A stretch of DNA of 64,000 bases from Asanoa iriomotensis. GTDB lineage: Bacteria; Actinomycetota; Actinomycetes; Mycobacteriales; Micromonosporaceae. The DNA is taken from positions 1 through 64,000 of the forward strand of contig NZ_BONC01000033.1 of the NCBI RefSeq assembly GCF_016862515.1, written 5' to 3'. The notes below the pieces were generated by a model. It was not told the DNA's origin and did no database searches. It saw only the letters and a program-made list of their open reading frames with translations. Positions 1-64,000 of this stretch are shown one piece after another (the first letter of the stretch is position 1; every line of letters starts with the position of its first letter). The position numbers and the translations under genes were made by a program.

Positions 1-2332
1 CCGCCGGCTGGCGCGGCTGCCGCCGGTGTGGCTCGAGCGGCGGGATCTTCACCCGGACCTCCTTGTCGGCGGTCACCGTGATCTGCTCACCGTGGTGGTT
101 GAGCTCCACGCTCGCGTCCGCCTCGCCGTTGCGCAGCGAGTAGGTCGCCTCGTGCTGGCGCACGTCGACCCGCAGCCGCATGCCCCGCCACATGAGCGCG
201 AACTCCAGCCGGCTGATCCGGGCCGGCAGCCGCGGCGCGAAGGTCAGCTGTTCCTCGTGGTCCCGCATGCCGCCGAAGCCGGCCACCAGCCCGAGCCACG
301 CACCGGCCAGCGCCGCGATGTGCAGCCCCTCCCTGGTGTTGTTGTGGATGTCGTGCAGGTCCATCAACGCCGCTTCGCCGAGGTAGTCGTGCGCCAGCTC
401 GAGGTAGCCCACCTCGGCCGCCACGACCGACTGCGTGCACGCCGACAATGACGAGTCGCGCACCGTGCGCCGCTCGTAGTAGTCGAAGTTGCGCAGCTTC
501 TGCTCGTCGGTGAACGCGTCGCCGCACCAGTGCATGGCCAGCACCAGGTCGGACTGCTTAACCACCTGCCGCCGGTACAGGTCGAAGTACGGGTAGTTGA
601 GCAGCAGCGGGTAGTTCTCCGGCGGGGTGTTGTCGAAGTCCCACTCCTGGTAGCGGGTGAAGCCCTCGACCTGCGGGTGCACGCCCAGCTCTTCGTCGTA
701 CGGGATGTGCATGTTGGCGGCCGCGTCCCGCCAGGCCGCGGTCTCCTCGTCGTCGACGCCCAACCGCCAGGCCCGCTCGCTGTGCCGGTTGACGCAGGCC
801 GCGGCCTGCAGCATGTTCCGCTGCGCCATCAGGTTGGTGTAGATGTTGTCGTTCTTGACCGCGGTGTATTCGTCGGGGCCGGTGACCCCGTCGATGTGGA
901 ACTTGCCGTGCCGGTCGTGGTGGCCGAGCGAGTGCCAGAGCCGCGCCGTCTCGACGAGCAGCTCCAGGCCGATCTCGCGCTCGAAGTCGACGTCCCCGGT
1001 GGCCTGCACATAGCGGCGGACCGCGTCGGCGATGCCGGCGTTGACGTGGAACCCGGCCGTGCCGGCCGGCCAGTAGCCGGAGCACTCCTGGCCGCGGATC
1101 GTGCGCCACGGGAACGCGGCGCCCCGCAGGCCGAGCTGTTTGGCCCGGTCGCGGGCCATCTCCAGGGTCGCGTGCCGCCAGCGCAGGGCATGGGCAACCG
1201 CCACCGGCTGGGTGTACGTCAGCACGGGCAGCGCGAACATCTCGGTGTCCCAGAAGACGTGGCCGTCGTAGCCGGGACCGGTCAGCCCCTTGGCGGCGAT
1301 CGGCCGCAGCTCGGCCCGGGCGCCGGCCTGCAGCACGTGGAACAGGCCGAACCGGACCGCCTGCTGCACCTCGGAGTCGCCCTCGACCTGCACGTCGGCG
1401 GCGTCCCAGAACGTGTCGAGGTATTCCCGCTGCTCGCGCACCAAGCCGTCCCAGCCCGAGAACTCCGCGGCGGCCAGCGCGGCGCTGACCTGGTCGCGGA
1501 TCGCGGGCAGCGAACGCCGGCTGGACCAGCCGTAGGCGAGCAGCTTGACCACGACCAGCTTCTCGCCGGGCTTGAGGACGCAGGCGATCGTCGTGCGGGC
1601 CCAGTCGTCGTGCGACTCGGTGTTGATGTTGGTCTTGGCCGGGCCCTCGATCTCGTGCTGCATCGCCGCGCCGACCCGCAGGCCGCTCCGCTTGGTGCGG
1701 TGGATCAGCAGGCCGCGGGTCTGGTCGACGACCCGCTCCTCGATCTGCAGCGGCCGCTCCAGCACGGCGGCGACCCGGGGGTCGCGGCTCACGCCGGGCA
1801 GCTCCTCGTTGGCGACCAGCTCCGACTGGACGATCAGCCGCAGCGGCTCGTCGACCGCTTCGACCTCGTACCGGATCGCGGCGATGGACCGCTGGGTGAA
1901 CGAGACCAGCCGGGTGCTGCGCACCTTGACCGCGCGGCCGGCCGGCGAGCGCCACTGCACGACCCGGTCCAGCGTGCCGGCCCGCAGGTCGAGCACGCGG
2001 GAGTGGGCGTCGAGCTCGCCGTACCGCACGTCGAACGGCTCGTCGTCGACCAGCAGCCGGATCAGCTTGCCGTTGGTCACGTTGACCACGGTCTGGCCCG
2101 ACTCCGGGAACCCGTAGCCGGCCTCGGCGTACGGCAGCGGTCGCAGCTCGTAGAACGAGTTGAGATAGGTGCCGGGAAGCCCGTGCGGCTCGCCCTCGTC
2201 GAGGTTGCCGCGCATCCCGATGTGCCCGTTGCCGAGCGCGAAGACCGACTCGGCCTGCGCCAGCACGTCGAGATCGAGCCTCGTCTCGCGGACGTGCCAG
2301 GCCTCGACCGGATAGGCCCGCTCGCGGATCAT
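1..2332 (-). CDS. GH65 family disaccharide phosphorylase (3' end outside window)
   Basis: A GH65 enzyme, the family of maltose, trehalose and kojibiose phosphorylases, expected in the cytoplasm. 777 codons are visible and the frame is still open at the left edge; family members are usually about 750-800 residues, so little is missing. The motif GPDEY at residues 485-489 carries the expected general acid, Glu488, followed by the family-like stretch [11 protein letters not shown]. The ATG at 2332 overlaps the stop of the upstream phosphoglucomutase gene (ATGA). That pairing suggests phosphorolysis of an alpha-disaccharide to beta-glucose 1-phosphate, which the partner converts to glucose 6-phosphate. 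The actual disaccharide cannot be read from the sequence; a hydrolase within the same family is possible. Confidence 0.88.
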
Positions 2333-3081
2333 GCCGTGCCCTCCAGCAGCTCGGAAAGGTCGCGCACGACGACGTCGGCGCCGTGTGCCTTGAGGTCGGC
2401 GCCATGGGTGCCACCGACCCGGTCAACGCCGATCACCAGGCCGAAGTTGCCGGCCCGGCCGGCCTCGACCCCGGCGAGTGCGTCCTCGAAGACGGCCGCC
2501 TGCGCGGGCGCGACGCCGAGCAGCTCGGCACCGCGCAGGAAGGTGTCCGGCTTCGGCTTGCCGGGCAGCTTCTCGGCCCGCGCGACGTTGCCGTCGACCC
2601 GAGCCTGCAGCAGCTCGCCGAGCCCGGTGATCCGCAGGATGTCGGGCGTGTTGGCGCTGGCCGACACGACCGCCGTCTTGAGGCCGGCCTGCCGCGCGGC
2701 GTGCAGATAGGCGACCGAACCGTCGTAGACGGCGACGCCGTCCTCGCGGATCCGGCGGACCAGCACCGCGTTCTTGCGGTTGCCGATGCCGTTGACGGTC
2801 TCGGCCTCGGGTGGGTCGTCGGGATCACCCTCGGGGAGGGTGATCCCGCGGGACGCGAGAAACGTCCGCACGCCGTCGGCCCGGGTGCGGCCGTCGACGT
2901 ATTTCGGGTAGTCGGAACGCGGGTCGAAAGCCGTGAACGGCTCGCCGGTCTGCTCGCTGCGCCGGCGGAGAAATTCGTCGAAGGTCTCGGTCCACGCCGC
3001 GTTGTGAACGGTCGCGGTTTGCGTGAGCACCCCGTCCATGTCGAACAGGCAGGCGGTCACGTGATCGGGTAGCCCCAGCAC
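2329..3081 (-). CDS. Beta-phosphoglucomutase-like HAD phosphatase
   Basis: A 250-residue HAD-superfamily protein. DMDGVL at residues 14-19 is motif I with the nucleophile Asp14 and the acid/base Asp16. VVSASA in the middle provides the motif II serine, KPKPDTF the motif III lysine, and [11 protein letters not shown] motif IV. A helical cap lies between motifs I and II, as in beta-phosphoglucomutase, which interconverts beta-glucose 1-phosphate and glucose 6-phosphate. The gene is the first of a two-gene operon with the GH65 phosphorylase, and the ATGA junction implies translational coupling. The GTG start at 3081 fits a leaderless mRNA: TAGATT lies six bases upstream and no Shine-Dalgarno sequence is present. 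It could be another HAD sugar phosphatase, but the partner favours the mutase. Confidence 0.85.
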
Positions 3082-3087
3082 GGGTCA

Positions 3088-3093
3088 AATCTA
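3088..3093 (-). promoter_or_regulatory. -10 box of the phosphoglucomutase-GH65 operon
   Basis: TAGATT on the minus strand, six bases before the GTG at 3081. No convincing -35 hexamer is seen. The spacing implies transcription beginning at or next to the start codon. Confidence 0.5.
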
Positions 3094-3136
3094 GTCGAAC
3101 CCACCTGAGGGGATGTTACGTGGATCACCCTGTTCG

Positions 3137-4585
3137 TCAGCCGTGCTGGTGGCCGCCCGTTCCGCCGACGCGGCCTGCGGATTGCCCCGGTTCGACCACC
3201 ACGAACTGCCCCATCATGCCGTTGTCCTCGTGCATCAGCAGGTGGCAGTGGTACATGTACGGCATGTCCGGGTCGGCGTAGTCCGCGAACCTGAGGATGA
3301 TCCGCAGCTCACTCTTCGGCGGCAGGAAGACGGTGTCCTTCCAGCCGCCGAGCTCCGCGGGCGGCTCGCCGCCGTCGACCGAGAGCACCTGGAACTGGAC
3401 ATCGTGCACGTGGAAGTTGTGGCGCTGCCCGTCGGTGTTGCGGACCGTCCAGATCTCGGTGGTGCCCTTCTCGACCACGGTGTCGATCCGGTCGAGATCC
3501 ATCTTGTCGCCGTTGATGTTGGTGCCGTTGAGCCGGAAGTCGCGGTTGACCGCGGCGGTGGCGGGGTCGAGCCGGGGGACGTCGGCGAGGACCTTCGGCA
3601 CGGTGCCGACGTGCCGCAGCCGGGCCGCCGCCCGCAGCTCGAGCACGTCGAACCGGTCCTTCCCGCCGTCGAAGGACCCGCTGGTGGCCGGCGGGAAGCT
3701 GCGCAGGACGACCCGCTCGCCGGCCTGGAACGGCACGACCAGCTCGGCCCGCTCGCCGGGAGAGAGGCGGATCCGGGTGACGGTGACCGGCTCGGGCAGC
3801 AGGCCGCCGTCGGTGGCGACGAGTTGGACCGGCCGTTCGTCGGCCAGGCCGAAGGCGAACGTGCGGGACACGGAGGCGTTGAGCAGCCGCAGCCGGACCC
3901 GATCGGTGCGCACGTCGAGGTACGGGCCGTAGGTGCCGTTGACGAGCAGCAGGTCGCCCGTGTCGTGGTCGCGGATCTCGCCCTTGTGCAGTGCCTTGTC
4001 CTGCACGATCAGCGGGATGTCGTCGACGCCGTAGTCGTGCGGGAGAACGCGCTGGGCCGATTCGTCGTCGTCCAGGATGAACAGACCGGCCAGCCCCTGG
4101 TTGACGTGTTCGCGGGTGTGGCCGTGCGGGTGCGGGTGGTACCAGAGCGTGGCGGCCGGTTGGTCGATCGTCCAGGCGGGCGACCAGGTCGCGCCCGGGC
4201 GCACCGGCTGGTGGGGGCCGCCGTCGCAGTTCGCGGGCAGGTGCATGCCGTGCCAGTGGACGCTGGTCTCCTGCCTGAGGTTGTTGACGACGTTGACGCG
4301 GACCCGCTCGCCGCGCCGGGCGCGCAGGGTCGGGCCCAGGTAGTCGCCGTTGAAGCCCATCGTGCGGGTGGTGCCCTCGATGCCGAAGTCGCGGCTGCCC
4401 CGCTGGGCGTGCAGGTTGAAGACGCGGCGGCCGGCGGCGTCGATGCCGGAGTCCGCCAGGGGCGGAATGAGCAGGGGCCGGGCGAAGTCGACCTGCCCGA
4501 CGGTGTCGACCGTGGCGCACGCCGCGCCGCCGGCCACCAGGAACGTTCCGCCGAGCAGGCCGGTCAGCAGGCTTCTGCGACGCAT
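3137..4585 (-). CDS. Exported multicopper oxidase
   Basis: A 482-residue cupredoxin-type multicopper oxidase of the CueO/CotA/bilirubin-oxidase type, coupling four one-electron oxidations to reduction of oxygen to water. All four copper motifs are present: HWHG, HPHPHGH, HNFHVHD, and near the C-terminus HCHLLMHEDNGMMGQF, where the Cys-His pair bridges the T1 and T3 sites. The N-terminus starts with RRRSLL followed by a hydrophobic run and AACA, so a Tat-type signal, possibly a lipoprotein signal, is likely. The C-terminus is Gly/His-rich (HQHG). The ATG at 4585 has GGAGG about nine bases upstream. The gene stands alone, and the 10-bp palindrome CTACATGTAG at 4615-4624 lies in its promoter region. 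The substrate (cuprous ion, phenols, bilirubin) is unknown. Confidence 0.9.
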   Translation of the reverse strand: MRRRSLLTGLLGGTFLVAGGAACATVDTVGQVDFARPLLIPPLADSGIDAAGRRVFNLHAQRGSRDFGIEGTTRTMGFNGDYLGPTLRARRGERVRVNVVNNLRQETSVHWHGMHLPANCDGGPHQPVRPGATWSPAWTIDQPAATLWYHPHPHGHTREHVNQGLAGLFILDDDESAQRVLPHDYGVDDIPLIVQDKALHKGEIRDHDTGDLLLVNGTYGPYLDVRTDRVRLRLLNASVSRTFAFGLADERPVQLVATDGGLLPEPVTVTRIRLSPGERAELVVPFQAGERVVLRSFPPATSGSFDGGKDRFDVLELRAAARLRHVGTVPKVLADVPRLDPATAAVNRDFRLNGTNINGDKMDLDRIDTVVEKGTTEIWTVRNTDGQRHNFHVHDVQFQVLSVDGGEPPAELGGWKDTVFLPPKSELRIILRFADYADPDMPYMYHCHLLMHEDNGMMGQFVVVEPGQSAGRVGGTGGHQHG

Positions 4586-4707
4586 TCTGTCCGTACCTCC
4601 AGTGAGTTTGTCTTCTACATGTAGGCTGCCTCCCTATTTGGCCCGCGTCCATGCCGGGCGGCCTGTTTGGGGGCTGGTTCCGGGCGACCCCTAAGGAGCC
4701 GTTCCGG

Positions 4708-4736
4708 TTGACATGTGATTGAGTCACACATACGTT
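4708..4736 (+). promoter_or_regulatory. Near-consensus promoter with palindromic operator in the spacer
   Basis: TTGACA (4708-4713), a 17-base spacer and TACGTT (4731-4736), followed six bases later by the ATG at 4743. The spacer contains the perfect palindrome TGTGATTGAGTCACA at 4714-4728. A repressor bound there would cover the core promoter; the MarR protein encoded by the second gene of this operon is the obvious candidate. Confidence 0.8.
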
Positions 4737-4742
4737 GAGGGC

Positions 4743-5147
4743 ATGACCGAGATCATGGAAACCAAGCTCGAGATCACCTCATGGGACGAGAAGCCCTACC
4801 GCGAGTTCGACGACGGCCGGAAGTTCTCCAGGGCAGAGGTCACGCTCGCCGGCACGGGCGACGGCCTGACCGCCGGGTCGTTCGAGTCGCTGCTCTACTA
4901 CCGCGCCGACGGCACGAGCGACTACGTGTCCATCATGGAGATCACCGGCACGCTGAGCGGGCGCACGGGCAGCTTCGTGCTGCAGGGCGCGGGCACCTAC
5001 GACGCCACGACCGCCCGGGTCGCCACAACCATCGTCGCCGGCTCGGGCACGGGTGAGCTGGCCGGCATCAGCGGGTCGGCGGAGAGCGTCTCGACGCACG
5101 CGGACTACCCGCACATGCCATTGACCATCCGGTACGAGCTGGCGTGA
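4743..5147 (+). CDS. DUF3224 family protein
   Basis: A 134-residue small beta-rich protein of the DUF3224 type, recognised from the opening pattern (ITSWDEKPY, then a Gly/Thr-rich strand series) and the ISGSAESVSTH region near the end. The biochemical role is not established for the family. No signal peptide or membrane segment is seen. The start ATG at 4743 is six bases after a strong -10 box, so the mRNA is probably leaderless; a TTG at 4719 lies inside the promoter and is unlikely. The stop overlaps the start of the MarR gene (GTGA), so the two are probably co-translated. An allene-oxide-cyclase-like barrel fold is possible but not shown here. Confidence 0.75.
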   Translation: MTEIMETKLEITSWDEKPYREFDDGRKFSRAEVTLAGTGDGLTAGSFESLLYYRADGTSDYVSIMEITGTLSGRTGSFVLQGAGTYDATTARVATTIVAGSGTGELAGISGSAESVSTHADYPHMPLTIRYELA

Positions 5148-5701
5148 CCGACGAAAACCTCGACCATCAGGCCAACCTGCTCGGCGCGTTCGCCCTCGCG
5201 GTGGCGGACCGCGCGGCCGGGGCAATGGCGGCGGCCGGCGAGCCCAACCCGTCGGCCGCGGCTGCGCTGTCGGCCTTGCTGCACTTTCTCGACCGGCCGA
5301 CGATCGACCAGCTCCGGCGGGTGCTCGGGCTGACCCCGTCCGGGGCGGTGCGGCTGGTCGACCGCCTCGCCGACGCTGGTCTGGTGACCCGCGGCCCGGG
5401 CGGTGACGGGCGTTCCCGCTCGGTGTCGCTCACCCCGACGGGCCGGGGGGTCGCCGAGCGGCTTTCCGCGGCCCGCGCGGCGACGCTGCACACCGCGTTG
5501 GCCGCGCTGTCGCCGGCCGAACGATCCACTCTGGACGGTCTGCTCGGCCGGGTGATGGCCGGCATCGTCCAGGAGAAGGAGGGCGGCGCCTGGCTGTGCC
5601 GCATGTGCGACGTCCGCGCGTGCGGCCGCGACGCCGGCCGTTGTCAGACCGCCAACGCTGCCGCGGCCAAATACGGCCCGATCGCGCGAGCGAGACGGTG
5701 A
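5144..5701 (+). CDS. MarR-family regulator with C-terminal cysteine cluster
   Basis: A 185-residue MarR-type regulator. The winged helix runs roughly from residue 50 to 110 (QLRRVLGLTPSGAVRLVDRL is the recognition region, DGRSRSVSLTPTG the wing). The tail has Cys152, Cys155, Cys160 and Cys167 in a CxxC-x4-C-x6-C arrangement, suited to redox sensing or zinc binding. I recall the same tail in other actinobacterial MarR proteins, so it is a subfamily feature. The GTG at 5144 overlaps the DUF3224 stop. The palindrome in the operon promoter is its probable operator, making it an autorepressor. Confidence 0.85.
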   Translation: MTDENLDHQANLLGAFALAVADRAAGAMAAAGEPNPSAAAALSALLHFLDRPTIDQLRRVLGLTPSGAVRLVDRLADAGLVTRGPGGDGRSRSVSLTPTGRGVAERLSAARAATLHTALAALSPAERSTLDGLLGRVMAGIVQEKEGGAWLCRMCDVRACGRDAGRCQTANAAAAKYGPIARARR

Positions 5702-5734
5702 CCTTCCTGGAGTGAGGCCGCGGACGCCTCCCGT

Positions 5735-5777
5735 GGAACGGGTTCCCTGTTATGATCGTTTCGTGGAACAGAATTCC
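5735..5777 (+). promoter_or_regulatory. RpiR gene promoter with two GGAAC-type palindromes
   Basis: TATGAT at 5751-5756 is a strong -10 box, six bases before the GTG at 5763. A perfect palindrome GGAAC-GG-GTTCC covers 5735-5746, between the -35 and -10 regions. A related site, GGAAC-AGA-ATTCC, covers 5765-5777 just inside the coding start. The centres are about 30 bases apart, close to three helical turns, as expected for co-operative binding by an autorepressor. Confidence 0.6.
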
Positions 5778-6614
5778 GCGGATCAGCTCGCGGCGCGGAT
5801 CAGGGCCCGGTTGCCGGAGTTACGCGACGCCGAGGCGCGGGTCGCCCACGTGCTGCTCGATCAGGGTGCCCGGCTCGTACACCTCAGCGTCAATGACGTC
5901 GCGGTGCTTGCCGGCACCGCGCAGTCGACCGTGGTACGCGCGTGTCAGCGGCTCGGCTTCCATGGCTACCAGGAGGTCAAGATCGATGCCGCCCGGCGCC
6001 GTTCCGGCGGCGTCGAGCCACCACCGGACGCCAGCGAAGATGTGATCGGTCACGCACTCGCCCAGACCATCCACACCGCGGTAGAGGCACTGACCGGGGT
6101 GCCCGCGACCCTGGCCGTCGGCGAGCTGCGAACCGCCGCGGAGCGCATCGATGCCGCGTCTCGGATCCTGGTCGCCGGCACCGGCCTGTCGGGCGCCACT
6201 GCCGTCGACGCGGCGTACCGGCTGCGGGCGCTGGGTCTGCCGGTCGACCTGCCACCCGACCCGCTCACCGCCCAACTCGCCGCCGACCTACTGCCCGAGC
6301 ACGCGGTATGCCTTGCCATCAGCCACAGCGGCGCCACCCGTTCCACCGTCGACACCGCCCGCCGCGCCCGCGACCGGGGCGCGACGGTCGTCGCCGTCAC
6401 CAGCTACGCCCGCTCACCGCTGACCGAGGTGAGCGCCTGCGCCCTCGTCGCCGGCGGGCAGGACCTCGTCTTCGGCCTCGAGGCCGTGGCGAGCCGGCTC
6501 GCCCACTTCACCGCGATCGACGCACTCACCCTGGCCCTGCGCTTGCTGCGCGGCGGGGCGGCCGACCACGCGCTGTCCGTTTCCGCCGAAGTCACTGCCG
6601 CGCACAGCTACTGA
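5763..6614 (+). CDS. RpiR/MurR-family regulator with SIS domain
   Basis: A 283-residue regulator. An N-terminal helix-turn-helix of the RpiR type occupies roughly residues 1-75 (LSVNDVAVLAGTAQSTVVRA is the HTH). A SIS sugar-isomerase domain fills residues 110-240, with VAGTGLSGATA and AISHSGATRSTVD forming the phosphosugar-binding loops. Such proteins sense a phosphorylated sugar. The GTG start at 5763 is chosen because it lies six bases after TATGAT and has no ribosome binding site, arguing for a leaderless mRNA. The aldo/keto reductase gene follows 24 bases downstream in the same direction and is the probable target operon member. Confidence 0.85.
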   Translation: MEQNSADQLAARIRARLPELRDAEARVAHVLLDQGARLVHLSVNDVAVLAGTAQSTVVRACQRLGFHGYQEVKIDAARRRSGGVEPPPDASEDVIGHALAQTIHTAVEALTGVPATLAVGELRTAAERIDAASRILVAGTGLSGATAVDAAYRLRALGLPVDLPPDPLTAQLAADLLPEHAVCLAISHSGATRSTVDTARRARDRGATVVAVTSYARSPLTEVSACALVAGGQDLVFGLEAVASRLAHFTAIDALTLALRLLRGGAADHALSVSAEVTAAHSY

Positions 6615-6638
6615 CACCCTCGCGAGGAGCAGCACGAG

Positions 6639-7511
6639 ATGTCCAACGAAACGTTCCACCTCGGCGGTGACCTTCCGGTGCGCCGCCTCGGCTTCGGCTC
6701 CGGCCAGCTCGCCGGCCCCGGCTACTGGCGTGCCCGACTCGACACCGCGCGCAGCACCACCATCCTGCGCCGGGCCGTCGAGCGTGGGGTCATGCTCGTC
6801 GACACCGCCGACAACTACGGGCCGGATGTCGTAGAGGAGCTGATCGCCGACGCGCTGCACCCGTACCCGACCGGGCTGGTCATCGCCACCAAGTGCGGGG
6901 TGGTGCGGACAGGGCCCGATGTGTGGCATCACGCGGGACGCCCGGAACAGCTGCGGGCGCAGTGCGAGGCGAGCCTCCGCCGGCTCCGGCTTGACACGAT
7001 CGACCTGTACCAGCTCCACCGCATCGACCCCGACGTGCCGTTGACCGAGCAACTCGGCGCTCTCGCCGAGCTCCAGCAGGCCGGCAAGATCCGTCATATC
7101 GGAGTCGACACGGTGACCGCCGAGGAGCTCGGGCGTTGCCTCGCTGAGGCCGAGATCGCGTCGGTGCAGAACCGGTACAACCTCATCGACCGCGACTCGG
7201 AGCGAGTGCTCGCCATGTGCGAGGCGCGGAACATCGCGTTCCTGCCGTGGTTCCCGCTCGGCAAGGGCCTCCTCGCAACCGGCGGCGAAGGCGGAGTCCT
7301 GCGTGCGATCGTCGAGGTCGCCCACCGCCACGGCGCCACCGCCAGCCAGATCGCCCTGGCCTGGCTGCTGCATCGCGCGTCGGTCATCCTCCCCACGCCG
7401 GGCACCGCGTCCCTCGCCCACCTGGACGAAAACCTCGACGCCGCCGGCATCGTGCTCGACGCCGACGACCTGCGCCAGCTCGACGAGCTCACCATGCCAG
7501 CAAGCTCATGA
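6639..7511 (+). CDS. Aldo/keto reductase
   Basis: A 290-residue NAD(P)H-dependent aldo/keto reductase with a TIM-barrel fold. The catalytic tetrad is visible: DTADNYG supplies Asp and Tyr, IATKCG the Lys, and LYQLHRIDPD the His. A GAGGAG Shine-Dalgarno sequence lies about ten bases before the ATG. The gene follows the RpiR regulator closely, so the substrate may be a sugar or sugar-derived aldehyde whose phosphate is sensed upstream; this is inference. The last residues are in the family range and no truncation is seen. Confidence 0.88.
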   Translation: MSNETFHLGGDLPVRRLGFGSGQLAGPGYWRARLDTARSTTILRRAVERGVMLVDTADNYGPDVVEELIADALHPYPTGLVIATKCGVVRTGPDVWHHAGRPEQLRAQCEASLRRLRLDTIDLYQLHRIDPDVPLTEQLGALAELQQAGKIRHIGVDTVTAEELGRCLAEAEIASVQNRYNLIDRDSERVLAMCEARNIAFLPWFPLGKGLLATGGEGGVLRAIVEVAHRHGATASQIALAWLLHRASVILPTPGTASLAHLDENLDAAGIVLDADDLRQLDELTMPASS

Positions 7512-7548
7512 GCCGGCGCCCGGGGCGTTCATCGAGGATGGTGGCCGG

Positions 7549-8496
7549 CTAGAGGTTCGCGATGGTCCGGAGGATCTCCGCGTAGAAGTTGCCTTCGATT
7601 TCGCGGAACAGGGCGAACGGCGAGTCCGGGTTGCCGAAGAACGGGCGCAGGGTCCAGGCCAGTTGGGTGCCGACGAAGCCGAACAACAGGATCCAGATGT
7701 AGAGCAGCGTCATGCTCGCCGGGCGTTCGGCGGCTACGCCGCCCGAGGAGCGGACCAGCTTGTAGCGCTGCGACTCCGGGTCCCAGACCCGCTGCTGCGA
7801 TCCACTTCGGGCGACCAGCACGGGCAGGGCAGGCGTGGGCGCGGCTCCGCCGCCGTTGGCTGTGCTGGCGGTGACCTCGCCGTTGGTGACGGCGGCGCCG
7901 ACCGTGGCGGGCACCTTCTCGGCCGCGGCGGGCACGGCCTCGGTGGTCGCGGGCGCCGCCGCGACCAGGGCCGGCTCCGGCTCGCGGGCCGGGCTCAGCA
8001 AACCGTGTGCGTGCAGCACCTGCATGCCGCCGGTCAGGAAGCGCAGGCCGACGATCGCCGACAGGGCCAGGATCGACACGTTGAGCAGCTTGAAGAAGCC
8101 GTAGTCCGGCGCGGTGATCAGAAAGAACAGGCTGATCGGCGCGAACGCCACCGCGAGCATCGCGGTCACGGTGATGGCCACCATCACCAGCGAGACCGCC
8201 TGCTTGATCGAGAGGCGGGCGCCGAACACCAGGTTGAACAGGTAGAGCGTGGGCAGGCAGATGGCCAGGGTGACCAGGAACAGCAACGGCAGCTTGACCG
8301 CTGACGTGAGTGCCATCAGGGGGCCGTTGAAGAAGCCGAGCACCGCGCCGTAGCCGGCCAGCGCGACCGCCGAGCTGGCCAGCATCTGGACGGTGAGGCG
8401 GTTGAGGTCGCGTTCGTCGACGATCTGCTGCCAGATGCTGTCGCGGTCGCGCAGGATGCGTTCGATGATCAGCAACCCGGGGCTGTTTGCCGGCAC
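7549..8496 (-). CDS. Integral membrane protein of unknown function
   Basis: A 315-residue protein with about four hydrophobic segments between residues 35 and 165, an Ala/Pro/Glu-rich linker of roughly 85 residues (165-250), and one more membrane segment near residue 270. The stretch GFFNGPLMALTSAVKLPLL resembles a family of bacterial membrane proteins often labelled Yip1-like or, misleadingly, actin-binding WH2 proteins; no function is known. It lies 53 bases downstream of the ABC ATPase gene on the same strand and may be read with it. Nothing in it suggests a classical transporter permease. Confidence 0.65.
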   Translation of the reverse strand: MPANSPGLLIIERILRDRDSIWQQIVDERDLNRLTVQMLASSAVALAGYGAVLGFFNGPLMALTSAVKLPLLFLVTLAICLPTLYLFNLVFGARLSIKQAVSLVMVAITVTAMLAVAFAPISLFFLITAPDYGFFKLLNVSILALSAIVGLRFLTGGMQVLHAHGLLSPAREPEPALVAAAPATTEAVPAAAEKVPATVGAAVTNGEVTASTANGGGAAPTPALPVLVARSGSQQRVWDPESQRYKLVRSSGGVAAERPASMTLLYIWILLFGFVGTQLAWTLRPFFGNPDSPFALFREIEGNFYAEILRTIANL

Positions 8497-8549
8497 GGTC
8501 GGATCCTCTCTGGACTCACGTGGCGACAGACGCTAGACCACCGGTCTGG

Positions 8550-9854
8550 TCAGCGCCACCCCACATCGATGCGGTCACCGCGATCGTCGAAAAAGTGCAG
8601 GGCGTCCATGCGCACAGAGACGGACAACGCGGTGCCGGGTTGCACGTTCGGGTACGGCGCGAGCCGCACCGCCAGCTCCGCCGGCCGCCGGTGGTGCCGG
8701 CCCTCGTCGCTCAGCACGCTCGTGCGGGAGCGCGAGGTGCGCTCCTCGGTCGCCACGGGGCCGCCGGAGCGGGCCGTCAGGCGCTGCATCGCGTGCCCGA
8801 ACCTGCGCAGCGCGCCGCCCTCGGCGGCCGGCTCGGCCGGTGCCTGGCCCATCTCGTCGACGACGACCGCGGTCGCGCCGATGTCGAGGAAGGCCAGCGA
8901 CTCGTGGCCGTGGTGCTCCAGGTAGCGGATGCGGCCCTGCAACACGTCACCGGGGGTGTTGGGCCCGACCGGGGTCAGCGCCTCGGCGCGCAGGCCGATC
9001 ACGATGCGCTCGCCGTGGTAGTGAGCGACGGCCCGCGCCCGGATGTCGTCCCAGGGCAGGTAGAGCGCCTGGTCGCCGAGGTTGAGGGTGACGTAGCGGT
9101 CCAGGTGGACGTAGACCGACGCCTCCAGCAGGTTCATCCGCGGGCTGCCCAGGAAGGCGGCGACGTAGAGGGTCGCGGGGCGGCCGTAGACCTGGGTGGG
9201 TGTGCCGACGTCCTGCAGCACGCCGCGGCGCATGATGGCCACCCGGTCGGCCATGGTCAGCGCCTCGGCCTGGTCGTGCGTCACGTAGATGGTGCTGACG
9301 CCGAGCTCGCGGACCAACCCGGAGATCTCGGCGCGCAGCTCGGCCCGCAGGCCACTGTCGAGGTTGGACAGCGGCTCGTCCATCAGGAACAGGCCCGGCC
9401 GGCGGACGATCGCGCGGCCCATCGCCACCCGCTGGCGCTGGCCGCCGGATAGCTGGTTGGGCTTGCGGCCGAGCACGTCGCCGATGCCGAGGGCGCTGGC
9501 GACGTCGGCGACCCGCTCGCCGCGCGAGGTCGGCTCGACCTTGGACAGCCGCAGCGGGAAGCCGATGTTCTCGCCGACGGACATGTGTGGATAGAGCGCG
9601 AAGTCCTGGAACACCATCGCGATGCGGCGCTCGCGCGGTGGCAGGTCGTTGGCCAGCTCGCCGTCGAGGAGGATCGCACCCGCCGACGGGTCCTCTAGGC
9701 CGGCGACCATGCGCAGCACGGTGGACTTGCCGCAGCCCGACGGGCCGAGCAGGACCATGAACTCGCCGTCGTTGACGTCGAGACTGACGTTGTCGACCGC
9801 GACCGTTCCGTCCGGAAAGATCTTGGTCACGTCTTTGAGCGCGACGGTGGTCAC
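8550..9854 (-). CDS. ABC transporter ATPase, sugar (MsiK/UgpC/MalK) type
   Basis: A 434-residue ATPase. GPSGCGKST is the Walker A loop, LSGGQRQR the signature, and LFLMDEPLSNLD Walker B with D-loop; the switch His lies in YVTHDQAEALTMADR. The C-terminal 190 residues form the regulatory OB/TOBE-type extension of MalK-like ATPases. In actinobacteria such ATPases energise several carbohydrate importers whose binding proteins and permeases lie elsewhere; none is in this window. The GTG at 9854 is chosen because GGGGAGGAG sits just upstream; an in-frame start further out has no such signal. The insert around residues 330-410 is less conserved and Arg/Ser-rich. Confidence 0.87.
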   Translation of the reverse strand: MTTVALKDVTKIFPDGTVAVDNVSLDVNDGEFMVLLGPSGCGKSTVLRMVAGLEDPSAGAILLDGELANDLPPRERRIAMVFQDFALYPHMSVGENIGFPLRLSKVEPTSRGERVADVASALGIGDVLGRKPNQLSGGQRQRVAMGRAIVRRPGLFLMDEPLSNLDSGLRAELRAEISGLVRELGVSTIYVTHDQAEALTMADRVAIMRRGVLQDVGTPTQVYGRPATLYVAAFLGSPRMNLLEASVYVHLDRYVTLNLGDQALYLPWDDIRARAVAHYHGERIVIGLRAEALTPVGPNTPGDVLQGRIRYLEHHGHESLAFLDIGATAVVVDEMGQAPAEPAAEGGALRRFGHAMQRLTARSGGPVATEERTSRSRTSVLSDEGRHHRRPAELAVRLAPYPNVQPGTALSVSVRMDALHFFDDRGDRIDVGWR

Positions 9855-10127
9855 CGTCTCCTCCCCAAGGTCGGTTCCCCGATGAATGACTGTGACGAGA
9901 GTTACTCGAATATCCCATCGGGTAAACGTGCCATGTTCAGCCTGTGACAATCCGACTACCTGCATTGACCGTGATGGTTGCCGGGCCGACGGGGAGTAGT
10001 CGACGGGTGCGCGATCCGTTGATCATGCCCGGGGTCGAGGGCGCAAGATCGGGATCTGTCAAGTGATACGCAAGCTGGCCTGCCTCCGCTAGCCTCAGCA
10101 GTCGGCATATCGAGCGAGGGAGCCCGG

Positions 10128-11045
10128 ATGCGTCTGACGGTGGGGGTTCTCACCTACCGCAGTGCGGCCAACCTGCCGCCACTGCTCGCCGCGCTGCCCG
10201 CGGGCCTGGCCGGCGTGGACGACTGGCGGCTGGTGGTGGTCGACAGCGGCTCGTTCGACGACACCCTGATCGTCGCCAAGGACCTGGCGCCCGACGCGAC
10301 CCTGGTGCAGCTCGACAGCAACCGCGGCTTCGCCGCCGCCGCCAACGTGGTCGCGTCGGTCGACCCGGAGGCCGACGCCGTGCTGATCCTCAGCCCGACC
10401 ACGCGCCTGCGCCCGGGCTGTGCCGCGGAGTTGCTGGCCGCGCTGACCGAGCCGGGCGTCGGCATCGCGGTGCCCCGCCTGATCGGGCGCGACGGCGCCT
10501 ACAAGACCTCGCTGCGCCGGCGGCCCACGCTCGGCCGCGCGGTCGCCGAGGCGGTGCTGGGCGGCCGCCGGGCCAGCCGGCTCGGCCGGGGCGAGCTGAT
10601 CGCCGACCCGGCCGGCTACGACCGGCACACCCGGGCCGACTGGGCCACGGGCGCGGTGACCATGTTCAGCCGTGCCTGCCTGACCGCGACCGGCCCCTGG
10701 GACGAGAGCTTCTTCCTCTACAGCGAGGAGACGGAGTTCGCCCTCCGCGCCGCCGACCACGGCTTCCGGCTGGCCTTCGTGCCCGATGCCGAGGCGGTGC
10801 ACAACGGTGGCGACGCCCGCAACGTGCCGGCTCTGTGGGGCATCATGGTCGCCAACCGGGTCCGCCTGCACGGCATGCGGCACGGGCCCGCCGCCGCCAC
10901 CGCCTTCTGGGCGGCGATCACGCTCGGCGAGGCCGCCCGTTCGGCCCGTGACCGCAACCACCGTTACGCCACCCGCAAGCTGTTGCGGGAGCGCAAGTCG
11001 TTGGTGCGGGGCCGACCGGCCGTCGTACCAGGTGATCTTCGCTAG
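10128..11045 (+). CDS. Family 2 glycosyltransferase
   Basis: A 305-residue GT-A fold glycosyltransferase. The start MRLTVGVLTYRSAANLP, the nucleotide-binding strand VVVDSGSFDDT, the metal-site region SPTTRLRP and the acceptor loop SEETEFALRAADHG match rhamnosyl/galactofuranosyl-type GT2 enzymes (WcaA/Wbb-like). No membrane helix is present, so it acts at the cytoplasmic face. GGGAG lies seven bases upstream of the ATG. It stands alone upstream of treS; the acceptor (cell wall, exopolysaccharide or a small molecule) is unknown. Confidence 0.82.
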   Translation: MRLTVGVLTYRSAANLPPLLAALPAGLAGVDDWRLVVVDSGSFDDTLIVAKDLAPDATLVQLDSNRGFAAAANVVASVDPEADAVLILSPTTRLRPGCAAELLAALTEPGVGIAVPRLIGRDGAYKTSLRRRPTLGRAVAEAVLGGRRASRLGRGELIADPAGYDRHTRADWATGAVTMFSRACLTATGPWDESFFLYSEETEFALRAADHGFRLAFVPDAEAVHNGGDARNVPALWGIMVANRVRLHGMRHGPAAATAFWAAITLGEAARSARDRNHRYATRKLLRERKSLVRGRPAVVPGDLR

Positions 11046-11094
11046 CGCAGCTGAACACGCCCGTCTTCACCCTGTGGCGAATCGGATTCGGCAT

Positions 11095-11100
11095 TAGCGT
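11095..11100 (+). promoter_or_regulatory. -10 box of treS-mak
   Basis: TAGCGT followed by six bases and the ATG at 11107. The GGAGG directly before the ATG is too close to act as a normal Shine-Dalgarno sequence, so a leaderless mRNA is more likely. Confidence 0.45.
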
Positions 11101-11106
11101 GGAGGC

Positions 11107-12924
11107 ATGACGGACGTGACGGCTGGAACAGTGTCGGTGCAGCCACCGGACCCGGCCGAGGGCAGTCACGTCGAGCGCGGCATTGTCGAGCACCCCAACT
11201 CTGACGACTTCCACCACGCCCGAAACGTGCCGGTCGACCAGACCTGGTTCCAGCGTGCGGTCTTCTACGAGGTCCTGGTGCGAGCGTTCGCCGACTCCGA
11301 CAGTGACGGCTCCGGCGACCTGCGCGGGCTGATCGACAAGCTCGACTACCTGGCGTGGCTGGGGGTGGACTGTCTGTGGCTGCCGCCCTTCTACGACTCG
11401 CCCCTGCGCGACGGCGGCTACGACATCCGGGACTTCTACAAGGTGCTGCCCGAGTTCGGCACCGTCGACGACTTCGTGGCCCTGCTCGACGCCGCGCACA
11501 AGCGGGGCATCCGGGTGATCACCGACCTGGTCATGAACCACACCTCCGATCAGCACCCCTGGTTCCAGGAGTCGCGGCGGGACCCGGACGGGCCCTACGG
11601 CGACTTCTACGTCTGGAGCGACACGGACACCGAGTACTCCGACGCCCGGATCATCTTCGTGGACACCGAGGAGTCCAACTGGACCTTCGACCCGGTCCGC
11701 CGGCAGTTCTACTGGCACCGGTTCTTCTCGCACCAGCCGGACCTCAACTACGCCAACCCCGCCGTCCAGAACGCGATGCTCGACGTGCTGCGGTTCTGGC
11801 TCGACCTCGGCATCGACGGCTTCCGGCTCGACGCCGTGCCGTACCTGTTCGAGTCCGAGGGCACCAACTGCGAGAACCTCCCGGAGACACACGCGTTCCT
11901 GCGGCACTGCCGCAAGGTCATCGACGACGAGTTCCCCGGCCGGGTGCTGCTGGCCGAGGCCAACCAGTGGCCCGCCGACGTGGTCGCCTACTTCGGCGAG
12001 AGCGAGTCCGGCGGCGACGAGTGCCACATGGCTTTCCATTTCCCATTGATGCCGCGCATCTTCATGGCGGTCCGGCGCGAGTCGCGCTTCCCCATCTCCG
12101 AGATCCTGGCCAACACGCCGGCCATTCCGGCCAACTGCCAGTGGGGGATCTTCCTGCGCAACCACGACGAGCTCACGCTCGAGATGGTCACCGACGAGGA
12201 ACGCGACTACATGTACACCGAGTACGCCAAGGACCCGCGGATGAAGGCCAACATCGGCATCCGCCGGCGGCTCGCGCCGTTGCTGGAGAACGACCGCAAC
12301 CAGCAGGAGCTGTTCACCGCCTTACTTCTGTCACTCCCCGGATCGCCGGTGCTCTACTATGGCGACGAGATCGGCATGGGTGACAACATCTGGCTAGGCG
12401 ACCGCGACGGCGTTCGCACGCCTATGCAGTGGACCCCCGACCGCAACGCCGGTTTCTCCACATCGACCCCTGGCCGGATCTACTTGCCGGTCAACCAGGA
12501 CCCGATCTACGGTTACCAGTCTGTGAACGTCGAGGCGCAGCGCGACAGCTCGACGTCGTTGCTCAACTGGACGCGGTTGATGTTGTCGGTGCGCCGCCGG
12601 CACGACTCGTTCGCGGTCGGCACGTTTCAGGAGCTAGGTGGTTCGAACCCAGCCGTACTGGCATACCTGCGCCACCATGAAGACGACGTCGTGCTCTGCG
12701 TCAACAACCTTTCCCGCTTTCCCCAACCCATCGAGCTGAACCTGCAGGCATGGTCGGGCTACTCGCCGATCGAGCTGACCGGTCGCGTCCTGTTCCCCCG
12801 GATCGGCCAGCTGCCCTACTTGCTCACCCTGCCCGGGCATGGTTTCTACTGGTTCCAGCTCACCCCACCGTCCGAAGAGGACGACCCGTCCCGGGCGGCC
12901 GAACGGAACATGGAGGACTCATGA
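11107..12924 (+). CDS. treS: Trehalose synthase (maltose alpha-D-glucosyltransferase)
   Basis: A 605-residue GH13 enzyme that interconverts trehalose and maltose by intramolecular transglucosylation in the cytoplasm. The GH13 catalytic triad is present: Asp242 ([10 protein letters not shown]), Glu284 (LLAEANQWP) and Asp354 ([10 protein letters not shown]). The TreS-specific opening [19 protein letters not shown] is recognisable. The length matches bacterial TreS without a fused maltokinase domain; that activity is the next gene, joined by an ATGA overlap. Together they convert trehalose into maltose 1-phosphate for alpha-glucan synthesis by GlgE, which is not in the window. Confidence 0.95.
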
Positions 12925-14243
12925 CTTTGCCGTACGCCGACTGGCTGCCGCAGCAGCGGTGGTACGCCGGACGCGGCCGGACCCTCCACAGTGTCACGCC
13001 CGTCGCGGTCACTGCCCTCCGCGAGTCGCTCGACCACGTCCTGCTCGACGTCACCTACGAGGACGGCGGCACCGAGCGCTACCAGCTCTACGTCGCCTGG
13101 GACGGCGAGCCGCGGCCGGAATACTCGGGCGTCGCCAACATCGGCGTCGACCACGAGGCCGACCGCTCCGGCTACGACGCGCTCTACGCCGAATGGGCCG
13201 CCCGCACCCTGCTCGAGTGCATCGACCAGGACGCGGTCGTCGGCCGCCTGCTGTTCCGCCGCGAACCGGAGGCAAAGCTGCCGCTGGAGGCGCCCGCCCG
13301 GGTGGCCGACACCGAGCAGAGCAACACCAGTGTGGTCTTCGACCGGGCCGCGATCCTCAAGGTCTTCCGCCGGGTGGTCGCCGGGATCAACCCCGACGTC
13401 GAGCTCAACCGGGTGCTGGCCCGCGCCGGCTGTCCCAACGTCGCCCAGTTGCTGGGCGCCGTCGAGAGCACCGACGAGCGGGGCGAGCCGGTCTCGCTGG
13501 CCATGCTCACCGCGTACGCGGAGAACTCCGCCGAAGGCTGGGCCATGGCGACGACCAGCGTGCGCGACCTGTTCGCCGAGGCGGACCTGGCGGCCGACGA
13601 GGTGGGCGGCGACTTCTCCGGCGAGTCCTTCCGGCTGGGCGAGGCGGTCGCGGTCGTGCACCGCACGCTGGCCCAGGAGCTGGGCAGCGAGACGGTCGAC
13701 TTCCCGGTCGACCGGATGCTGGCCCGGCTGGCGCGGGCGGCGGCCTTCGTGCCCGCGCTGGAGCCGCACGTCGAAGCGGCCACGGCCGCCTTCCGTGCCG
13801 TCGGCGGCGAGCGGATGACCGTCCACCGGGTGCACGGCGACCTCCACCTCGGCCAGGTGCTGCGGACGCCCAAGACCTGGTTGCTGATCGACTTCGAGGG
13901 CGAGCCCGGGCAGCCGGTCGAGGAACGCCGCCGGCCCGACTCGCCGCTGCGCGACGTCGCCGGGATGCTGCGTTCGTTCGAGTACGCGCCGCACCACCTG
14001 ATCGTCGACCAGCCCGACGACGCCCAGGTGGTCTACCGCGCCCGCGAGTGGGCCGACCTCAACCGGCGGGCGTTCTGCGACGGCTACGCGAGCGCGGCGG
14101 GCGAGGACCCACGCTCCCGGCCCGCGCTGCTCGGCGCGTTCGAGCTCGACAAGGCGATCTACGAGGCCGCGTACGAGGCCCGCTTCCGCCCGAGTTGGCT
14201 GCCCATCTCCCTGCGTTCGGTGGCCCGCCTGCTGGGCGAGTGA
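12921..14243 (+). CDS. mak: Maltokinase
   Basis: A 440-residue kinase phosphorylating maltose to maltose 1-phosphate with ATP. It has a eukaryotic-like kinase fold of the aminoglycoside-phosphotransferase type: the motif [10 protein letters not shown] carries the catalytic base Asp307, and LIDFEGEP is the metal-binding motif. The N-terminal cap domain opens with [13 protein letters not shown], typical of Pep2/Mak. The ATG at 12921 overlaps the treS stop (ATGA) with GGAGG seven bases before it. A start further upstream would lie inside treS and is rejected. Confidence 0.94.
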
Positions 14244-14294
14244 CGTGGACGCCGGTTCCTGGTGCTGGCCGAAACGCTGAGGAAGGATGATCGT

Positions 14295-14822
14295 ATGAGT
14301 CTCGAACGACCCGTTCCGCCGGATCCCTACGACCTTCTGCCGCCGAAGCCGTCGTTCACGCTGACCAGCGACGACGTCGCCGACGGGGTGCAGATGGCCG
14401 ACACGTTCGCCGACCCGAGCGTCGGCGGCGCCGGCCGGTCGCCGCAGCTGTCCTGGTCGGGCTTCCCGGAGGGCACCAAGAGCTTCGCGATCACCTGCTA
14501 CGACCCGGACGCGCCGACGCACAGCGGCTTCTGGCACTGGGTGCTGGTCAACATCCCGGTCTCGGCGACCTCGCTCGCGCAGGGGGCGCAGCCGCCGGCC
14601 GGCGCGTTCGCGGTGCGCAACGACTACGGCACCAAGGAATACGGCGGTGCCGCCCCGCCGGCGGGCGAGCCCTTCCCGCACCGTTACCTGTTCACGGTGC
14701 ACGCGGTCGACGTCGAGAAGCTCGACGTGACGCCGGACGTCTCGCCGGCCGTGGTCAGCTTCAACCTGACGTTCCACGACCTGGCGCGGGCGGTCATCCG
14801 CCCGACCTATCACATCGCATAA
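14295..14822 (+). CDS. PEBP/YbhB-type Raf-kinase-inhibitor-like protein
   Basis: A 175-residue phosphatidylethanolamine-binding-protein homologue of the bacterial YbhB/YbcL type. DPDAPTHSGFWHWVLVNIP is the conserved anion-pocket motif and GGAAPPAGEPFPHRYLFTVHA the second. The family binds phosphoryl-type ligands; the physiological role in bacteria is unsettled. GGAAGGA lies eight bases before the ATG at 14295, which decides the start. No signal peptide is seen. It follows mak by about 50 bases but has its own ribosome binding site and no obvious functional link. Confidence 0.9.
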   Translation: MSLERPVPPDPYDLLPPKPSFTLTSDDVADGVQMADTFADPSVGGAGRSPQLSWSGFPEGTKSFAITCYDPDAPTHSGFWHWVLVNIPVSATSLAQGAQPPAGAFAVRNDYGTKEYGGAAPPAGEPFPHRYLFTVHAVDVEKLDVTPDVSPAVVSFNLTFHDLARAVIRPTYHIA

Positions 14823-14836
14823 CGGACAATTCGGCG

Positions 14837-14842
14837 TAGGCT
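14837..14842 (+). promoter_or_regulatory. -10 box of the luciferase-like oxidoreductase gene
   Basis: TAGGCT, seven bases before the GTG at 14850; no Shine-Dalgarno sequence. No convincing -35 box. Confidence 0.45.
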
Positions 14843-14849
14843 GGTGCCG

Positions 14850-15668
14850 GTGAGGATCGGCATCGGCCTACCCAACGCGATCCCGGGCGTCCCGGGCAGC
14901 GTCCTCGTCGACTGGGCCCGGCGGGCCGAACACCACGGCTTCGCCGGGCTCGCCACGATCGACCGGATGGCCTACCCCAATCACGACTCGCTCACCGCGC
15001 TGGCCGCCGCCGCGGCGGTGACCAGCCGCATCGAGCTGTTCACCGACATCCTGGGCCCGACCTACCCGCCGGCGCTGCTGGCCAAGGTCGCGGCCACCGT
15101 CGACCAGATCTCGCGGGCCCGGCTCACGCTGGGCCTCGCGCCAGGCGCCGGGGCGGGGCAGGGGCAGGAATTCGACGCGTTGCTCGACGAGGTCCACCGG
15201 ATCTGGTCCGGCAACCCCGAGCACTCGCCCGCCGCCGGCCGCGCGGTGCCCGTGCTGATCGCCGGCGCGGGTGAGCCCGCTCTGCGCCGGTTGGTCGCGC
15301 GCGGAGCGGGCGGCGCGCTCGGCGGTGCCTCGCCGGAGCAGGCGATCGACTACGTCGCGCGGGTACGTGCGGCCTGGCGGGAAGCCGGCCGCGAAGGGAA
15401 GCCGCGGATCGCCGTGCTCGCCCACTACGCCCTCGGCCCGGGCGCCGAGCTCCAGTCGCTGGCCCACCTGCAGGACTTCTACGCGCTGCTCGGCGAGTAC
15501 GCCGACACGATCGCGGCCAACGCCCTGCGTACACCGGAAACGATCCGCGAAGCGGTCAAGGCGTTCGCCGCGGCCGGCGTGACCGAGCTCTACCTGAACC
15601 CCACCGTGCCCACCGTCGACCAGGTCGACCGGTTGGCCGACGTGGTCAGTCCGGCATTGCGAGATTGA
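14850..15668 (+). CDS. Luciferase-like (LLM, probably F420- or FMN-dependent) oxidoreductase
   Basis: A 272-residue TIM-barrel oxidoreductase of the bacterial luciferase-like family. The opening RIGIGLPNAIPG, the SRIELFTDIL strand and RLTLGLAPGAG are family motifs. In actinobacteria such enzymes commonly use coenzyme F420, but the cofactor is inferred. The GTG at 14850 (VRIGIGLP) is preferred over one two codons earlier because it matches the family N-terminus and lies seven bases after TAGGCT. The 3' end overlaps the convergent dinB gene by 23 bases. Substrate unknown. Confidence 0.83.
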   Translation: MRIGIGLPNAIPGVPGSVLVDWARRAEHHGFAGLATIDRMAYPNHDSLTALAAAAAVTSRIELFTDILGPTYPPALLAKVAATVDQISRARLTLGLAPGAGAGQGQEFDALLDEVHRIWSGNPEHSPAAGRAVPVLIAGAGEPALRRLVARGAGGALGGASPEQAIDYVARVRAAWREAGREGKPRIAVLAHYALGPGAELQSLAHLQDFYALLGEYADTIAANALRTPETIREAVKAFAAAGVTELYLNPTVPTVDQVDRLADVVSPALRD

Positions 15669-16671
15669 CCCGCACACCCAGCAGCCGCACCGGCCGCTTC
15701 CACTCGAACTTCGTCAGCAGGTGCAGCGCCGCCAGCTCGACCACCTCGGGGTCGGTCGTCGGGCCGGCGCGCAGTTTCATCTCCCGGGTCGGCGTGAAGA
15801 AGCTGGTGTAGCGGACCTTGACCGCGACGTGCGTGATCTCCCGCCCGTCGTCCACCACGTCCGCGGTCAGCGCGCGGGCCATCGCCGCGACCTCGCGGGA
15901 AATCTCGTCGAGATCGGACAGATCCTCGGCGTACGTGTTCTCGCGGCTGCGCGAGCGGGCCACCCACGGCTCGGTGCTGATGTGGGTGTCACCGCCGCCG
16001 GACGCGGCCACGGGCAGCCACGCCGCCTGCCGCGGACCGAACCGCTCGACCAGATCCTCCGGCGGCGTGGCGGCGAGCTGCGCGATCGTGTGCAGGCCGA
16101 GCTCGTCGAGCTTGCGGGCGGTCTTCGGGCCGATGCCCCAGAGGTCCGCCGCGGGCCGCGGACCCATCACCGGCAGCCACTCGGCGGTGGTGAGCGTGTG
16201 CACGCCGCCCGGCTTCGCGAACCGGGCCGCCATCTTGGCCTGGAGCTTGTTCTCGCCGATGCCGATCGCGCAGGTCAGCCCGGTCTCGGCGAACACCGCC
16301 GCCTTCAGCTCGGCCGCCAGCGCCTGCGGGTCGGCGATGTCGCCGCCGACGAACGCCTCGTCCCAGCCCCAGACCTCGACGTCGACGGGGAAACCGCGCA
16401 GCACCGCCATCACCCGCTCCGACGCTTCGCTGTAGGCGGCCGGGTCGGTCGGCAGGAACACCGCCGACGGGCAGAGCTGGGCCGCCCGGCGCAGCGGCAT
16501 TCCGGAGTGGACACCGTGCTCCCGGGCCTCGTACGAGGCGGTCGAGACCACCTGCCGGCGCGCCGTCGGGTCGCCCGCTCCGCCGACCACCACCGGTTGG
16601 CCGCGCAGCTCGGGGCGGCGCAGGATCTCCACAGCCGCCACGAACTGGTCCATGTCGACGTGCAGGATCAT
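15646..16671 (-). CDS. dinB: DNA polymerase IV (Y family)
   Basis: A 341-residue translesion polymerase. HVDMDQF at residues 4-10 and WGWDEAF near residue 105 supply the acidic metal-binding residues of the palm. SYEAREHGVHSGMPL is the conserved fingers motif, and IGIGENKLQAKMAARFAKPGG and WGIGPKTARKL (helix-hairpin-helix) follow. The second acidic motif has Trp where most DinB proteins have Ser (WDE rather than SxDE). No beta-clamp motif is obvious at the C-terminus. The start overlaps the ECF sigma gene stop (ATGA), so expression is tied to that operon. Confidence 0.9.
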   Translation of the reverse strand: MILHVDMDQFVAAVEILRRPELRGQPVVVGGAGDPTARRQVVSTASYEAREHGVHSGMPLRRAAQLCPSAVFLPTDPAAYSEASERVMAVLRGFPVDVEVWGWDEAFVGGDIADPQALAAELKAAVFAETGLTCAIGIGENKLQAKMAARFAKPGGVHTLTTAEWLPVMGPRPAADLWGIGPKTARKLDELGLHTIAQLAATPPEDLVERFGPRQAAWLPVAASGGGDTHISTEPWVARSRSRENTYAEDLSDLDEISREVAAMARALTADVVDDGREITHVAVKVRYTSFFTPTREMKLRAGPTTDPEVVELAALHLLTKFEWKRPVRLLGVRVNLAMPD

Positions 16672-17906
16672 GGCGTGCTTGCCGCCAGCCGGTCCGCCCG
16701 CGTGCGCAGGTAGCGCTGTTCCGGCTCGCTGAGCGTGCGCTCGGCGGCCAGCCGGTAGGCGGCGGCCGCGCCTCCGGCGTCGCCGGCGAGCTCCAGCAGG
16801 TGCGCCCGGACAGCCGCGAGCCGGTGGTGCCGGGCCATCCGCTCGTCGCCGTCGAGCGTCGCGATCAGGTCGAGCCCGGCCCGCGGCCCGGACACCATCG
16901 CCACGGCGACCGCCTTGTTGAGCCGCACCATGGGGCTGTCGGCCACGCGCTCGAGCAGGTCGTAGAGCGCCAGCACCTGCCGCCAGTCGGTGTCGGCGGC
17001 GGTCGGCGCCTCGTCGTGGACGGCCGCGATCGCCGCCTGCAGCTGATAGGCGCCCGGCCGCGTGCGGGCCAGCGCGCTGGAGACCAGCGCGACGCCCTCC
17101 GCGATCGCTTTCCGGTCCCAGCGCGACCGGTCCTGCTCGTCGAGCGGCACCAGCTCACCGCCGGGGCCGGTGCGCGCCGGGCGGCGGGCGTCGGTCAGCA
17201 GCATCAGTGCGAGCAGGCCCGCCGCCTCGCCGTCGTCGGGCAGCAGCCGGTGCAGCATCCGGGCGAGCCGGATGGCCTCCGCGGACAGCTCGACCCGGGC
17301 CAGCTCCGGCCCCGAGGAACTGGTGTAGCCCTCGTTGAAGATCAGATAGAGCACCTGGAGCACGGCGTCCAGGCGGGCGCCCCTGGACTCCGGCGGCGGC
17401 AGCTCGAACCCGATGCCGGACGACTTGATCTTGGCTTTGGCCCGACTGATCCGCTGGCCCATGGTCGGCTCGGGCACGAAGAACGCGCTGGCGATCTCCG
17501 CGGTGGTCAGGCCGCCGACCGCACGCAGGGTGAGCGCCACCTGGGCCGGCACCGCGATGGCCGGGTGGCAACAGAGGAACAGCAGGACCAGTGAGTCGTC
17601 GCCGGCCTGGGTGTCGGCGTCGGCGGGCTGCGCCACCCGGGTCGCGGCGGGGTCGCGCAGGAAGTCGCTCTCCTCGCGGAGCCGGCGGGACTCCTCGCTG
17701 CGCAGCGCGTCGATCAGGCGGCGCGACGAGACCCGGATCAGCCAGGCCCGCGGGTCGTCCGGCACGCCCTCGGCGGGCCACTGGGTGGCGGCCGCCAGCA
17801 GCCCCTCCTGCACGGCGTCCTCGGCCGCGTCGAAGTGCCCGTAGCGGCGCACCAGCGCACCCAGCACCTGCGGCGCGAGCTCCCTGAGCAGGTCTTCGAT
17901 GGCCAC
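16668..17906 (-). CDS. ECF sigma factor with DUF6596 C-terminal extension
   Basis: A 412-residue extracytoplasmic-function-type sigma factor. Region 2 covers roughly residues 5-75 (HFDAAEDAVQEGLLAAATQWP, DPRAWLIRVSSRRLID), region 4 residues 110-170 (LTTAEIASAFFVPEPTMGQR), and a long helical DUF6596/TPR-like extension fills the rest (LIFNEGYTSSSG). This is the ECF42-type architecture, which has no classical anti-sigma factor; the extension is thought to control activity. The usual YCII/DGPF partner gene is absent. The GTG at 17906 lies seven bases after TAGGCT, suggesting a leaderless transcript separate from the upstream protease gene. The stop overlaps dinB (ATGA). Confidence 0.9.
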   Translation of the reverse strand: MAIEDLLRELAPQVLGALVRRYGHFDAAEDAVQEGLLAAATQWPAEGVPDDPRAWLIRVSSRRLIDALRSEESRRLREESDFLRDPAATRVAQPADADTQAGDDSLVLLFLCCHPAIAVPAQVALTLRAVGGLTTAEIASAFFVPEPTMGQRISRAKAKIKSSGIGFELPPPESRGARLDAVLQVLYLIFNEGYTSSSGPELARVELSAEAIRLARMLHRLLPDDGEAAGLLALMLLTDARRPARTGPGGELVPLDEQDRSRWDRKAIAEGVALVSSALARTRPGAYQLQAAIAAVHDEAPTAADTDWRQVLALYDLLERVADSPMVRLNKAVAVAMVSGPRAGLDLIATLDGDERMARHHRLAAVRAHLLELAGDAGGAAAAYRLAAERTLSEPEQRYLRTRADRLAASTP

Positions 17907-17913
17907 GACCAGA

Positions 17914-17919
17914 AGCCTA
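17914..17919 (-). promoter_or_regulatory. -10 box before the ECF sigma gene
   Basis: TAGGCT on the minus strand, seven bases before the GTG at 17906, between the PrsW-type gene and the sigma gene. It would let sigma-dinB be transcribed independently of the two upstream genes. Confidence 0.45.
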
Positions 17920-17926
17920 CGACCGG

Positions 17927-19345
17927 TCAGCCGAAGGTTGTGTACCGCGCGACGGCGCTCACCAGGTAGGCGAGGGCGAAGATCAAGGCCAGGACGGCGG
18001 CGGTACGCAGGCGCGGGTCGGCCCGCTGGCGGGTGGATCGGGCCCGGGCCACGCCCCACACCAGGAAGCCGAGCGGGAGGATCAGGAAGATCGGGTTGAT
18101 CAGCACCGCGAAGGCCAGGACGAACGAGATCCAGCCGGCGATCGTGGTCGGGTGCAGTGCGTCGGCGTCGCCGATGCCGACCTGGGCGACGCCGTACCGG
18201 GCGCGTTGCAGCTGTGGCAGGCGGGCGGCGTACCCGGCCTCGCCGTTGTCCCGCATGTCCACCGCGAGGTCGGCCTGCGCGCGCTGGAGCGCCCGGACCC
18301 GGCCGTAGGCGCGCATCCCGCCGTAGACGTAGGCGTTCCAGCGGGCCCGGCCCCGACTGCGCCAGCCGCGCAACGCGGCGATCTCGTTGTGGGTGGCGAT
18401 CCACGGGTTGTGCAGGCTCTCCAGCGGGCCGGCCAGGCCCTCGTACTCGTCCTTGCGGAAGAAGTGCAACAGGATCAGGAACGTGCCGAGGATCAGCAGG
18501 CCCTTGATCAGCAGGACCAGCAGGATGCCGTAGGTGCCCGCGCTGTCGGTCAGCGAGGCGGCGGCCGGCGAGTTCCAGAGGAAGTGCATCAGCCAGGCCA
18601 GGGCGAGGGCGCCGAGCGCGACGCCGATCCGGTTGAACCAGGATCGTTCCCGGTGCAGCACGGCGTACGCGACACCCGCGCCCGCGATCGCGCTGTAGAC
18701 CGTGTGGCTCCACAGTCCGGCGAGCAGGCCACGCACCACGAACGTCTGCACGACCGGGCCCAGGCTGTCGGTGCCGGCGGCGGCCACGGCGTTGAGGCTG
18801 TAGGTGATGTTCTCGATCTCCTGGAAACCCAGGCCGACGAATGCGCCGTACACGACGCCGTCGAGGACGCTGTTGATCTGTTTGCGGGCCAGCAGCACGA
18901 TCATCACGATGCCGAGCGTCTTGAGGATCTCCTCGTCGGTCGGACCCTCGATCGCCGCCGCCCAGTCCCGGACGAAGCTGAGCGAGGTCACCTTGACCAG
19001 GATCGACTCGAGGGCGGTGTTGGCCCGCAGCGCGTTGGCGCTGGCCACGAAGCCGCCCCAGATCAGCGCGGCGGCGAACAACCAGCGCGGTTCGGGCTCG
19101 AGCCAGTCGACCGCGCGGATGATCGTCACGAACACCGCGCCGTGGATGGTGAACAGCACGACGGCGAGCACGAACGCGCCCGGCGCGTCGGCGATCGCGG
19201 GGCCGAACGCGTTGATGAGGATCACGATGCCGGCGATGCTCAGCGCGATGAAGAACCAGACCGCCGGCCACCGTGCCGCGGCAGACCACGACGGGAACAC
19301 GCGCCGCCTGCCCGGGACCGGCGTCGCCGGCTGCTCGATGCTCAT
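17927..19345 (-). CDS. PrsW-family intramembrane metalloprotease
   Basis: A 472-residue polytopic membrane protein. The PrsW motifs are present: EEILK (EExxK) around residue 140, a Phe/Glu motif in FVGLGFQEIENITYS, and His residues in SHTVYS and MHFLWNS. About eight hydrophobic segments span residues 25-330, with another pair near residues 400-470 after a soluble stretch. PrsW proteins make site-1 cuts in membrane proteins; in Bacillus the target is an anti-sigma factor. The ATG at 19345 overlaps the stop of the membrane-anchored 190-residue protein, its possible partner or substrate, and the ECF sigma gene follows 20 bases downstream. Confidence 0.85.
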   Translation of the reverse strand: MSIEQPATPVPGRRRVFPSWSAAARWPAVWFFIALSIAGIVILINAFGPAIADAPGAFVLAVVLFTIHGAVFVTIIRAVDWLEPEPRWLFAAALIWGGFVASANALRANTALESILVKVTSLSFVRDWAAAIEGPTDEEILKTLGIVMIVLLARKQINSVLDGVVYGAFVGLGFQEIENITYSLNAVAAAGTDSLGPVVQTFVVRGLLAGLWSHTVYSAIAGAGVAYAVLHRERSWFNRIGVALGALALAWLMHFLWNSPAAASLTDSAGTYGILLVLLIKGLLILGTFLILLHFFRKDEYEGLAGPLESLHNPWIATHNEIAALRGWRSRGRARWNAYVYGGMRAYGRVRALQRAQADLAVDMRDNGEAGYAARLPQLQRARYGVAQVGIGDADALHPTTIAGWISFVLAFAVLINPIFLILPLGFLVWGVARARSTRQRADPRLRTAAVLALIFALAYLVSAVARYTTFG

Positions 19346-19914
19346 GCGGTCTGGTCGATCGTGACCGTGCGGACGCTGGTCTCCAGTGCGGCGCGGTGTG
19401 CGGTGACGCCCGCGTCGTTGCCGTCGACCACCGCGGTCACGCCCGTGCCGGATTGCAGGTAGACCGTGTACCGGCCGGTGCGGTTCTCGCCGACGTAGGT
19501 GGCCTGCAGCCCGGGTATGCCGCTGTTGGAGGTGACCGCCTGGTCCGGCGAGATGGCCTGGATGCCGGCGACGTTCTGCACCTCGGCGCGGATCCGGTCG
19601 GCCAGTTGCTGGAGCGTGCCGGGGAAGCTCTCGGCGGTCAGCCGGTAGCGCACGCCGTCGACGGCCAGCGTCACCACCCCCTGGCTGGGTGAGGTCTGGT
19701 CGGCGACGACGGAGGCGTCGGGCGGCGGCACCACGCTGGCGTTGCTGGCGAACTCCAGCGGGGCGGTGGTCGACACCGTGGTGTTGGAAAGCGCGCCGTC
19801 GATCGCGGGCACCCCGAGCGAGAGGGCGAGCACGCCGGCGACCACCGCGAGGCTGCCGGCGAGGTTGCGCCGCCACGCCTTGGTCGCTGCCATCAGCACA
19901 TTGTCCGCGATCAC
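19342..19914 (-). CDS. Membrane-anchored extracytoplasmic protein, unknown
   Basis: A 190-residue protein with a short basic N-terminus (KAWRRN), one hydrophobic segment at about residues 18-40, and a Thr/Ser/Val-rich soluble domain that should lie outside the membrane. I do not recognise the domain. Two starts are possible, GTG 19914 and ATG 19893; neither has a clear Shine-Dalgarno sequence, and the second leaves only a handful of cytoplasmic residues. It is joined to the PrsW-type gene by an ATGA overlap, which makes a functional pair likely: substrate, adaptor or sensor of the protease. Confidence 0.65.
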   Translation of the reverse strand: MIADNVLMAATKAWRRNLAGSLAVVAGVLALSLGVPAIDGALSNTTVSTTAPLEFASNASVVPPPDASVVADQTSPSQGVVTLAVDGVRYRLTAESFPGTLQQLADRIRAEVQNVAGIQAISPDQAVTSNSGIPGLQATYVGENRTGRYTVYLQSGTGVTAVVDGNDAGVTAHRAALETSVRTVTIDQTA

Positions 19915-19942
19915 CCCGGCCGGTGACCAACACGGCGCGGGA

Positions 19943-20677
19943 TCAGTGTGCGGCGACCCCGTTGGCGGCGAGCAGCGCGTGCATCAGGTGGTTGAGCTCG
20001 CAGACCGAGCCGACCGGGCGTTCGAAGCCCAGCCGCAGCCGCTGGCCGCCGCCGGTCGCCGAGCCGACGACCAGCCCGTAGCGGTCCATCCGCAGGGCCC
20101 GGCAGTCCGTCGGCGCGGCCCGCCCGCTGACCCGCTCGACCAGACCGGCGAGCTGGCCGAGGTGGTGGTCGTTGAGGTCGTGCAGCAGCCGGCCCTCCTC
20201 GGCGGCGAGCGGGTCGGGCGCGGCGGCGCGGAACTCGGCCGGGTCGAGCTCGACGAGCGCCCGGCCGTTCGCCAGCCGCACCTCGCTGGTCTCGATCCGG
20301 AACAGCATCTGGAAGCGGCCGACGTCGAGCAGGTCGCCGAGCGGGCTGACCTGGGCGTACGCGTCAGCGGCGGCGCGCGCCTCCGGGCCGTCGAGGGGTT
20401 CCGGTTCGCCGGTCAGCCAGAGCCGGCCGCGGCTGGGAGAGGACGGGGTCGGCGGCACGTCGTCGACACTCAGGACCATGGGCCCGCTGCGCGCCGCCGC
20501 CCCCGAGGTGAGTGCGGTCGCGAGGTCGGTGCCGAGAGCGACGAGCAGCAGCGGGTGTCCGTCGGCGGGCGTCGCGTGGCGCACCTTCACCCGGCCGGGG
20601 TAGCCGCGGATGTGCGCGGTGCCCTCCAGCCGGCCGTTCGCCAGCGTGCGCGCCACCTCTGCCGCCGTCGGCCGCAT
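19943..20677 (-). CDS. DUF2470 domain protein, iron-regulated
   Basis: A 244-residue protein with a DUF2470-type C-terminal domain (HHLGQLAGLVERVSG, MDRYGLVVGSATGGGQRLRLGFERPV). The domain is shared with HugZ-like haem-handling proteins and often occurs near siderophore or haem genes in actinobacteria. No transmembrane or signal segment is seen. The ATG at 20677 is preceded by GAGGAGGG, which is stronger support than an in-frame start ten codons upstream. An almost perfect IdeR/DtxR box lies 32-50 bases upstream, so expression should rise under iron limitation. The exact reaction is unknown. Confidence 0.8.
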   Translation of the reverse strand: MRPTAAEVARTLANGRLEGTAHIRGYPGRVKVRHATPADGHPLLLVALGTDLATALTSGAAARSGPMVLSVDDVPPTPSSPSRGRLWLTGEPEPLDGPEARAAADAYAQVSPLGDLLDVGRFQMLFRIETSEVRLANGRALVELDPAEFRAAAPDPLAAEEGRLLHDLNDHHLGQLAGLVERVSGRAAPTDCRALRMDRYGLVVGSATGGGQRLRLGFERPVGSVCELNHLMHALLAANGVAAH

Positions 20678-20708
20678 GTTGCCCTCCTCACGTGGGGTAC
20701 GAGTCAAC

Positions 20709-20727
20709 TTAAGTTAGGCTCACCTAA
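20709..20727. promoter_or_regulatory. IdeR/DtxR-type iron box
   Basis: TTAAGTTAGGCTCACCTAA matches 17 of 19 positions of the DtxR/IdeR consensus TTAGGTTAGSCTAACCTAA. It lies between the DUF2470 gene (start 20677, minus) and the protease gene (start 20804, plus). From its distance it should mainly repress the DUF2470 promoter when iron is plentiful. Confidence 0.85.
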
Positions 20728-20803
20728 TTCACAAGCTCTCGCGTCCAGGAAAGTCGCAGTTCAGCCCCAGGTAGAGGCTAGATATCGGGGGCACGGTGAA
20801 GAC

Positions 20804-21674
<871 letters not shown>

Positions 21675-21676
<2 letters not shown>

Positions 21677-21746
21677 CTTTGCTCTGCAGCCACATACGCA
21701 CCACCCTGTTAGCGGGGTGGTGCGTATGTGGGTGCAGAGCAGAGTC
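21675..21746. repeat. 32-bp inverted repeat spanning the htrA stop and the kinase start
   Basis: Arms 21675-21706 and 21715-21746 are complementary at 30 of 32 positions with an 8-base loop (TGTTAGCG). The left arm begins at the last two bases of the htrA stop codon. The right arm contains GGGGTGG and the ATG at 21726 of the histidine kinase gene. In a read-through transcript this stem would hide the kinase start; it may also act as a transcription terminator, although no T-run follows. Confidence 0.85.
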
Positions 21747-22946
21747 GTGGGGCCGCTGTTCCGGGGCTCCACCTACCGCCGTGGCGTGTATCTGCTGCTC
21801 GGCGGCGTGATCGCGCTGCCCTACGCGCTGCTCACCGTCGTTTTCGTCAGCATGCTGACCACCGACGACCTGCCGAAGCCGGCCATCTGGGTGCTCGTCG
21901 TGATCGGCGCCGCGATCGGCGTGACGCCCGCGTTCCTCGGCGGCACCCGGGCCGTCGAGATCGTCGCCGCCCGCGGGCTGCTCGGCGTCGACCTGCCCGA
22001 CCCGGCTGGCCCCGCCGACCGGGAGACGACGCTGCGCGGCGCCCTCTGGTACGCCCTGCACGTCGTCTTCGGCGGCCTGGTCGGGTTCGCCCTGTTCACC
22101 GCGCTGCCGATGGCACTGGTCTTCGTGCTGCAACTGTTCGCGAGCGACAGCATCCGCCGGGCCGGCCTGCCCTTCGCCGACTGGAACCCGGCCGCGCTGA
22201 CCGCCGGTGGGGTCGCCCTGCTGGTGCTGCTCGGCTACGCGGTCGCCGGGTTCGGCGCGCTCGCCGCCCAGCTCGCGCCGACGTTGCTCGGGCCGTCGCC
22301 CGCCGAGCGGATCGCCGCACTGGAGGCGCGGGCCGGTCAGCTCGTCGAGCGCAGCCGGCTCGCCCGCGAGCTGCACGACTCGGTCGGCCACGCGCTCACC
22401 GTGACCACGCTGCAGGCGGCGGCCGCACAGCGCGCGCTCGGCGATCCGGAGTTCGTGCGGCGGGCGCTGGTCGCGATCGAGGAGACCGGTCGCGCCGCGA
22501 TGGAGGACCTCGACCACGTGCTCGGCCTGCTCCGGGACGCCGAGCGGGCCGAACGCCCGGCGCCGCAGCGGACGCTGGCCGACATCGACCGCGTCGTCGC
22601 CGACGTGACCGGCGCCGGGCTGCGGGTCTCGCTGACCCGGGACGGGCCACTCGCGAGCGTTCCGGCGGCGCTGTCCCGGGAGGGCTACCGCATCGTCCAG
22701 GAGGCGTTGACCAACGCGGTGCGGCACGCGGGCCCGGTGCCGGTTACGGTGCGGATCGCGGTCGTGGATCGGTCGCTGCGGATCGAGGTGGCCAACCCGG
22801 TCACCCGCGAGCAGCCCGCCGACCCGTCCGGGCGGGGTCTGGCCGGCATGCGCGAGCGGGTCGACGTGCTCGGCGGGCGGATGGCGGCCGGGCGCGAGGA
22901 CGGGCGTTTCACGGTCACGGTGCGGCTGCCGACGGGAGGGTCATGA
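21726..22946 (+). CDS. NarL-type sensor histidine kinase
   Basis: A 406-residue sensor kinase. Four hydrophobic segments lie between residues 18 and 175, with short loops and no large extracytoplasmic domain. A HisKA_3 dimerisation domain follows with RLARELHDSVGHALTVT (phospho-acceptor His), then a HATPase domain (VQEALTNAVRHAG, GRGLAGMRERVDVLGG). It probably senses membrane state. The ATG at 21726 has GGGGTGG upstream but both lie in the hairpin stem; GTG 21747, just outside the stem, is an alternative start. The ATGA overlap with the response-regulator gene marks a two-component operon. Confidence 0.88.
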   Translation: MWVQSRVVGPLFRGSTYRRGVYLLLGGVIALPYALLTVVFVSMLTTDDLPKPAIWVLVVIGAAIGVTPAFLGGTRAVEIVAARGLLGVDLPDPAGPADRETTLRGALWYALHVVFGGLVGFALFTALPMALVFVLQLFASDSIRRAGLPFADWNPAALTAGGVALLVLLGYAVAGFGALAAQLAPTLLGPSPAERIAALEARAGQLVERSRLARELHDSVGHALTVTTLQAAAAQRALGDPEFVRRALVAIEETGRAAMEDLDHVLGLLRDAERAERPAPQRTLADIDRVVADVTGAGLRVSLTRDGPLASVPAALSREGYRIVQEALTNAVRHAGPVPVTVRIAVVDRSLRIEVANPVTREQPADPSGRGLAGMRERVDVLGGRMAAGREDGRFTVTVRLPTGGS

Positions 22947-23587
22947 CGGTACGCGTGCTGATCGTCGACGACGACGCGCTGGTCCGCGTCGGCCTGCGGG
23001 CGATCGTCGACGCCGAGGCCGACCTCGAGGTGGTGGCCGAGGCGGGCGACGGCGCCGAGGTGCCGCCGCTGGTCGCCCGGCATCGCCCCGACGTGGTGCT
23101 GATGGACGTCCGGATGCGCGACGTGGACGGGATCCAGGCCACCCGGCACCTGCTGGCGACCGCGGTCGCGCCGCCCCGGGTGATCGTCGTGACCACGTTC
23201 GAGAACGACGACCACGTGTACGACGCCCTGCGCGCCGGCGCCAGCGGCTTCCTGCTCAAGCGCGCGCGGCCGGCTGAGGTGGTCGACGCCATCCGGTTGG
23301 TCGCCCGCGGCGACTCGCTGCTGTTCCCGGCCGCGATCCGCCGGCTGGTCGCGGCCCGCGGCGGCACCGCCGACCGGCGGACAGCCCGGCTCACCACGCG
23401 CGAGGCCGAGGTGCTGCGACTGATGGCGGCCGGACTGTCCAATGCGGAGATCGCCGCGCGGCTGGTGGTCGGCGCCGAGACGGTCAAGACCCACGTGGGC
23501 AACGTGCTGGCCAAGCTCGGCGCCCGTGACCGCGTCCAGGCGGTGATCACCGCGTACGAGTCGGGCTTCGTGACACCGACCGGCTGA
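22943..23587 (+). CDS. LuxR/NarL-type response regulator
   Basis: A 214-residue response regulator. The receiver domain has acidic Asp residues in IVDDDALVR, the phospho-acceptor in VVLMDVRM (about residue 54) and the switch residues in VVTTF and LLKR. The C-terminal LuxR helix-turn-helix is TTREAEVLRLMAAGLSNAEI through TVKTHVGNVLAKLG. The start overlaps the kinase stop (ATGA). The membrane protein downstream at 23662 is a plausible target, since two palindromic stretches lie between them. Confidence 0.93.
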   Translation: MTVRVLIVDDDALVRVGLRAIVDAEADLEVVAEAGDGAEVPPLVARHRPDVVLMDVRMRDVDGIQATRHLLATAVAPPRVIVVTTFENDDHVYDALRAGASGFLLKRARPAEVVDAIRLVARGDSLLFPAAIRRLVAARGGTADRRTARLTTREAEVLRLMAAGLSNAEIAARLVVGAETVKTHVGNVLAKLGARDRVQAVITAYESGFVTPTG

Positions 23588-23588
23588 G

Positions 23589-23626
23589 CTCCCCTGCACG
23601 GGGGAGGCGGTCCACCCCGCGCGGGG
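23589..23626. promoter_or_regulatory. Two GC-rich palindromes between response regulator and membrane gene
   Basis: CTCCCC-TGCACG-GGGGAG at 23589-23606 can form a 6-bp hairpin just after the response-regulator stop. The perfect palindrome CCCCGCGCGGGG follows at 23615-23626. They may be a weak terminator plus a regulator site for the membrane protein gene at 23662; neither role is certain. Confidence 0.4.
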
Positions 23627-23661
23627 AGGTTCGGGAGCCGCTCCGGCGGGAGCGTGATGGC

Positions 23662-24765
23662 ATGACGAACTCACGCAACCTGGCCGGATATCTGGCCGCC
23701 GCCTGGGGCCTGGCCTACGGCCTCGTGGCGCTGGTCTGGGCGGTGACCGGCGACGGTTATCCGTTCGGTGTCAACAATCCCGACGACCGGACCCACCCGC
23801 TGCGGGCGGTTCCGGTCGACGTCGGTGCCGCGGTGTTCGCCGTGGTGCTGCTCGGCGCGGGTGTCCTCGCGCTGGCCGTCGCCGGCCGGCAAGCTGCCCG
23901 GCCACCGCGCGCGGCGCGCGCCGGCGTGCTCGGCATCGGCTGGACGGTGGTCGCCGCGCTGGTGTTCCTGGTGCCGGGCGCGCACATCCTGGCCATCGCC
24001 GGCTACACGCCGATGCTGCTGATCGGCGCGCCGTTCGGTTGGCCGGACGACATCGACTACGGCGTCATCTTCAACTGGACCACCGCCAACGAACTGTGCG
24101 CGATCGCCGGTGGCCTGTTGCTCGGCCGGGCCCTGCTGACCTGGCACCGGCGCACCTCGCCGGCCGCCGCGGCCGGTGGCCCGGTCCGCTGGGGACCGTG
24201 GGTGACCTACGTCGCGGCGGCCGTACCCGCCTTCTACGGGGTGACCCGGCTGGCCTGGGCGGCCGGCATCCCGCTGGGTGTCGAGCCGGCCACCCTCGAC
24301 GAACCGGACATCGCCCTGGCGGCCACCGGCCTGGGCGGGTTCGCGCTGGTCGGCACCGTGCTGACGATCGGCTTGCTGCGGCCGTGGGGCGAGCGCTTCC
24401 CGCGCTGGATGGTCGGCCTGGCCGGCCGCCGGGTGCCGGTGCGGCTGGCGACCGTGCCGGCCGCCGCGGTCGCGGTCGCCGTGGGTGCGGCGAGCGCCAG
24501 CTTCCTCTCCGACGCCGACCTGCTGCGCGACGTCGCGTCCGGCGACCTCGCCGTCCTGCCGATGGCCTTCTGGCCATTGTGGAGCGTCACGCTGCTGCTC
24601 GCGGCGTACGCCTATCATCGCCGCCGGACCGCCCCGGCCGGTCAGGCCGCGACCGGCGCGGCCGCAGGAATCGAGGCGCGGATCGCCTCGTCCACGTCGG
24701 TCGCCGAGAGCCCGAACGTCGCCGCGGTCAGCGTGGCGTCGAGCACGAACGGGCGCTCCCACTGA
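23662..24765 (+). CDS. Polytopic membrane protein, unknown
   Basis: A 367-residue protein with about eight hydrophobic segments (residues 8-30, 52-75, 87-115, 140-160, 180-205, 220-245, 265-290, 300-325) and no recognised catalytic motif. It follows the two-component genes in the same direction and could be their target, as seen for LiaRS-like systems; this is inference. The start ATG has GGGAG upstream. The last ~41 codons (Ala/Ser-rich, after RRRTAPAG) are antisense to the end of the epimerase gene, a 124-base convergent overlap, and have lower coding plausibility than the rest. Confidence 0.7.
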   Translation: MTNSRNLAGYLAAAWGLAYGLVALVWAVTGDGYPFGVNNPDDRTHPLRAVPVDVGAAVFAVVLLGAGVLALAVAGRQAARPPRAARAGVLGIGWTVVAALVFLVPGAHILAIAGYTPMLLIGAPFGWPDDIDYGVIFNWTTANELCAIAGGLLLGRALLTWHRRTSPAAAAGGPVRWGPWVTYVAAAVPAFYGVTRLAWAAGIPLGVEPATLDEPDIALAATGLGGFALVGTVLTIGLLRPWGERFPRWMVGLAGRRVPVRLATVPAAAVAVAVGAASASFLSDADLLRDVASGDLAVLPMAFWPLWSVTLLLAAYAYHRRRTAPAGQAATGAAAGIEARIASSTSVAESPNVAAVSVASSTNGRSH

Positions 24766-25562
24766 TAGCTCATCTCGACGAACTCCCGGGTGCGGCGGTC
24801 GAAGAGCCCAGCGGCTCGGACCGCCGCCTTCGGGTAGGCGCGCAGCCGGGGCAGCGGGTAGCCGCTGATCTCGGCGAGCTTGGCGACGACCTGGCGCAGG
24901 GTCATCGGCGCCGGTGACGGGACGTGCCAGCCGCGGCCCCAGGCGCGTGGGTCACGGGCGAGCGTGATCAGCGCGGTGGCCATGTCGCCGGTGTAGGTGA
25001 ACGTGTGCGGGTTGTCGAGCTTGCCGGGCAGCCAGATCGTCCGGTTGGCGCGCAGGCCGGGCATGGCCATGTCGATCACCGAGTAGCGCGGGCTCAGGTA
25101 GTCGGAGCCGCGGACCTCGGTGACCCCGCTGATCCGGCCCGACCGGTAGGCGGCGACGGCGTCCGCCCACATCTTGGCCCGGACCTTGCCCTTGACCGTC
25201 GGCGCGGCCATCGGCATGTCCTCGGTCATCGGGCGGTCGACCGGGCCGTAGCCGTAGAGGCAACCGGTGATCGCCAGCGGAGCACCGCTGGACTCGGCCG
25301 CGGCCAGCATCGCGGCGGCCATCGGCGGCCAGTCGGTCGGCCAGGTGTGGTAGGGCGGGTTGACGCAGTTGTAGATCGCGACCGCCCCGCTGCTCAGCCG
25401 GGTCAGTGCGGCGGCGTCGGCGGCGTCAGCGGCGACCCGCTCGATGGCGGGGTGGATCGGGCCGCTGCCGCTGCGGGTGATCATCCTGACCCGCTCACCA
25501 TTGTCGGCGAGCTTGCTGGCCACGGTGCTGCCGACGACTCCGGCCCCGATGACGACGTGCAT
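24642..25562 (-). CDS. NAD(P)-dependent epimerase/dehydratase-like (extended SDR)
   Basis: A 306-residue extended SDR. The Rossmann motif is VIGAGVVGSTVA near the N-terminus. YGYGPVDRPMTED resembles the UDP-sugar epimerase-like region, but the canonical YxxxK pair is not evident (the region reads KVRAKMWAD), so an atypical oxidoreductase is more likely than a sugar epimerase. GGAGGAAG precedes the ATG at 25562. Its promoter shares two perfect palindromes with the divergent TetR gene, which should repress it. A detoxification or lipid-modifying role would fit a TetR-controlled single gene, but none is shown. Confidence 0.78.
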   Translation of the reverse strand: MHVVIGAGVVGSTVASKLADNGERVRMITRSGSGPIHPAIERVAADAADAAALTRLSSGAVAIYNCVNPPYHTWPTDWPPMAAAMLAAAESSGAPLAITGCLYGYGPVDRPMTEDMPMAAPTVKGKVRAKMWADAVAAYRSGRISGVTEVRGSDYLSPRYSVIDMAMPGLRANRTIWLPGKLDNPHTFTYTGDMATALITLARDPRAWGRGWHVPSPAPMTLRQVVAKLAEISGYPLPRLRAYPKAAVRAAGLFDRRTREFVEMSYQWERPFVLDATLTAATFGLSATDVDEAIRASIPAAAPVAA

Positions 25563-25584
25563 GATCTTCCTCCAGCTCGATTTG

Positions 25585-25599
25585 GAGAGCAGTGCTCTC
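25585..25599. promoter_or_regulatory. TetR operator 1
   Basis: Perfect 15-bp palindrome GAGAGCAGTGCTCTC, just downstream of the predicted start of epimerase transcription. Its centre is 53 bases (about five helical turns) from operator 2. Confidence 0.75.
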
Positions 25600-25609
25600 T
25601 GTTAAGAGC

Positions 25610-25639
25610 AATGTTCCGCGAATCAGTGTCCGCTGTCAA
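25610..25639 (-). promoter_or_regulatory. Promoter of the epimerase-like gene
   Basis: On the minus strand TTGACA (25639-25634), an 18-base spacer and AACATT (25615-25610). Operator 2 touches the -35 box and operator 1 lies just past the transcription start. Confidence 0.6.
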
Positions 25640-25651
25640 GAGCAGTGCTCT
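25639..25651. promoter_or_regulatory. TetR operator 2
   Basis: Perfect 13-bp palindrome AGAGCAGTGCTCT, sharing its core with operator 1. It abuts the -35 box of the epimerase promoter and lies just upstream of the tetR start region, so it can control both genes. A degenerate third copy is at about 25605-25617. Confidence 0.75.
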
Positions 25652-25671
25652 CGGTATGCGACACTGATCTC

Positions 25672-26361
25672 GTGAAGGCGACCTCGATGCGGGCCCGGCT
25701 GCGGGCGGAGATGACCGACGAGATCAAGGCGATCGCTCGGCGGCACCTGGCGACCGAGGGCGCCAACCTGTCGCTCCGCGCCGTCGCGCGCGACCTGGGC
25801 GTGGTGTCGTCCGCGATCTACCGGTACTTCCCGAGCCGCGACGAGCTGCTGACCGCTTTGATCATCGACGCGTACGACGCGTTGGGTGGGGCCGTCGAGG
25901 CGGCCGAGGGCGCGGTCGACCGGGCCGACCTGACCGGCCGGTTCCTCGCGGTCTGTCACGCGGTGCGGGACTGGGCGCTGGCCAACCCGCACGAGTACGC
26001 GCTGATCTACGGCAGCCCGGTGCCCGGGTACGCGGCGCCGACCGGCACGGTCACCTCGGCCCTTCGGTCCGTGACCGTGCTCGGCGGGATCATCGAGGAC
26101 GCGAGCGTGGCCGGCGTGCTCCGCGACGACGCGCAGCTACCGGCGGACGCGGCGGAGGACGTCGCCCGGGTCGGCTCGATCGTCGCGCCGAGCGCTCCGC
26201 TCGGGCCGCTGAGCCGGGCGCTGGGCAGCTGGCTGCAGCTGTTCGGCTTCGTGAGCTTCGAGCTCTTCGGACAGTTCCGCAACGCCGTCGACGTGCCCGG
26301 GCCGCTGTTCGCGCAGCAGATGCGCGCGCAGGCGGCCTACATCGGCCTGCCTACTGCTTGA
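25672..26361 (+). CDS. TetR-family repressor
   Basis: A 229-residue regulator from GTG 25672. The N-terminal helix-turn-helix occupies about residues 12-55 (LSLRAVARDLGVVSSAIYRYFPSRDELL), with an all-helical ligand-binding domain of the TetR_C type after it. The GTG start follows a weak -10-like GACACT by six bases; an in-frame upstream start would lie inside the operator region. It is divergent from the epimerase-like gene and the two AGAGCA-type palindromes between them are its likely operators. The 3' end overlaps the convergent GbsR-like gene by 11 bases. Confidence 0.88.
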   Translation: MKATSMRARLRAEMTDEIKAIARRHLATEGANLSLRAVARDLGVVSSAIYRYFPSRDELLTALIIDAYDALGGAVEAAEGAVDRADLTGRFLAVCHAVRDWALANPHEYALIYGSPVPGYAAPTGTVTSALRSVTVLGGIIEDASVAGVLRDDAQLPADAAEDVARVGSIVAPSAPLGPLSRALGSWLQLFGFVSFELFGQFRNAVDVPGPLFAQQMRAQAAYIGLPTA

Positions 26362-26833
26362 GCGACTCGTGGTGCTTCAGATAGCGCTCCAACAGGCCGC
26401 CTAGCTCACTCTGGATGAAGGCGTAGAAGTCGCCCATCGCGGCGATCCGCTCGCCGGCCGGCGTCGTCCGCCCGCCGGCTGCCGCGACGCCGCCCTCGGC
26501 CAGCTTGGCGACCTGCGTGAACAGCGTGCCCTTCATGATCGAGCCCATGTACCAGGCGTCGTCGGGCAGGCCGTAGCGGTCCCGGCGCGACCCGGGCACC
26601 GCGGAGCGCTCGACCAGACCGAGATGCTGCAGGTAGCGCACCGCTTGGGAGACCGCGGCCGGGCTGATCTCGAGGCCGTCGCTGAGCTCCTTCGCGGTCA
26701 GGTATCCGGTGTCGGAGGCCATCAGCTGCATGAGGACGCGGGCCGCCATGCGGGGGAAACCCCAGTCGGCGTAGAGCCGGGCCATGTCTTCGACGTACTG
26801 CCTAAGTGCGGCCTCGTCGCGTTCGTCAGCCAT
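26351..26833 (-). CDS. GbsR/MarR-like transcriptional regulator
   Basis: A 160-residue winged-helix regulator (MARVLMQLMASDTGYLTAKE, LEISPAAVSQAVRYLQHLGL, then the wing SRRDRYGLPD). It resembles GbsR-type MarR proteins that sit next to ABC exporters. The ATG at 26833 is chosen because the strong AAAGGAGGTG lies eight bases upstream; a GTG three codons earlier is part of that ribosome binding site. It is divergent from the ABC exporter genes at 26941, and the palindrome in their promoter is a likely operator. The C-terminal tail is helical. Confidence 0.85.
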   Translation of the reverse strand: MADERDEAALRQYVEDMARLYADWGFPRMAARVLMQLMASDTGYLTAKELSDGLEISPAAVSQAVRYLQHLGLVERSAVPGSRRDRYGLPDDAWYMGSIMKGTLFTQVAKLAEGGVAAAGGRTTPAGERIAAMGDFYAFIQSELGGLLERYLKHHESLKQ

Positions 26834-26849
26834 GTCGCGCACCTCCTTT

Positions 26850-26879
26850 GATCAATCTTGCCGGGTGTGATCTATCTTG
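26850..26879. promoter_or_regulatory. Direct repeats upstream of the GbsR-like gene
   Basis: GATCAATCTTG (26850-26860) and GATCTATCTTG (26869-26879) repeat at 19-base spacing, and TCTTGACG recurs at about 26876 and 26887. They lie in the 5' leader or promoter of the regulator gene and look like stacked half-sites for a DNA-binding protein. Confidence 0.5.
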
Positions 26880-26903
26880 ACGACCTCTTGACGCTCATCA
26901 AGC

Positions 26904-26932
26904 TTCACAACTTTGTGAAACAAGTGTAGCTT
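26904..26932 (+). promoter_or_regulatory. Promoter of the ABC exporter with palindromic operator
   Basis: TTCACA (26904-26909), a 17-base spacer and TAGCTT (26927-26932), then eight bases to the ATG at 26941. The perfect palindrome TTCACAA-CT-TTGTGAA covers 26904-26919 and so sits on the -35 box. The divergent GbsR-like protein is the likely repressor. Confidence 0.7.
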
Positions 26933-26940
26933 CCAAAATT

Positions 26941-27840
26941 ATGGAGAACGTCATTTCGGTCAAGGGGCTCGTCAAGAGCTTCGGCCGGACCCGCGCCCTC
27001 GACGGACTCGACCTCGAGGTGCGCCGCGGCGAGGTGCACGGCTTCCTGGGCCCGAACGGCGCCGGGAAGTCCACCGCCATCCGGGTGCTGCTCGGCCTCC
27101 TCAAGGCCGATAGTGGCACCGCCACCCTGTTCGGGGGAGACCCCTGGCGCGACGCGGTGTCGCTGCACCGCCGCCTCGCCTACGTGCCCGGCGACGTCAC
27201 GCTGTGGCCCAACCTCACCGGCGGCGAGGTCGTCGACCTGCTCGGCCGGCTCCGCGGCGGGCTCGACACCAAGCGCCGCGACGAGCTGATCGAGCGCTTC
27301 GAGCTGGACCCGCGCAAGAAGGGCCGCACCTACTCGAAGGGCAACCGCCAGAAGGTGGCGCTGGTCGCCGCCCTCGCCTCCGACGCCGAGCTGCTCGTGC
27401 TCGACGAACCCACCTCCGGCCTGGACCCGCTGATGGAGTCGGTGTTCCAGAGCTGCGTCAACGAGGAGAGCAGCGCCGGCCGGACCGTGCTGCTGTCCAG
27501 CCACATCCTGGCCGAGGCGGAGGCGCTCTGCGACCGGGTGAGCATCATCCGGGCCGGCCGCACCGTCGAGTCCGGCACGCTCGCCGAGCTGCGTCACCTG
27601 ACCCGCACGTCGATCCACGCGGAGCTGGCCGGCGCGCCCAACGGGATCGCCTCGCTGGCCGGCGTGCACGACGTGGTCGTCGACGGCGACCGGGTGCGGT
27701 TCCAGGTCGACAACGCCGAGCTCGACACGGTGCTCCGCGCGCTGACCACGATCGGCGTGCGCGGCCTGACCAGCCAGCCGCCGACGCTGGAGGAGCTGTT
27801 CCTCCGCCACTACCAGAAGGAAGAGGCGGCGGCGGCATGA
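26941..27840 (+). CDS. ABC exporter ATPase
   Basis: A 299-residue ATPase of the DrrA/CcmA-like exporter type. GPNGAGKST is Walker [16 protein letters not shown] the signature region (SKGNR in place of the usual LSGGQ), [13 protein letters not shown] Walker B and D-loop, and [14 protein letters not shown] the switch region; a C-terminal domain follows. The ATG at 26941 is eight bases from the -10 box, consistent with a leaderless mRNA. The stop overlaps the permease start (ATGA). The pair probably exports a hydrophobic compound such as an antibiotic or lipid. Confidence 0.9.
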
Positions 27841-29426
27841 CCGGAACATGGCACCTGTTCCGGCTGGCGCTGCGTCGTGACCGGGTGGTCCTTCCGTTGT
27901 GGACGATCCTGCTCGGGCTCTTCCCGGGTCTGGTCGCGAGCAGCTTCGCCAGTCTCTATCCCGACCCGGCGGAGCTGGCGAAGTTCGCGGCCTCGATGTC
28001 GAACCCATCGTTGACCGCGGTGTACGGCCCGGTCTGGTCGCCGACTCTGGGTGGCCTGACCGCCTGGCGGTCCAGCATCGTGCTGCTGATCGTCTGCCTG
28101 CTCGCCGCGTTCACCGTCATCCGGCACACCCGCGCCGAGGAGGAGCAGGGCCGCCGCGAGCTGCTCGGCGCGACGGTGGTGGGCCGGGCGGCGGGCTTGG
28201 CCTCGGCCCTGCTGGTGCTGCTGGTGGCCGCGGTCGTGGTCGGCGGCCTGACGGCGGTCGGCACCGCGGCCGCCGGCGCGGACGGCGGCGGCTCGCTCGC
28301 GCTGGGTCTGCAGTACTTCCTGGCCTGCCTGCTCTTCGGCGCGATCGCGGCGGTGCTGGCGCAGGTCGCCCAGAGTGCCCGCACGGCGCGTTGGATCGCC
28401 GGTGCCGTGCTGATCGGCTCGTTCCTGCTGCGGATGCTCGGCGACGCCGGCGGCGACCTCGACTCGCCGCTGTCGTGGATCTCACCGATCGGCTTCCTGC
28501 AGCGGATCCGGCCGTTCGCCGACGAACGCTGGTGGCTGGCCGCCGTCGTGCTGGTCGTCGTGGCGGTGCTCGCCGCGGTCGCGTACCGGCTGAACGTTCG
28601 GCGCGACCTCGACGCGGGTCTCATCGCGCCGCGGCCCGGACCGGCGCGGGCGCCGCGCGCCCTGCTCTCCCCGCTGGGCCTCGCCTGGCGGCTGCAGCGC
28701 AGCACGCTGTTCGGGTGGCTCGTCGGGTACGCGGTCCTCGGCGTCTTCCTCGGCTCCGCGACCGATGCGGCGGTCGACGCGGTCAGGGACAGCCCCGAGT
28801 TGGCGGACGCGATCGCACGGATCGGCACGGGCACCTCGATCGCGGACATGGTGATCGCGACGGGCATGGCGATCATCGGGATCGGCGCGGCCGGCCAGGG
28901 CGTGCAGGCGGCGCTGCGGGCCCGCGGCGAGGAGAGCGCGCTGCGCGCGGAGCCGCTGCTCGCCGCGGCCGTCGGCCGGCTGCGCTGGGCATCCTCGCAC
29001 CTGCTGTTCGCGTTCTTAGGACCGGCGCTCGGGCTGCTGGTGGCCGGCGTGTTCCTGGGCGTCGGCTACGGGTCGGCATCGGGGGAGGGCGCCGGTGCGA
29101 TCGGCCGGGTGGTCGGCGCGGCGGCGGTGCAGGTGCCGGCCGTGTGGTTCACGGTCGCGATCGTGGTGCTGCTGTTCGGCCTGGTGCCGCGGCTGACCTC
29201 GCTGGGTTGGGCGGTGCTGGCGTTCTTCCTGCTGCTCGGCCAGCTCGGCGCGATCCTCCAGCTCAGCCAGTGGGCGTTGGACCTGTCGCCGTTCACCCAC
29301 CTGCCGGCGCTGCCTGGCGGCGACCTGACGGTGACCCCACTGGTCTGGCTGGTGGCGATCGCCGCTGCGCTGACCGCCGCGGGCCTGGCCGGCTTCCGCC
29401 GGCGCGACGTGGCCAGCGGCGGCTGA
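27837..29426 (+). CDS. ABC-2 type exporter permease
   Basis: A 529-residue permease with two halves of six hydrophobic segments each (about residues 20-270 and 290-525). It resembles permeases annotated as exporters of polyketide antibiotics in actinobacteria. Each half has a cytoplasmic coupling region rich in Arg/Glu ([17 protein letters not shown] and [17 protein letters not shown]), a tell-tale repeat showing an internal duplication. The ATG at 27837 overlaps the ATPase stop. Substrate unknown; control by a dedicated regulator suggests a drug or self-made compound. Confidence 0.85.
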
Positions 29427-29431
29427 CCTTC

Positions 29432-30121
29432 CTACAGATCGATGCGGGGCTCTCCGGGCGGCCGGGGAGCCCCGCCGCGTGCGAGCTGGCCGACGAGTTG
29501 GTTGGCGAGTCCTTCGCGCAGGTTCGCGCGGAACGACTCGCGGGCCGGGGGTGCACCGAGCTCGGCGCTGACGGTCGCCACGACATCGGTCGGGTGCGCG
29601 TAGGGCCAGAGGCCAGCGATGATCACGAAGACCGCGCCGCCGAAGAAGGCCGCCCCGGCCGGGCCGAGCGCGGGCAGCCGGTCGCGCACCAGCGCCGCGA
29701 GCCGTTCGTGGTTGGCCATCGCCCGGCGCTTGAAGACGCGCGCGAACTCGATGGTGATGTTGCGCTCCAGCACCGCCGACATCGCGGCGACCAGCTCACA
29801 AAGCAGGTCGCGGCCGTCCAGCGTGGCGGCGAGGACGGTCGCCACGCCCTCGGGGTCGCCGGCCGGCACGTCGGCCAGGCCGGCCTCGACGGCGTCGAGC
29901 CAACCGACCCATTCTTCGTCGAGCACCTCGAGGAAGATCGCCTCGCGGGAGTCGTAGTAGCGCAGCACGTTGGACTTGGCCAGGCCGATCCGGTCGGCCA
30001 GCTCGCGCAGGCTGATCTCCGCGACGCCGCGCTCGGCGAGCATCGCCCGGGCGGCGCCGAGGATCGCGGTGCGCCGGGCCTCGACCTGCTCGGGGTGGCG
30101 GGCGCGCTGGAACGTGGTCAC
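29432..30121 (-). CDS. TetR-family repressor
   Basis: A 229-residue regulator. The helix-turn-helix is ISLRELADRIGLAKSNVLRYYDSRE at about residues 35-60, followed by a helical effector domain. The GTG at 30121 is chosen because it lies eight bases after TATCGT of a TTAACA-N17-TATCGT promoter; a GTG two codons upstream is only two bases from that -10. It is divergent from the SDR gene at 30188 and the two palindromes between them are its operators by position. The C-terminus is only 5 bases from the end of the ABC permease gene. Confidence 0.87.
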   Translation of the reverse strand: MTTFQRARHPEQVEARRTAILGAARAMLAERGVAEISLRELADRIGLAKSNVLRYYDSREAIFLEVLDEEWVGWLDAVEAGLADVPAGDPEGVATVLAATLDGRDLLCELVAAMSAVLERNITIEFARVFKRRAMANHERLAALVRDRLPALGPAGAAFFGGAVFVIIAGLWPYAHPTDVVATVSAELGAPPARESFRANLREGLANQLVGQLARGGAPRPPGEPRIDL

Positions 30122-30129
30122 CGACACAG

Positions 30130-30180
30130 ACGATAGCAGCCCACTGGTCTCTTGTTAAAAGACCACTGGTCTATTAACGT
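30130..30180. promoter_or_regulatory. Back-to-back TetR/SDR promoters with two operators
   Basis: Minus strand: TTAACA (30158-30153), 17 bases, TATCGT (30135-30130). Plus strand: TTGTTA (30152-30157), 17 bases, TAACGT (30175-30180), then seven bases to ATG 30188. The two -35 boxes occupy almost the same bases. The perfect palindrome AGACCACTGGTCT lies at 30160-30172 in the SDR spacer and its near copy AGCCCACTGGTCT at 30138-30150 in the tetR spacer; the centres are 22 bases apart, two helical turns. Confidence 0.8.
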
Positions 30181-30187
30181 CGAGGGC

Positions 30188-31150
30188 ATGACTGACATCA
30201 ACGTTCCCGACCTGACCGGCACGCTCGCCGTGGTGACGGGCGCCAACAGCGGCATCGGCTTCGGGCTGACCTCGCGCCTCGCGGCCGCCGGCGCCGAGGT
30301 CGTCCTGGCCGTTCGCAACGTCACCAAGGGCACCGACGCCATCAACCGCATCCGCCGCCACACGCCCGCCGCCCAACTGCGCGTGTCCAGCGTCGACCTG
30401 GCCGATCTCGCGTCCGTGCGGGCACTGGGTGAGCGGATGCGGACCGACGGCCGGCCGATCGACATCCTGATCAACAACGCCGGCATCATGACGCCACCGC
30501 GCCGCGACGTCACCCGCGACGGCTTCGAGCTGCAGTTCGGCAGCAACTACCTGGGCCATTTCGCGTTGACCGCCCACCTGTTGCCGCTGCTGCGCCCGGG
30601 CGCGCGGGTGACGACGCTGAGCAGCCTCACCGCCCGCCGCGGCCGGATCGACTTCGCCGACCTGCAGAGCACGCGGTCCTACGGCCCGAGCCGCTCCTAC
30701 GCACAGTCGAAGCTGGCGACGCTGCTCTTCGCCCAGGAGTTGGACCGCCGCTCGCGCCGGTTCGGCTGGGGGATCCTCAGCAACGCCGCCCACCCCGGGG
30801 CGACCGTCACGAACCTCCAGGTGACGGGCCCGACCCACGGCGGCCGTCGCGAACGCCTGACCCGCGTCGTCAACTCGCTCTCGTACCGGATCCCGGGCAT
30901 GTGGCAGCAGATCGACACCGGGATCCTGCCGGCGCTCTACGCCGCCGTGGACCCGGCGGCCGAGGGCGGGGCCTACTACGGCCCGGCGGGCTTCGCCGAG
31001 CTGACCGGCGGCCCGGCGCCGGCCCGGGTGCCGCGCGCCGCCACGCCGGAGACCGCGGCCCGCCTGTGGGCAGTGTCCGAAGAACTGACCGAAACGCGGT
31101 TCTCAGCCGTCGTCGATCGGGACCACGCCGGCCAGGCCGGTGAGCGTTAG
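30188..31150 (+). CDS. Short-chain dehydrogenase/reductase
   Basis: A 320-residue SDR of the retinol-dehydrogenase-like type. TGANSGIG at residues 17-24 binds the dinucleotide, NNAG lies near residue 98, and [11 protein letters not shown] carries the catalytic Tyr and Lys. Transcription should start at the ATG (leaderless). It is controlled with the divergent TetR gene through two operators. The substrate is unknown; TetR-controlled SDRs of this kind often act on xenobiotic or lipid carbonyls. The 3' end overlaps the convergent STAS gene by 48 bases. Confidence 0.87.
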
Positions 31151-31381
31151 CAGGTCGACCAGGCGCTCGCAGGCGCCCTCGACGGCGACCTCGCAGCCGT
31201 GGCGGCGGGCGGTCAGGCAGATCCGGGCCAGAGCCTCGACGGTCAGCAGGTCTGGTTCGGCGATCGTGGCCACGCAGACCACGACCCGCACCGGGCAAGG
31301 CAGCGCGGCGAGCCGTTCGCACAGCCCGACGAGCTCGCCGCGCCGGATGGTGGGGCCGAGCGTCAGCACGTACCGCCGCAT
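31103..31381 (-). CDS. Small STAS-domain-like protein
   Basis: A 92-residue protein resembling a STAS (anti-anti-sigma-like) domain: beta-strand [25 protein letters not shown] followed by [25 protein letters not shown], with the usual strand-helix pattern. In place of the phosphorylatable Ser of SpoIIAA-like proteins the region reads [10 protein letters not shown], so Thr may be the acceptor or regulation may be lost. ATG 31381 has GGAGG six bases upstream. No anti-sigma kinase is nearby. Partner unknown. Confidence 0.65.
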
Positions 31382-31438
31382 GCGCACCTCCGGCGGTGAC
31401 AGCGGTCTCCTCGCCGAGACCACCGTCACCCACCGACA

Positions 31439-33754
31439 TCATCGCGGTTGCGCGCGGTGCAAGGTGCGCCGGGTGGCCAGCAACGCTGCGCCGAGGGCCA
31501 GGCCGGCGCAGAACGCGACCACCACGGACAGCTCCGCCCAGGGCACGACCAACCGCACGTCGGCGCCCGTCATCTCGGCCAGCGCCGCCCGGATGCCGAG
31601 CAGTGCCGGCAATGCCACCAAGGCGCCCACCGCGGTGCCGAAGACCACCACCAGCGCGGTCTCCGCGCCGACCATCCGCAGGATCTGCCGGCTGGTCGCC
31701 CCGGACAGCCGCAGCACCCGGAAGTCGCGGCGCCGGTCGCCGGTCGCCATCACGAGCGTGTTGGCCACCGCGATGCTCGTGTAGCCGACCGACATCCCGA
31801 CCATCACGAGCACGAACAGCCACACCAGTCCGTCCTCGTCGTCGTTGGCCGAGTAGGTCAGCGGGTCCTGGGCACGGACGCCCAGGCCGTCGGGCACCGC
31901 GGTGGGTGGCGCGCCCCGGACGTAGGCGGTCAGGGTCAGCGCCGACGGGTCGTGCGCCCGCACCAGGTCTCGCGGCAGCGCCAGCGGTGTGGGCTGCGCG
32001 CCGGGCTCGGCCGAGGCCGCGACGCGCAGCGGCACCACCTCGCCGTCGGCGAAGGTGACGCGCAGCGTGTCACCGACCCGCCAGCGGGGGTCGGCGGTCA
32101 CCACGCTGTCGGCGATGCCGAGGGCGTCCACCGGTGCGCCGGCCACGAAAACCTGGGTGGACAGTCCAGAGCGGACGGTGCCGGGCAATGCGGCGACCGC
32201 CGCGTCCGAGAGTCCCGGCGTCCCTTCCGCGGTGACCACGGCGTCGGCGCCGAAGGCCCGGGCGTCCTCGGCGCCCAAGGCGGGCGACATCGTCTTCACC
32301 ATCCCGAGGATCAGCGTGGCGAAACCGACCGTGAGCAGGACGGGCCCGGCGGTCGCCGCCGTGCGCCGGATCGCCGTGCCCGCGCTCTCCCGCACCACCT
32401 CGCCGGTCGCCGACCGCCGCAGCGGGAACGTCAGCGCCCGCAGCACCGGCGGGATCAGCACGGGCGAGAGCAGCGTGCACGCCACGATCAGCGCCAGCGC
32501 CGAGAAGATCGCCGTGGTCAGCGCCGAGTCGTCGTCGCCCGTCGCGGTCAGCACAGCGAGCGCCAGGCCGGCCACGCCGAACAGGCCGCCGCACGCCCAG
32601 CGGGTCAGCGTCATCGCGTGGCGGTCGACGGTGGCCTCGCGCAAGGCCTCGAGCGGGCGCACCCGGGCCGCCCGGCGAGCCGCCACCCAGGCGCCGGCGA
32701 CGGCGACCACGATGCCGGTGAGCACCGCCGGACCGACCGCGAGCAGCGACGGGCTCGGCACGAAACCGGCCGGCTCCAACTCGGCCCGCACCAGCAGGTC
32801 GCCGAGCAGCGGTGCGGCGAACACGCCGAGCAGGGCGCCGGCTGCCGCCGAGACCACGCCGACCACCAGCGCCTCGCCGAGCAGCAGCCGCCGGGTCTGC
32901 CGCGGCGTCGCGCCGATCGCCCGCAGCAGCGCCAACTCCCGCCGGCGCTGGTAGGCGTTGAGGGCCGCGGTCGACGCCATCACGAACACGGTGGCGAACG
33001 CCGCGAGGACGACCATCACGGTGAGCAGTTGGGTGCCCAGCCAGCGGACCCTCGTGACCGCCTCGGGCTCCAGGGCGGTGCGGGCGTCGCCGGCGACCAC
33101 CGTGCCCGCGATGCCGACCACGGCCCGCGCGCCGGCGGCGACGGCGTCCGGTGCGGCATCCGGCGACAGGACCAGACCGATCGCGCGTACGCCGGGCGCC
33201 AGGGCGACCGCTTCGGCGTCCGACACGTAGATCCCCGGGCCGTCGACCGTGCCGGTCACCCGCAGCTCGCGCGGACCGGTCGCCGTCAGCACGGTGGCGG
33301 TGGCCCCGGGAGCCAGGCCGTAGGCGTCGTCCAGCGCGACCTCGCCGGCCGCCGCCGGTGCCGCGCCGGCGGTCAACCGGTAGGGAGCCAGGGCGGCCGT
33401 CGCCCAGCCGTGCCCGAACGGGTCGCTCTCCGGGTGCCCGGCGCGGACGAGCTGGGCGTAGAACGAGCGGTCCGGGACCGCGGCCGCCACTCCGGGCACG
33501 GCCCGCAGCTTCGCCGCCAGGTCCTCGGCGCGGTCGGTGGACCAGGGGACGTACTCGACGTACGACTCGGCGTCCGCACCGCCGGCCGGTGACTGCACGA
33601 TGACCGCGGCGCCGGCGAGGCGGTCCGGCACGGCCGGTTGGGCCGAGACGAACACGACCAGCGACGCGGTCAGCACGCCGACCCCGAGGGTCAGCGCGAC
33701 GAACGAACCGACGAAACCCGTCCACCGCTCGCGGACGGTCGACCACGCCAGCAT
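31439..33754 (-). CDS. FtsX/MacB-like ABC permease
   Basis: A 771-residue permease with one N-terminal membrane helix, a large extracytoplasmic domain (about 45-240), three helices with a FtsX motif (YQRRRELALLRAIGATPRQ at about 280-300), a second extracytoplasmic domain and a second FtsX block (RRRDFRVLRLSGATSRQI). This tandem architecture belongs to LolCE/MacB-like mechanotransmitters, which couple cytoplasmic ATP use to work in the envelope, often antibiotic peptide resistance. The start ATG overlaps the ATPase stop by one base (TGATG). The neighbouring divergent two-component system is the probable regulator. Confidence 0.88.
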   Translation of the reverse strand: MLAWSTVRERWTGFVGSFVALTLGVGVLTASLVVFVSAQPAVPDRLAGAAVIVQSPAGGADAESYVEYVPWSTDRAEDLAAKLRAVPGVAAAVPDRSFYAQLVRAGHPESDPFGHGWATAALAPYRLTAGAAPAAAGEVALDDAYGLAPGATATVLTATGPRELRVTGTVDGPGIYVSDAEAVALAPGVRAIGLVLSPDAAPDAVAAGARAVVGIAGTVVAGDARTALEPEAVTRVRWLGTQLLTVMVVLAAFATVFVMASTAALNAYQRRRELALLRAIGATPRQTRRLLLGEALVVGVVSAAAGALLGVFAAPLLGDLLVRAELEPAGFVPSPSLLAVGPAVLTGIVVAVAGAWVAARRAARVRPLEALREATVDRHAMTLTRWACGGLFGVAGLALAVLTATGDDDSALTTAIFSALALIVACTLLSPVLIPPVLRALTFPLRRSATGEVVRESAGTAIRRTAATAGPVLLTVGFATLILGMVKTMSPALGAEDARAFGADAVVTAEGTPGLSDAAVAALPGTVRSGLSTQVFVAGAPVDALGIADSVVTADPRWRVGDTLRVTFADGEVVPLRVAASAEPGAQPTPLALPRDLVRAHDPSALTLTAYVRGAPPTAVPDGLGVRAQDPLTYSANDDEDGLVWLFVLVMVGMSVGYTSIAVANTLVMATGDRRRDFRVLRLSGATSRQILRMVGAETALVVVFGTAVGALVALPALLGIRAALAEMTGADVRLVVPWAELSVVVAFCAGLALGAALLATRRTLHRAQPR

Positions 33755-34524
33755 CACGCCTCCAGCCGGGCCATGCGGGCCGCCACCTCGGCGGCGAAAC
33801 CGGCGTCGCCCGGGGTGCCCGGGCCGGTCAGTTCGTCGACCAGGTGACCGTCGGCGAGGAACAGCACGCGGTCGGCGTACGCGGCCGCCAGCGGGTCGTG
33901 GGTGACCATCACGACCGTCTGGCCCTGCTCGTGGACGGCCGCGCGGAGCAGGCCGAGGACGTGCCGCGACGATCGCAGGTCCAGCGCGCCGGTCGGTTCG
34001 TCGGCGAACACCACCGCGGGCCGGGTGACCAGCGCGCGGGCGATCGCCACCCGCTGCTGCTGCCCGCCGGACAGCTCGCTCGGCCGGTGCGCGCCGCGCT
34101 GGGCGAGGCCGACGCTGGCGACCGCCGCCGCGACGTCCGCCGGGTCCGGACGGCGGCCGGCCAGCCGGAGCGGCAGCGCCACGTTCTGCGCCGCGGTCAG
34201 CGCGGAGACGAGGTTGAACTCCTGGAACACGAAACCGACGAGATCGCGGCGCAGGGTGGTGAGCCGGTGCTCGGAGAGCCCGCCGAGGTCGGTGCCGCCG
34301 ATCGTCACGGTGCCGGCCGTCGGTCGGTCGAGCCCGGCGGCGCAGTGCAGCAGCGTCGACTTGCCCGAGCCGGACGGGCCCATCACCGCGGTGAAGCTGC
34401 CGGAGCGGAAGCCGACGGAGACCCCGGCGAGGGCGGTCACCGCCGCGTCGCCGGTGCCGTACGTCCGGCGTACCTCCCGCAGCAGGACCGCCTCGGCCCG
34501 CCGCGTACCTGTCGTCATGGTCAT
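33754..34524 (-). CDS. MacB/LolD-like ABC ATPase
   Basis: A 256-residue ATPase. GPSGSGKST is Walker A, LSGGQQQRVAIARAL the signature, VVFADEPTGALD Walker B, and VMVTHDPLAAAYADR the switch. The FVFQEFNLVSALTAAQNV stretch is typical of the MacB/LolD group. ATG 34524 is taken as start (another in-frame ATG is at 34518); the in-frame codons further upstream have no signal. It works with the FtsX-like permease that follows. A bacitracin or lantibiotic detoxification role is suggested by the adjacent two-component genes, as inference. Confidence 0.88.
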   Translation of the reverse strand: MTMTTGTRRAEAVLLREVRRTYGTGDAAVTALAGVSVGFRSGSFTAVMGPSGSGKSTLLHCAAGLDRPTAGTVTIGGTDLGGLSEHRLTTLRRDLVGFVFQEFNLVSALTAAQNVALPLRLAGRRPDPADVAAAVASVGLAQRGAHRPSELSGGQQQRVAIARALVTRPAVVFADEPTGALDLRSSRHVLGLLRAAVHEQGQTVVMVTHDPLAAAYADRVLFLADGHLVDELTGPGTPGDAGFAAEVAARMARLEA

Positions 34525-34621
34525 GCCGTCCAGCGAACCGGCCGGCGGGCGCCCGCACATGGGCGCGGAGACGACAACCGGGGGTATACCTGGCGCTACC
34601 GTCGGGTGCGCCGCTGCCGGG

Positions 34622-34627
34622 TACGGT
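34622..34627 (+). promoter_or_regulatory. -10 box of the second two-component operon
   Basis: TACGGT, six bases before the ATG at 34634; no Shine-Dalgarno sequence. The intergenic region also contains GGTATACC at 34584-34591, which may serve the divergent ABC genes. Confidence 0.4.
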
Positions 34628-34633
34628 CGCCTG

Positions 34634-35872
34634 ATGACCGCGCGGACCGCCTTCCAGGCCGTGAGCGAACGCCCGCTGGGGTTCCTCGCGTCGTCCTGGC
34701 CGTGGCGGTCCGTCGCCTATCTGTTCTCCGGTGTCCTGCTGGGCGCGGCGACCGCCGGCACGCTGATCGGCCTGCTGCTGGCCGGCGCGCTGCTGGCGCT
34801 CGCGGTGGTCGGCCTGGTGGCGTTCCTGGCCGTCGCGCTCTCCGGCATCGCGGTCGGGCGGTTCGAACGTTGGCGGCTGCGGCTGATCGACCGCGACCCG
34901 CTGCCCGACCCGCACCGCCGGCCCGACCGGCGCGGCCGGATCGCCTGGGTGCGGCACCGGCTGCGTGAGCCCGCCACGTGGCGGGAGCTGGGCTACACGG
35001 TGGTCTCGCTCGGCGCGCTCTGGTGGATCGACGCGGTGATGCTCGGTCTCGTGCTGGGCATCCCGGTCTCGTTGATCGTCACGCCGTTCTTCCAGGGCTC
35101 GCCACAGCCCGCCGAGCAGATCCTGTTCCCGGTGGCGGGGCTCGGGCTGCTCCCGTTCGCCGCGTACCCGATCACGGTCTGGGCGGGCGCCCGGGCGGCG
35201 CTGGCGCGGGCGATCCTCGCACCGCGCGACGCGGAGATCGGCGCCCAGCTCGTCGAGGTGACCCGGTCGCGGGCCCGGCTGGTGGACGCGTTCGACGTCG
35301 AGCGGCGCCGGATCGAGCGGGACCTGCACGACGGTGCACAGCAGCGGCTGGTCGCCCTGAGCATGGCGATCGGGCTGGCCCGGCTGGAGGTGGCCGACGA
35401 CTCGCCGGCCGCGAAGCACCTCACGGCGGCGCAGGACGAGGCCGAGCGGGCGCACGACGAGCTGCGGGAGCTGATCCGCGGCGTACACCCGCAGGTGCTC
35501 ACCGACCGCGGCCTGCCGGCGTCGGTCACCGACCTGGCCGACCGGTCGCCGGTGCCGGTCGCGGTCGACGTCGAGCTGCCCCGGCGGCTGCCGCAGCCGG
35601 TCGAGGTGACCGCGCACTTCGTGGTCAGCGAGGCGCTGACCAACGTGGCGAAGCACAGCCGGGCTGCGGGCGCGGTGGTGCGGGCCCGGTTGCACGTGGA
35701 CACCCTGGTGCTGGAGGTACGCGACGACGGGGTGGGCGGCGCGGACCTGGCCGGCGGCACGGGGCTGGCCGGGCTGGCGGACCGGGTCGCGGTGGCCGGC
35801 GGGCGGCTGCTGCTGTCGAGCCCGCCGGGCGGGCCGACGCTGATCCGGGCGGAGCTGCCGTGCTCCGCATAG
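34634..35872 (+). CDS. DesK/NarX-like sensor histidine kinase
   Basis: A 412-residue kinase. Two hydrophobic pairs lie at about residues 27-75 and 120-185. The HisKA_3 domain has ERRRIERDLHDGAQQRLVAL with the acceptor His, and the HATPase domain has VSEALTNVAKHSRA and GTGLAGLADRV. ATG 34634 is six bases from a -10 box, so the mRNA is probably leaderless. Its stop lies 13 bases inside the response-regulator gene. The divergent MacB-like transporter suggests sensing of an envelope-active compound. Confidence 0.9.
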   Translation: MTARTAFQAVSERPLGFLASSWPWRSVAYLFSGVLLGAATAGTLIGLLLAGALLALAVVGLVAFLAVALSGIAVGRFERWRLRLIDRDPLPDPHRRPDRRGRIAWVRHRLREPATWRELGYTVVSLGALWWIDAVMLGLVLGIPVSLIVTPFFQGSPQPAEQILFPVAGLGLLPFAAYPITVWAGARAALARAILAPRDAEIGAQLVEVTRSRARLVDAFDVERRRIERDLHDGAQQRLVALSMAIGLARLEVADDSPAAKHLTAAQDEAERAHDELRELIRGVHPQVLTDRGLPASVTDLADRSPVPVAVDVELPRRLPQPVEVTAHFVVSEALTNVAKHSRAAGAVVRARLHVDTLVLEVRDDGVGGADLAGGTGLAGLADRVAVAGGRLLLSSPPGGPTLIRAELPCSA

Positions 35873-36504
35873 TCGTCGCCGAGGACGCGGTGCTGCTCCG
35901 CGAGGGCCTGGTCGGGATCGTGTCGCGGTTCGGGCACACGGTGCTCGCGTCGGTCGGTGACGCGGCGGCGCTGACGGCGGCGGTGGAGCGGGAGCGGCCG
36001 GACGTGGTGGTCACCGACGTGCGGATGCCGCCGGGCTTCACCGACGAGGGGTTGCGGGCGGCGGTCGCGCTGCGGGCCGCGTACCCGGGCCTGCCGGTGT
36101 TGGTGTTGAGCCAGTACGTGCAGCCGACGTACGCCGCGGAACTGCTCGACAGCGGCGGCGGCCGCGGTGTCGGCTATCTGCTCAAGCACCGCGTGGGCCG
36201 GGTCGAGGAGTTCATGGACGCGCTCGTCCGGGTCGCCGACGGCGGCGCGGCGGTCGACCCGGAGGTGGTCGCCCAGCTGCTCGGCCGCCGGCGCGACCCG
36301 CTGACCCGGCTGACGCCGCGGGAGCGGGAGGTGCTCGCGCTGATCGCCGAGGGCCGCTCGAACGCGGCGATCGCGCGGGCGCTGGTGGTCTCGGAGGCCG
36401 CGGTGGCCAAGCACATCGCCAACATCCTGCTGAAGCTCGACCTGCCACCCGCCGCCGACGACCACCGCCGCGTGCTCGCGGTCCTGGCCTTCCTACGCGG
36501 GTAG
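35860..36504 (+). CDS. LuxR/NarL-type response regulator
   Basis: A 214-residue response regulator starting at GTG 35860 inside the kinase gene (13-base overlap). The receiver has IVVAEDAVLLRE, VVVTDVRMPP with the acceptor Asp, and VLVLSQY. The LuxR helix-turn-helix is TPREREVLALIAEGRSNAAI to AVAKHIANILLKL. The 3' end overlaps the convergent alpha-galactosidase gene by 12 bases. Probably controls the neighbouring MacB-like transporter. Confidence 0.92.
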   Translation: MLRIVVAEDAVLLREGLVGIVSRFGHTVLASVGDAAALTAAVERERPDVVVTDVRMPPGFTDEGLRAAVALRAAYPGLPVLVLSQYVQPTYAAELLDSGGGRGVGYLLKHRVGRVEEFMDALVRVADGGAAVDPEVVAQLLGRRRDPLTRLTPREREVLALIAEGRSNAAIARALVVSEAAVAKHIANILLKLDLPPAADDHRRVLAVLAFLRG

Positions 36505-38550
36505 GACCTCGAGCACGATCGCCTGCTCGGGGCGGAGGCGGGGCAGCTGGATGCCGACCGTGGCCAGGGCGCGGCCGGTCAGGGTGACGTCCGGCAGGTC
36601 GGCGTCCTCGCCCCAGCAGCGGGTGACGCGGTAGCGGCGGTCCGGGGACAGGCCCGGCAGCCTGACCCGGCGCGGGCGCAGCTCGGTCGGATTGTCGAGC
36701 TGTGCGTGCACGAAGACCGCGGCGTCGTCGGTCACGACGCCGCTGACGTCGCCGTGCACCGGGCGACCACCGTGCAGCACCGGGCGGAGTCGCTTGTAGA
36801 GGGTCGCCCAGTCGCGGAGCAGGTCGAGCTCCTCCTCGGTGCAGGTGCTGATGTCCCACTCGATGCCGGCGTGGCCGAACAAGGCGGTGGCGGTGCGGAA
36901 GGCGAGGCCCGCGCTGCGGCCAGTGGTGTGCGCCGGGCTCGGGCCGACGTGGCTGCCGATCAGCTCGGGCGGAAGCAGCAGGGTGGTCCAGCGCTGGATC
37001 TGCTGCCGGTCGAGGGCGTCGTTGGAGTCCGAGGTCCAGACGCGGTCGGTGCGGGCCAGGATGCCGAGGTCGACCCGGCCGCCGCCGGACGCGCACGACT
37101 CGATCTCGAGGTCGGGGTGGCGGTCCCTGATCCGGTCGAGCAGCGCGTAGACGGCCACGGTCTGGCGGTGCACCCCGGCCGCGCCGTCGCGGGCGGCCTC
37201 CAGCAGGTCGCGGTTGTGGTCCCACTTGATGTAGTCGAGGCGGTATTCGGTGACCAGCGCGTCGATCCGCGCGAACAGGTGGTCGGCGACCTCGGGGCGG
37301 GCGACGTCGAGCACGTGCTGGTGCCGGTGCGGCCTCGGCAGCCGGCCGGGGCTGGCCAGGATCCAGTCGGGGTGGTCGCGGGCGAGCCGCGAGTCCGGGT
37401 TGACCATCTCGGGCTCGAACCACAGCCCGAACCGCATGCCGTGGCCCCGCACGTGGTCGACCAGCGGGTGCAGGCCGTCGGGCCAGACCGCCGGGTCGAC
37501 GGTCCAGTCGCCGAGGCCGGCGGTGTCGTCGCGGCGGGCCGGGAACCAGCCGTCGTCGAGCACGAACCGCTCGACACCGACGCGTGCGGCGAGGTCGGCG
37601 AGCTTGGTGAGCCGGCCGAGGTCGTGGTCGAAGTAGACGGCTTCCCAGACGTTGAGCGTGAGCGGCCGGGGCGTGCGGGGGTGGCGCGGGCGGTCGCGGA
37701 TCGCACGGTGGAACCGGTCGCTGAGCCCGTCGAGCCCGTCGCCGGACCAGGCGAACCACCCGGTCGGCGTGGTGTAGCTCGCGCCCGGCTCGAGCCGGAC
37801 CTCGCCGGGCTCCAGCAGCTCACCGCCGCCGAGCACGGCGGTGGTGCCGGAGATCCGCTCGGCGTACTCCTCGTGCCCGCCGCTCCAGCCGATGTGGACG
37901 CCCCACACTTCGCGCCAGCCGGTGTCACCGACGATCAGGAGCGGGGTCGCGTCGTGCCCGGTGCGCCCGCGCCGGCTCTCCCGGGCGTGCGTGCCGTGGC
38001 CCAGCGGTCGTCGCTGTGGCACGCGTTCGAGCCCCCAACGGCCGGTGAAGTCGAGGACCTCGGTGGCCTGCTCGGGGATCGGCAGCAGGGTGCGCAGCGC
38101 GGCGACGGTCCAGGCGTCGGCGCCGACGTTGGTCAGCGTGTGCCGGACCCGCAGGACGCCGTGTCGGTCGAGGTGCAGCTCGGCCCGGACCCGGACGCCG
38201 GCGGTCTCGTCGACCGCCTCGGCGATCAGGTCGCCGCCGTCGACCCGCACGGGCCCCTCGAGCGCGAACCGCAGATAGGGCCACCGCCCGCCGCGGTCAC
38301 CGCTGACGCCGGGCCGGCCGGCGTAGCCGTCCCACTGCGCCGGCAGCAACGGCATGCTCCCGACGGGTTGCGTCGGCCCGCCGACGGCCGAGGGAACACC
38401 GCCACCGGCCGCGACGACCAGCGCGCGCAGCGAGTCGTCGTCGAGGGGGCCGGGATCGGCACCCCAGTGCACGACGCGCGGAAGACCGGGACCGGCGACA
38501 TCGAGAACGAGCGCCGCACCCGCGGCGGCCAGCACAACGGGCTCGGTCAT
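36493..38550 (-). CDS. Alpha-galactosidase, family GH36
   Basis: A 685-residue GH36 enzyme hydrolysing terminal alpha-galactosides such as melibiose or raffinose. DYIKWDHNRD carries the catalytic nucleophile Asp, and TSDSNDALDR the acid/base Asp; FVLDDGWF and FGLWFEPEMVNPDS are family motifs. An N-terminal beta-sandwich precedes the TIM barrel and a C-terminal beta domain follows. No signal peptide is seen, so it acts on imported sugars. ATG 38550 lies six bases after TAGGCT, and an in-frame GTG between the two is rejected. No alpha-galactoside transporter is adjacent. Confidence 0.93.
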   Translation of the reverse strand: MTEPVVLAAAGAALVLDVAGPGLPRVVHWGADPGPLDDDSLRALVVAAGGGVPSAVGGPTQPVGSMPLLPAQWDGYAGRPGVSGDRGGRWPYLRFALEGPVRVDGGDLIAEAVDETAGVRVRAELHLDRHGVLRVRHTLTNVGADAWTVAALRTLLPIPEQATEVLDFTGRWGLERVPQRRPLGHGTHARESRRGRTGHDATPLLIVGDTGWREVWGVHIGWSGGHEEYAERISGTTAVLGGGELLEPGEVRLEPGASYTTPTGWFAWSGDGLDGLSDRFHRAIRDRPRHPRTPRPLTLNVWEAVYFDHDLGRLTKLADLAARVGVERFVLDDGWFPARRDDTAGLGDWTVDPAVWPDGLHPLVDHVRGHGMRFGLWFEPEMVNPDSRLARDHPDWILASPGRLPRPHRHQHVLDVARPEVADHLFARIDALVTEYRLDYIKWDHNRDLLEAARDGAAGVHRQTVAVYALLDRIRDRHPDLEIESCASGGGRVDLGILARTDRVWTSDSNDALDRQQIQRWTTLLLPPELIGSHVGPSPAHTTGRSAGLAFRTATALFGHAGIEWDISTCTEEELDLLRDWATLYKRLRPVLHGGRPVHGDVSGVVTDDAAVFVHAQLDNPTELRPRRVRLPGLSPDRRYRVTRCWGEDADLPDVTLTGRALATVGIQLPRLRPEQAIVLEVLPA

Positions 38551-38556
38551 CGGCAC

Positions 38557-38562
38557 AGCCTA
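38557..38562 (-). promoter_or_regulatory. -10 box of the alpha-galactosidase gene
   Basis: TAGGCT on the minus strand, six bases from ATG 38550, at the very end of the upstream DUF2625 gene (stop 38566). It separates the alpha-galactosidase from the operon before it. Confidence 0.5.
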
Positions 38563-38565
38563 CGG

Positions 38566-39159
38566 TCAAAATCCGAGCTGCTGGGCCACGTCGTGGTGGA
38601 CCGAGATCAGCTCGGCGATCGGGATCGGCTTGCGGGAGACCGCGGCCAGGTCTTTGCCCTCCCGGGTCCACGGTGGTGGCAACAGGCTGATCCCCTCGTC
38701 GAGCGCGACGCCCGCCACCTCGGCTTCCCAACCCGGCCAGCGCAGGTCGGCGTAGAACTCCGTCGCGCTCCCGGTCAGCATGGCCTCGAGCCAGTCGCCG
38801 TAGCCGACCTCCAGGTCGTCCCAGGCGAGGCGGTCAGGGCCGAAGTAGTGCACCGTCGGGCGGGCGCCGGGCCGCGCGGCGAACTGGCCGCCCAGCACGT
38901 CATGGGCGATGGCCAGGTGGCCGGGACCCAGACCGGCGGCGACGTCCGGCAGGGCGTCGTGGCCGCCGCCGAAGACCCGGAGCCAGCCGTGGTCGACGAC
39001 CAGGCCGCCGGTGTTGGCGACCACCGCGCCCAGCCACGACCTCTCCGTGATCTCCAGGGCGGCCAGGCACGCGGCAGAACGCTCCAGGTCGGCCGGCAGC
39101 ACCTCGACCGGGTAGGGGGCCGCGGCGACGAGAGCCGAGATCTCGGGCCAGGCGGTCAC
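38566..39159 (-). CDS. DUF2625 family protein
   Basis: A 197-residue cytoplasmic protein of the DUF2625 family, recognised from RSWLGAVVANTGGLVVDHGWLRV, LAIAHDVLGGQFA and ATEFYADLRWPGWEAEV. The family has no known activity; a SMI1/KNR4-like immunity-type relationship has been a possibility for such small proteins but is not shown. The GTG at 39159 overlaps the MFS stop (GTGA), so it is the last gene of a methyltransferase-MFS-DUF2625 operon. Confidence 0.75.
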   Translation of the reverse strand: MTAWPEISALVAAAPYPVEVLPADLERSAACLAALEITERSWLGAVVANTGGLVVDHGWLRVFGGGHDALPDVAAGLGPGHLAIAHDVLGGQFAARPGARPTVHYFGPDRLAWDDLEVGYGDWLEAMLTGSATEFYADLRWPGWEAEVAGVALDEGISLLPPPWTREGKDLAAVSRKPIPIAELISVHHDVAQQLGF

Positions 39160-40463
39160 TTGGCCAGCCTTTCCGGGAGTTGGTCTGCCGGCACCGCCGG
39201 CTGGGCCGGGATCACCGGGCCGGTGGCGGTCACCGCGGTGTCGGCCGGGGCGCGTTGGGCGCGGGACAGGGCCAGGAACGGCAGGGCGAAGGCGGAGAGG
39301 ACGCCGCTGACCACATAGGACGTCGGATAGTTCCAGACGTCGGCGACCCGGCCCAGGACGGGTTGGGCCACCACGCCGCCGGTCGAGCTCATCAGCGAGT
39401 CGAACGACAGGATGGTGGCGCGTTGGCTCGACGGGATCAGGGCGTTGATGAACGCCTGGCGGATCGGCATCGTGGCGGCCGAAACCAGGCCCCACAGCAT
39501 GATCAGCGCGAGCACCACCCAGAAGTTGGTCACCAGGCCGATCAGCAGAATCGCCACCACGCTGAAGGCCCCGGCGAACAACAACGCCGACGTGCGGCGG
39601 CGGAAGCGGGCCCGCACCCAGGTCGTGCCGAAGCCGCCGGCGATCTGGGCCGCCGACAGCAGCGCCGCGACCAGGCCCGCCACGCCGTAGGCCTGCGGGT
39701 CGCCGTAGAGCTCCAGCAGGTAGGGCTGCAGCGCGTAGAAGATGTAGACGCCGACGCCGCCGACGAACGGCGCCGCCAGCATCAGGTAGCGCACCGACGG
39801 GACCCGCCAACCGTAGTCGACCGAGTCGCCGACGATGCGGCGGATCTCGGCCAGGGGCCGGCCGCCGCGGTTGGGTGTGAAGCCCAGGTCGCGCATCACG
39901 ATCGCGGCCACCACGAACATCACCACGAGCACCGCCGCCCGCACGACGAACGGGACGCCGAGGTTGGTGAGCTGGGCCAGGTAGCCGCCGCCGGCCGAGC
40001 CCGCGAGCATCGCCGCGCCCGAGGCGACCTGGGCACGGGCGAAGACCGCGTCGAGTTGGCCGTCGAAGCCCGTGGCGGTCAGCGCGTCGACCAGCCAGGC
40101 CTCGGTGGCGCCGGAGAAGAACGTGAAGCCGAGGCCGAGCAGCGCGGAGACCACCGCCCACTGCCAGAACGGTGCCTCGGTGTGCCACAGCAGCACGTAG
40201 AGCGCGGTGGTGACGGCCAGCGTGAGCGTGCCGAGCAGGAACGACGCGCGCCGGCCGCGCAGGTCGGCCACGATGCCGGTGGGCACCTCGAAGAGCACCA
40301 TGCCCGCCGTGTAGAACGCGTTGGCCGCGAACGCCTCGAGGTTGGTGAGCCCGGCGTCGAGCAGGAAGATCGTGTTGATGCCCCAGATCAGCGACGCGGC
40401 GAGCGTGTTGCCGACCGTGAGGACGTAGTAGATCCGTTTGACCGAGGCCGGCGTCGTGCTCAT
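39156..40463 (-). CDS. MFS transporter
   Basis: A 435-residue major-facilitator protein with about twelve membrane helices. The loop between helices 2 and 3 reads GIVADLRGRRASF, the MFS signature A. TEAWLVDALT and the central loop GFTPNRGGRPLAEIRRI resemble actinobacterial drug-efflux type MFS proteins. The start overlaps the methyltransferase stop (ATGA). Substrate unknown; the association with a methyltransferase suggests export of, or protection from, a small molecule. Confidence 0.85.
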   Translation of the reverse strand: MSTTPASVKRIYYVLTVGNTLAASLIWGINTIFLLDAGLTNLEAFAANAFYTAGMVLFEVPTGIVADLRGRRASFLLGTLTLAVTTALYVLLWHTEAPFWQWAVVSALLGLGFTFFSGATEAWLVDALTATGFDGQLDAVFARAQVASGAAMLAGSAGGGYLAQLTNLGVPFVVRAAVLVVMFVVAAIVMRDLGFTPNRGGRPLAEIRRIVGDSVDYGWRVPSVRYLMLAAPFVGGVGVYIFYALQPYLLELYGDPQAYGVAGLVAALLSAAQIAGGFGTTWVRARFRRRTSALLFAGAFSVVAILLIGLVTNFWVVLALIMLWGLVSAATMPIRQAFINALIPSSQRATILSFDSLMSSTGGVVAQPVLGRVADVWNYPTSYVVSGVLSAFALPFLALSRAQRAPADTAVTATGPVIPAQPAVPADQLPERLAK

Positions 40464-41047
40464 GCTCCCGGCCGCTCGGCCCGGACCAGCGTGTCGATCG
40501 CGTCGCGCGCACCCTCGACCGGGCGCCGGACCCGCTCGGCGCGCCGCACCACGAGGTCACCCAGCGACGCCACCAGGGCGTCGAGCGACCAGAGCCGTTC
40601 GAGATCCTGTGGGCCGCCGGAACCCTCGGCGAGGTTGGTCGAGTCGTGCCCGACCAGCAGCAGCGTGCCGCCGGGCGCGACCGCGGACACGGCCCGGCGC
40701 AACACCGGCTGCCACAGCGCCGGCGGCACGTGCAGGTAGGCGATCAGCACCAGGTCGGCCGTCGGCGGCTGGTAGTCGGCCAGGTCGGCCCGCACCCAGG
40801 TGACGTCGAGCCCCCGCGACTCGGCGATCCGGCGGCCCTTGTCGAGCGCTATCTCCGAGAAGTCGACGGCGGTCACCCGCCAGCCCACGCCGGCCAGCCA
40901 GAGCGCGTTGCGGCCCTCACCGGCGGCCAGGTCGACCGCGCTGCCCGGCGGGAGGTCGGTCAGCTCGGCCGCGACGAAGCGGTTGGGATCGGCGCTCCAG
41001 ACGAGCTCACTCTCGGCATATCTGCGGTTCCACGACTCGGCGTCCAT
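40460..41047 (-). CDS. SAM-dependent methyltransferase, TehB-like
   Basis: A 195-residue class I methyltransferase. VDLAAGEGRNALWLA is motif I for S-adenosylmethionine, VTAVDFSEIALDKGR the acidic loop, and DLVLIAYLHVP motif IV. It resembles TehB-like and thiopurine-type methyltransferases. TAGCTT lies eight bases before the ATG at 41047, so a leaderless start is likely. It opens the operon with the MFS and DUF2625 genes. Substrate unknown; tellurite or small-thiol methylation is possible. Confidence 0.82.
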   Translation of the reverse strand: MDAESWNRRYAESELVWSADPNRFVAAELTDLPPGSAVDLAAGEGRNALWLAGVGWRVTAVDFSEIALDKGRRIAESRGLDVTWVRADLADYQPPTADLVLIAYLHVPPALWQPVLRRAVSAVAPGGTLLLVGHDSTNLAEGSGGPQDLERLWSLDALVASLGDLVVRRAERVRRPVEGARDAIDTLVRAERPGA

Positions 41048-41055
41048 GGCCGCTA

Positions 41056-41079
41056 AAGCTAGCCCTACCGTCCGACAAT
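41056..41079. promoter_or_regulatory. Divergent -10 boxes between methyltransferase and acylphosphatase genes
   Basis: TAGCTT on the minus strand (41061-41056), eight bases before ATG 41047, and GACAAT on the plus strand (41074-41079), six bases before ATG 41086. The whole intergenic region is only 38 bases, so the two promoters must overlap and both mRNAs are probably leaderless. Confidence 0.45.
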
Positions 41080-41085
41080 AAGCAC

Positions 41086-41364
41086 ATGATCAGACGTCGG
41101 GTCGTCGTGTCCGGCCGGGTGCAGGGCGTGTTCTTCCGCGACACCTGCCGCCGGGAAGCGCTCGCGGCCGGTGTCACCGGTTGGGTCCGCAACCTGCGCG
41201 ACGGCACCGTCGAGGCGGCGTTCGAGGGTGCACCCGAGGCCGTCGACCGCATGGTGAAATGGTCTCGCAAAGGGCCGCCCGACGCGGTGGTCTACGACAC
41301 CACGGTGACCGACGAGCCGCCGGCCGGCGACGACACGTTCGCCGTGCTGCCGACCCCGCGCTGA
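41086..41364 (+). CDS. acyP: Acylphosphatase
   Basis: A 92-residue acylphosphatase hydrolysing carboxyl-phosphate bonds. VQGVFFRDT provides the phosphate-binding loop with the catalytic Arg, and GWVRNLRDGTVEAAFEG carries the catalytic Asn. Size and ferredoxin-like alpha/beta pattern are normal. No Shine-Dalgarno sequence precedes the ATG. The SDR gene follows 14 bases downstream with its own ribosome binding site, so they are probably co-transcribed. Confidence 0.93.
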   Translation: MIRRRVVVSGRVQGVFFRDTCRREALAAGVTGWVRNLRDGTVEAAFEGAPEAVDRMVKWSRKGPPDAVVYDTTVTDEPPAGDDTFAVLPTPR

Positions 41365-41378
41365 CGAAGGGAAAACCA

Positions 41379-42140
41379 ATGGGCGTCCTCGACCAGTTCC
41401 GACTCGACGGCAAGGTCGCGATCGTCACGGGCGCGTCCTCGGGGCTCGGCCTGGCCACCGCGGTCGGGCTCGCCGAGGCGGGCGCCGACGTGGTGGTCGC
41501 CGGGCGCCGGGCCGACCGGCTCGCCCAGACGGTCGCGCTGGTCGAGCAGGCCGGCGGCAAGGCGCACGCGGTGCCCACCGACGTGTCCGAGCCCGACGCC
41601 TGCCGCGCGCTGGCCGCCGCCGCGGTCGAGCGCTTCGGCCGCCTCGACATCCTGGTCAACAACGCCGGCCTCGGCACCGCCGTGCCGGCGTCACGGGAGA
41701 CGCCCGAGCAATACCGCCAGGTCCTCGACGTCAACCTGATGGGCGCCTACTGGATGGCGCAGGCCGCCGCGAAGCACATGACCGACGGCGGCTCGATCAT
41801 CAACATCTCCAGCGTGCTCGGCATCGTCTCGGCCGGCCTGCCGCAGGCCGCCTACTCCAGCGCCAAGGCCGGCCTGCTGGGGCTGACCCGCGACCTGGCC
41901 GCGCAGTGGACCAGCCGCAAGGGCATCAGGGTCAACGCGATCGCGCCGGGCTTCTTCCCGTCGGAGATGACCGACCAATACCCGGACGGCTACTACGAGC
42001 AGCGGATCGCCCAGGTGCCCGCCGGCCGCGCCGGCGACCCGATGGAGTTGGCGGCGACGGTCGTGTTCCTCGCCTCGCCGGGCGCCGGCTACATCACCGG
42101 CGCCACGATCGTCGTGGACGGCGGGGGCACTATCGTGTGA
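41379..42140 (+). CDS. Short-chain dehydrogenase/reductase
   Basis: A 253-residue classical SDR. TGASSGLG at residues 17-24 binds NAD(P), NNAG lies near residue 90, ISSVLG supplies the catalytic Ser, and YSSAK the Tyr-Lys pair; the ending ITGATIVVDGGG is typical. GAAGGGAAAACC precedes the ATG at 41379. It resembles gluconate 5-dehydrogenase or 3-oxoacyl-ACP-reductase-like SDRs; substrate unknown. Confidence 0.88.
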   Translation: MGVLDQFRLDGKVAIVTGASSGLGLATAVGLAEAGADVVVAGRRADRLAQTVALVEQAGGKAHAVPTDVSEPDACRALAAAAVERFGRLDILVNNAGLGTAVPASRETPEQYRQVLDVNLMGAYWMAQAAAKHMTDGGSIINISSVLGIVSAGLPQAAYSSAKAGLLGLTRDLAAQWTSRKGIRVNAIAPGFFPSEMTDQYPDGYYEQRIAQVPAGRAGDPMELAATVVFLASPGAGYITGATIVVDGGGTIV

Positions 42141-42187
42141 TGACCGGAAGGCACCGGGATGCGCCAGCATCCCGGTGGCTGAGGACC

Positions 42188-43174
42188 TTAGTTCACCGTC
42201 AACCGGCGGCGGAACACCCAGTAGGTCCAGCCCTGGTAGAGCAACACCAACGGCAGGAACACGCCCGCCACCACGGTCATGATCTTCAGGGAGTACGCGC
42301 TGGCAGCGGCGTTGGCGACCGTCAGCGTGCCGGCGGGGTCCCCTGTCGACGGCAGCAGGGCCGGGTGCAGCGCGGCGAACAGCGCGGCCACCGTGAGCCC
42401 GATCGCCGCCGCCGTGCCGGTGAACGCCCAGCCTTCATGGCGCACCCGGTTGGCCCCCAGCGCGGCGATCGCCGCGACCGCCGCCGCGCTGCCGAGCCCG
42501 ACGGCGGCCGGATCGCGGCGCACGCCGATCAGCATCCAGGCGAGGAAGCCGAGCAGCAGCGCCACCGCGACCGGCCCGAAGCGGGCCGCCAGCTTGTTGG
42601 CCCGGTCGCGCACCTCGCCGGTCGTCTTGAGCGCCACGAACACCGCGCCGTGCAACACGAACACCGCGCCGAAGGCGGCCGCGCCGAGCAGCGCGAACGG
42701 GTTGAGCAGGTCGACCAGCCCGCCCGCGTAGTCGTGATCGGCGGCCAGCGGCACACCGCGCACGATGTTGGCGAAGATGAGGCCCCACAGCAGGGCGGGC
42801 AGCAGGGATCCACAAAGGATGGCCAGGTCCCAGCGGCCGCGCCAGGCGGCGTCGTCACGCTTGCCGCGGAACTCGAACCCCACGCCGCGCACGATCAGGG
42901 CCAGCAGCACCAGCAGCATGGGCAGGTAGAAACCGGAGAACACGCTGGCGTACCAATGGGGAAAGGCGGCGAACATCGCGCCGGCCGCGGTGATCAGCCA
43001 GACCTCGTTGCCGTCCCAGACGGGCCCGATGGTGTTGAGCAACAGCCGCCGTTCGGCCTCGTCGCGGCCGAACGTGCGCATCAGCACGCCGACGCCGAAG
43101 TCGAAGCCCTCCAGCACGAAGTAGCCGACGAACAGGAAGGCGATCGCGAGGAACCAGAAGGTGGGCAGGTCCAC
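42188..43174 (-). CDS. cydB: Cytochrome bd oxidase subunit II
   Basis: A 328-residue membrane protein with about eight to nine helices, forming with CydA the cytochrome bd quinol oxidase that reduces oxygen with high affinity. Family motifs are FVLEGFDFGVGVL, GPVWDGNEVWLI and YLPMLLVLLALIVRGVGFEFR. The gene starts 14 bases after cydA. No cydDC genes for haem/thiol export follow; the next gene is convergent. Both termini look intact. Confidence 0.95.
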   Translation of the reverse strand: MDLPTFWFLAIAFLFVGYFVLEGFDFGVGVLMRTFGRDEAERRLLLNTIGPVWDGNEVWLITAAGAMFAAFPHWYASVFSGFYLPMLLVLLALIVRGVGFEFRGKRDDAAWRGRWDLAILCGSLLPALLWGLIFANIVRGVPLAADHDYAGGLVDLLNPFALLGAAAFGAVFVLHGAVFVALKTTGEVRDRANKLAARFGPVAVALLLGFLAWMLIGVRRDPAAVGLGSAAAVAAIAALGANRVRHEGWAFTGTAAAIGLTVAALFAALHPALLPSTGDPAGTLTVANAAASAYSLKIMTVVAGVFLPLVLLYQGWTYWVFRRRLTVN

Positions 43175-43188
43175 TGTGGTCTCCCGGG

Positions 43189-44595
43189 TCAGTAGGCGGT
43201 GGCGAGGGCGGGCACGTCGTCGTCCGAGGCCTTGTCCGGCACCGGTTTGGGCGGCGGCAACCCGGCCTTCGCGTACCGGAGCAGCAGCTTCCCCTCGATG
43301 AACGCCAGGATCGCGTAGATCAGCGTGAAGGCGAGGAACGAGGTCAGCACCTCGGTCAGCGAGACGCTCCGGGAGACGCCGTCGCGGGTGAGCAGCTCAC
43401 CGAAGACGATCCAGGGCTGCCGGCCCATCTCGGTGAAGATCCAGCCCGCGGTGCTCGCGCCGAGCGGCAGCAGCGGCAGGATCAGCCCGGCGCGGAGCAA
43501 CCAGCGGTTCGTCGGTGTGCGACCGCGCCGCTGCGACCAGAGCACCAGCAGCGCGATGGCGGCGGCAGCGAGGCCGAGCGTGATCATCACCCGGAAGCTC
43601 CAGTACGTCACCGGCACGATCGGCGAGTAGCTGCCGGGTCCGTACTCGGCGGCGTACCTCGCCTGCAGGTCGTTGATGCCCTCGACGGCGCCCTTCGGGT
43701 CGCCGGTGGCCAGGAACGAGAGCAGGTACGGCAGCTTGAGGGCGAACACCTCGCGGCTGCCGTCGAGGGTGCCGATGGTCAGCACGGAGAACGACGCCGG
43801 CTGTTCGGACTGGTAGAGCGCCTCGGCCGCGGCCATCTTCATCGGCTGCACCTCGGTCATGATCTTGCCCTGGATGTCGCCGGTGAAGACCAGCGCCGCG
43901 CTCGACACCAAGGTGACCCAGGCGCCCAGTTTGAGCGCGAACCGGTGCTCGCCCGCGTCCGTGTCGGGCCGGCGGGTGACGTGCCACAGCGAGACCGCGA
44001 CCAGCAGCGCGCCCGCGACGAGGAAGGCGGCGGCCAAGGTGTGCGGGAAGGTGATCACCGCGACCTTGTTGGTCAGCACGGCCCAGATGTCGGTCAGTTC
44101 GGGGCGTCCGGTGTCGGGGTTCATCCGGAAGCCGACCGGGTTCTGCATCCACGAGTTGGCGGCCAGGATGAAGAACATCGACAGCACGCTGCCCAGCGCC
44201 GCGGTCCAGATGGTGGCGAGGTGGATCCGCTTCGGCAGCTTCTCCCACCCGAAGATCCACAGGCCGAGGAAGGTGGACTCGAGGAAGAACGCGAGCAGCG
44301 CCTCCATCGCGAGCGGCGCACCGAACACGTCGCCGACGAAGCGCGAGTAGTCGCTCCAGTTCATCCCGAACTGGAACTCCTGGACGATGCCGGTGACGAC
44401 GCCCATCGCGAAGTTGATCAGGAACAGCTTCCCGTAGAAATGGGTCAGCCGCAGGTAGCGCGGGTTGCCGGTGCGATGCCAGAGCGTCTGCAGCGTGGCG
44501 ACCAGCGGACCGAGCCCGATCGTCAGCGGCACGAAGAGGAAGTGGTAGACGGTGGTGACACCGAACTGCCACCGGGCGACATCGAGCGCGTCCAT
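43189..44595 (-). CDS. cydA: Cytochrome bd oxidase subunit I
   Basis: A 468-residue haem-carrying subunit with nine helices. RWQFGVTTVYHFLFVPLTIGL includes the haem b595 His, and the later helices carry the haem b558 His and Met ligands. The GRQPWIVFGEL motif marks the end of the quinol-binding Q-loop, which is of the short type. ATG 44595 has GGAGGG about ten bases upstream. Two perfect palindromes just upstream point to a dedicated regulator. Quinol oxidase acting under low oxygen or respiratory stress. Confidence 0.96.
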   Translation of the reverse strand: MDALDVARWQFGVTTVYHFLFVPLTIGLGPLVATLQTLWHRTGNPRYLRLTHFYGKLFLINFAMGVVTGIVQEFQFGMNWSDYSRFVGDVFGAPLAMEALLAFFLESTFLGLWIFGWEKLPKRIHLATIWTAALGSVLSMFFILAANSWMQNPVGFRMNPDTGRPELTDIWAVLTNKVAVITFPHTLAAAFLVAGALLVAVSLWHVTRRPDTDAGEHRFALKLGAWVTLVSSAALVFTGDIQGKIMTEVQPMKMAAAEALYQSEQPASFSVLTIGTLDGSREVFALKLPYLLSFLATGDPKGAVEGINDLQARYAAEYGPGSYSPIVPVTYWSFRVMITLGLAAAAIALLVLWSQRRGRTPTNRWLLRAGLILPLLPLGASTAGWIFTEMGRQPWIVFGELLTRDGVSRSVSLTEVLTSFLAFTLIYAILAFIEGKLLLRYAKAGLPPPKPVPDKASDDDVPALATAY

Positions 44596-44612
44596 GGACT
44601 GGCCCCCTCCAG

Positions 44613-44649
44613 TTACTACGACCGGTAGTAATACTACGAGACGTCGTAG
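44613..44649. promoter_or_regulatory. Two palindromic operators upstream of cydAB
   Basis: TTACTAC-GACCG-GTAGTAA (44613-44631) and CTACGA-GACG-TCGTAG (44634-44649) are perfect palindromes with related CTACGA half-sites. A possible -10, TAGTAT on the minus strand, lies between their centres. They do not match the Rex operator (TTGTGAA-N4-TTCACAA), so a different regulator is implied. Confidence 0.65.
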
Positions 44650-44679
44650 AACGGGGAGTGGTCGGGTGTATCGCGGGCG

Positions 44680-44708
44680 TTGACATCGGATGTATTGATA
44701 ACTATGGT
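44680..44708 (+). promoter_or_regulatory. Promoter and 13-bp operator before the toroid-like gene
   Basis: TTGACA (44680-44685), 17 bases, TATGGT (44703-44708), then seven bases to GTG 44716. The palindromic 13-mer ACATCGGATGTAT covers 44683-44695, overlapping the -35 box. The same 13-mer with one or two changes occurs twice before the fuconate dehydratase gene. Confidence 0.75.
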
Positions 44709-44715
44709 CGCGTTC

Positions 44716-45594
44716 GTGCCGGAGGGCGTGCCGTCGATCGATCTTGTCGCGGGCCAGTGGGACGGTCCGCGCGACCACTGGGATGCCGCGTTCACGCCGG
44801 GCAACGACCGGTTCTCCGGTCACCTCCCGGCGCTCGTCGACGCGCCCGCGGACCTGGCCCGCACCTACTACCTCGCAGCCTGGCAGGCGGTCCGTGGCGA
44901 CGCCGGCCCGCGCGCGGCGGCCTTGCTCGAACCCGTCCGCACCCGGGCCCGGCTGCTCGCGGCGCTGACCGGCGACGCCGGCGATTTCCGCGCGGTCGAG
45001 GCATATCTGGTGCTCACCGGCGACCTCGACCTCCTGGCCGAGAAGGCCGGCGCCGCGCCGGTGCTCGATCATCTCCGCGCGCTCGCCACCGCGCCGCCCG
45101 AGCCGGGCACCGTTGCCGTCGACGCCGCGCGGGTCGGTCGGAGCCGGGCTTTCGCGGCGCTGCTCCGCCGCGTCGGCGAGCCGGACGAGGCCGCCGTGGT
45201 CGAGTTGGCCGCGGCTGACCGGGCGCGCGGCGTGCTGGGCCGGTACACCGGCGGCGGGCATTGGGGGGCCGACGAAACACCCGATGATTTCGCCGCAGTG
45301 GCTCGGGAGATGCCGGAGTTCCTCGACCTCCGCCAGCGCACGGAATTGGTCGAGTTCGCCCGCCGGCACCTCGGAGACGAACCATCCGGACCGATCGCCT
45401 ACGCGCTGTGTCGCTTGGGTCGCCCGGACCGGGCGGCGGTCCTGCTGGCCGGTGCCGCGCGTCCCGGCGCCGACGAGTTGGAGGCGGTCCTCGCCGGGTT
45501 GTTCGGGATCAGGGCCGACTTCGCCGGTTGGGCGGCCGGGACGCGGCGACGTGCCCTCCCCGGTCTTGGCCGGCTCGACAACGTGCCATGCTGA
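44716..45594 (+). CDS. Shortened (alpha/alpha)-toroid glycoside-hydrolase-like protein
   Basis: A 292-residue cytoplasmic protein. The stretches DGPRDHWDAAFTPGNDRF, SGHLPALVDAPADLARTYY and GDFRAVEAYLVLTGDLDLL, and later REMPEFLDLRQRTELVEFARR, recall helical-barrel glycoside hydrolases that are normally at least twice as long. The segments that normally carry the catalytic acids cannot be identified, so activity is doubtful. The GTG at 44716 is set by the promoter seven bases upstream; the ATG at 44704 lies inside the -10 box. It shares an operator with the fuconate dehydratase gene, suggesting a role with fucose-containing glycans. Family assignment is pattern-based and tentative. Confidence 0.5.
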   Translation: MPEGVPSIDLVAGQWDGPRDHWDAAFTPGNDRFSGHLPALVDAPADLARTYYLAAWQAVRGDAGPRAAALLEPVRTRARLLAALTGDAGDFRAVEAYLVLTGDLDLLAEKAGAAPVLDHLRALATAPPEPGTVAVDAARVGRSRAFAALLRRVGEPDEAAVVELAAADRARGVLGRYTGGGHWGADETPDDFAAVAREMPEFLDLRQRTELVEFARRHLGDEPSGPIAYALCRLGRPDRAAVLLAGAARPGADELEAVLAGLFGIRADFAGWAAGTRRRALPGLGRLDNVPC

Positions 45595-45668
45595 CATCGG
45601 ATGAATCACAGCTCAGCGCCCTCCCCACAGTGCAACAACGGTGGGTATCCTCCTCATACCTCCGATGT
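45594..45668. promoter_or_regulatory. Two copies of the ACATCGGA operator before fucD
   Basis: ACATCGGATGAAT on the plus strand at 45594-45606 and ACATCGGAGGTAT on the minus strand at 45656-45668. The second copy abuts the probable -10 region (TATGGG at 45668-45673, eight bases before ATG 45682). Around it GTAT/ATAC half-sites repeat every 11 bases (45645, 45656, 45667). Confidence 0.7.
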
Positions 45669-45681
45669 ATGGGATGGCTTG

Positions 45682-46986
45682 ATGCCGCATTTCGTCTCGC
45701 TGGACACCTACGACGTCCGCTTCCCGACCTCGCTGCACCTCGACGGTTCGGACGCGATGAACCCCGACCCCGACTACTCGGCGGCCTACGTCGTGCTGCG
45801 CACCGAAGCGGCCGACGCGCCCGAGGGGCACGGCTTCGCGTTCACCATCGGGCGTGGCAACGACGTCCAAACCGCCGGGATCGCGGCCCTGCGCCCGTAC
45901 CTCGTCGGTCGTGACGTCGACGAGGTGCTCGGCGACCTCGGCGGGTTCTGGCGCGAACTGGTGCACGACTCGCAGCTGCGCTGGCTCGGCCCCGAGAAGG
46001 GCGTCATGCACATGGCGATCTCCGCGGTGGTCAACGCGCTCTGGGACCTCAAGGCCAAGCAGGCGGGCCTGCCGCTCTGGCAACTGCTCGCGCAGCTCAC
46101 CCCCGAGCAGATCGTCGACCTCGTCGACTTCCGCTACCTGACCGACGCGCTGACCCGCGACGAGGCGCTGGAGATCCTGCGCGCCGCCGAGAAGGGCCGG
46201 GCCGAGCGGATCGAGACGCTGCTGGCCGAGGGCTTCCCGGCGTACACGACGACGCCCGGCTGGCTCGGCTACGACGACGCCAAGCTGCGCCGGCTCTGCC
46301 AGGAGGCGCTCGACGCGGGCTTCACGCAGATCAAGCTGAAGGTAGGCGCGGACCTGGCCGACGACCTGCGCCGGCTGCGGATCGCCCGCGAAGTCTGCGG
46401 TCCCGACTTCCCGATCGCGGTCGACGCCAACCAGCGGTGGGACGTCGCCGAGGCGATCGAGTGGGTGTCGGCGCTGGCGGAGTTCAACCCGTGGTGGGTC
46501 GAGGAGCCGACCAGCCCGGACGACGTGGTCGGGCACGCGGCGATCGCCCGAGGCATCGCGCCCGTGCCCGTGGCCACCGGTGAGCACGTGCAGAACCGGG
46601 TGGTGTTCAAGCAGTTGCTGCAGTTGGAGGCGCTGTCCTACCTGCAGCTCGACTCGACGCGGGTCGCCGGGGTCAACGAGAACGTCGCGATCCTGCTGCT
46701 GGCGGCCAAGTTCGGTGTGCCGGTCTGCCCGCACGCCGGCGGCGTCGGCCTCTGCGAGCTCGTCCGGCACCTGTCGATGTTCGACTACGTCGCGGTGTCC
46801 GGGACCATGGAGAACCGGGTCATCGAGTTCGCCGACCACCTGCACGAGCACTTCGTCGACCCGGCGGTGGTGCGCGGCGGGCGGTACGTGGCGCCGGTGC
46901 GGCCCGGATTCAGCGCGACCATGCGGCCCGAGACGCTCTCGGACTACGCGTACCCTGATGGCCCGATCTGGAGCGGGAGGCAGTGA
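45682..46986 (+). CDS. fucD: L-fuconate dehydratase
   Basis: A 434-residue enolase-superfamily dehydratase converting L-fuconate to 2-keto-3-deoxy-L-fuconate. The active site is complete and falls at the same numbers I recall for the characterised Xanthomonas enzyme: Lys218 and Lys220 (IKLKVG), Mg ligands Asp248 (VDAN), Glu274 (VEEP) and Glu301 (TGEH), the catalytic base His351 (CPHAGG) with Asp324, and Glu382. ATG 45682 is chosen because the protein then starts as the family does; upstream codons lie in the operator region. It is the first gene of a five-gene fucose-type operon. Confidence 0.93.
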
Positions 46987-47738
46987 TGGGTGAGTTCGAC
47001 GGCCTGGCAGCCGTGGTCACCGGCGGCGGTTCGGGGATCGGCCTCGCGACCGCCAGGTTCCTGGCGGCCCGCGGTGCCAAGGTCGCGTGCTTCGACCTCA
47101 AGGTCGACGGCATCGACCCCGGCATGGTCGGCGTGGTGGCCGACGTGAGCGACGACGCCGCGGTGCGCGCGGGCATCGCCACCGCGGTCGAGCGGTTGGG
47201 CGGCCTCGACATCCTCGTCAACAACGCCGGCATCGGCGCGGCCGGCACGGTCGCCGACAACGCCGACGACGAGTGGCACCGGGTGCTCGACGTCAACGTG
47301 CTCGGCATGGTCCGGGTCAGCCGGGCCGCGCTGCCGCACCTGCGCGCCTCGGCGCACGCCGCGATCGTCAACACGTGCTCGATCGCGGCCACGGCCGGCC
47401 TGCCCAACCGCGCGCTCTACAGCGCGAGCAAGGGCGCGGTGCTCTCGCTGACGCTGGCGATGGCCGCCGACCACATCCGCGAGGGCATCCGGGTCAACTG
47501 CGTCAACCCGGGCACCGCCGACACACCGTGGGTGCGCCGGCTGCTCTCCGCGGCCGCCGATCCCGACGCCGAACTGGCCGCGCTCAAGGCCCGCCAGCCC
47601 AGCGGGCGACTGGTCTCGGCCGAGGAGGTCGCCGCCGCGATCGGCTACCTGGCCAGCCCGCTGGCCAGCGCCACCACCGGCACGGCGCTCGACGTCGACG
47701 GTGGCATGCACGGGCTCCGGTTGCGGCCGGTCTCATGA
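46986..47738 (+). CDS. SDR, probable 2-keto-3-deoxy-L-fuconate dehydrogenase
   Basis: A 250-residue classical SDR. TGGGSGIG near residues 12-19 binds NAD, NNAG lies near residue 82, CSIAATAG carries the catalytic Ser, and YSASK the Tyr-Lys pair. The ATG at 46986 overlaps the dehydratase stop by one base with GGGAGG upstream. In the non-phosphorylating fucose pathway an SDR oxidises 2-keto-3-deoxy-L-fuconate to the 2,4-diketo acid, which is the best role for this gene; L-fucose dehydrogenase is the alternative. Confidence 0.85.
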   Translation: MGEFDGLAAVVTGGGSGIGLATARFLAARGAKVACFDLKVDGIDPGMVGVVADVSDDAAVRAGIATAVERLGGLDILVNNAGIGAAGTVADNADDEWHRVLDVNVLGMVRVSRAALPHLRASAHAAIVNTCSIAATAGLPNRALYSASKGAVLSLTLAMAADHIREGIRVNCVNPGTADTPWVRRLLSAAADPDAELAALKARQPSGRLVSAEEVAAAIGYLASPLASATTGTALDVDGGMHGLRLRPVS

Positions 47739-48688
47739 CCACGGCCACGCTGGCGCTGGGTTGTGCCCAGCTGGGCAACCTCTTCCGCGCGATCGACGAC
47801 GAGCGCGCGGCCTCGATCGTCGACGCCGCCTGGGATGCGGGCATCCGCTACTTCGACACGGCGCCGCACTACGGGCTCGGGCTCTCGGAGCGGCGGCTGG
47901 GTGCCGCGCTGGCCGGGCGTCCGCGCGCGGAGTTCACCGTCAGCACCAAGGTCGGCCGGATGCTCGAGCCGGTGCCGGGCGGCGGTGACGGGCTCGACGA
48001 CGCCGGCTTCGTCGTGCCGGCCACCCACCGCCGGGTGTGGGACTTCAGCCGCGACGGTGTCCGCCGGTGCCTCGACGAGAGCCTTGCGCGGCTCGGGCTC
48101 GACCGGGTCGACCTGGTGCTCCTGCACGATCCGGAGCACAGCCCCGACCAGGCGCTCGCCGAGGGCTTTCCGGCTCTGCGGGAGCTCAAGGACGAGGGCG
48201 CCGTCGGTGCGATCGGCATCGGCTCGATGGACCCGGCGGTGCTCGCCCGGTTCGTCGCCGAGTGCGAGCCGGACGAGATCGTCCTGGCCGGCCGTTACAC
48301 GCTGCTGGAGCAGCCCGCGCTCGACGCCGTACTGCCGGCCTGCGCGGCGGCGGGCACCGTCGTGCACAACGCGGGCATCTTCAACAGCGGCCTCCTCGCC
48401 GTCGACCGGCCGCACGCCGGGCTCCCCTACGAATACGGACCCGCGCCCGCCGCGCTGGTCGCCCGGGCCGGCGCGATCGCCGACGTGTGCACCGAGCACG
48501 GCACCACGCTCCCGGCCGCGGCGCTCGCCTTCGCCGGCATGCACCCGCTCGTGCGCTCGGTGATCGTCGGAGCGGATTCGCCGGAGCAGGTGCACCGCAA
48601 CGCCGCGCTGTTCGCGACCCCGCCCCCGCCGGAGCTGTGGCCGGCGCTCGTCGGCGCCGGGCTGCTCGACCCGCGTGCCGTGCCGTGA
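47735..48688 (+). CDS. Aldo/keto reductase, probable L-fucose (D-threo-aldose) 1-dehydrogenase
   Basis: A 317-residue aldo/keto reductase of the D-threo-aldose 1-dehydrogenase type. The tetrad is visible: FDTAPHYGLGLSE (Asp, Tyr), VSTKVGR (Lys) and LLHDPEHS (His). DFSRDGVRRCLDESLARLGLDRVD is typical of this subgroup, which oxidises L-fucose, D-arabinose or L-xylose to lactones with NAD(P). The ATGA overlap with the SDR gene and the lactonase after it fit the first step of L-fucose oxidation. Confidence 0.87.
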   Translation: MTTATLALGCAQLGNLFRAIDDERAASIVDAAWDAGIRYFDTAPHYGLGLSERRLGAALAGRPRAEFTVSTKVGRMLEPVPGGGDGLDDAGFVVPATHRRVWDFSRDGVRRCLDESLARLGLDRVDLVLLHDPEHSPDQALAEGFPALRELKDEGAVGAIGIGSMDPAVLARFVAECEPDEIVLAGRYTLLEQPALDAVLPACAAAGTVVHNAGIFNSGLLAVDRPHAGLPYEYGPAPAALVARAGAIADVCTEHGTTLPAAALAFAGMHPLVRSVIVGADSPEQVHRNAALFATPPPPELWPALVGAGLLDPRAVP

Positions 48689-49533
48689 TCGTCGACGCGC
48701 ACCATCACCTGTGGGCCGCCGACGCCGGCTACACCTGGCTCGACGCTCCCGACCTCGCCCCGATCAACCGCACCTTCACGCCCGCGATGCTCACGGCGGA
48801 GTTGGCCGCCGCCGGCGTCGCGCGCTCGGTGCTGGTCGAAGGCGGCCGGTGCGACACGGACGAGGCCGCGGTGTTGCTGGGCCACGCGGCCGACACGCCC
48901 GAGATCGCCGGCGTCGTCGCTTGGGCGGATCCGGCCTCTCCGGAGCTCGCGTCGACGTTGGCGGGTTTCCGCGCGCTTCCGGGTGGCGACCGGCTCGTCG
49001 GCATCCGCGCCCAGGTGCAGGGCGAGGACCTTGACTACCTCGACCGCACGGACGTACGCGCTGGGCTGGCCACGATCGGGGCGGCCGGCCTGGCGTTCGA
49101 CCTGGTCGTGCGGGTCGACCAGTTGGCGTCCGCGGCCCGGGCGGCGGACGCGTTGCCGTCGGTGCGGTTCGTGCTCGACCACCTGGGCAAGCCACGGATC
49201 ATGGCCGGCGCGGAGGGTTTGGCGGAGTGGCGTGCGGCGATCGCGCCGCTGGCTTCCTGCCCGAACGTGGCCGCCAAGCTGTCCGGGCTGGTCACCGAGG
49301 CCGACTGGCAACGGTGGACGGTCGACGACCTGCGCCCGTACGCGTCGAGCGCTCTCGAGTTCTTCGGCGCGGAGCGCCTGATGCTCGGCTCGGACTGGCC
49401 CGTGTGCCTGCTCGCCGGCGACTACGGCGCCGTGCGGTCGGCGATGCTCACCGCGCTCGGCGGGCTGACCGCGACCGAACGGGCAGCCATCCTGGGCGAC
49501 ACGGCTAGCCGCGTCTACCGCCTGTCCGCGTAG
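48685..49533 (+). CDS. Amidohydrolase, probable L-fuconolactonase
   Basis: A 282-residue amidohydrolase of the COG3618 type. VDAHHHLW near the N-terminus binds the metal, FVLDHLGKP and LGSDWPVC supply the later His and Asp ligands. In fucose-type operons this family opens L-fuconolactone to L-fuconate. The GTG at 48685 overlaps the stop of the dehydrogenase (GTGA) and the first residues (VIVDAHHHLW) match the family. The enzyme that would split the final 2,4-diketo acid (FAH-type hydrolase) is not in this window. Confidence 0.87.
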   Translation: MIVDAHHHLWAADAGYTWLDAPDLAPINRTFTPAMLTAELAAAGVARSVLVEGGRCDTDEAAVLLGHAADTPEIAGVVAWADPASPELASTLAGFRALPGGDRLVGIRAQVQGEDLDYLDRTDVRAGLATIGAAGLAFDLVVRVDQLASAARAADALPSVRFVLDHLGKPRIMAGAEGLAEWRAAIAPLASCPNVAAKLSGLVTEADWQRWTVDDLRPYASSALEFFGAERLMLGSDWPVCLLAGDYGAVRSAMLTALGGLTATERAAILGDTASRVYRLSA

Positions 49534-49560
49534 ATTTCATCGCGGAAGGGTGGGCGCGAA

Positions 49561-50232
49561 ATGGCACTGACCGACGAGGCGATCGACAAGATCAAGGGCA
49601 TGATCGTGTCCGGGGAGCTGGGCCCGGGCGCCCGGCTGCCCAAGGAGGCCGATCTCGCCGAACGGCTGGGTCTGTCCCGCAACTCGCTGCGCGAGGCCGT
49701 GCGGGCGCTCTCCATGATCAGGGTGCTCGACGTGCGCCAGGGCGACGGCACCTACGTCACCAGCCTCGAACCCAACCTGCTGCTCGACGCGCTCAGCTTC
49801 GTCGTCGACTTCCACCGCGACGACACCGTGCTGCAGTTCTTCGAGGTCCGCCGGGTGCTGGAGCCCGCGGCGGCCGCGCTGGCCGCCGAGCGGATGCTCG
49901 ACGACGACATCGACAAGCTCCAGCTCATCCTCGACGACCTCGGCGACGACCCGACGATCGAGGCGCTGGTCGCCAACGACATCGAGTTCCACCGCCAGAT
50001 CGCGGTCGGCACCGACAACGCCGTGCTGGCCTCGCTGGTGGAGGGGCTCTCCGGCCCGACCATGCGGGCCCGCATCTGGCGCGGGCTGACCCAGGAGGGC
50101 GCCGCCGCCCGCACCCGCGAGCAGCACCAGGCGATCGTCGACGCGATCGCCAGCCGCCAGCCCGACCTCGCCCGCTCGTGGGCGACCGTGCACATCGCGG
50201 GCGTCGAGGAATGGCTCCGCCGCGTCCTCTAA
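49561..50232 (+). CDS. GntR-family regulator, FCD (FadR) type
   Basis: A 223-residue regulator. The winged helix (KIKGMIVSGELGPGARLPKE, LGLSRNSLREAVRAL) is followed by an FCD domain whose metal-binding residues appear as DIEFHRQIA, REQHQAIVDAI and TVHIAG. FCD proteins sense carboxylic-acid effectors; here probably L-fuconate or its keto-deoxy product. GGAAGGGTGG precedes the ATG. It closes the fucose operon and is the natural candidate for the ACATCGGA operator at the operon start, although that link is inferred. Confidence 0.88.
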   Translation: MALTDEAIDKIKGMIVSGELGPGARLPKEADLAERLGLSRNSLREAVRALSMIRVLDVRQGDGTYVTSLEPNLLLDALSFVVDFHRDDTVLQFFEVRRVLEPAAAALAAERMLDDDIDKLQLILDDLGDDPTIEALVANDIEFHRQIAVGTDNAVLASLVEGLSGPTMRARIWRGLTQEGAAARTREQHQAIVDAIASRQPDLARSWATVHIAGVEEWLRRVL

Positions 50233-50251
50233 AAGAGGTTGCCCGCGCTGG

Positions 50252-50257
50252 TAACGT
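50252..50257 (+). promoter_or_regulatory. -10 box of the erm leader
   Basis: TAACGT, seven bases before the leader ATG at 50265. AAAAGAGGTTGCC at 50231-50243 resembles the AT-rich plus GTTG element of WhiB7 promoters, but its TTG is only about seven bases from this -10, so the match is not convincing. Confidence 0.4.
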
Positions 50258-50264
50258 TCCGCGC

Positions 50265-50300
50265 ATGGGAGCTTTGAACATCCGGATCCGCATCGCCTAG
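50265..50300 (+). CDS. Erm leader peptide (11 residues)
   Basis: An 11-codon reading frame, MGALNIRIRIA, ending in TAG 108 bases before the erm start. It is short, in the right place, and directly followed by hairpins, as in inducible erm genes where a drug-bound ribosome stalls on the leader and frees the methyltransferase start. IRIRIA has alternating basic and hydrophobic residues as seen in several stalling peptides, but is not one of the leader types I know. Its own ATG is seven bases after a -10 box. Confidence 0.65.
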   Translation: MGALNIRIRIA

Positions 50301-50402
50301 CGGCGAGCTGATCCGACCTTCCCTCTTTCAGCTCCGCCGCGTCCGGTCCGCTGCCGGTGCGGCCCCTCGTGCTGCCCGGCTCCGAATCCAAACCCGCGGA
50401 GC
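50301..50402 (+). promoter_or_regulatory. Attenuator-like hairpins between leader and erm
   Basis: Hairpin 1: CGGCGAGCTGA (50301-50311) pairs with TCAGCTCCGCCG (50328-50339), one bulged C. Hairpin 2: GCTCCG (50379-50384) pairs with CGGAGC (50397-50402), enclosing GGAG (50398-50401), the only Shine-Dalgarno-like sequence, seven bases before erm ATG 50409. GTGC/GCAC (50369-50372 and 50405-50408) could extend the second stem. The default fold would hide the erm ribosome binding site. Confidence 0.6.
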
Positions 50403-50408
50403 ACGCAC

Positions 50409-51194
50409 ATGTCTCGCCACAACCGTGGCCGCCACGAGCTGGGCCAGAACTTTCTCGTCGACACCTCGGTGATCGCCGACGTCGCGCGGCTGGTCGAAGC
50501 CGCGGACGGGCCGATCCTGGAGATCGGGCCGGGCGACGGCGCCCTGACCCGGCCGCTGAGCCGGCTCGGCCGGCCGCTCACCGCCGTCGAGGTCGACCCG
50601 CGCCGGGCAAAACGCCTCGCCGAGGAGATGCCCGGGCACGTCACCGTGCTCAACGAGGACATCCTGTTCCACCGGCTGCGCGGCAAGCCGGCGGTCGTCG
50701 TCGGCAACGTGCCGTTCCACATCACGACCGCGACGCTGCGCTGGCTGCTCGCCGCGCCGCACTGGCGGACCGCCGTGCTGCTGGTGCAGTGGGAGGTGGC
50801 GCGCCGGCGGGCCGGGATCGGCGGTGCGAGCCTGCTGACCGCCCGCATGTGGCCGTGGTTCGACTTCACCGTCCATTCGCGAGTGTCCAAACGCGCGTTC
50901 CGCCCCATGCCGACCGTGGACGGCGGGCTGCTCGTGGTCCACCGCCGCCCCGCGCCGCTGGTCGCCGAACGCGAGGCGTACCAACGTTTCGTGCATCAGG
51001 TCTTCACCGGTCGCGGCTATGGCCTGCGGGAGATCCTGACCCGCTCGGGCGGCGTGCCGGCACCCGTCGTGCGCGACTGGCTGCGCGCGCACCGGATGCC
51101 GGCCAACGCCCTGCCCCGCGACCTCACCGCGGAGCAGTGGGCTTCGCTGTGGGAAACAGTTCGGCACTCTGGACATAGGCCATCCCGGCGGTGA
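50409..51194 (+). CDS. erm: 23S rRNA (adenine-N6)-methyltransferase, Erm family
   Basis: A 261-residue rRNA methyltransferase of the Erm/KsgA family, expected to methylate A2058 of 23S rRNA and give resistance to macrolides, lincosamides and streptogramin B. Motifs: GQNFLVD at residues 12-18, EIGPGDGALT for S-adenosylmethionine, and GNVPFHIT near residue 100 as the NxPF catalytic motif. The C-terminal domain is the short Erm type (RFVHQVFTGRGYGLREIL). Expression appears inducible through the leader and hairpins upstream. The end overlaps the convergent VOC gene by 71 bases. The specific Erm class is not recognised. Confidence 0.9.
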   Translation: MSRHNRGRHELGQNFLVDTSVIADVARLVEAADGPILEIGPGDGALTRPLSRLGRPLTAVEVDPRRAKRLAEEMPGHVTVLNEDILFHRLRGKPAVVVGNVPFHITTATLRWLLAAPHWRTAVLLVQWEVARRRAGIGGASLLTARMWPWFDFTVHSRVSKRAFRPMPTVDGGLLVVHRRPAPLVAEREAYQRFVHQVFTGRGYGLREILTRSGGVPAPVVRDWLRAHRMPANALPRDLTAEQWASLWETVRHSGHRPSRR

Positions 51195-51618
51195 GGCCGG
51201 GGTCGTTCAGCCGCTCCGCGGCCAGTTCCGGCGTCAGGTCGAGCAGGTGCCGGTGGATCCAGTAGAGATTGCCGAACGGGTCGCGGAAGCGGCTGACCCG
51301 GTCGCCGAAGAACAGCTCGGTCGGCTCGGTGACCACAGTGGCCCCCCGCGCGACCGCCCGGTGGAGCACGTCCTTGTCGTCGGCCACGTAGAGCCGCAGG
51401 TAGCCCGGCGTCGCCGGCCACTCCGGGCGGCTGTCGAACAGCATCACCACGGAGTCGCCGATCCGGACCTCGGCGTGGACGATCGCGCCGGCGGTCTCCA
51501 TCCGGCCGAGTTCCGCGCCGTCGAAGACCTCGACGAGGAAATCGATGAGTTTTCCAGCCTCACGGTTGATGAGCCATGGGGTGATTGTGTGATAACCCTC
51601 AGGTACGACTTTGGTCAT
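51124..51618 (-). CDS. VOC/glyoxalase-fold protein, PhnB-like
   Basis: A 164-residue protein of the vicinal-oxygen-chelate fold, PhnB/YdcF-like group: YHTITPWLINREAGKLIDFL at the start, GDSVVMLFDSRPEW, and FGDRVSRFRDPFGNLYWIHRHL. The family normally ends near HLLDLTPEL; here about 25 more residues are encoded, antisense to the erm end. TAGCCT lies seven bases before the ATG at 51618, implying a leaderless mRNA. Role unknown; some relatives bind metals or antibiotics. Confidence 0.8.
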   Translation of the reverse strand: MTKVVPEGYHTITPWLINREAGKLIDFLVEVFDGAELGRMETAGAIVHAEVRIGDSVVMLFDSRPEWPATPGYLRLYVADDKDVLHRAVARGATVVTEPTELFFGDRVSRFRDPFGNLYWIHRHLLDLTPELAAERLNDPGLTAGMAYVQSAELFPTAKPTAPR

Positions 51619-51625
51619 GCGATTC

Positions 51626-51675
51626 AGGCTATGGGCAAACTAGGTCAGCACCGGTCCTAGTTGATAGGGCATGAT
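51626..51675. promoter_or_regulatory. VOC/WYL divergent promoters with palindromic operator
   Basis: TAGCCT on the minus strand (51631-51626) serves the VOC gene, CATGAT on the plus strand (51670-51675) serves the WYL gene, each seven bases from its start codon. Between them AACTAGG (51638-51644) and CCTAGTT (51656-51662) form a perfect inverted repeat with an 11-base centre, a likely binding site for the WYL regulator. Confidence 0.65.
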
Positions 51676-51682
51676 AAGTGCC

Positions 51683-52633
51683 GTGACGGACACGCCAGGT
51701 CGACTATTGCGCCTGTTGTCCCTGCTCCAGACGCCGCGCGAATGGCCTGGCAGCGAGTTGGCCCAGCGGCTCGGGGTCAGCCAGCGCACCGTGCGCCGCG
51801 ACGTCGAGCGGCTCCGCGAGCTCGGCTACCCGGTCGAGGCGACGATGGGCGCCGGTGGCGGCTACCGGCTCGCCGCGGGCGCCGCGATGCCGCCGCTGCT
51901 GCTCGACGACGAGGAGGCCGTGGCGATCGCGGTCGGGTTGCGCACCACGGCCCGGCAACCGGTCGCCGGCATCGCCGACGCTTCCGTGCGCGCGCTGGCC
52001 AAGGTGCAGCAGGTGTTGCCGGCGCGGTTGCGGCAACGGGTCGGCGTGCTGACCACCGCGACCGCACCGACCGAGGCCGCGCTGGTCGACCCCGAGCAGC
52101 TCACCGCGCTCGCCGCCGCTGCGGCCACCAACGAGCGGGTCAACTTCGACTACCGCGACCAGGACGGCGTCGCATCGCAGCGCCTGGTCGAGCCGCACCG
52201 GTTGGTGATGACCGGGCGGCGCTGGTATCTGGTCGCCTACGACAACGAACGCCACGACTGGCGCACGTTCCGCGCGGACCGGATCGAGAGCACCAAGCCC
52301 ACCGGGGTGCGGGTGCCGCCGCGCGCGCTGCCGGACGACGACGCCGCCGCGTTCGTGACCAGCCAACTGCACGACCTCGCCCCGGTGTACGCGGCGGTGG
52401 CCACCCTGCGGCTGCCGGCACCGCAGGCCGCCGCTCGGCTCGGCGACGCCGCGGGCAGGCTCGAACCGCTCGACGCGTTCGCCTGCCGGTGGATCAGCCC
52501 GGCCGACACGGTCGACTGGCTCGCCTTCCGGCTGGCGTCGCTCGGCTGCGAGTTCACCGTGCACGAGCCCGTCGAACTGGTCGACCACCTGCGCCGGGTC
52601 GGGGCCAGGATCGCCCGGGCCACGGGCGGCTAG
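51683..52633 (+). CDS. HTH-WYL transcriptional regulator
   Basis: A 316-residue regulator: an N-terminal DeoR-type winged helix (TPGRLLRLLSLLQTPREW, LGVSQRTVRRDVERLRELGY), a linker, and a WYL domain (GRRWYLVAYDNERHDWRTFRADRI) with a C-terminal extension. The GTG at 51683 gives the standard family opening V-TDTPGRLL and is seven bases after CATGAT; the ATG at 51671 overlaps that -10. It probably controls itself and the divergent VOC gene. Its TAG stop is part of the -10 box of the next gene. Confidence 0.88.
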   Translation: MTDTPGRLLRLLSLLQTPREWPGSELAQRLGVSQRTVRRDVERLRELGYPVEATMGAGGGYRLAAGAAMPPLLLDDEEAVAIAVGLRTTARQPVAGIADASVRALAKVQQVLPARLRQRVGVLTTATAPTEAALVDPEQLTALAAAAATNERVNFDYRDQDGVASQRLVEPHRLVMTGRRWYLVAYDNERHDWRTFRADRIESTKPTGVRVPPRALPDDDAAAFVTSQLHDLAPVYAAVATLRLPAPQAAARLGDAAGRLEPLDAFACRWISPADTVDWLAFRLASLGCEFTVHEPVELVDHLRRVGARIARATGG

Positions 52634-52636
52634 AAT
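52631..52636 (+). promoter_or_regulatory. -10 box of the FAD reductase gene
   Basis: TAGAAT, eight bases before ATG 52645; its first three bases are the stop codon of the WYL gene. No Shine-Dalgarno sequence is present. Confidence 0.45.
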
Positions 52637-52644
52637 TTTCGATC

Positions 52645-53760
52645 ATGACGGCGTGGGACGTGGCGATCGTCGGCGGCGGCCCGGCCGGGCTCTCCGCCGC
52701 CTACGAGGCGGCGCGCAGCGGCGCGCGCACGCTCGTCCTCGAGAAGGCCGTGCACCCGCGCTACAAGACCTGCGGCGGCGGTCTGATCGGCACGACGATC
52801 GGCCAGGTCGACGGCCGCATCGCGATCCCGGCCGCGGACAGCACCGACACGATGGTGATGACCCTCGACGGTCGGCGCGAGATCGTCCGCCAGGCGACGG
52901 ACGGGCCGCTGCTGGCGATGGTGCGCCGGGCGGAGTTCGACGACCGGTTGCGGGCCGCGGCGGCCTCCGCGGGTGCCGAGGTGCGCCAGGGCGTCGGTGT
53001 GCGAGGTCTCGAACAGGATCCTTCGGGTGTACGCCTGCGGCTGGGCGACGGCACCGAGGTGCGCGCGGCGGCCGTGGTCGGTGCGGACGGCTCGTCCGGC
53101 GTCACGGCCCGGCACGTCGGCGTCGAGTACAGCCAGGTCGATCTCGGCCTCGAGGTCGAGCTGCCGATCCCGGCCGCGCTCCGTCCACAGTGGCGAGGCA
53201 GGGTGCTGCTCGACTGGGGGCCGATCCCGGGCTCGTACGCCTGGGTGTTCCCGAAGGACGACGTGTTGACCGTCGGCGTGATCGCGGCGCGGGGCAGCGG
53301 GGAGCGGACCCGGGCCTATCTCGCCGCGTTCGTCGACCGGGTCGGGCTCGGCGGGATCACGCCGGTCGAGGACTCCGGGCACCTGACCCGGGTGCGGGCG
53401 CCGGAGTCGCCGGTGCGCCGTGACCGGGTGATCGTCGCGGGCGACGCCGCCGGGCTGCTCGAACCGTGGACCCGCGAGGGAATCAGTTTTGCGACACGGT
53501 CGGGCGCGATCGCCGGCCGGCATGCCGTCGAGGGTGATCTGGCCGGCTATCCGGCCGCGATCGACGCGGCAGTTGGTGCCGAAATGCGGGCCGGGCGGCG
53601 GTTGATGGCGACTTTTACCAAGCGCCCCTGGGCGTTCCATGCGGTCTTGGCGAGCCCGGCCGGTTGGCGTATGTTCCGGCGGTGGTGCCGTGGCGAGACC
53701 ACCTTCGATGCACTCATCGAAAAGCTACCTGTCAAGGTCGCGCTGGCCCTGCTGAGTTGA
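52645..53760 (+). CDS. Geranylgeranyl-reductase-like FAD oxidoreductase
   Basis: A 371-residue flavoprotein of the geranylgeranyl-reductase family. VAIVGGGPAGLSAAYEAARSG near residue 7 is the FAD dinucleotide fold, YKTCGGGLIG carries the conserved active-site Cys region, VVGADGSSG binds FAD, and VIVAGDAAGLLEPWTREGI is the second FAD motif. In actinobacteria such enzymes saturate isoprenoid chains of menaquinone or polyprenols. The promoter box overlaps the stop of the WYL gene, so transcription is probably independent of it. Substrate not determined. Confidence 0.85.
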   Translation: MTAWDVAIVGGGPAGLSAAYEAARSGARTLVLEKAVHPRYKTCGGGLIGTTIGQVDGRIAIPAADSTDTMVMTLDGRREIVRQATDGPLLAMVRRAEFDDRLRAAAASAGAEVRQGVGVRGLEQDPSGVRLRLGDGTEVRAAAVVGADGSSGVTARHVGVEYSQVDLGLEVELPIPAALRPQWRGRVLLDWGPIPGSYAWVFPKDDVLTVGVIAARGSGERTRAYLAAFVDRVGLGGITPVEDSGHLTRVRAPESPVRRDRVIVAGDAAGLLEPWTREGISFATRSGAIAGRHAVEGDLAGYPAAIDAAVGAEMRAGRRLMATFTKRPWAFHAVLASPAGWRMFRRWCRGETTFDALIEKLPVKVALALLS

Positions 53761-53785
53761 CGTACCGCCGCATCCGGAGGTGACC

Positions 53786-55195
53786 GTGGAGCCCGACTGG
53801 TCGGCGTTGCGCAACAGCATCCGGGGTGAGGTGGTGCTGCCCGCGGACGCCACTTACGAAGCGGTCCGCCGGCCCGCGATCGCCCGTTTCCACCACTTGC
53901 GGCCGCGGGCCGTCGTGCAGTGCGCGGCCGACGCCGACGTGGCGGTCGCCGTCGCGTTCGCCCGGTCGGTCGGGTTGCCGTTCGCGGTGCGCGGCGGCGG
54001 GCACTCGTTCGAAGGCACCTCGTCGACCGAGGGCATGGTGATCGACCTGAGCCGGATCGGCGGAGTGTCCTTCCTGGACACCAACGGCGACAGCCCGTCG
54101 GGCCGGCTCGTTCGGGTCGGGGCCGGCGCCCGCCTCGGCGACGTCTACGACGCGCTGGCACCGGCCGGCGTGACGATTCCCGCGGGCTGCGGTCCCGGTG
54201 TCGGCATCGCGGGTCTGACCCTGGGCGGCGGCCTCGGCGTGCTGGGTCGGGCGCACGGGCTGACCTCCGACGCCCTGCGCGCGGCGCGGGTGGTGCTCGG
54301 CGACGGCCGGATCGTCGACTGCGACGAGGAGCTGGAGCCCGAGCTGTTCTGGGCACTGCGCGGCGGCGGCAACGGCACGATCGGCGTGGTCACCTCGCTG
54401 GTCTTCGCGTCGGTGCCGGCGCCGGCGATGACCTCGTTCCACTTCACCTGGGAGCCGGAGCATCTGCCCGCGGTGCTGTCCGCCTGGCAGACGTGGGCGC
54501 CGGCCGCACCGGACACGATGGCCGCGAGCCTCGTGGTCTCGACTCCGGCGGACCCGGCCCTGATGCCGGTGACCAGCGTCTTCGGCGCGGCACACGGCAC
54601 CGAGGAAGCCGACGTCGCGCTGCTGGAGGAGTTCGTCGACCGGGTCGGCGAGCCGGCGGCGACGCAGACCCACCAACGAGCGCCACACGGGGAGACGAAG
54701 CGCCTGCTGGCCGACCTCGACGTGCACGGCGTGCCGCGCCGCCCGGACGCGCACGCGCACAGCCGGTCGGAGTTCTTCGCCCAGCCACTTAGCGGCGACA
54801 CGCTCAGTGCTGTGGTGGCGCTGCTGACCACCGACCGCCGGGCGGGCGAGGAGCGGGAGCTCGACTTCACGCCGTGGGCCGGCGCCTACACCCGGGTCGC
54901 GACGAACGCCACCGCGTTCCCGCACCGCACGGCCCGCTTCCTGCTGAAGCAGACCGTGGCGGTGGAGCCCGACGCCACGGCCGACGACCGGGTGGCGGCC
55001 CGGGACTGGCTGGACCGCTCGTGGCAGCTGACCCACCCGGCGGGCACGGGCGGCGTCTACCCGAACTTCCCGGATCCGGTCCTCGACAACCCGACCCGCG
55101 CTTACTACGGCGTCAACGCCGACCGCCTCCGCGACGCGGTCCGCACCTACGACCCGGACGGCACCTTCGGCTTCCTCACCCGCGCCGGCGTCTGA
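53786..55195 (+). CDS. FAD-linked oxidase of the berberine-bridge-enzyme type
   Basis: A 469-residue oxidase: FAD-binding PCMH domain (about residues 20-220) with RGGGHSFEG, whose His is the usual 8-alpha covalent FAD anchor, and a C-terminal BBE motif (TRAYYGVNADRLRDAVRTYDPDGTF). The second anchoring Cys of bicovalent members is not seen: the region reads GRAHGLTSDAL. So FAD is probably bound once. GTG 53786 is preferred because GGAGG lies five bases upstream; the GTG two codons earlier is within that site. Such enzymes oxidise sugars or secondary metabolites; substrate unknown. Confidence 0.85.
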   Translation: MEPDWSALRNSIRGEVVLPADATYEAVRRPAIARFHHLRPRAVVQCAADADVAVAVAFARSVGLPFAVRGGGHSFEGTSSTEGMVIDLSRIGGVSFLDTNGDSPSGRLVRVGAGARLGDVYDALAPAGVTIPAGCGPGVGIAGLTLGGGLGVLGRAHGLTSDALRAARVVLGDGRIVDCDEELEPELFWALRGGGNGTIGVVTSLVFASVPAPAMTSFHFTWEPEHLPAVLSAWQTWAPAAPDTMAASLVVSTPADPALMPVTSVFGAAHGTEEADVALLEEFVDRVGEPAATQTHQRAPHGETKRLLADLDVHGVPRRPDAHAHSRSEFFAQPLSGDTLSAVVALLTTDRRAGEERELDFTPWAGAYTRVATNATAFPHRTARFLLKQTVAVEPDATADDRVAARDWLDRSWQLTHPAGTGGVYPNFPDPVLDNPTRAYYGVNADRLRDAVRTYDPDGTFGFLTRAGV

Positions 55196-55320
55196 GCAAG
55201 GAACGGTCCGTTGTTAACGGATTTCGCATAGGAACGGACCGCTGTTAACGCCCCCTGGATGCGGCTGTTAACAGCGGTCCGTTCCTATGCAGAAGGCGTT
55301 AACAACGGACCGTTCCTTGC
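55196..55320. repeat. Nested inverted repeats built from four GGAACGG-GTTAAC units
   Basis: Unit A (55196-55219) is the exact reverse complement of unit D (55297-55320) over 24 bases, and unit B (55226-55249) of unit C (55267-55290) over 24 bases. All four share GGAACGG[T/A]CCG[T/C]TGTTAAC. Six bases separate A from B and C from D; a 17-base loop separates B from C. The region can fold into one long hairpin of two stacked 24-bp stems. It follows the FAD oxidase stop by one base, so it may end transcription. Confidence 0.9.
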
Positions 55321-55401
55321 GCACTAGGCGCGTCCGGCGCGGGCAAGACATTGAGCTAGGTGCAGGGCTCGATGCACGTTCGGGAGGCGTTGCCGGGGGC
55401 G

Positions 55402-55407
55402 CATGAT
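55402..55407 (+). promoter_or_regulatory. -10 box of the YccF gene
   Basis: CATGAT, six bases before ATG 55414; TTCGGG at 55379-55384 is a poor -35 at 17-base spacing. Confidence 0.4.
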
Positions 55408-55413
55408 GTGAGG

Positions 55414-55836
55414 ATGATCCGCTTTATTCTGAACGTCCTCTGGCTGATCTTCGGTAGCGGACTCGTGCTGGCCCTGGTCTACGGATTCGCGGCTTTGATC
55501 TGTTTCCTACTGATCGTCACCATTCCGTTCGGCATCGCGGCGCTGCGCCTCGCGAACTACGCACTCTGGCCGTTCGGTCGCACTCTGATCACCCGGCCGA
55601 CCTCGGGCGTCGCGCACGACGTCGGCAACGTGATCTGGGCGATCGTCGCCGGCTGGTGGCTGGCCCTGACGCACATCGTGCAGGGGATCGCGCTGTGCCT
55701 GACGATCATCGGCATCCCGTTCGGCATCGCGAACTTCAAGCTGGTGCCGGCCGCGTTCTGGCCGCTCGGCAAGGAGATCGTGGAGATCGACGACCAGATG
55801 CCGGTGTGGACCACGCCGCGGGTGAACCCAGCCTGA
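55414..55836 (+). CDS. YccF-domain membrane protein
   Basis: A 140-residue inner-membrane protein with two copies of the YccF motif: CFLLIVTIPFGIAALRLANYALWPFG and CLTIIGIPFGIANFKLVPAAFWPLG, each ending a hydrophobic pair of helices. Function is unknown for the family. ATG 55414 is selected because it lies six bases from CATGAT and gives the usual start MIRFILNVLWLIF; in-frame codons upstream lack a ribosome binding site. The gene is flanked by the large inverted repeat and the efflux operon. Confidence 0.87.
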   Translation: MIRFILNVLWLIFGSGLVLALVYGFAALICFLLIVTIPFGIAALRLANYALWPFGRTLITRPTSGVAHDVGNVIWAIVAGWWLALTHIVQGIALCLTIIGIPFGIANFKLVPAAFWPLGKEIVEIDDQMPVWTTPRVNPA

Positions 55837-55860
55837 GAACATTCTGAGAGACACAACCAG

Positions 55861-55915
55861 TTGACATAGTCTCGAACGTAGGAGCTACTCTCATTTGAGA
55901 TTAGCTTCTACGTTC
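55861..55915 (+). promoter_or_regulatory. Efflux operon promoter with 42-bp operator
   Basis: TTGACA at 55861-55866 and TACTCT at 55886-55891 (19-base spacing). An inverted repeat with 20-base arms (55874-55893 and 55896-55915, 18 of 20 matching, two-base centre) covers the -10 and the transcription start. Its inner core is TCTCA-TT-TGAGA; smaller palindromes GTAG-GAG-CTAC and TAG-CTT-CTA lie within the arms, as if two dimers bind side by side. The TetR gene at the end of the operon is the likely repressor. Confidence 0.75.
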
Positions 55916-55929
55916 GGGGGTGGTCGGCT

Positions 55930-57456
55930 GTGCCGACGTCTCGTTCCAGCCGATGGCTGGCGCTTGGTGCGCTGGCCGTCGCGATGCTCACGATCGGCCT
56001 CGACACCACGGTCCTCACCGTCGCCCTGCCGACCCTGGCCGTCGACCTCGACGCGTCCAACGCGCAACTCCAGTGGTTCGCGTCGGCGTACACGCTGGTC
56101 CTGGCGGCGGCCCTGCTGCCGGCCGGCTCCCTCGGTGACCGGTTCGGCCGCAAGCGGTTCCTGATCGGCGCCCTGGTGCTGTTCGGCGCGGCCTCGGTGC
56201 TCTGTGCCTACGCCGGCAGCGCCGGCACCCTCATCGCCGCCCGGGCCGCGCTGGGGTTCGGCGCCGCGATCATGATGCCGCTGTCCATGGCCGTCGTGCC
56301 GGTGCTGTTCCCGGACAGCCGCGAGCGCGGCCGCGCCCTCACCATCTGGGTCACCTCGACCGCGATCGGCCTGCCGCTCGGCCCGATCCTCGGCGGGTGG
56401 CTGCTGGAGCACTTCTGGTGGGGCTCGATCTTCCTGATCAACGTGCCGCTCGTGCTGATCGGCGTGCTGGCGGTCGCGCTGTTCGTGCCCGAGTCGCGCG
56501 GCAGCCAGGACCGGCCGATCGACCTGCCCGGCATCGTGCTCTCCTCGGCCGGTCTGCTCGGGCTCACCTACGGCTTCATCCGGATCGGCGAGGACGGCTG
56601 GTCCGACGCCGGCGACTGGGCGCTGGTCGCCGCCGGCGTCGCGCTGCTCGCGCTGTTCGTCGCCCGGCAGCGCCGCGCCGCCTACCCGCTGATCGATCTC
56701 GGCCTGTTCCGCAGCCGCGGCTTCACCCTCGGCTCCGGGCTGGCCACGGTGATCAACTTCGCGATGTTCGGCCTCCTCTTCCTGGTGCCGCAGTTCCTCC
56801 AGGCGGTCGGCGGCGCCAGCTCGCTCGGCACCGGTTTGCGGCTGCTGCCGATGATCGGCGGCCTGTTGGTCGGCACCCGGATCGGCGGCCGGGCCGCGCG
56901 CACGCTCGGCCCCGGTGCGCTGATCGGCGCGGGCTTCGTGGTGCTCACGGTCGCGCTCGTGCTGGGTGCGGGCACGACCGTCGACACCGGCTACGGCTGG
57001 ACCGCGACCTGGATCGCCCTGCTCGGCGCCGGGATGGGGCTCGCGATGCCGGCGACCATGGGTGCCGCGATGGACGCGCTCTCGGTCGAGCGGGCCGGTT
57101 CCGGGTCGGCCGTGATCCAGGCGCTGCGGCAGGCGGGCGGCACGATCGGCGTCGCGGTGCTGGGCACCGTGCTCAGCGCCGGCTACCAGTCCGGGCTCGG
57201 CAGCGCCGCGGTGCGCCCGATCTCCGACAGCGTCGCGGCGGGCGTCGCGGTGGCGGGGCAGCGCGGGGACGCGACGCTGCTGGACACCGTACGCAGGGCG
57301 TTCGTCAGCGGGATGAACCAGACGCTCTGGGTCTGCGCCGCGCTCTGCGCCCTGGCCGCCGTGGTCGCCTTCTGGCTCCTGCCCCGCCGGCCCGCCGCGC
57401 CCGTCGAGCCCGGGCCGCAGCCGGCGCCGGTGGCAGAATCGCTTCATGCCGGCTGA
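55930..57456 (+). CDS. MFS drug efflux transporter, EmrB/QacA type
   Basis: A 508-residue DHA2-family transporter with fourteen membrane helices. DTTVLTVALPTLAVDL (helix 1), GSLGDRFGRKRFL (signature A), and GWLLEHFWWGSIFLINVP (helix 5, motif C region) are characteristic. It should export drugs by proton antiport. The GTG at 55930 has GGGGGTGG upstream. The stop lies 11 bases inside the TetR gene, so the two form an operon with autoregulated efflux. The tail is Pro/Glu-rich and probably cytoplasmic. Confidence 0.92.
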   Translation: MPTSRSSRWLALGALAVAMLTIGLDTTVLTVALPTLAVDLDASNAQLQWFASAYTLVLAAALLPAGSLGDRFGRKRFLIGALVLFGAASVLCAYAGSAGTLIAARAALGFGAAIMMPLSMAVVPVLFPDSRERGRALTIWVTSTAIGLPLGPILGGWLLEHFWWGSIFLINVPLVLIGVLAVALFVPESRGSQDRPIDLPGIVLSSAGLLGLTYGFIRIGEDGWSDAGDWALVAAGVALLALFVARQRRAAYPLIDLGLFRSRGFTLGSGLATVINFAMFGLLFLVPQFLQAVGGASSLGTGLRLLPMIGGLLVGTRIGGRAARTLGPGALIGAGFVVLTVALVLGAGTTVDTGYGWTATWIALLGAGMGLAMPATMGAAMDALSVERAGSGSAVIQALRQAGGTIGVAVLGTVLSAGYQSGLGSAAVRPISDSVAAGVAVAGQRGDATLLDTVRRAFVSGMNQTLWVCAALCALAAVVAFWLLPRRPAAPVEPGPQPAPVAESLHAG

Positions 57457-58036
57457 ACCAGAGATGGGGCTCGGGCTCCGCGAGCGCAAGAAGCTGCGGA
57501 CCCGGGCCACCATCCGCGAACAGGCCATGCGCCTGTTCGCCGAGAAGGGCTACGGCGAGACCACCGTCGAGCAGATCGCCGAGGCGGCCGAGATCTCGCC
57601 GAGCACCTTCTTCCGGTACTTCCCGTCGAAGGAACAGCTCGTCCTGATCGACGACTACGACCCGGTCATGATCCGACGGTTCCAAGAGCAGCCACCCGGC
57701 GTCCCGGTGCTGACCGCGCTGCGCCGCTCGATGGAGCAGGTGTTCGGCGAGATGAGCCCCGAACAGCTCGAGCGCGAGATGGCCCGGCAGCGGCTGATCC
57801 GCTCGGTGCCGGAGCTGCGCGCGGCCCAACTCGACGAGCTGCAACGCACGATCGAGATGCTGGCCGACGGCGTCGCCGCCCGGATGGGCCGGCCCCGCGG
57901 CGACCTGGAGTCCCGCGCGTTCGCCGGCTCCGTAGTGGGCGCCATCATGGGCGCCCTGGGCGACAACCTGCTGTCGCTGGAGAAGATCGGCCAGGCCCTC
58001 GACTACTTCGAGGCGGGCTTCCCGTTCAAGAGCTAG
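57446..58036 (+). CDS. TetR-family repressor of the efflux operon
   Basis: A 196-residue regulator with GLRERKKLRTRATIREQAMRLF as first helices and TTVEQIAEAAEISPSTFFRYF as helix-turn-helix (about residues 38-60). The start ATG at 57446 overlaps the transporter end by 11 bases; ATG 57464 is an alternative closer to the usual family N-terminus. It very probably binds the 42-bp inverted repeat at the operon promoter and releases it when a transported drug binds. Confidence 0.9.
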   Translation: MPAEPEMGLGLRERKKLRTRATIREQAMRLFAEKGYGETTVEQIAEAAEISPSTFFRYFPSKEQLVLIDDYDPVMIRRFQEQPPGVPVLTALRRSMEQVFGEMSPEQLEREMARQRLIRSVPELRAAQLDELQRTIEMLADGVAARMGRPRGDLESRAFAGSVVGAIMGALGDNLLSLEKIGQALDYFEAGFPFKS

Positions 58037-58087
58037 GTGGGGTACGGCCGGGCCGAACGGGGGAGACGGTCCGGCCGTACCCCCGGG

Positions 58088-59056
58088 CTAGATCGTCAGG
58101 ACGATCCGCCCTGGGACTGTGCCTGTGGCCTGGCGTTGCCAGGCGTCGGTTGCCGCCTCGAGCGGCACTTCCTCGTAAGCGACCCGGAGCCGGCCAGCCG
58201 CGGCGTGCGTGGCGATCTCGCTCAGCGTGCGCGCCTTCTGCGCCGGGCTCAGCTCGTTGTTGGTGTAGCCGAGCACCCGCAGCGAGCGGCTGCGCAGCGT
58301 GGCCGAGTCGAGGGGTGCGGTCTCGGCCGCCGCGCTGCCCAGGTTGACCAGCCGGCCGCCGACACACAACGTGCGCAGGGCGGCCGCGACCGGCATGCCG
58401 AAGACCGGGTCGAGCACCAGGTCGACCGGCCCGTCGCAGGCGTCGCCGAGCCGCCGGGCCAGCGCGGTGACGTCGTCGTCCGGGTGGATCGCCACCACCG
58501 CGTCGGCACCCGCCCGGTGGGCCCGTTCCTGCGCGGCGGTCGAGCGGGCCGCGGCGACCACCCGGCGGGCGCCGTGCAGCTTGGCGACCTGGATCGCCGC
58601 CTGGCCGACCACGCCGCCCGCGCCGAGCACCAGCACCTGCTCACCGGCCGTCAAGCCGCCGCGGTCGGTCAGCGCGTGCCAGGCCGCGACCGCGGACAGG
58701 CCCAGCGCGGCCACCAACCGGTGGTCGACGTCCGGCGGCAGCGGCGCCACGCCGTCGGCCGGCACCACCGCGTGCTCGGCCATGCTGCCGTCGCCCGGCT
58801 TCATGCCGGCGTCCGTGGGGAACCAGACCGGCGTGCCGTCCTCGAGAAGGCCGACGCCCTGCACGCCCGGCACGTACGGGCACGCCGGCACGCCGAAGTA
58901 GGAGGTGCCGGACGCGCAGAGGAGGTCAAGCGGGGTGATCGGCGCCGCGGTGACCGCGACCCGGAGCTCTCCCTCGCCGGCCACGGGCACGGCCCGGTCG
59001 CCCACCCGCGGCGGCTCGCCGGCCCGCGAGACGACGGCGGCTCGCTGCGTGCTCAT
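58088..59056 (-). CDS. Zinc-free MDR alcohol dehydrogenase/quinone oxidoreductase
   Basis: A 322-residue medium-chain reductase of the quinone-oxidoreductase type. The GroES-like part (AAPITPLDLLCASGTSYFG, PYVPGVQGVGLL) lacks the Cys/His ligands of zinc enzymes. The nucleotide-binding loop is VLGAGGVVGQAAIQVAK. The ATG at 59056 overlaps the LigA-like stop (ATGA), making it the last gene of the five-gene catabolic operon. It may reduce an unsaturated ketone intermediate of the pathway; this is inferred from context. Confidence 0.85.
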   Translation of the reverse strand: MSTQRAAVVSRAGEPPRVGDRAVPVAGEGELRVAVTAAPITPLDLLCASGTSYFGVPACPYVPGVQGVGLLEDGTPVWFPTDAGMKPGDGSMAEHAVVPADGVAPLPPDVDHRLVAALGLSAVAAWHALTDRGGLTAGEQVLVLGAGGVVGQAAIQVAKLHGARRVVAAARSTAAQERAHRAGADAVVAIHPDDDVTALARRLGDACDGPVDLVLDPVFGMPVAAALRTLCVGGRLVNLGSAAAETAPLDSATLRSRSLRVLGYTNNELSPAQKARTLSEIATHAAAGRLRVAYEEVPLEAATDAWQRQATGTVPGRIVLTI

Positions 59057-59415
59057 GTCGCGATGTCGGGATAGGGCAGCGAGAAATGTGCCAGCCGGGC
59101 CGCGTACTCCTTCTGGAAGGCGAGCGGCTCGGCGTGGTCGCGTTCGAACAGCGCGATGAACAGCGTCAGCGTCAGGAACGGGTGCGCGCCGAGCTCGAAC
59201 AGCTTCACGTAGTCGTGAGTGGACAGCGCCTCCCGCTCCACGTCGTCGAGCCGCAGCCAGGTGCTCGCCTCGCCGCTGTGCGAGTTGAGGATCGTGTTGG
59301 CGACCGAGGATTCCCACCAGGCGACCGTGCCGACCGGATCCTCGCGATAACGCTCCACAAGCGACGGATCGCGGTCGACCGTGTAGAGGAACTTGTCCAG
59401 CAAGTATTTGCTCAT
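59053..59415 (-). CDS. LigA-like extradiol dioxygenase small (alpha) subunit
   Basis: A 120-residue helical protein resembling the alpha subunit of protocatechuate 4,5-dioxygenase: LLDKFLYTVDRDPSLVERYREDP and ALSTHDYVKLFELGAHPFLTLTLFIAL. In LigAB enzymes this subunit forms a lid over the active site of the beta subunit. It lies between the LigB-like gene and the quinone reductase gene with ATGA overlaps on both sides, unlike the usual ligA-ligB order. Confidence 0.85.
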   Translation of the reverse strand: MSKYLLDKFLYTVDRDPSLVERYREDPVGTVAWWESSVANTILNSHSGEASTWLRLDDVEREALSTHDYVKLFELGAHPFLTLTLFIALFERDHAEPLAFQKEYAARLAHFSLPYPDIAT

Positions 59416-60278
59416 GCGGACGGCACTCCGTTCGGATACCAGGTGAAGTAGGCCTCCATCGTGTGGAACAGGTCGAGCGAGTCGGCGTAGTCGGCCTTCA
59501 CGCCGGCACCGGCGACACCCATCATCAGCATGAAGTCCATGAAGCCGTGCGTCGCGTTGCCGGGCGCGTGCAGGCTGTCCAGCGTCACCTCGGCGAGTGC
59601 GCCGTCCAGGTCGCCGTTGGCGATCCAGCCGACGGCACGCTCGTCGAACGCCGGGTCCGGGCCGTGCGGGCCGAACTGCCGCGGGCCGCCCAGCTCCAGC
59701 GAGAGGTGACCGGTGCCGACGATGGCCACCCGCAGGTCGCTCGGCCACGACTCGACCAGCTCCCGGATCGTCTGTCCGAGTTGGACGAAACGCTTCGGCT
59801 GCGGCAGCGGCGGCGCGAAGATGTTCGTGTAGATCGGCACGATCGGCAGGTCGGCCTCGGGCCGCAGCGTGATGATCGGGCAGGTGATGCTGTGGTCGAT
59901 CCGCAGCTCGTTGCTGAACGCCAGGTCGAAGCCCGCGTCGAGCCCCTCGCGCAGGATGTAGCCGGACAGGTCCTCCTGGCCGCGCAGCAGCATCCGCGGC
60001 AGGCCGAACTCCCGCTCCTCGTTGTGCCAGTTCGCGTCGTAGAACGGCGCCTTGCCGACCAGGAACTGCGGCATGTTGTCGAGCCAGAGCTGGTGGAAGT
60101 GGTCGGAGCCGACCATCACCAGCACGTCCGGGTTGGCCCGGGTCAGCGTCTCCCGGAACGCCAGGATCTTCCGGGTCCACTCGTCGGCGAAGGGTGGCCG
60201 GTCATCGCCCGTCGCGGTGCTCGCGCGGTAGTAGAACGGGTGATGGGTGGAGGCGATGACCGCGACGACGTTGGCCAT
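59412..60278 (-). CDS. LigB-like class III extradiol ring-cleavage dioxygenase
   Basis: A 288-residue non-haem iron dioxygenase. STHHPFYYR provides His12/His13 and VGSDHFHQLW His60/His62, the His ligand and catalytic region; IVGTGHLSLELGG carries the second-sphere catalytic His near residue 195, and an acidic ligand lies further on. Family members cleave protocatechuate, gallate and related catechols next to the hydroxyls. It starts 11 bases after the citrate-synthase-like gene and overlaps the LigA-like gene (ATGA). The ring substrate cannot be assigned from sequence. Confidence 0.88.
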   Translation of the reverse strand: MANVVAVIASTHHPFYYRASTATGDDRPPFADEWTRKILAFRETLTRANPDVLVMVGSDHFHQLWLDNMPQFLVGKAPFYDANWHNEEREFGLPRMLLRGQEDLSGYILREGLDAGFDLAFSNELRIDHSITCPIITLRPEADLPIVPIYTNIFAPPLPQPKRFVQLGQTIRELVESWPSDLRVAIVGTGHLSLELGGPRQFGPHGPDPAFDERAVGWIANGDLDGALAEVTLDSLHAPGNATHGFMDFMLMMGVAGAGVKADYADSLDLFHTMEAYFTWYPNGVPSA

Positions 60279-60289
60279 GCCCGCTCCTC

Positions 60290-61078
60290 TCAGTCTTGGG
60301 TCGGCGGAACGTACTTCGCGTGCCGGTCGACGGTGGTGTAGACGTCCATGCCGATCGGCGACCGCTGCTCCTCGGCGAGGTGGCCCAGCAGGCCGGCGGC
60401 GCGGGCCAGCAGCGCGAAGCCGCGCAGCAGGTCGACCGGCAGGCCGAGGTCGGCGAGCGCGGCGCCGGCCACGCCGGCGCCGTTCAGCGGGAGCGTGCGG
60501 CCGAGGATCTCCGGATGGACCCGGCCGATCGCCTGGAACAGCCGCAGATGCGGGCCCTCCAGCCCTTCCTCACGCGCGATGCCGATCAGCACCGGCGTGC
60601 GCGGGTCCTCGACCTTGTGCACCGGGTGCCCGAGCCCGGGCACGAACCGCTTGGCGGCCCGGGCCTCGACAAGGGCGACCCGGGCCAGCTCGTCGAACTC
60701 CGCGTCGGTGGCCGGCGAGACGTCGCGGAGCGTCGCGGCTAGGAACCGGCCGCAGTCCTCGGTCACGCCGAGGAACCGGGAGCCGCCGCCGAGCAGCCCG
60801 GCCGCGAGCGCGCCCTGGATCGACTCGGGCGCGCTCAGGTAGGTCAGGCGGGCGGCGATCGCGGTCGGGGTGAAGCCGTGGTCGGCCAGCGCGACCAGCA
60901 CGGTCTCGAACACCCGGGTCTCGCCCGGCGACGGCCGCCGCTGGGTGACCAACCAGAACGCCAGCTCGCCGAAGCCGACCTTGCCCATCAGGTCGGCGGC
61001 CAGGTCCTGCCCGAGCAGCGAGATGCGGGTCGCGTCGGACGTGCCGATCGCGGTGCCGAAGCTCAGCTCTTCAGCCAT
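60290..61078 (-). CDS. Citrate-synthase-superfamily citryl-CoA lyase-like protein
   Basis: A 262-residue protein of the citrate synthase fold, shorter than citrate synthase (about 370-430). VPGLGHPVHKVEDPRTPVL is the conserved catalytic His/Asp region and IGMDVYTTVDRHAKYVPP the C-terminal motif. Such short forms are annotated as citryl-CoA lyases, cleaving a CoA thioester into acetyl-CoA and a keto acid. ATG 61078 lies 16 bases inside the CoA-transferase gene with GGAG upstream. With that partner it could cleave a ring-fission product after CoA activation. Confidence 0.8.
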   Translation of the reverse strand: MAEELSFGTAIGTSDATRISLLGQDLAADLMGKVGFGELAFWLVTQRRPSPGETRVFETVLVALADHGFTPTAIAARLTYLSAPESIQGALAAGLLGGGSRFLGVTEDCGRFLAATLRDVSPATDAEFDELARVALVEARAAKRFVPGLGHPVHKVEDPRTPVLIGIAREEGLEGPHLRLFQAIGRVHPEILGRTLPLNGAGVAGAALADLGLPVDLLRGFALLARAAGLLGHLAEEQRSPIGMDVYTTVDRHAKYVPPTQD

Positions 61079-62196
61079 GCGCGGATCTCCTGTCCGTGTT
61101 CGTCGAGCCCCGGCGGCGGCAGCTCGTAGCGCGGCGGCGTCGCGGAGAACGTGATCGGGTGGCGCACGCCGGGCACCCCGCCGACCTCCACCACCGGGTC
61201 CAGACCGAGATCCCGGGCGTACGCGACGCCGCCGTCGAGCGTGTTGATCGGCGCGCACGGCACGCCGGCCGCGATCAGGTCGCGGAACCACTCGTCCTTG
61301 GTGCGCGCCTGCAGCGCCTCGACCAGCAGCGGCCGCAGTGCGTCCCGGTTGGCCGTGCGGTCCTGGTTGCGGGTGAAGCGCGGGTCGTCGACCAGCTCCG
61401 GGGTGCCCAGCACCTGGCACAGCTTGCGGAACTGCCCGTCGTTGCCGGCGATCACGATCAGCTCGCCGTCGGCGGTGGGCAGCGGCTCGTACGGGAACAG
61501 GCTCGGGTGCGCGTTGCCCATCCGGAACGGCACGGTGTCGCCGGCGACCACCGCGCTGCTGTGGTTGACCAGCCCCGACAGCGCCGACGAGAGCAGGTTG
61601 ACCTCGATGTGCTGGCCGCGCCCGGAGGCACCGCGGCTGTGCAGGGCGGCCAGGATGCCGATGTTGGCGTGCAGCCCGGCCATCACGTCGAAGACCGAGA
61701 TGCCCGCGCGGTACGGCGGCCCGTCCGGGTCGCCGGTCAGGCTCATCAGGCCGGAGATCGCCTGCACCATCAGGTCGTAGCCGGGGATCGACGCGCCCTC
61801 GCCCGAGCCGAAGCCGCTGATCGAGGCGTAGACGATGCCCGCGTTGGCGGCGGCGACCGTGTCGTAGTCGAGCCCGAACCGGGCGAGCCCGCCCGGCTTG
61901 AAGTTCTCGATCATCACGTCGGCGCGCCGGGCCAACTCCTGCGCCGCGGCGAGGTCGTCGGGGTCGCGCAGATCCAGCGCGATCGACCGCTTGTTGCGGT
62001 TGATGCCCAGGTAGTAGGTCGCCACCCCGTCGCGCACCGGTGGCATCCAGGTGCGGGTGTCGTCGCCGCCCGGGCCCTCGACCTTGACCACGTCGGCACC
62101 CAGGTCCGCGAGGAGCATCGTCGCGTACGGCCCGGCGAGGATGCGGGAGAAATCGGCCACCAGGATGCCCTTGAGCGGCCCGTTGTTCTCCGCCAC
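61063..62196 (-). CDS. Family III (CaiB/BaiF) CoA-transferase
   Basis: A 377-residue CoA-transferase. ILVADFSRILAGPYATMLLADLGADVVKVE is the family opening (residues 11-40, quoted in parts: DFSRILAGP, LLADLGADVVKVE). PGYDLMVQA carries the catalytic Asp near residue 141. GTG 62196 is chosen because GGGGTTGGTGG precedes it and the protein then begins as family members do. It is the first gene of the operon and probably activates an organic acid from the pathway as its CoA ester. Confidence 0.88.
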   Translation of the reverse strand: MAENNGPLKGILVADFSRILAGPYATMLLADLGADVVKVEGPGGDDTRTWMPPVRDGVATYYLGINRNKRSIALDLRDPDDLAAAQELARRADVMIENFKPGGLARFGLDYDTVAAANAGIVYASISGFGSGEGASIPGYDLMVQAISGLMSLTGDPDGPPYRAGISVFDVMAGLHANIGILAALHSRGASGRGQHIEVNLLSSALSGLVNHSSAVVAGDTVPFRMGNAHPSLFPYEPLPTADGELIVIAGNDGQFRKLCQVLGTPELVDDPRFTRNQDRTANRDALRPLLVEALQARTKDEWFRDLIAAGVPCAPINTLDGGVAYARDLGLDPVVEVGGVPGVRHPITFSATPPRYELPPPGLDEHGQEIRAWLKS

Positions 62197-62228
62197 CCCA
62201 CCAACCCCTTTGTCGAGTGTCCGCCCAA

Positions 62229-62322
62229 CGGACGACCGTCCGCTGACTTCATCTTGGTCGTGATCTGGCTCATCGCGCAACAGCTTGGACCCTTGACGTT
62301 CACGTGTGCCCAGGCTCACAAT
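62229..62322. promoter_or_regulatory. Control region between CoA-transferase operon and amidohydrolase
   Basis: The perfect palindrome CGGACG-AC-CGTCCG at 62229-62242 lies 33 bases upstream of the CoA-transferase start. On the plus strand TTGACG (62293-62298), 18 bases and CACAAT (62317-62322) form a probable promoter for the amidohydrolase gene. The IclR regulator encoded downstream is the candidate binding protein. Confidence 0.55.
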
Positions 62323-62379
62323 CGCCACGTTCGAGCGGCTGGCCGCTAGGCGGACTCATGTCCGATAGGAGTGACGGCG

Positions 62380-63804
62380 ATGAGCGTGCTGTTTCGCAAC
62401 GGCCTCGTACTGACCATGGACAACAACCACACCGTCCTGCGGGATGCGGACGTGCTCGTGGTCGATGACAAGATCGCCGAAATCGGCACCGGGCTGACCG
62501 CGCCCGAGGGCACCACGGTGATCGACGCGTCGGGCGGCATCGTGCTGCCCGGCATGATCGACACGCACCGGCACATGTGGCAGACCGCGATGCGGGGCTA
62601 CGGCGCCGACTGGACGCTGACGCAGTACTTCGTCTGGTACTACCTGGAGTCCGGCAAGCGGTTCCGGCCACAGGACATCTACGCCGGCAACCTGCTGGGC
62701 GCGCTGGAGGCGATCGACGCCGGCGTGACCACCACCGTCGACTGGTCGCACGGCCTGCAGACCGTCGACCACGCCGAGGCCGCGGTCGACGCGCTGGAGG
62801 CGGTCCCCGGCCGGTTCGTGCTGGCGTACGGCAACATCCAGCAGGGGCCCTGGCAGTGGTCGACGGCGCCGGAGTTCCGCGACTTCGTCAATCGCCGCCT
62901 GCACGGCAAGGGCGACATGCTCGGCTTCCAGATGGCCTTCGACGTGACCGGCGACCCGGCGTTCCCGGAGAAGGCCGCCTTCGAGGTGGCTCGCGAGCTC
63001 GGCGCGCCGGTGACCACCCACGCCGGCGTCTGGGGTGCCACCAACGACGACGGCATCCGGCTGATGCACGAGAACGGCTTCATGACGCCGCAGACCGTCT
63101 ACGTGCACGCGGCGACGTTGACCCGCGACTCGTACAACCGGATCGCGGCGACCGGCGGGTCGGTCTCCGTCTCCACGGAGAGCGAGCAGAGCGCCGGCCA
63201 GGGCTACCCGCCCACCTGGCAGCTCCGGCACCACGACATACCCGTGTCGCTGTCGATGGACACGAGCGTGTGGTGGAGCGGTGACCTGTTCACCGCGATG
63301 CGCACCACGCTCGGCGCCGACCGGTCCCGGGAGCACCTGGAGGCGCACGGCCGGCAGGACACCGTCACACACTGCCACCTGCGGGCCGAGCAGGTCGTCG
63401 ACTGGGCGACCATGGGTGGCGCCCGGGCGCTCGGGCTGGACTCGCTGGTCGGCAGCCTGGAGCCCGGCAAGAAGGCCGACGTCGTGCTGATCAAGAACGA
63501 CCGGTCCCCGGTGATGTTCCCGGTGCTCAACGTGTACGGGCATGTGGCGTTCCAGGCGCAGCGGGCCGACGTCGACACGGTCGTGGTCAACGGCCGGATC
63601 GTCAAGCGCGACGGCGCACTGGTCGACGCCGACCTGGCCACCGCCCGCCAGAAGATCACCGAGACCATCGACTACCTCGTCGGTGACATGGGCGAGGAGG
63701 CGTGGCTCAAGGGCATGAACCCGGACGTCCCGGAGACCAGCGTGTCGGAGAACCCCTACACCTACACCGACTACGACGCCGGCTCGGCGCAATGGAAGCA
63801 TTGA
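62380..63804 (+). CDS. Amidohydrolase of the TrzN/AtzA/8-oxoguanine-deaminase type
   Basis: A 474-residue metal-dependent hydrolase. DTHRHMWQT has the metal ligands His63 and His65, VTTHAGVWG the next His, YVHAATLT the fourth, and SMDTSVWW the catalytic Asp region. The fold is the ATZ/TRZ branch that deaminates or dehalogenates N-heterocycles. ATG 62380 has AGGAG eight bases upstream. It is divergent from the ring-cleavage operon and followed by an IclR regulator, so it probably removes an amino group or opens a heterocycle at the pathway entry. Confidence 0.87.
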   Translation: MSVLFRNGLVLTMDNNHTVLRDADVLVVDDKIAEIGTGLTAPEGTTVIDASGGIVLPGMIDTHRHMWQTAMRGYGADWTLTQYFVWYYLESGKRFRPQDIYAGNLLGALEAIDAGVTTTVDWSHGLQTVDHAEAAVDALEAVPGRFVLAYGNIQQGPWQWSTAPEFRDFVNRRLHGKGDMLGFQMAFDVTGDPAFPEKAAFEVARELGAPVTTHAGVWGATNDDGIRLMHENGFMTPQTVYVHAATLTRDSYNRIAATGGSVSVSTESEQSAGQGYPPTWQLRHHDIPVSLSMDTSVWWSGDLFTAMRTTLGADRSREHLEAHGRQDTVTHCHLRAEQVVDWATMGGARALGLDSLVGSLEPGKKADVVLIKNDRSPVMFPVLNVYGHVAFQAQRADVDTVVVNGRIVKRDGALVDADLATARQKITETIDYLVGDMGEEAWLKGMNPDVPETSVSENPYTYTDYDAGSAQWKH

Positions 63805-63807
63805 GGA

Positions 63808-64000
63808 ATGGCACGCGAGTCCGGACCTGACTTCATCGAAGCGCTGGCCCGTGGGCTCGACGTGCTCCGCTCGTTCCCGGCCGGCCAGCCCGTGCGCACG
63901 CTCAGCGACCTCGCGGGCGCGACCGGGCTGGCCCGGCCGACGGTGCGGCGGATCCTGCTGACCCTCGAGGAGCTGGGCTACGTCCGGGCCGCCGACCGGG
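63808..64000 (+). CDS. IclR-family regulator (N-terminal part)
   Basis: The first 64 codons are present and the gene runs off the right edge. IEALARGLDVLRSFPAG followed by LSDLAGATGLARPTVRRILLTL and EELGYVRA is the IclR winged helix; the IEALARGL opening is typical of the PcaR/PobR subgroup that controls aromatic-acid pathways. It starts three bases after the amidohydrolase stop, so they share a transcript. The effector domain lies outside the window. Confidence 0.88.
   Translation, partial: MARESGPDFIEALARGLDVLRSFPAGQPVRTLSDLAGATGLARPTVRRILLTLEELGYVRAADR

Follow-up and report, generated by a model that had tools for sequence, protein, structure and literature searches.

The window, by which we mean the whole stretch of 64,000 nucleotides that was analysed, comes from an Asanoa (Micromonosporaceae), a soil actinomycete. 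The part of it considered here contains a regulator gene, a short leader frame and an erm gene, with the following features.

49561..50232, plus strand: GntR/FCD-type regulator gene (Pfam FCD and GntR above cut-off)
50231..50234, plus strand: A-run AAAA, overlapping the GntR stop codon
50249..50257, plus strand: predicted extended -10, TGG-TAACGT (from the TAnnnT spacing in relatives)
50265..50300, plus strand: leader frame MGALNIRIRIA*, with a predicted leaderless start at 50265 (from conservation, motif and spacing)
50398..50401, plus strand: GGAG, ribosome-binding site of erm, 7 bases 5' of the erm ATG, predicted to be paired in the free RNA
50409..51194, plus strand: erm, 23S rRNA (adenine-2058-N6)-methyltransferase, 261 aa (NF000499, RrnaAD)

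The frame at 50409-51194 is a true erm gene; its product passed the NCBIfam Erm equivalog model NF000499 with 263.9 bits, the cut-off being 212. The best-scoring named models were Erm(46), Erm(38) and Erm(55), all of them below their own cut-offs, and the nearest named relatives of the protein are those of Asanoa siamensis (86%) and A. ishikariensis (82%). The leader stop (50300) and the erm start (50409) are 108 bases apart.

The initial annotation of this DNA had placed TAACGT seven bases before a short frame MGALNIRIRIA, and the coordinates bear this out. The hexamer occupies 50252-50257, with TGG directly 5' of it, which gives the extended -10 form TGnTAnnnT; the leader ATG follows at 50265, seven bases past TAACGT, and the frame closes with TAG at 50298-50300. 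The leader had also been called unfamiliar; it proved to be a member of a large conserved set. As to the proposed stalling motif IRIRIA, comparison supported a motif of the arrest type, but its conserved core is the R-I-R at residues 7-9, two residues ahead of the stop, and not IRIRIA. Motifs of this +x+ kind are established as sites of macrolide-dependent arrest (PMC13410324, PMC6851288), and the short frame upstream of erm probably acts as a drug sensor.

Within the genus, erm was present in all six Asanoa genomes searched, and the same end of the GntR gene precedes the leader in each of them. The leaders read MGALNIRIRIA (in two genomes), MGMGTLFIRIRIA, MGAMSIRIRIA and MGAMSIRIRLA, while the sixth locus (L086) has ACG at the position of the leader start, yet keeps ...SIRIRLA*. 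In this locus the motif, the stop and the downstream RNA are intact despite the ACG, and a TTG occurs further within the frame. The letters between the -10 and the ATG are variable among the Asanoa loci; hardly any change is seen at the end of the frame and in the 15 bases that follow its stop.

For a wider comparison the best 80 of 288 relatives from named genomes were taken together with the Asanoa loci which, after two duplicates were removed, gave 84 distinct loci; the count thus covers close relatives only (best-segment identity of at least 49%). Dropped before this count were L002, an rsmA-like second match in the genome of the window itself, L083 (identical to L003) and L087 (identical to L004). 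A leader was defined strictly as TAnnnT, 6-8 bases, ATG or GTG, and 6-28 codons with [RK]x[RK] no more than three residues from the end; this definition was drawn up once these loci had been inspected for the first time, and it was applied to the controls unchanged. Such a leader was found in 80 of the 84 loci, and in none of the 84 reverse strands, 1680 dinucleotide shuffles and 1225 random places in the same loci. In the whole window the definition picked out one frame on the plus strand and none on the minus strand. The initial annotation had itself named the outcome that would speak against its reading, namely a leader frame lacking conservation while the hairpins vary; instead, the frame is kept in orthologues.

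The four loci without a strict leader retain a recognisable relative of it. L016 has KLRR in a frame that runs beyond the usual stop, L081 has TDFRR, L086 has ACG in place of ATG, as described above, and L031, inspected by eye, has R-P-W ten bases after TAACGT. In other Micromonosporaceae the gene is rare, as it occurred in 11 of 300 genomes including the six of Asanoa (E <= 1e-45); four of the five loci outside Asanoa carry a strict leader, and the fifth, with about 40% identity, does not. Among six named plasmid genes examined, strict leaders precede Erm(36), Erm(X) and Erm(55). At Erm(50) and Erm(51) a frame starts seven bases past TAnnnT, with GRLR far from the stop, and Erm(46) of pGA1 (L094) reads, by eye, T-E-F-R-R in place of R-x-R. 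A search for genes of the ErmE/H/O/R type (SHROVE) gave 36 of 394 genomes over the cut-off, and none of the 30 loci listed from it (L099-L128) has a strict leader. Under a looser definition, which asked for a frame that begins 6-8 bases past TAnnnT and contains [RK]x[RK], 22 of these 30 were positive, as against none of 120 control stretches; in these leaders [RK]x[RK] is usually not at the leader end.

The pattern TAnnnT-N7-ATG-N9..36-CGNNNNCG-N7-TAG has a single match in the 8.57-Mb genome, which is the erm leader, and none when it is run backwards; with TGA as the stop three matches appeared, all out of frame by length. Across 300 Micromonosporaceae genomes 51 contain the bare pattern, and the backwards control matches often too. 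Apart from one duplicate of G069, 55 matched stretches were checked, and 18 of these proved to be open in frame: five are leaders of this erm and 13 lie elsewhere. The bare pattern being so unspecific, the signal comes from place and conservation, and not from the pattern alone. These 13 frames, like the loss of the start codon in L086, are what could be expected if the leader were a chance frame and erm were constitutive; we find this hardly credible in view of the conservation across families, the blank result with all 1680 shuffles and the single match in the genome of origin. One of the Micromonosporaceae loci, L162, contains on the minus strand (3249-3214) a leaderless-looking frame MLLFFVRLRSA*, about 280 bases before an alpha/beta-hydrolase gene and not before erm. 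That this hydrolase might be drug-inducible is pure conjecture.

The 80 leaders are 10 to 27 residues long. In 74 of them two residues separate R-x-R from the stop, in four one residue, in one three and in one four, and the middle residue of the motif is I (27), L (18), T (13), P (10) or D (9), with F, M and Y found once each. Since the conserved residues are encoded by arginine codons, the leader could be thought to sense the supply of arginine in the way of amino-acid attenuators, and leaderless attenuators that sense cysteine are indeed reported from mycobacteria (PMC9031893, PMC4633059). In these, as in our proposal, a leaderless short frame controls the next gene via translation (PMC9031893; cited in PMC13236596); they respond to the supply of cysteine and not to a drug. 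The arginines of the erm leaders are, however, few and spaced as in the R-x-R macrolide-arrest motif, the second of them is a CGC codon in 78 of the 80 leaders, and the gene downstream confers macrolide resistance, which makes sensing of arginine very unlikely.

The spacing from the -10 to the start codon is 7 bases in 53 of the 80 loci, 6 in 16 and 8 in 11; the start codon is ATG in 67 loci and GTG in 13, and TG stands in the extended -10 position in 31. A Shine-Dalgarno (SD)-like tetramer 4-14 bases before the leader start was found in only two of the 80 loci, a count that has little room because the scanned stretch includes the -10. Given so few SD-like tetramers, a leaderless start is predicted, and the same claim of the initial annotation is upheld, as a prediction, by this comparison; the transcript is expected to begin on or next to the leader start codon. 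M. tuberculosis is an example of the bacteria in which leaderless mRNAs are common, and one article mentions, in its text and in a reference title, that ermE is translated without a conventional ribosome-binding site (PMC9031893).

It could be argued that the leader is real but lies in an ordinary 5' UTR, with transcription starting further upstream, for example by readthrough from the GntR gene, and with the leader being reached by scanning or coupling. The leader ATG comes only 32 bases after the GntR stop codon, and the scanner found no sigma-70 consensus promoter in 50150-50450, both of which would agree with such an arrangement. We nevertheless consider it unlikely, as TAnnnT precedes the start by 6-8 bases in 80 of the 84 loci and SD-like tetramers are so scarce. 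Moreover, in A. ishikariensis (L004) a perfect 11-bp hairpin, seen by eye, separates the GntR stop from the conserved TTGCCCGCGCTGGTACGTT block, and the block is kept, which argues that the promoter lies within it.

Of the 80 loci, 43 have AAA 33-42 nt 5' of the end of the -10 (mean of 5.4 and maximum of 11 in 50 rounds of shuffling), and in many of the 80 it is then followed by TTG, so that the arrangement resembles the AT-rich element 5' of the -35 in WhiB7-dependent promoters. In promoters activated by WhiB7/WblC this element lies immediately upstream of the -35 (PMC3905903). The A-run of Asanoa is 11 nt closer to the -10 than is commonest in the relatives, and in the window it is thus too close to be counted as such an element immediately 5' of a -35; because of this misplacement we did not settle on control of the window promoter by WblC/WhiB7. 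In the window (50231-50257) and in the five other Asanoa loci, the A-run is followed by 4-5 bases, TTGCCC, seven bases and TAnnnT. The gap between TTGCCC and TAnnnT is, in all six genomes, less than half of the usual -35/-10 spacing.

The RNA between the leader and erm can be divided into segments, of which the following are needed for further considerations.

50283..50297, plus strand: segment 1, the 3' end of the leader, predicted to pair with segment 2 (from fold and segment swapping)
50301..50315, plus strand: segment 2, likely anti-sequester strand, pairing with segment 1 or 3 (from covariation and swapping)
50328..50341, plus strand: segment 3, predicted to pair with segment 2 (open) or with segment 4 or the region of the ribosome-binding site (closed)
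50353..50363 and 50371..50380, plus strand: segments 4 and 5, conserved hairpin (from swapping, 58/66, and 91.7% of cells paired)

The stretch 50265-50440 folds with a predicted energy of -74.4 kcal/mol (z = -3.07 relative to 200 shuffles), and Rfam 15 gave no match at E <= 1 in 49900-50900. Where the initial annotation had drawn two hairpins before erm, the minimum-energy fold contains three local ones before the erm ATG, at about 50283-50315, 50336-50363 and 50379-50402, and an additional helix that joins the leader start (50268-50273) to 50330-50335. As had been claimed, the GGAG at 50398-50401 does lie in the last hairpin; it is the sole GGAG at ribosome-binding distance from the erm start, but not the only one before erm, another being present within the leader at 50268-50271. 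The predicted partners of the GGAG at 50398-50401 are in the region 50379-50384 and, in other states, in 50331-50337. The idea of a hidden ribosome-binding site is sustained in that the site is paired in the fold and a competing strand exists. The first hairpin, which had been taken for the anti-sequester partner, is not likely to act as such as a whole; this role probably belongs to its 3' arm, from 50301. Taken together, the interpretation given in the initial annotation is partly supported.

In the alignment, conserved blocks correspond to the leader end (1), CGGCGG just past the stop (2), CTCCGCCG (3), GCCGGTGCGGC (4), GCTGCCCGGC(TCC) (5) and GCGGAG (6). To compare native pairings with those of segments swapped between species, 66 sequences were used, out of 68 aligned from 81 stretches; 13 stretches longer than 150 bases were excluded from the alignment, and L013 and L086 were left out. 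Native segments 2 and 3 outdid the swapped mean in 65 of the 66, with a mean gain of 3.2 kcal/mol, and that of 4 and 5 in 58, with a gain of 2.2 kcal/mol. For 1:2 the native pairing was better in 48 (gain of 1.8 kcal/mol), a number also reached by 1:4, which is not part of the model. The other combinations gave 24-48 of 66 and gains below 0.8 (3:4, 43; 5:6, 40; 3:6, 38; 1:4, 48).

Covariation was analysed in 41 of 56 reference sequences. The structure composed of 2:3 and 4:5 has 9 pairs with two-sided changes, the shuffled mean being 3.9 and none of 500 shuffles reaching as high, with the reservation that related sequences can exceed shuffles without any structure. In this structure 88.2% of cells are paired, and helix 2:3 has changes on both sides in 6 of its 10 pairs. 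When the structure was slid by -3 columns, 9 two-sided pairs (27 cells) were likewise obtained, yet with 53% of cells paired, and the covariation score was 0.127 for 2:3 with 4:5 versus 0.098 for the slid control. The sequestering helices 3:6 and 5:6 showed no covariation beyond shuffles in the 41 sequences; that neither 3:6 nor the structure of 3:4 with 5:6 stands out is partly due to the fact that these blocks hardly vary. Helix 1:2 is suggested by the predicted fold and by segment swapping. A cascade of six segments, with 1:2, 3:4 and 5:6 in the closed form and 2:3 and 4:5 in the open one, was considered and dropped, as 3:4 and 5:6 were indistinct from controls.

One could expect that masking of the leader by a ribosome would expose the GGAG in equilibrium folding. 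This was not the case in the 79 of 80 loci that were scanned for accessibility and opening cost (L050 has no usable GGAG), in which the site was mostly paired in every state. The probability that the GGAG is unpaired in the free RNA was 0.02 in the window and 0.13 on average; the mean was 0.15 in the stalled state, with a rise above 0.2 in 4 loci and a fall in 5. Equilibrium folding, as modelled, therefore does not show a full switch, accessibility being low in all states. The energy needed to open the site depends, however, on the position of the ribosome. Its mean was 7.04 kcal/mol without a ribosome and 5.29 kcal/mol with the P site at x of +x+; it was 4.67-4.85 kcal/mol when the P site was one to three codons before this position, and 6.32, 6.88 and 6.96 kcal/mol one, two and three codons on; at the last of these positions the A site is occupied by the stop codon in most loci. 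The cost was higher in the free than in the stalled state in 68 of the 79 loci, the average drop being 1.75 kcal/mol, and its lowest value fell on the +x+ position in 6 loci and one to four codons earlier in 65. When the spacer from the leader stop to the GGAG was shuffled (237 shuffles), the curve became flat, at 5.16-5.35 kcal/mol. According to this curve, a ribosome that halts much beyond +x+ would no longer leave segment 2 free. The effect of position in these calculations is clear but modest.

This dependence of pairing on the ribosome position involves the ribosome-binding site of erm, which speaks against attenuation of transcription, where a stalled ribosome would permit an antiterminator to form and RNA polymerase to read on into erm. 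Mechanisms of that kind have been reported for actinobacterial ABC-F resistance genes (PMC12421871), and the GC-rich 4:5 hairpin is conserved. We set this explanation aside as improbable because the stretch 50150-50450 contains no terminator-like site with a U-tract.

Sequence and computation provide the leader itself, its spacing from TAnnnT, its conservation, the lack of SD-like tetramers, the covariation of 2:3 and 4:5 and the position-dependent drop in opening cost. We find it rather likely that erm is controlled by a translational attenuator with a leaderless, macrolide-sensing leader, for which the start of the transcript, the drug-dependent stalling, the switch and the induction are inferred as follows. 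Transcription would begin at or beside the leader ATG, so that the leader start would be the 5' end of the mRNA and would be read without a ribosome-binding site. When no drug is present, the ribosome would complete the leader, covering segment 2 when near the stop; once it is gone, segment 2 would pair again with the leader end (1:2), and closed structures would hence continue to hold segment 3 and the erm ribosome-binding site. If a macrolide occupies the exit tunnel, the ribosome would halt at R-I-R, with the isoleucine codon in the P site and the second arginine codon in the A site. It would then cover segment 1 and leave segment 2 free to pair with segment 3, whereby the closed structure around the GGAG would weaken, erm would be translated and 23S rRNA would become methylated.

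Control of erm genes by leader peptides is textbook knowledge, mainly from Bacillota, to which ErmDL belongs, a leader with an ordinary ribosome-binding site and in this respect unlike the one considered here. ErmDL is similar in its +x+ arrest motif, Arg-Leu-Arg, for which structures of stalled complexes were solved (PMC13410324). The tlrB (yxjB) gene of Bacillus subtilis resembles our locus in an arrest motif, there R-Y-R, at the C terminus of the leader and in a sequestered SD, and its drug-dependent stalling is proven; it differs in also employing transcription attenuation and NusG pausing, in encoding a different methyltransferase, in stalling with tylosin and not with erythromycin, and in having an SD sequence described for the leader peptide (PMC6851288). 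Leaders of the ermSV type in Streptomyces, MAANNAIINTGLGRGYAHSVRMRRGPGALTGPGSHAR and its kin, stand before erm genes of the SHROVE family with TAnnnT seven bases upstream, as here; they are longer, and their motif lies in the middle of the leader rather than two residues before the stop. They resemble the published ermSV leader. The whiB7/wblC uORF differs in controlling the transcription of a regulator, and no R-x-R leader is known to us from it. It is alike in being an actinobacterial uORF in which ribosome stalling induces the gene (PMC13236596).

A further parallel is offered by erm(X) of Corynebacterium and Bifidobacterium (L095), whose leader MLISGTAFLRLRSNR carries R-L-R close to its C terminus and begins seven bases past a TATAAT. 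It was proposed that the erm(X) leader peptide gene might act via erythromycin-inducible translational attenuation (PMC3350403), and for one of two loci a TATAAT was noted 5' of the leader (PMC10383950); in the available text of these two papers the leader is neither called leaderless nor placed in a conserved actinobacterial set. Our literature search, which left aside most subscription papers and the classic papers on ermSV and ermX, found no description of a leaderless macrolide leader or of such a set. Leader-peptide control itself is already known, and the arrangement is widely conserved among close actinobacterial relatives, but the leaderless conserved set seems to be undescribed.

It is conceivable that actinobacterial erm genes share one ancestral module, consisting of a leaderless leader, R-x-R two residues before the stop and a stop-proximal RNA strand that acts as the switch, a proposal in which we place as much belief as doubt. 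In such a module 70S ribosomes would begin the leader on a bare 5' end, and sensing might therefore continue where the drug or stress depresses ordinary initiation. Among known mobile genes it would extend to Erm(36), Erm(X) and Erm(55), with looser forms before Erm(50) and Erm(51); the ErmE/H/O/R clade would likewise belong to it in a looser form. If true, the proposal runs against the published view, as a survey from 2024 found small frames before many erm genes with no universal conservation of uORFs, and proposed independent origins (PMC11264731). Should the simple rule that finds the leader before 80 of the 84 loci prove right, inducible resistance in actinobacteria could be recognised from sequence, a drug sensor starting without a ribosome-binding site would be directly testable, and dozens of natural variants of the arrest motif would be available for study. 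In three leaders an acidic residue occupies the place expected for the first arginine (L055, TELRR; L081, TDFRR; L094, TEFRR). In L055 two modules, each made of a promoter and a leader, stand in tandem, with R-T-R in the first and the acidic form in the second.
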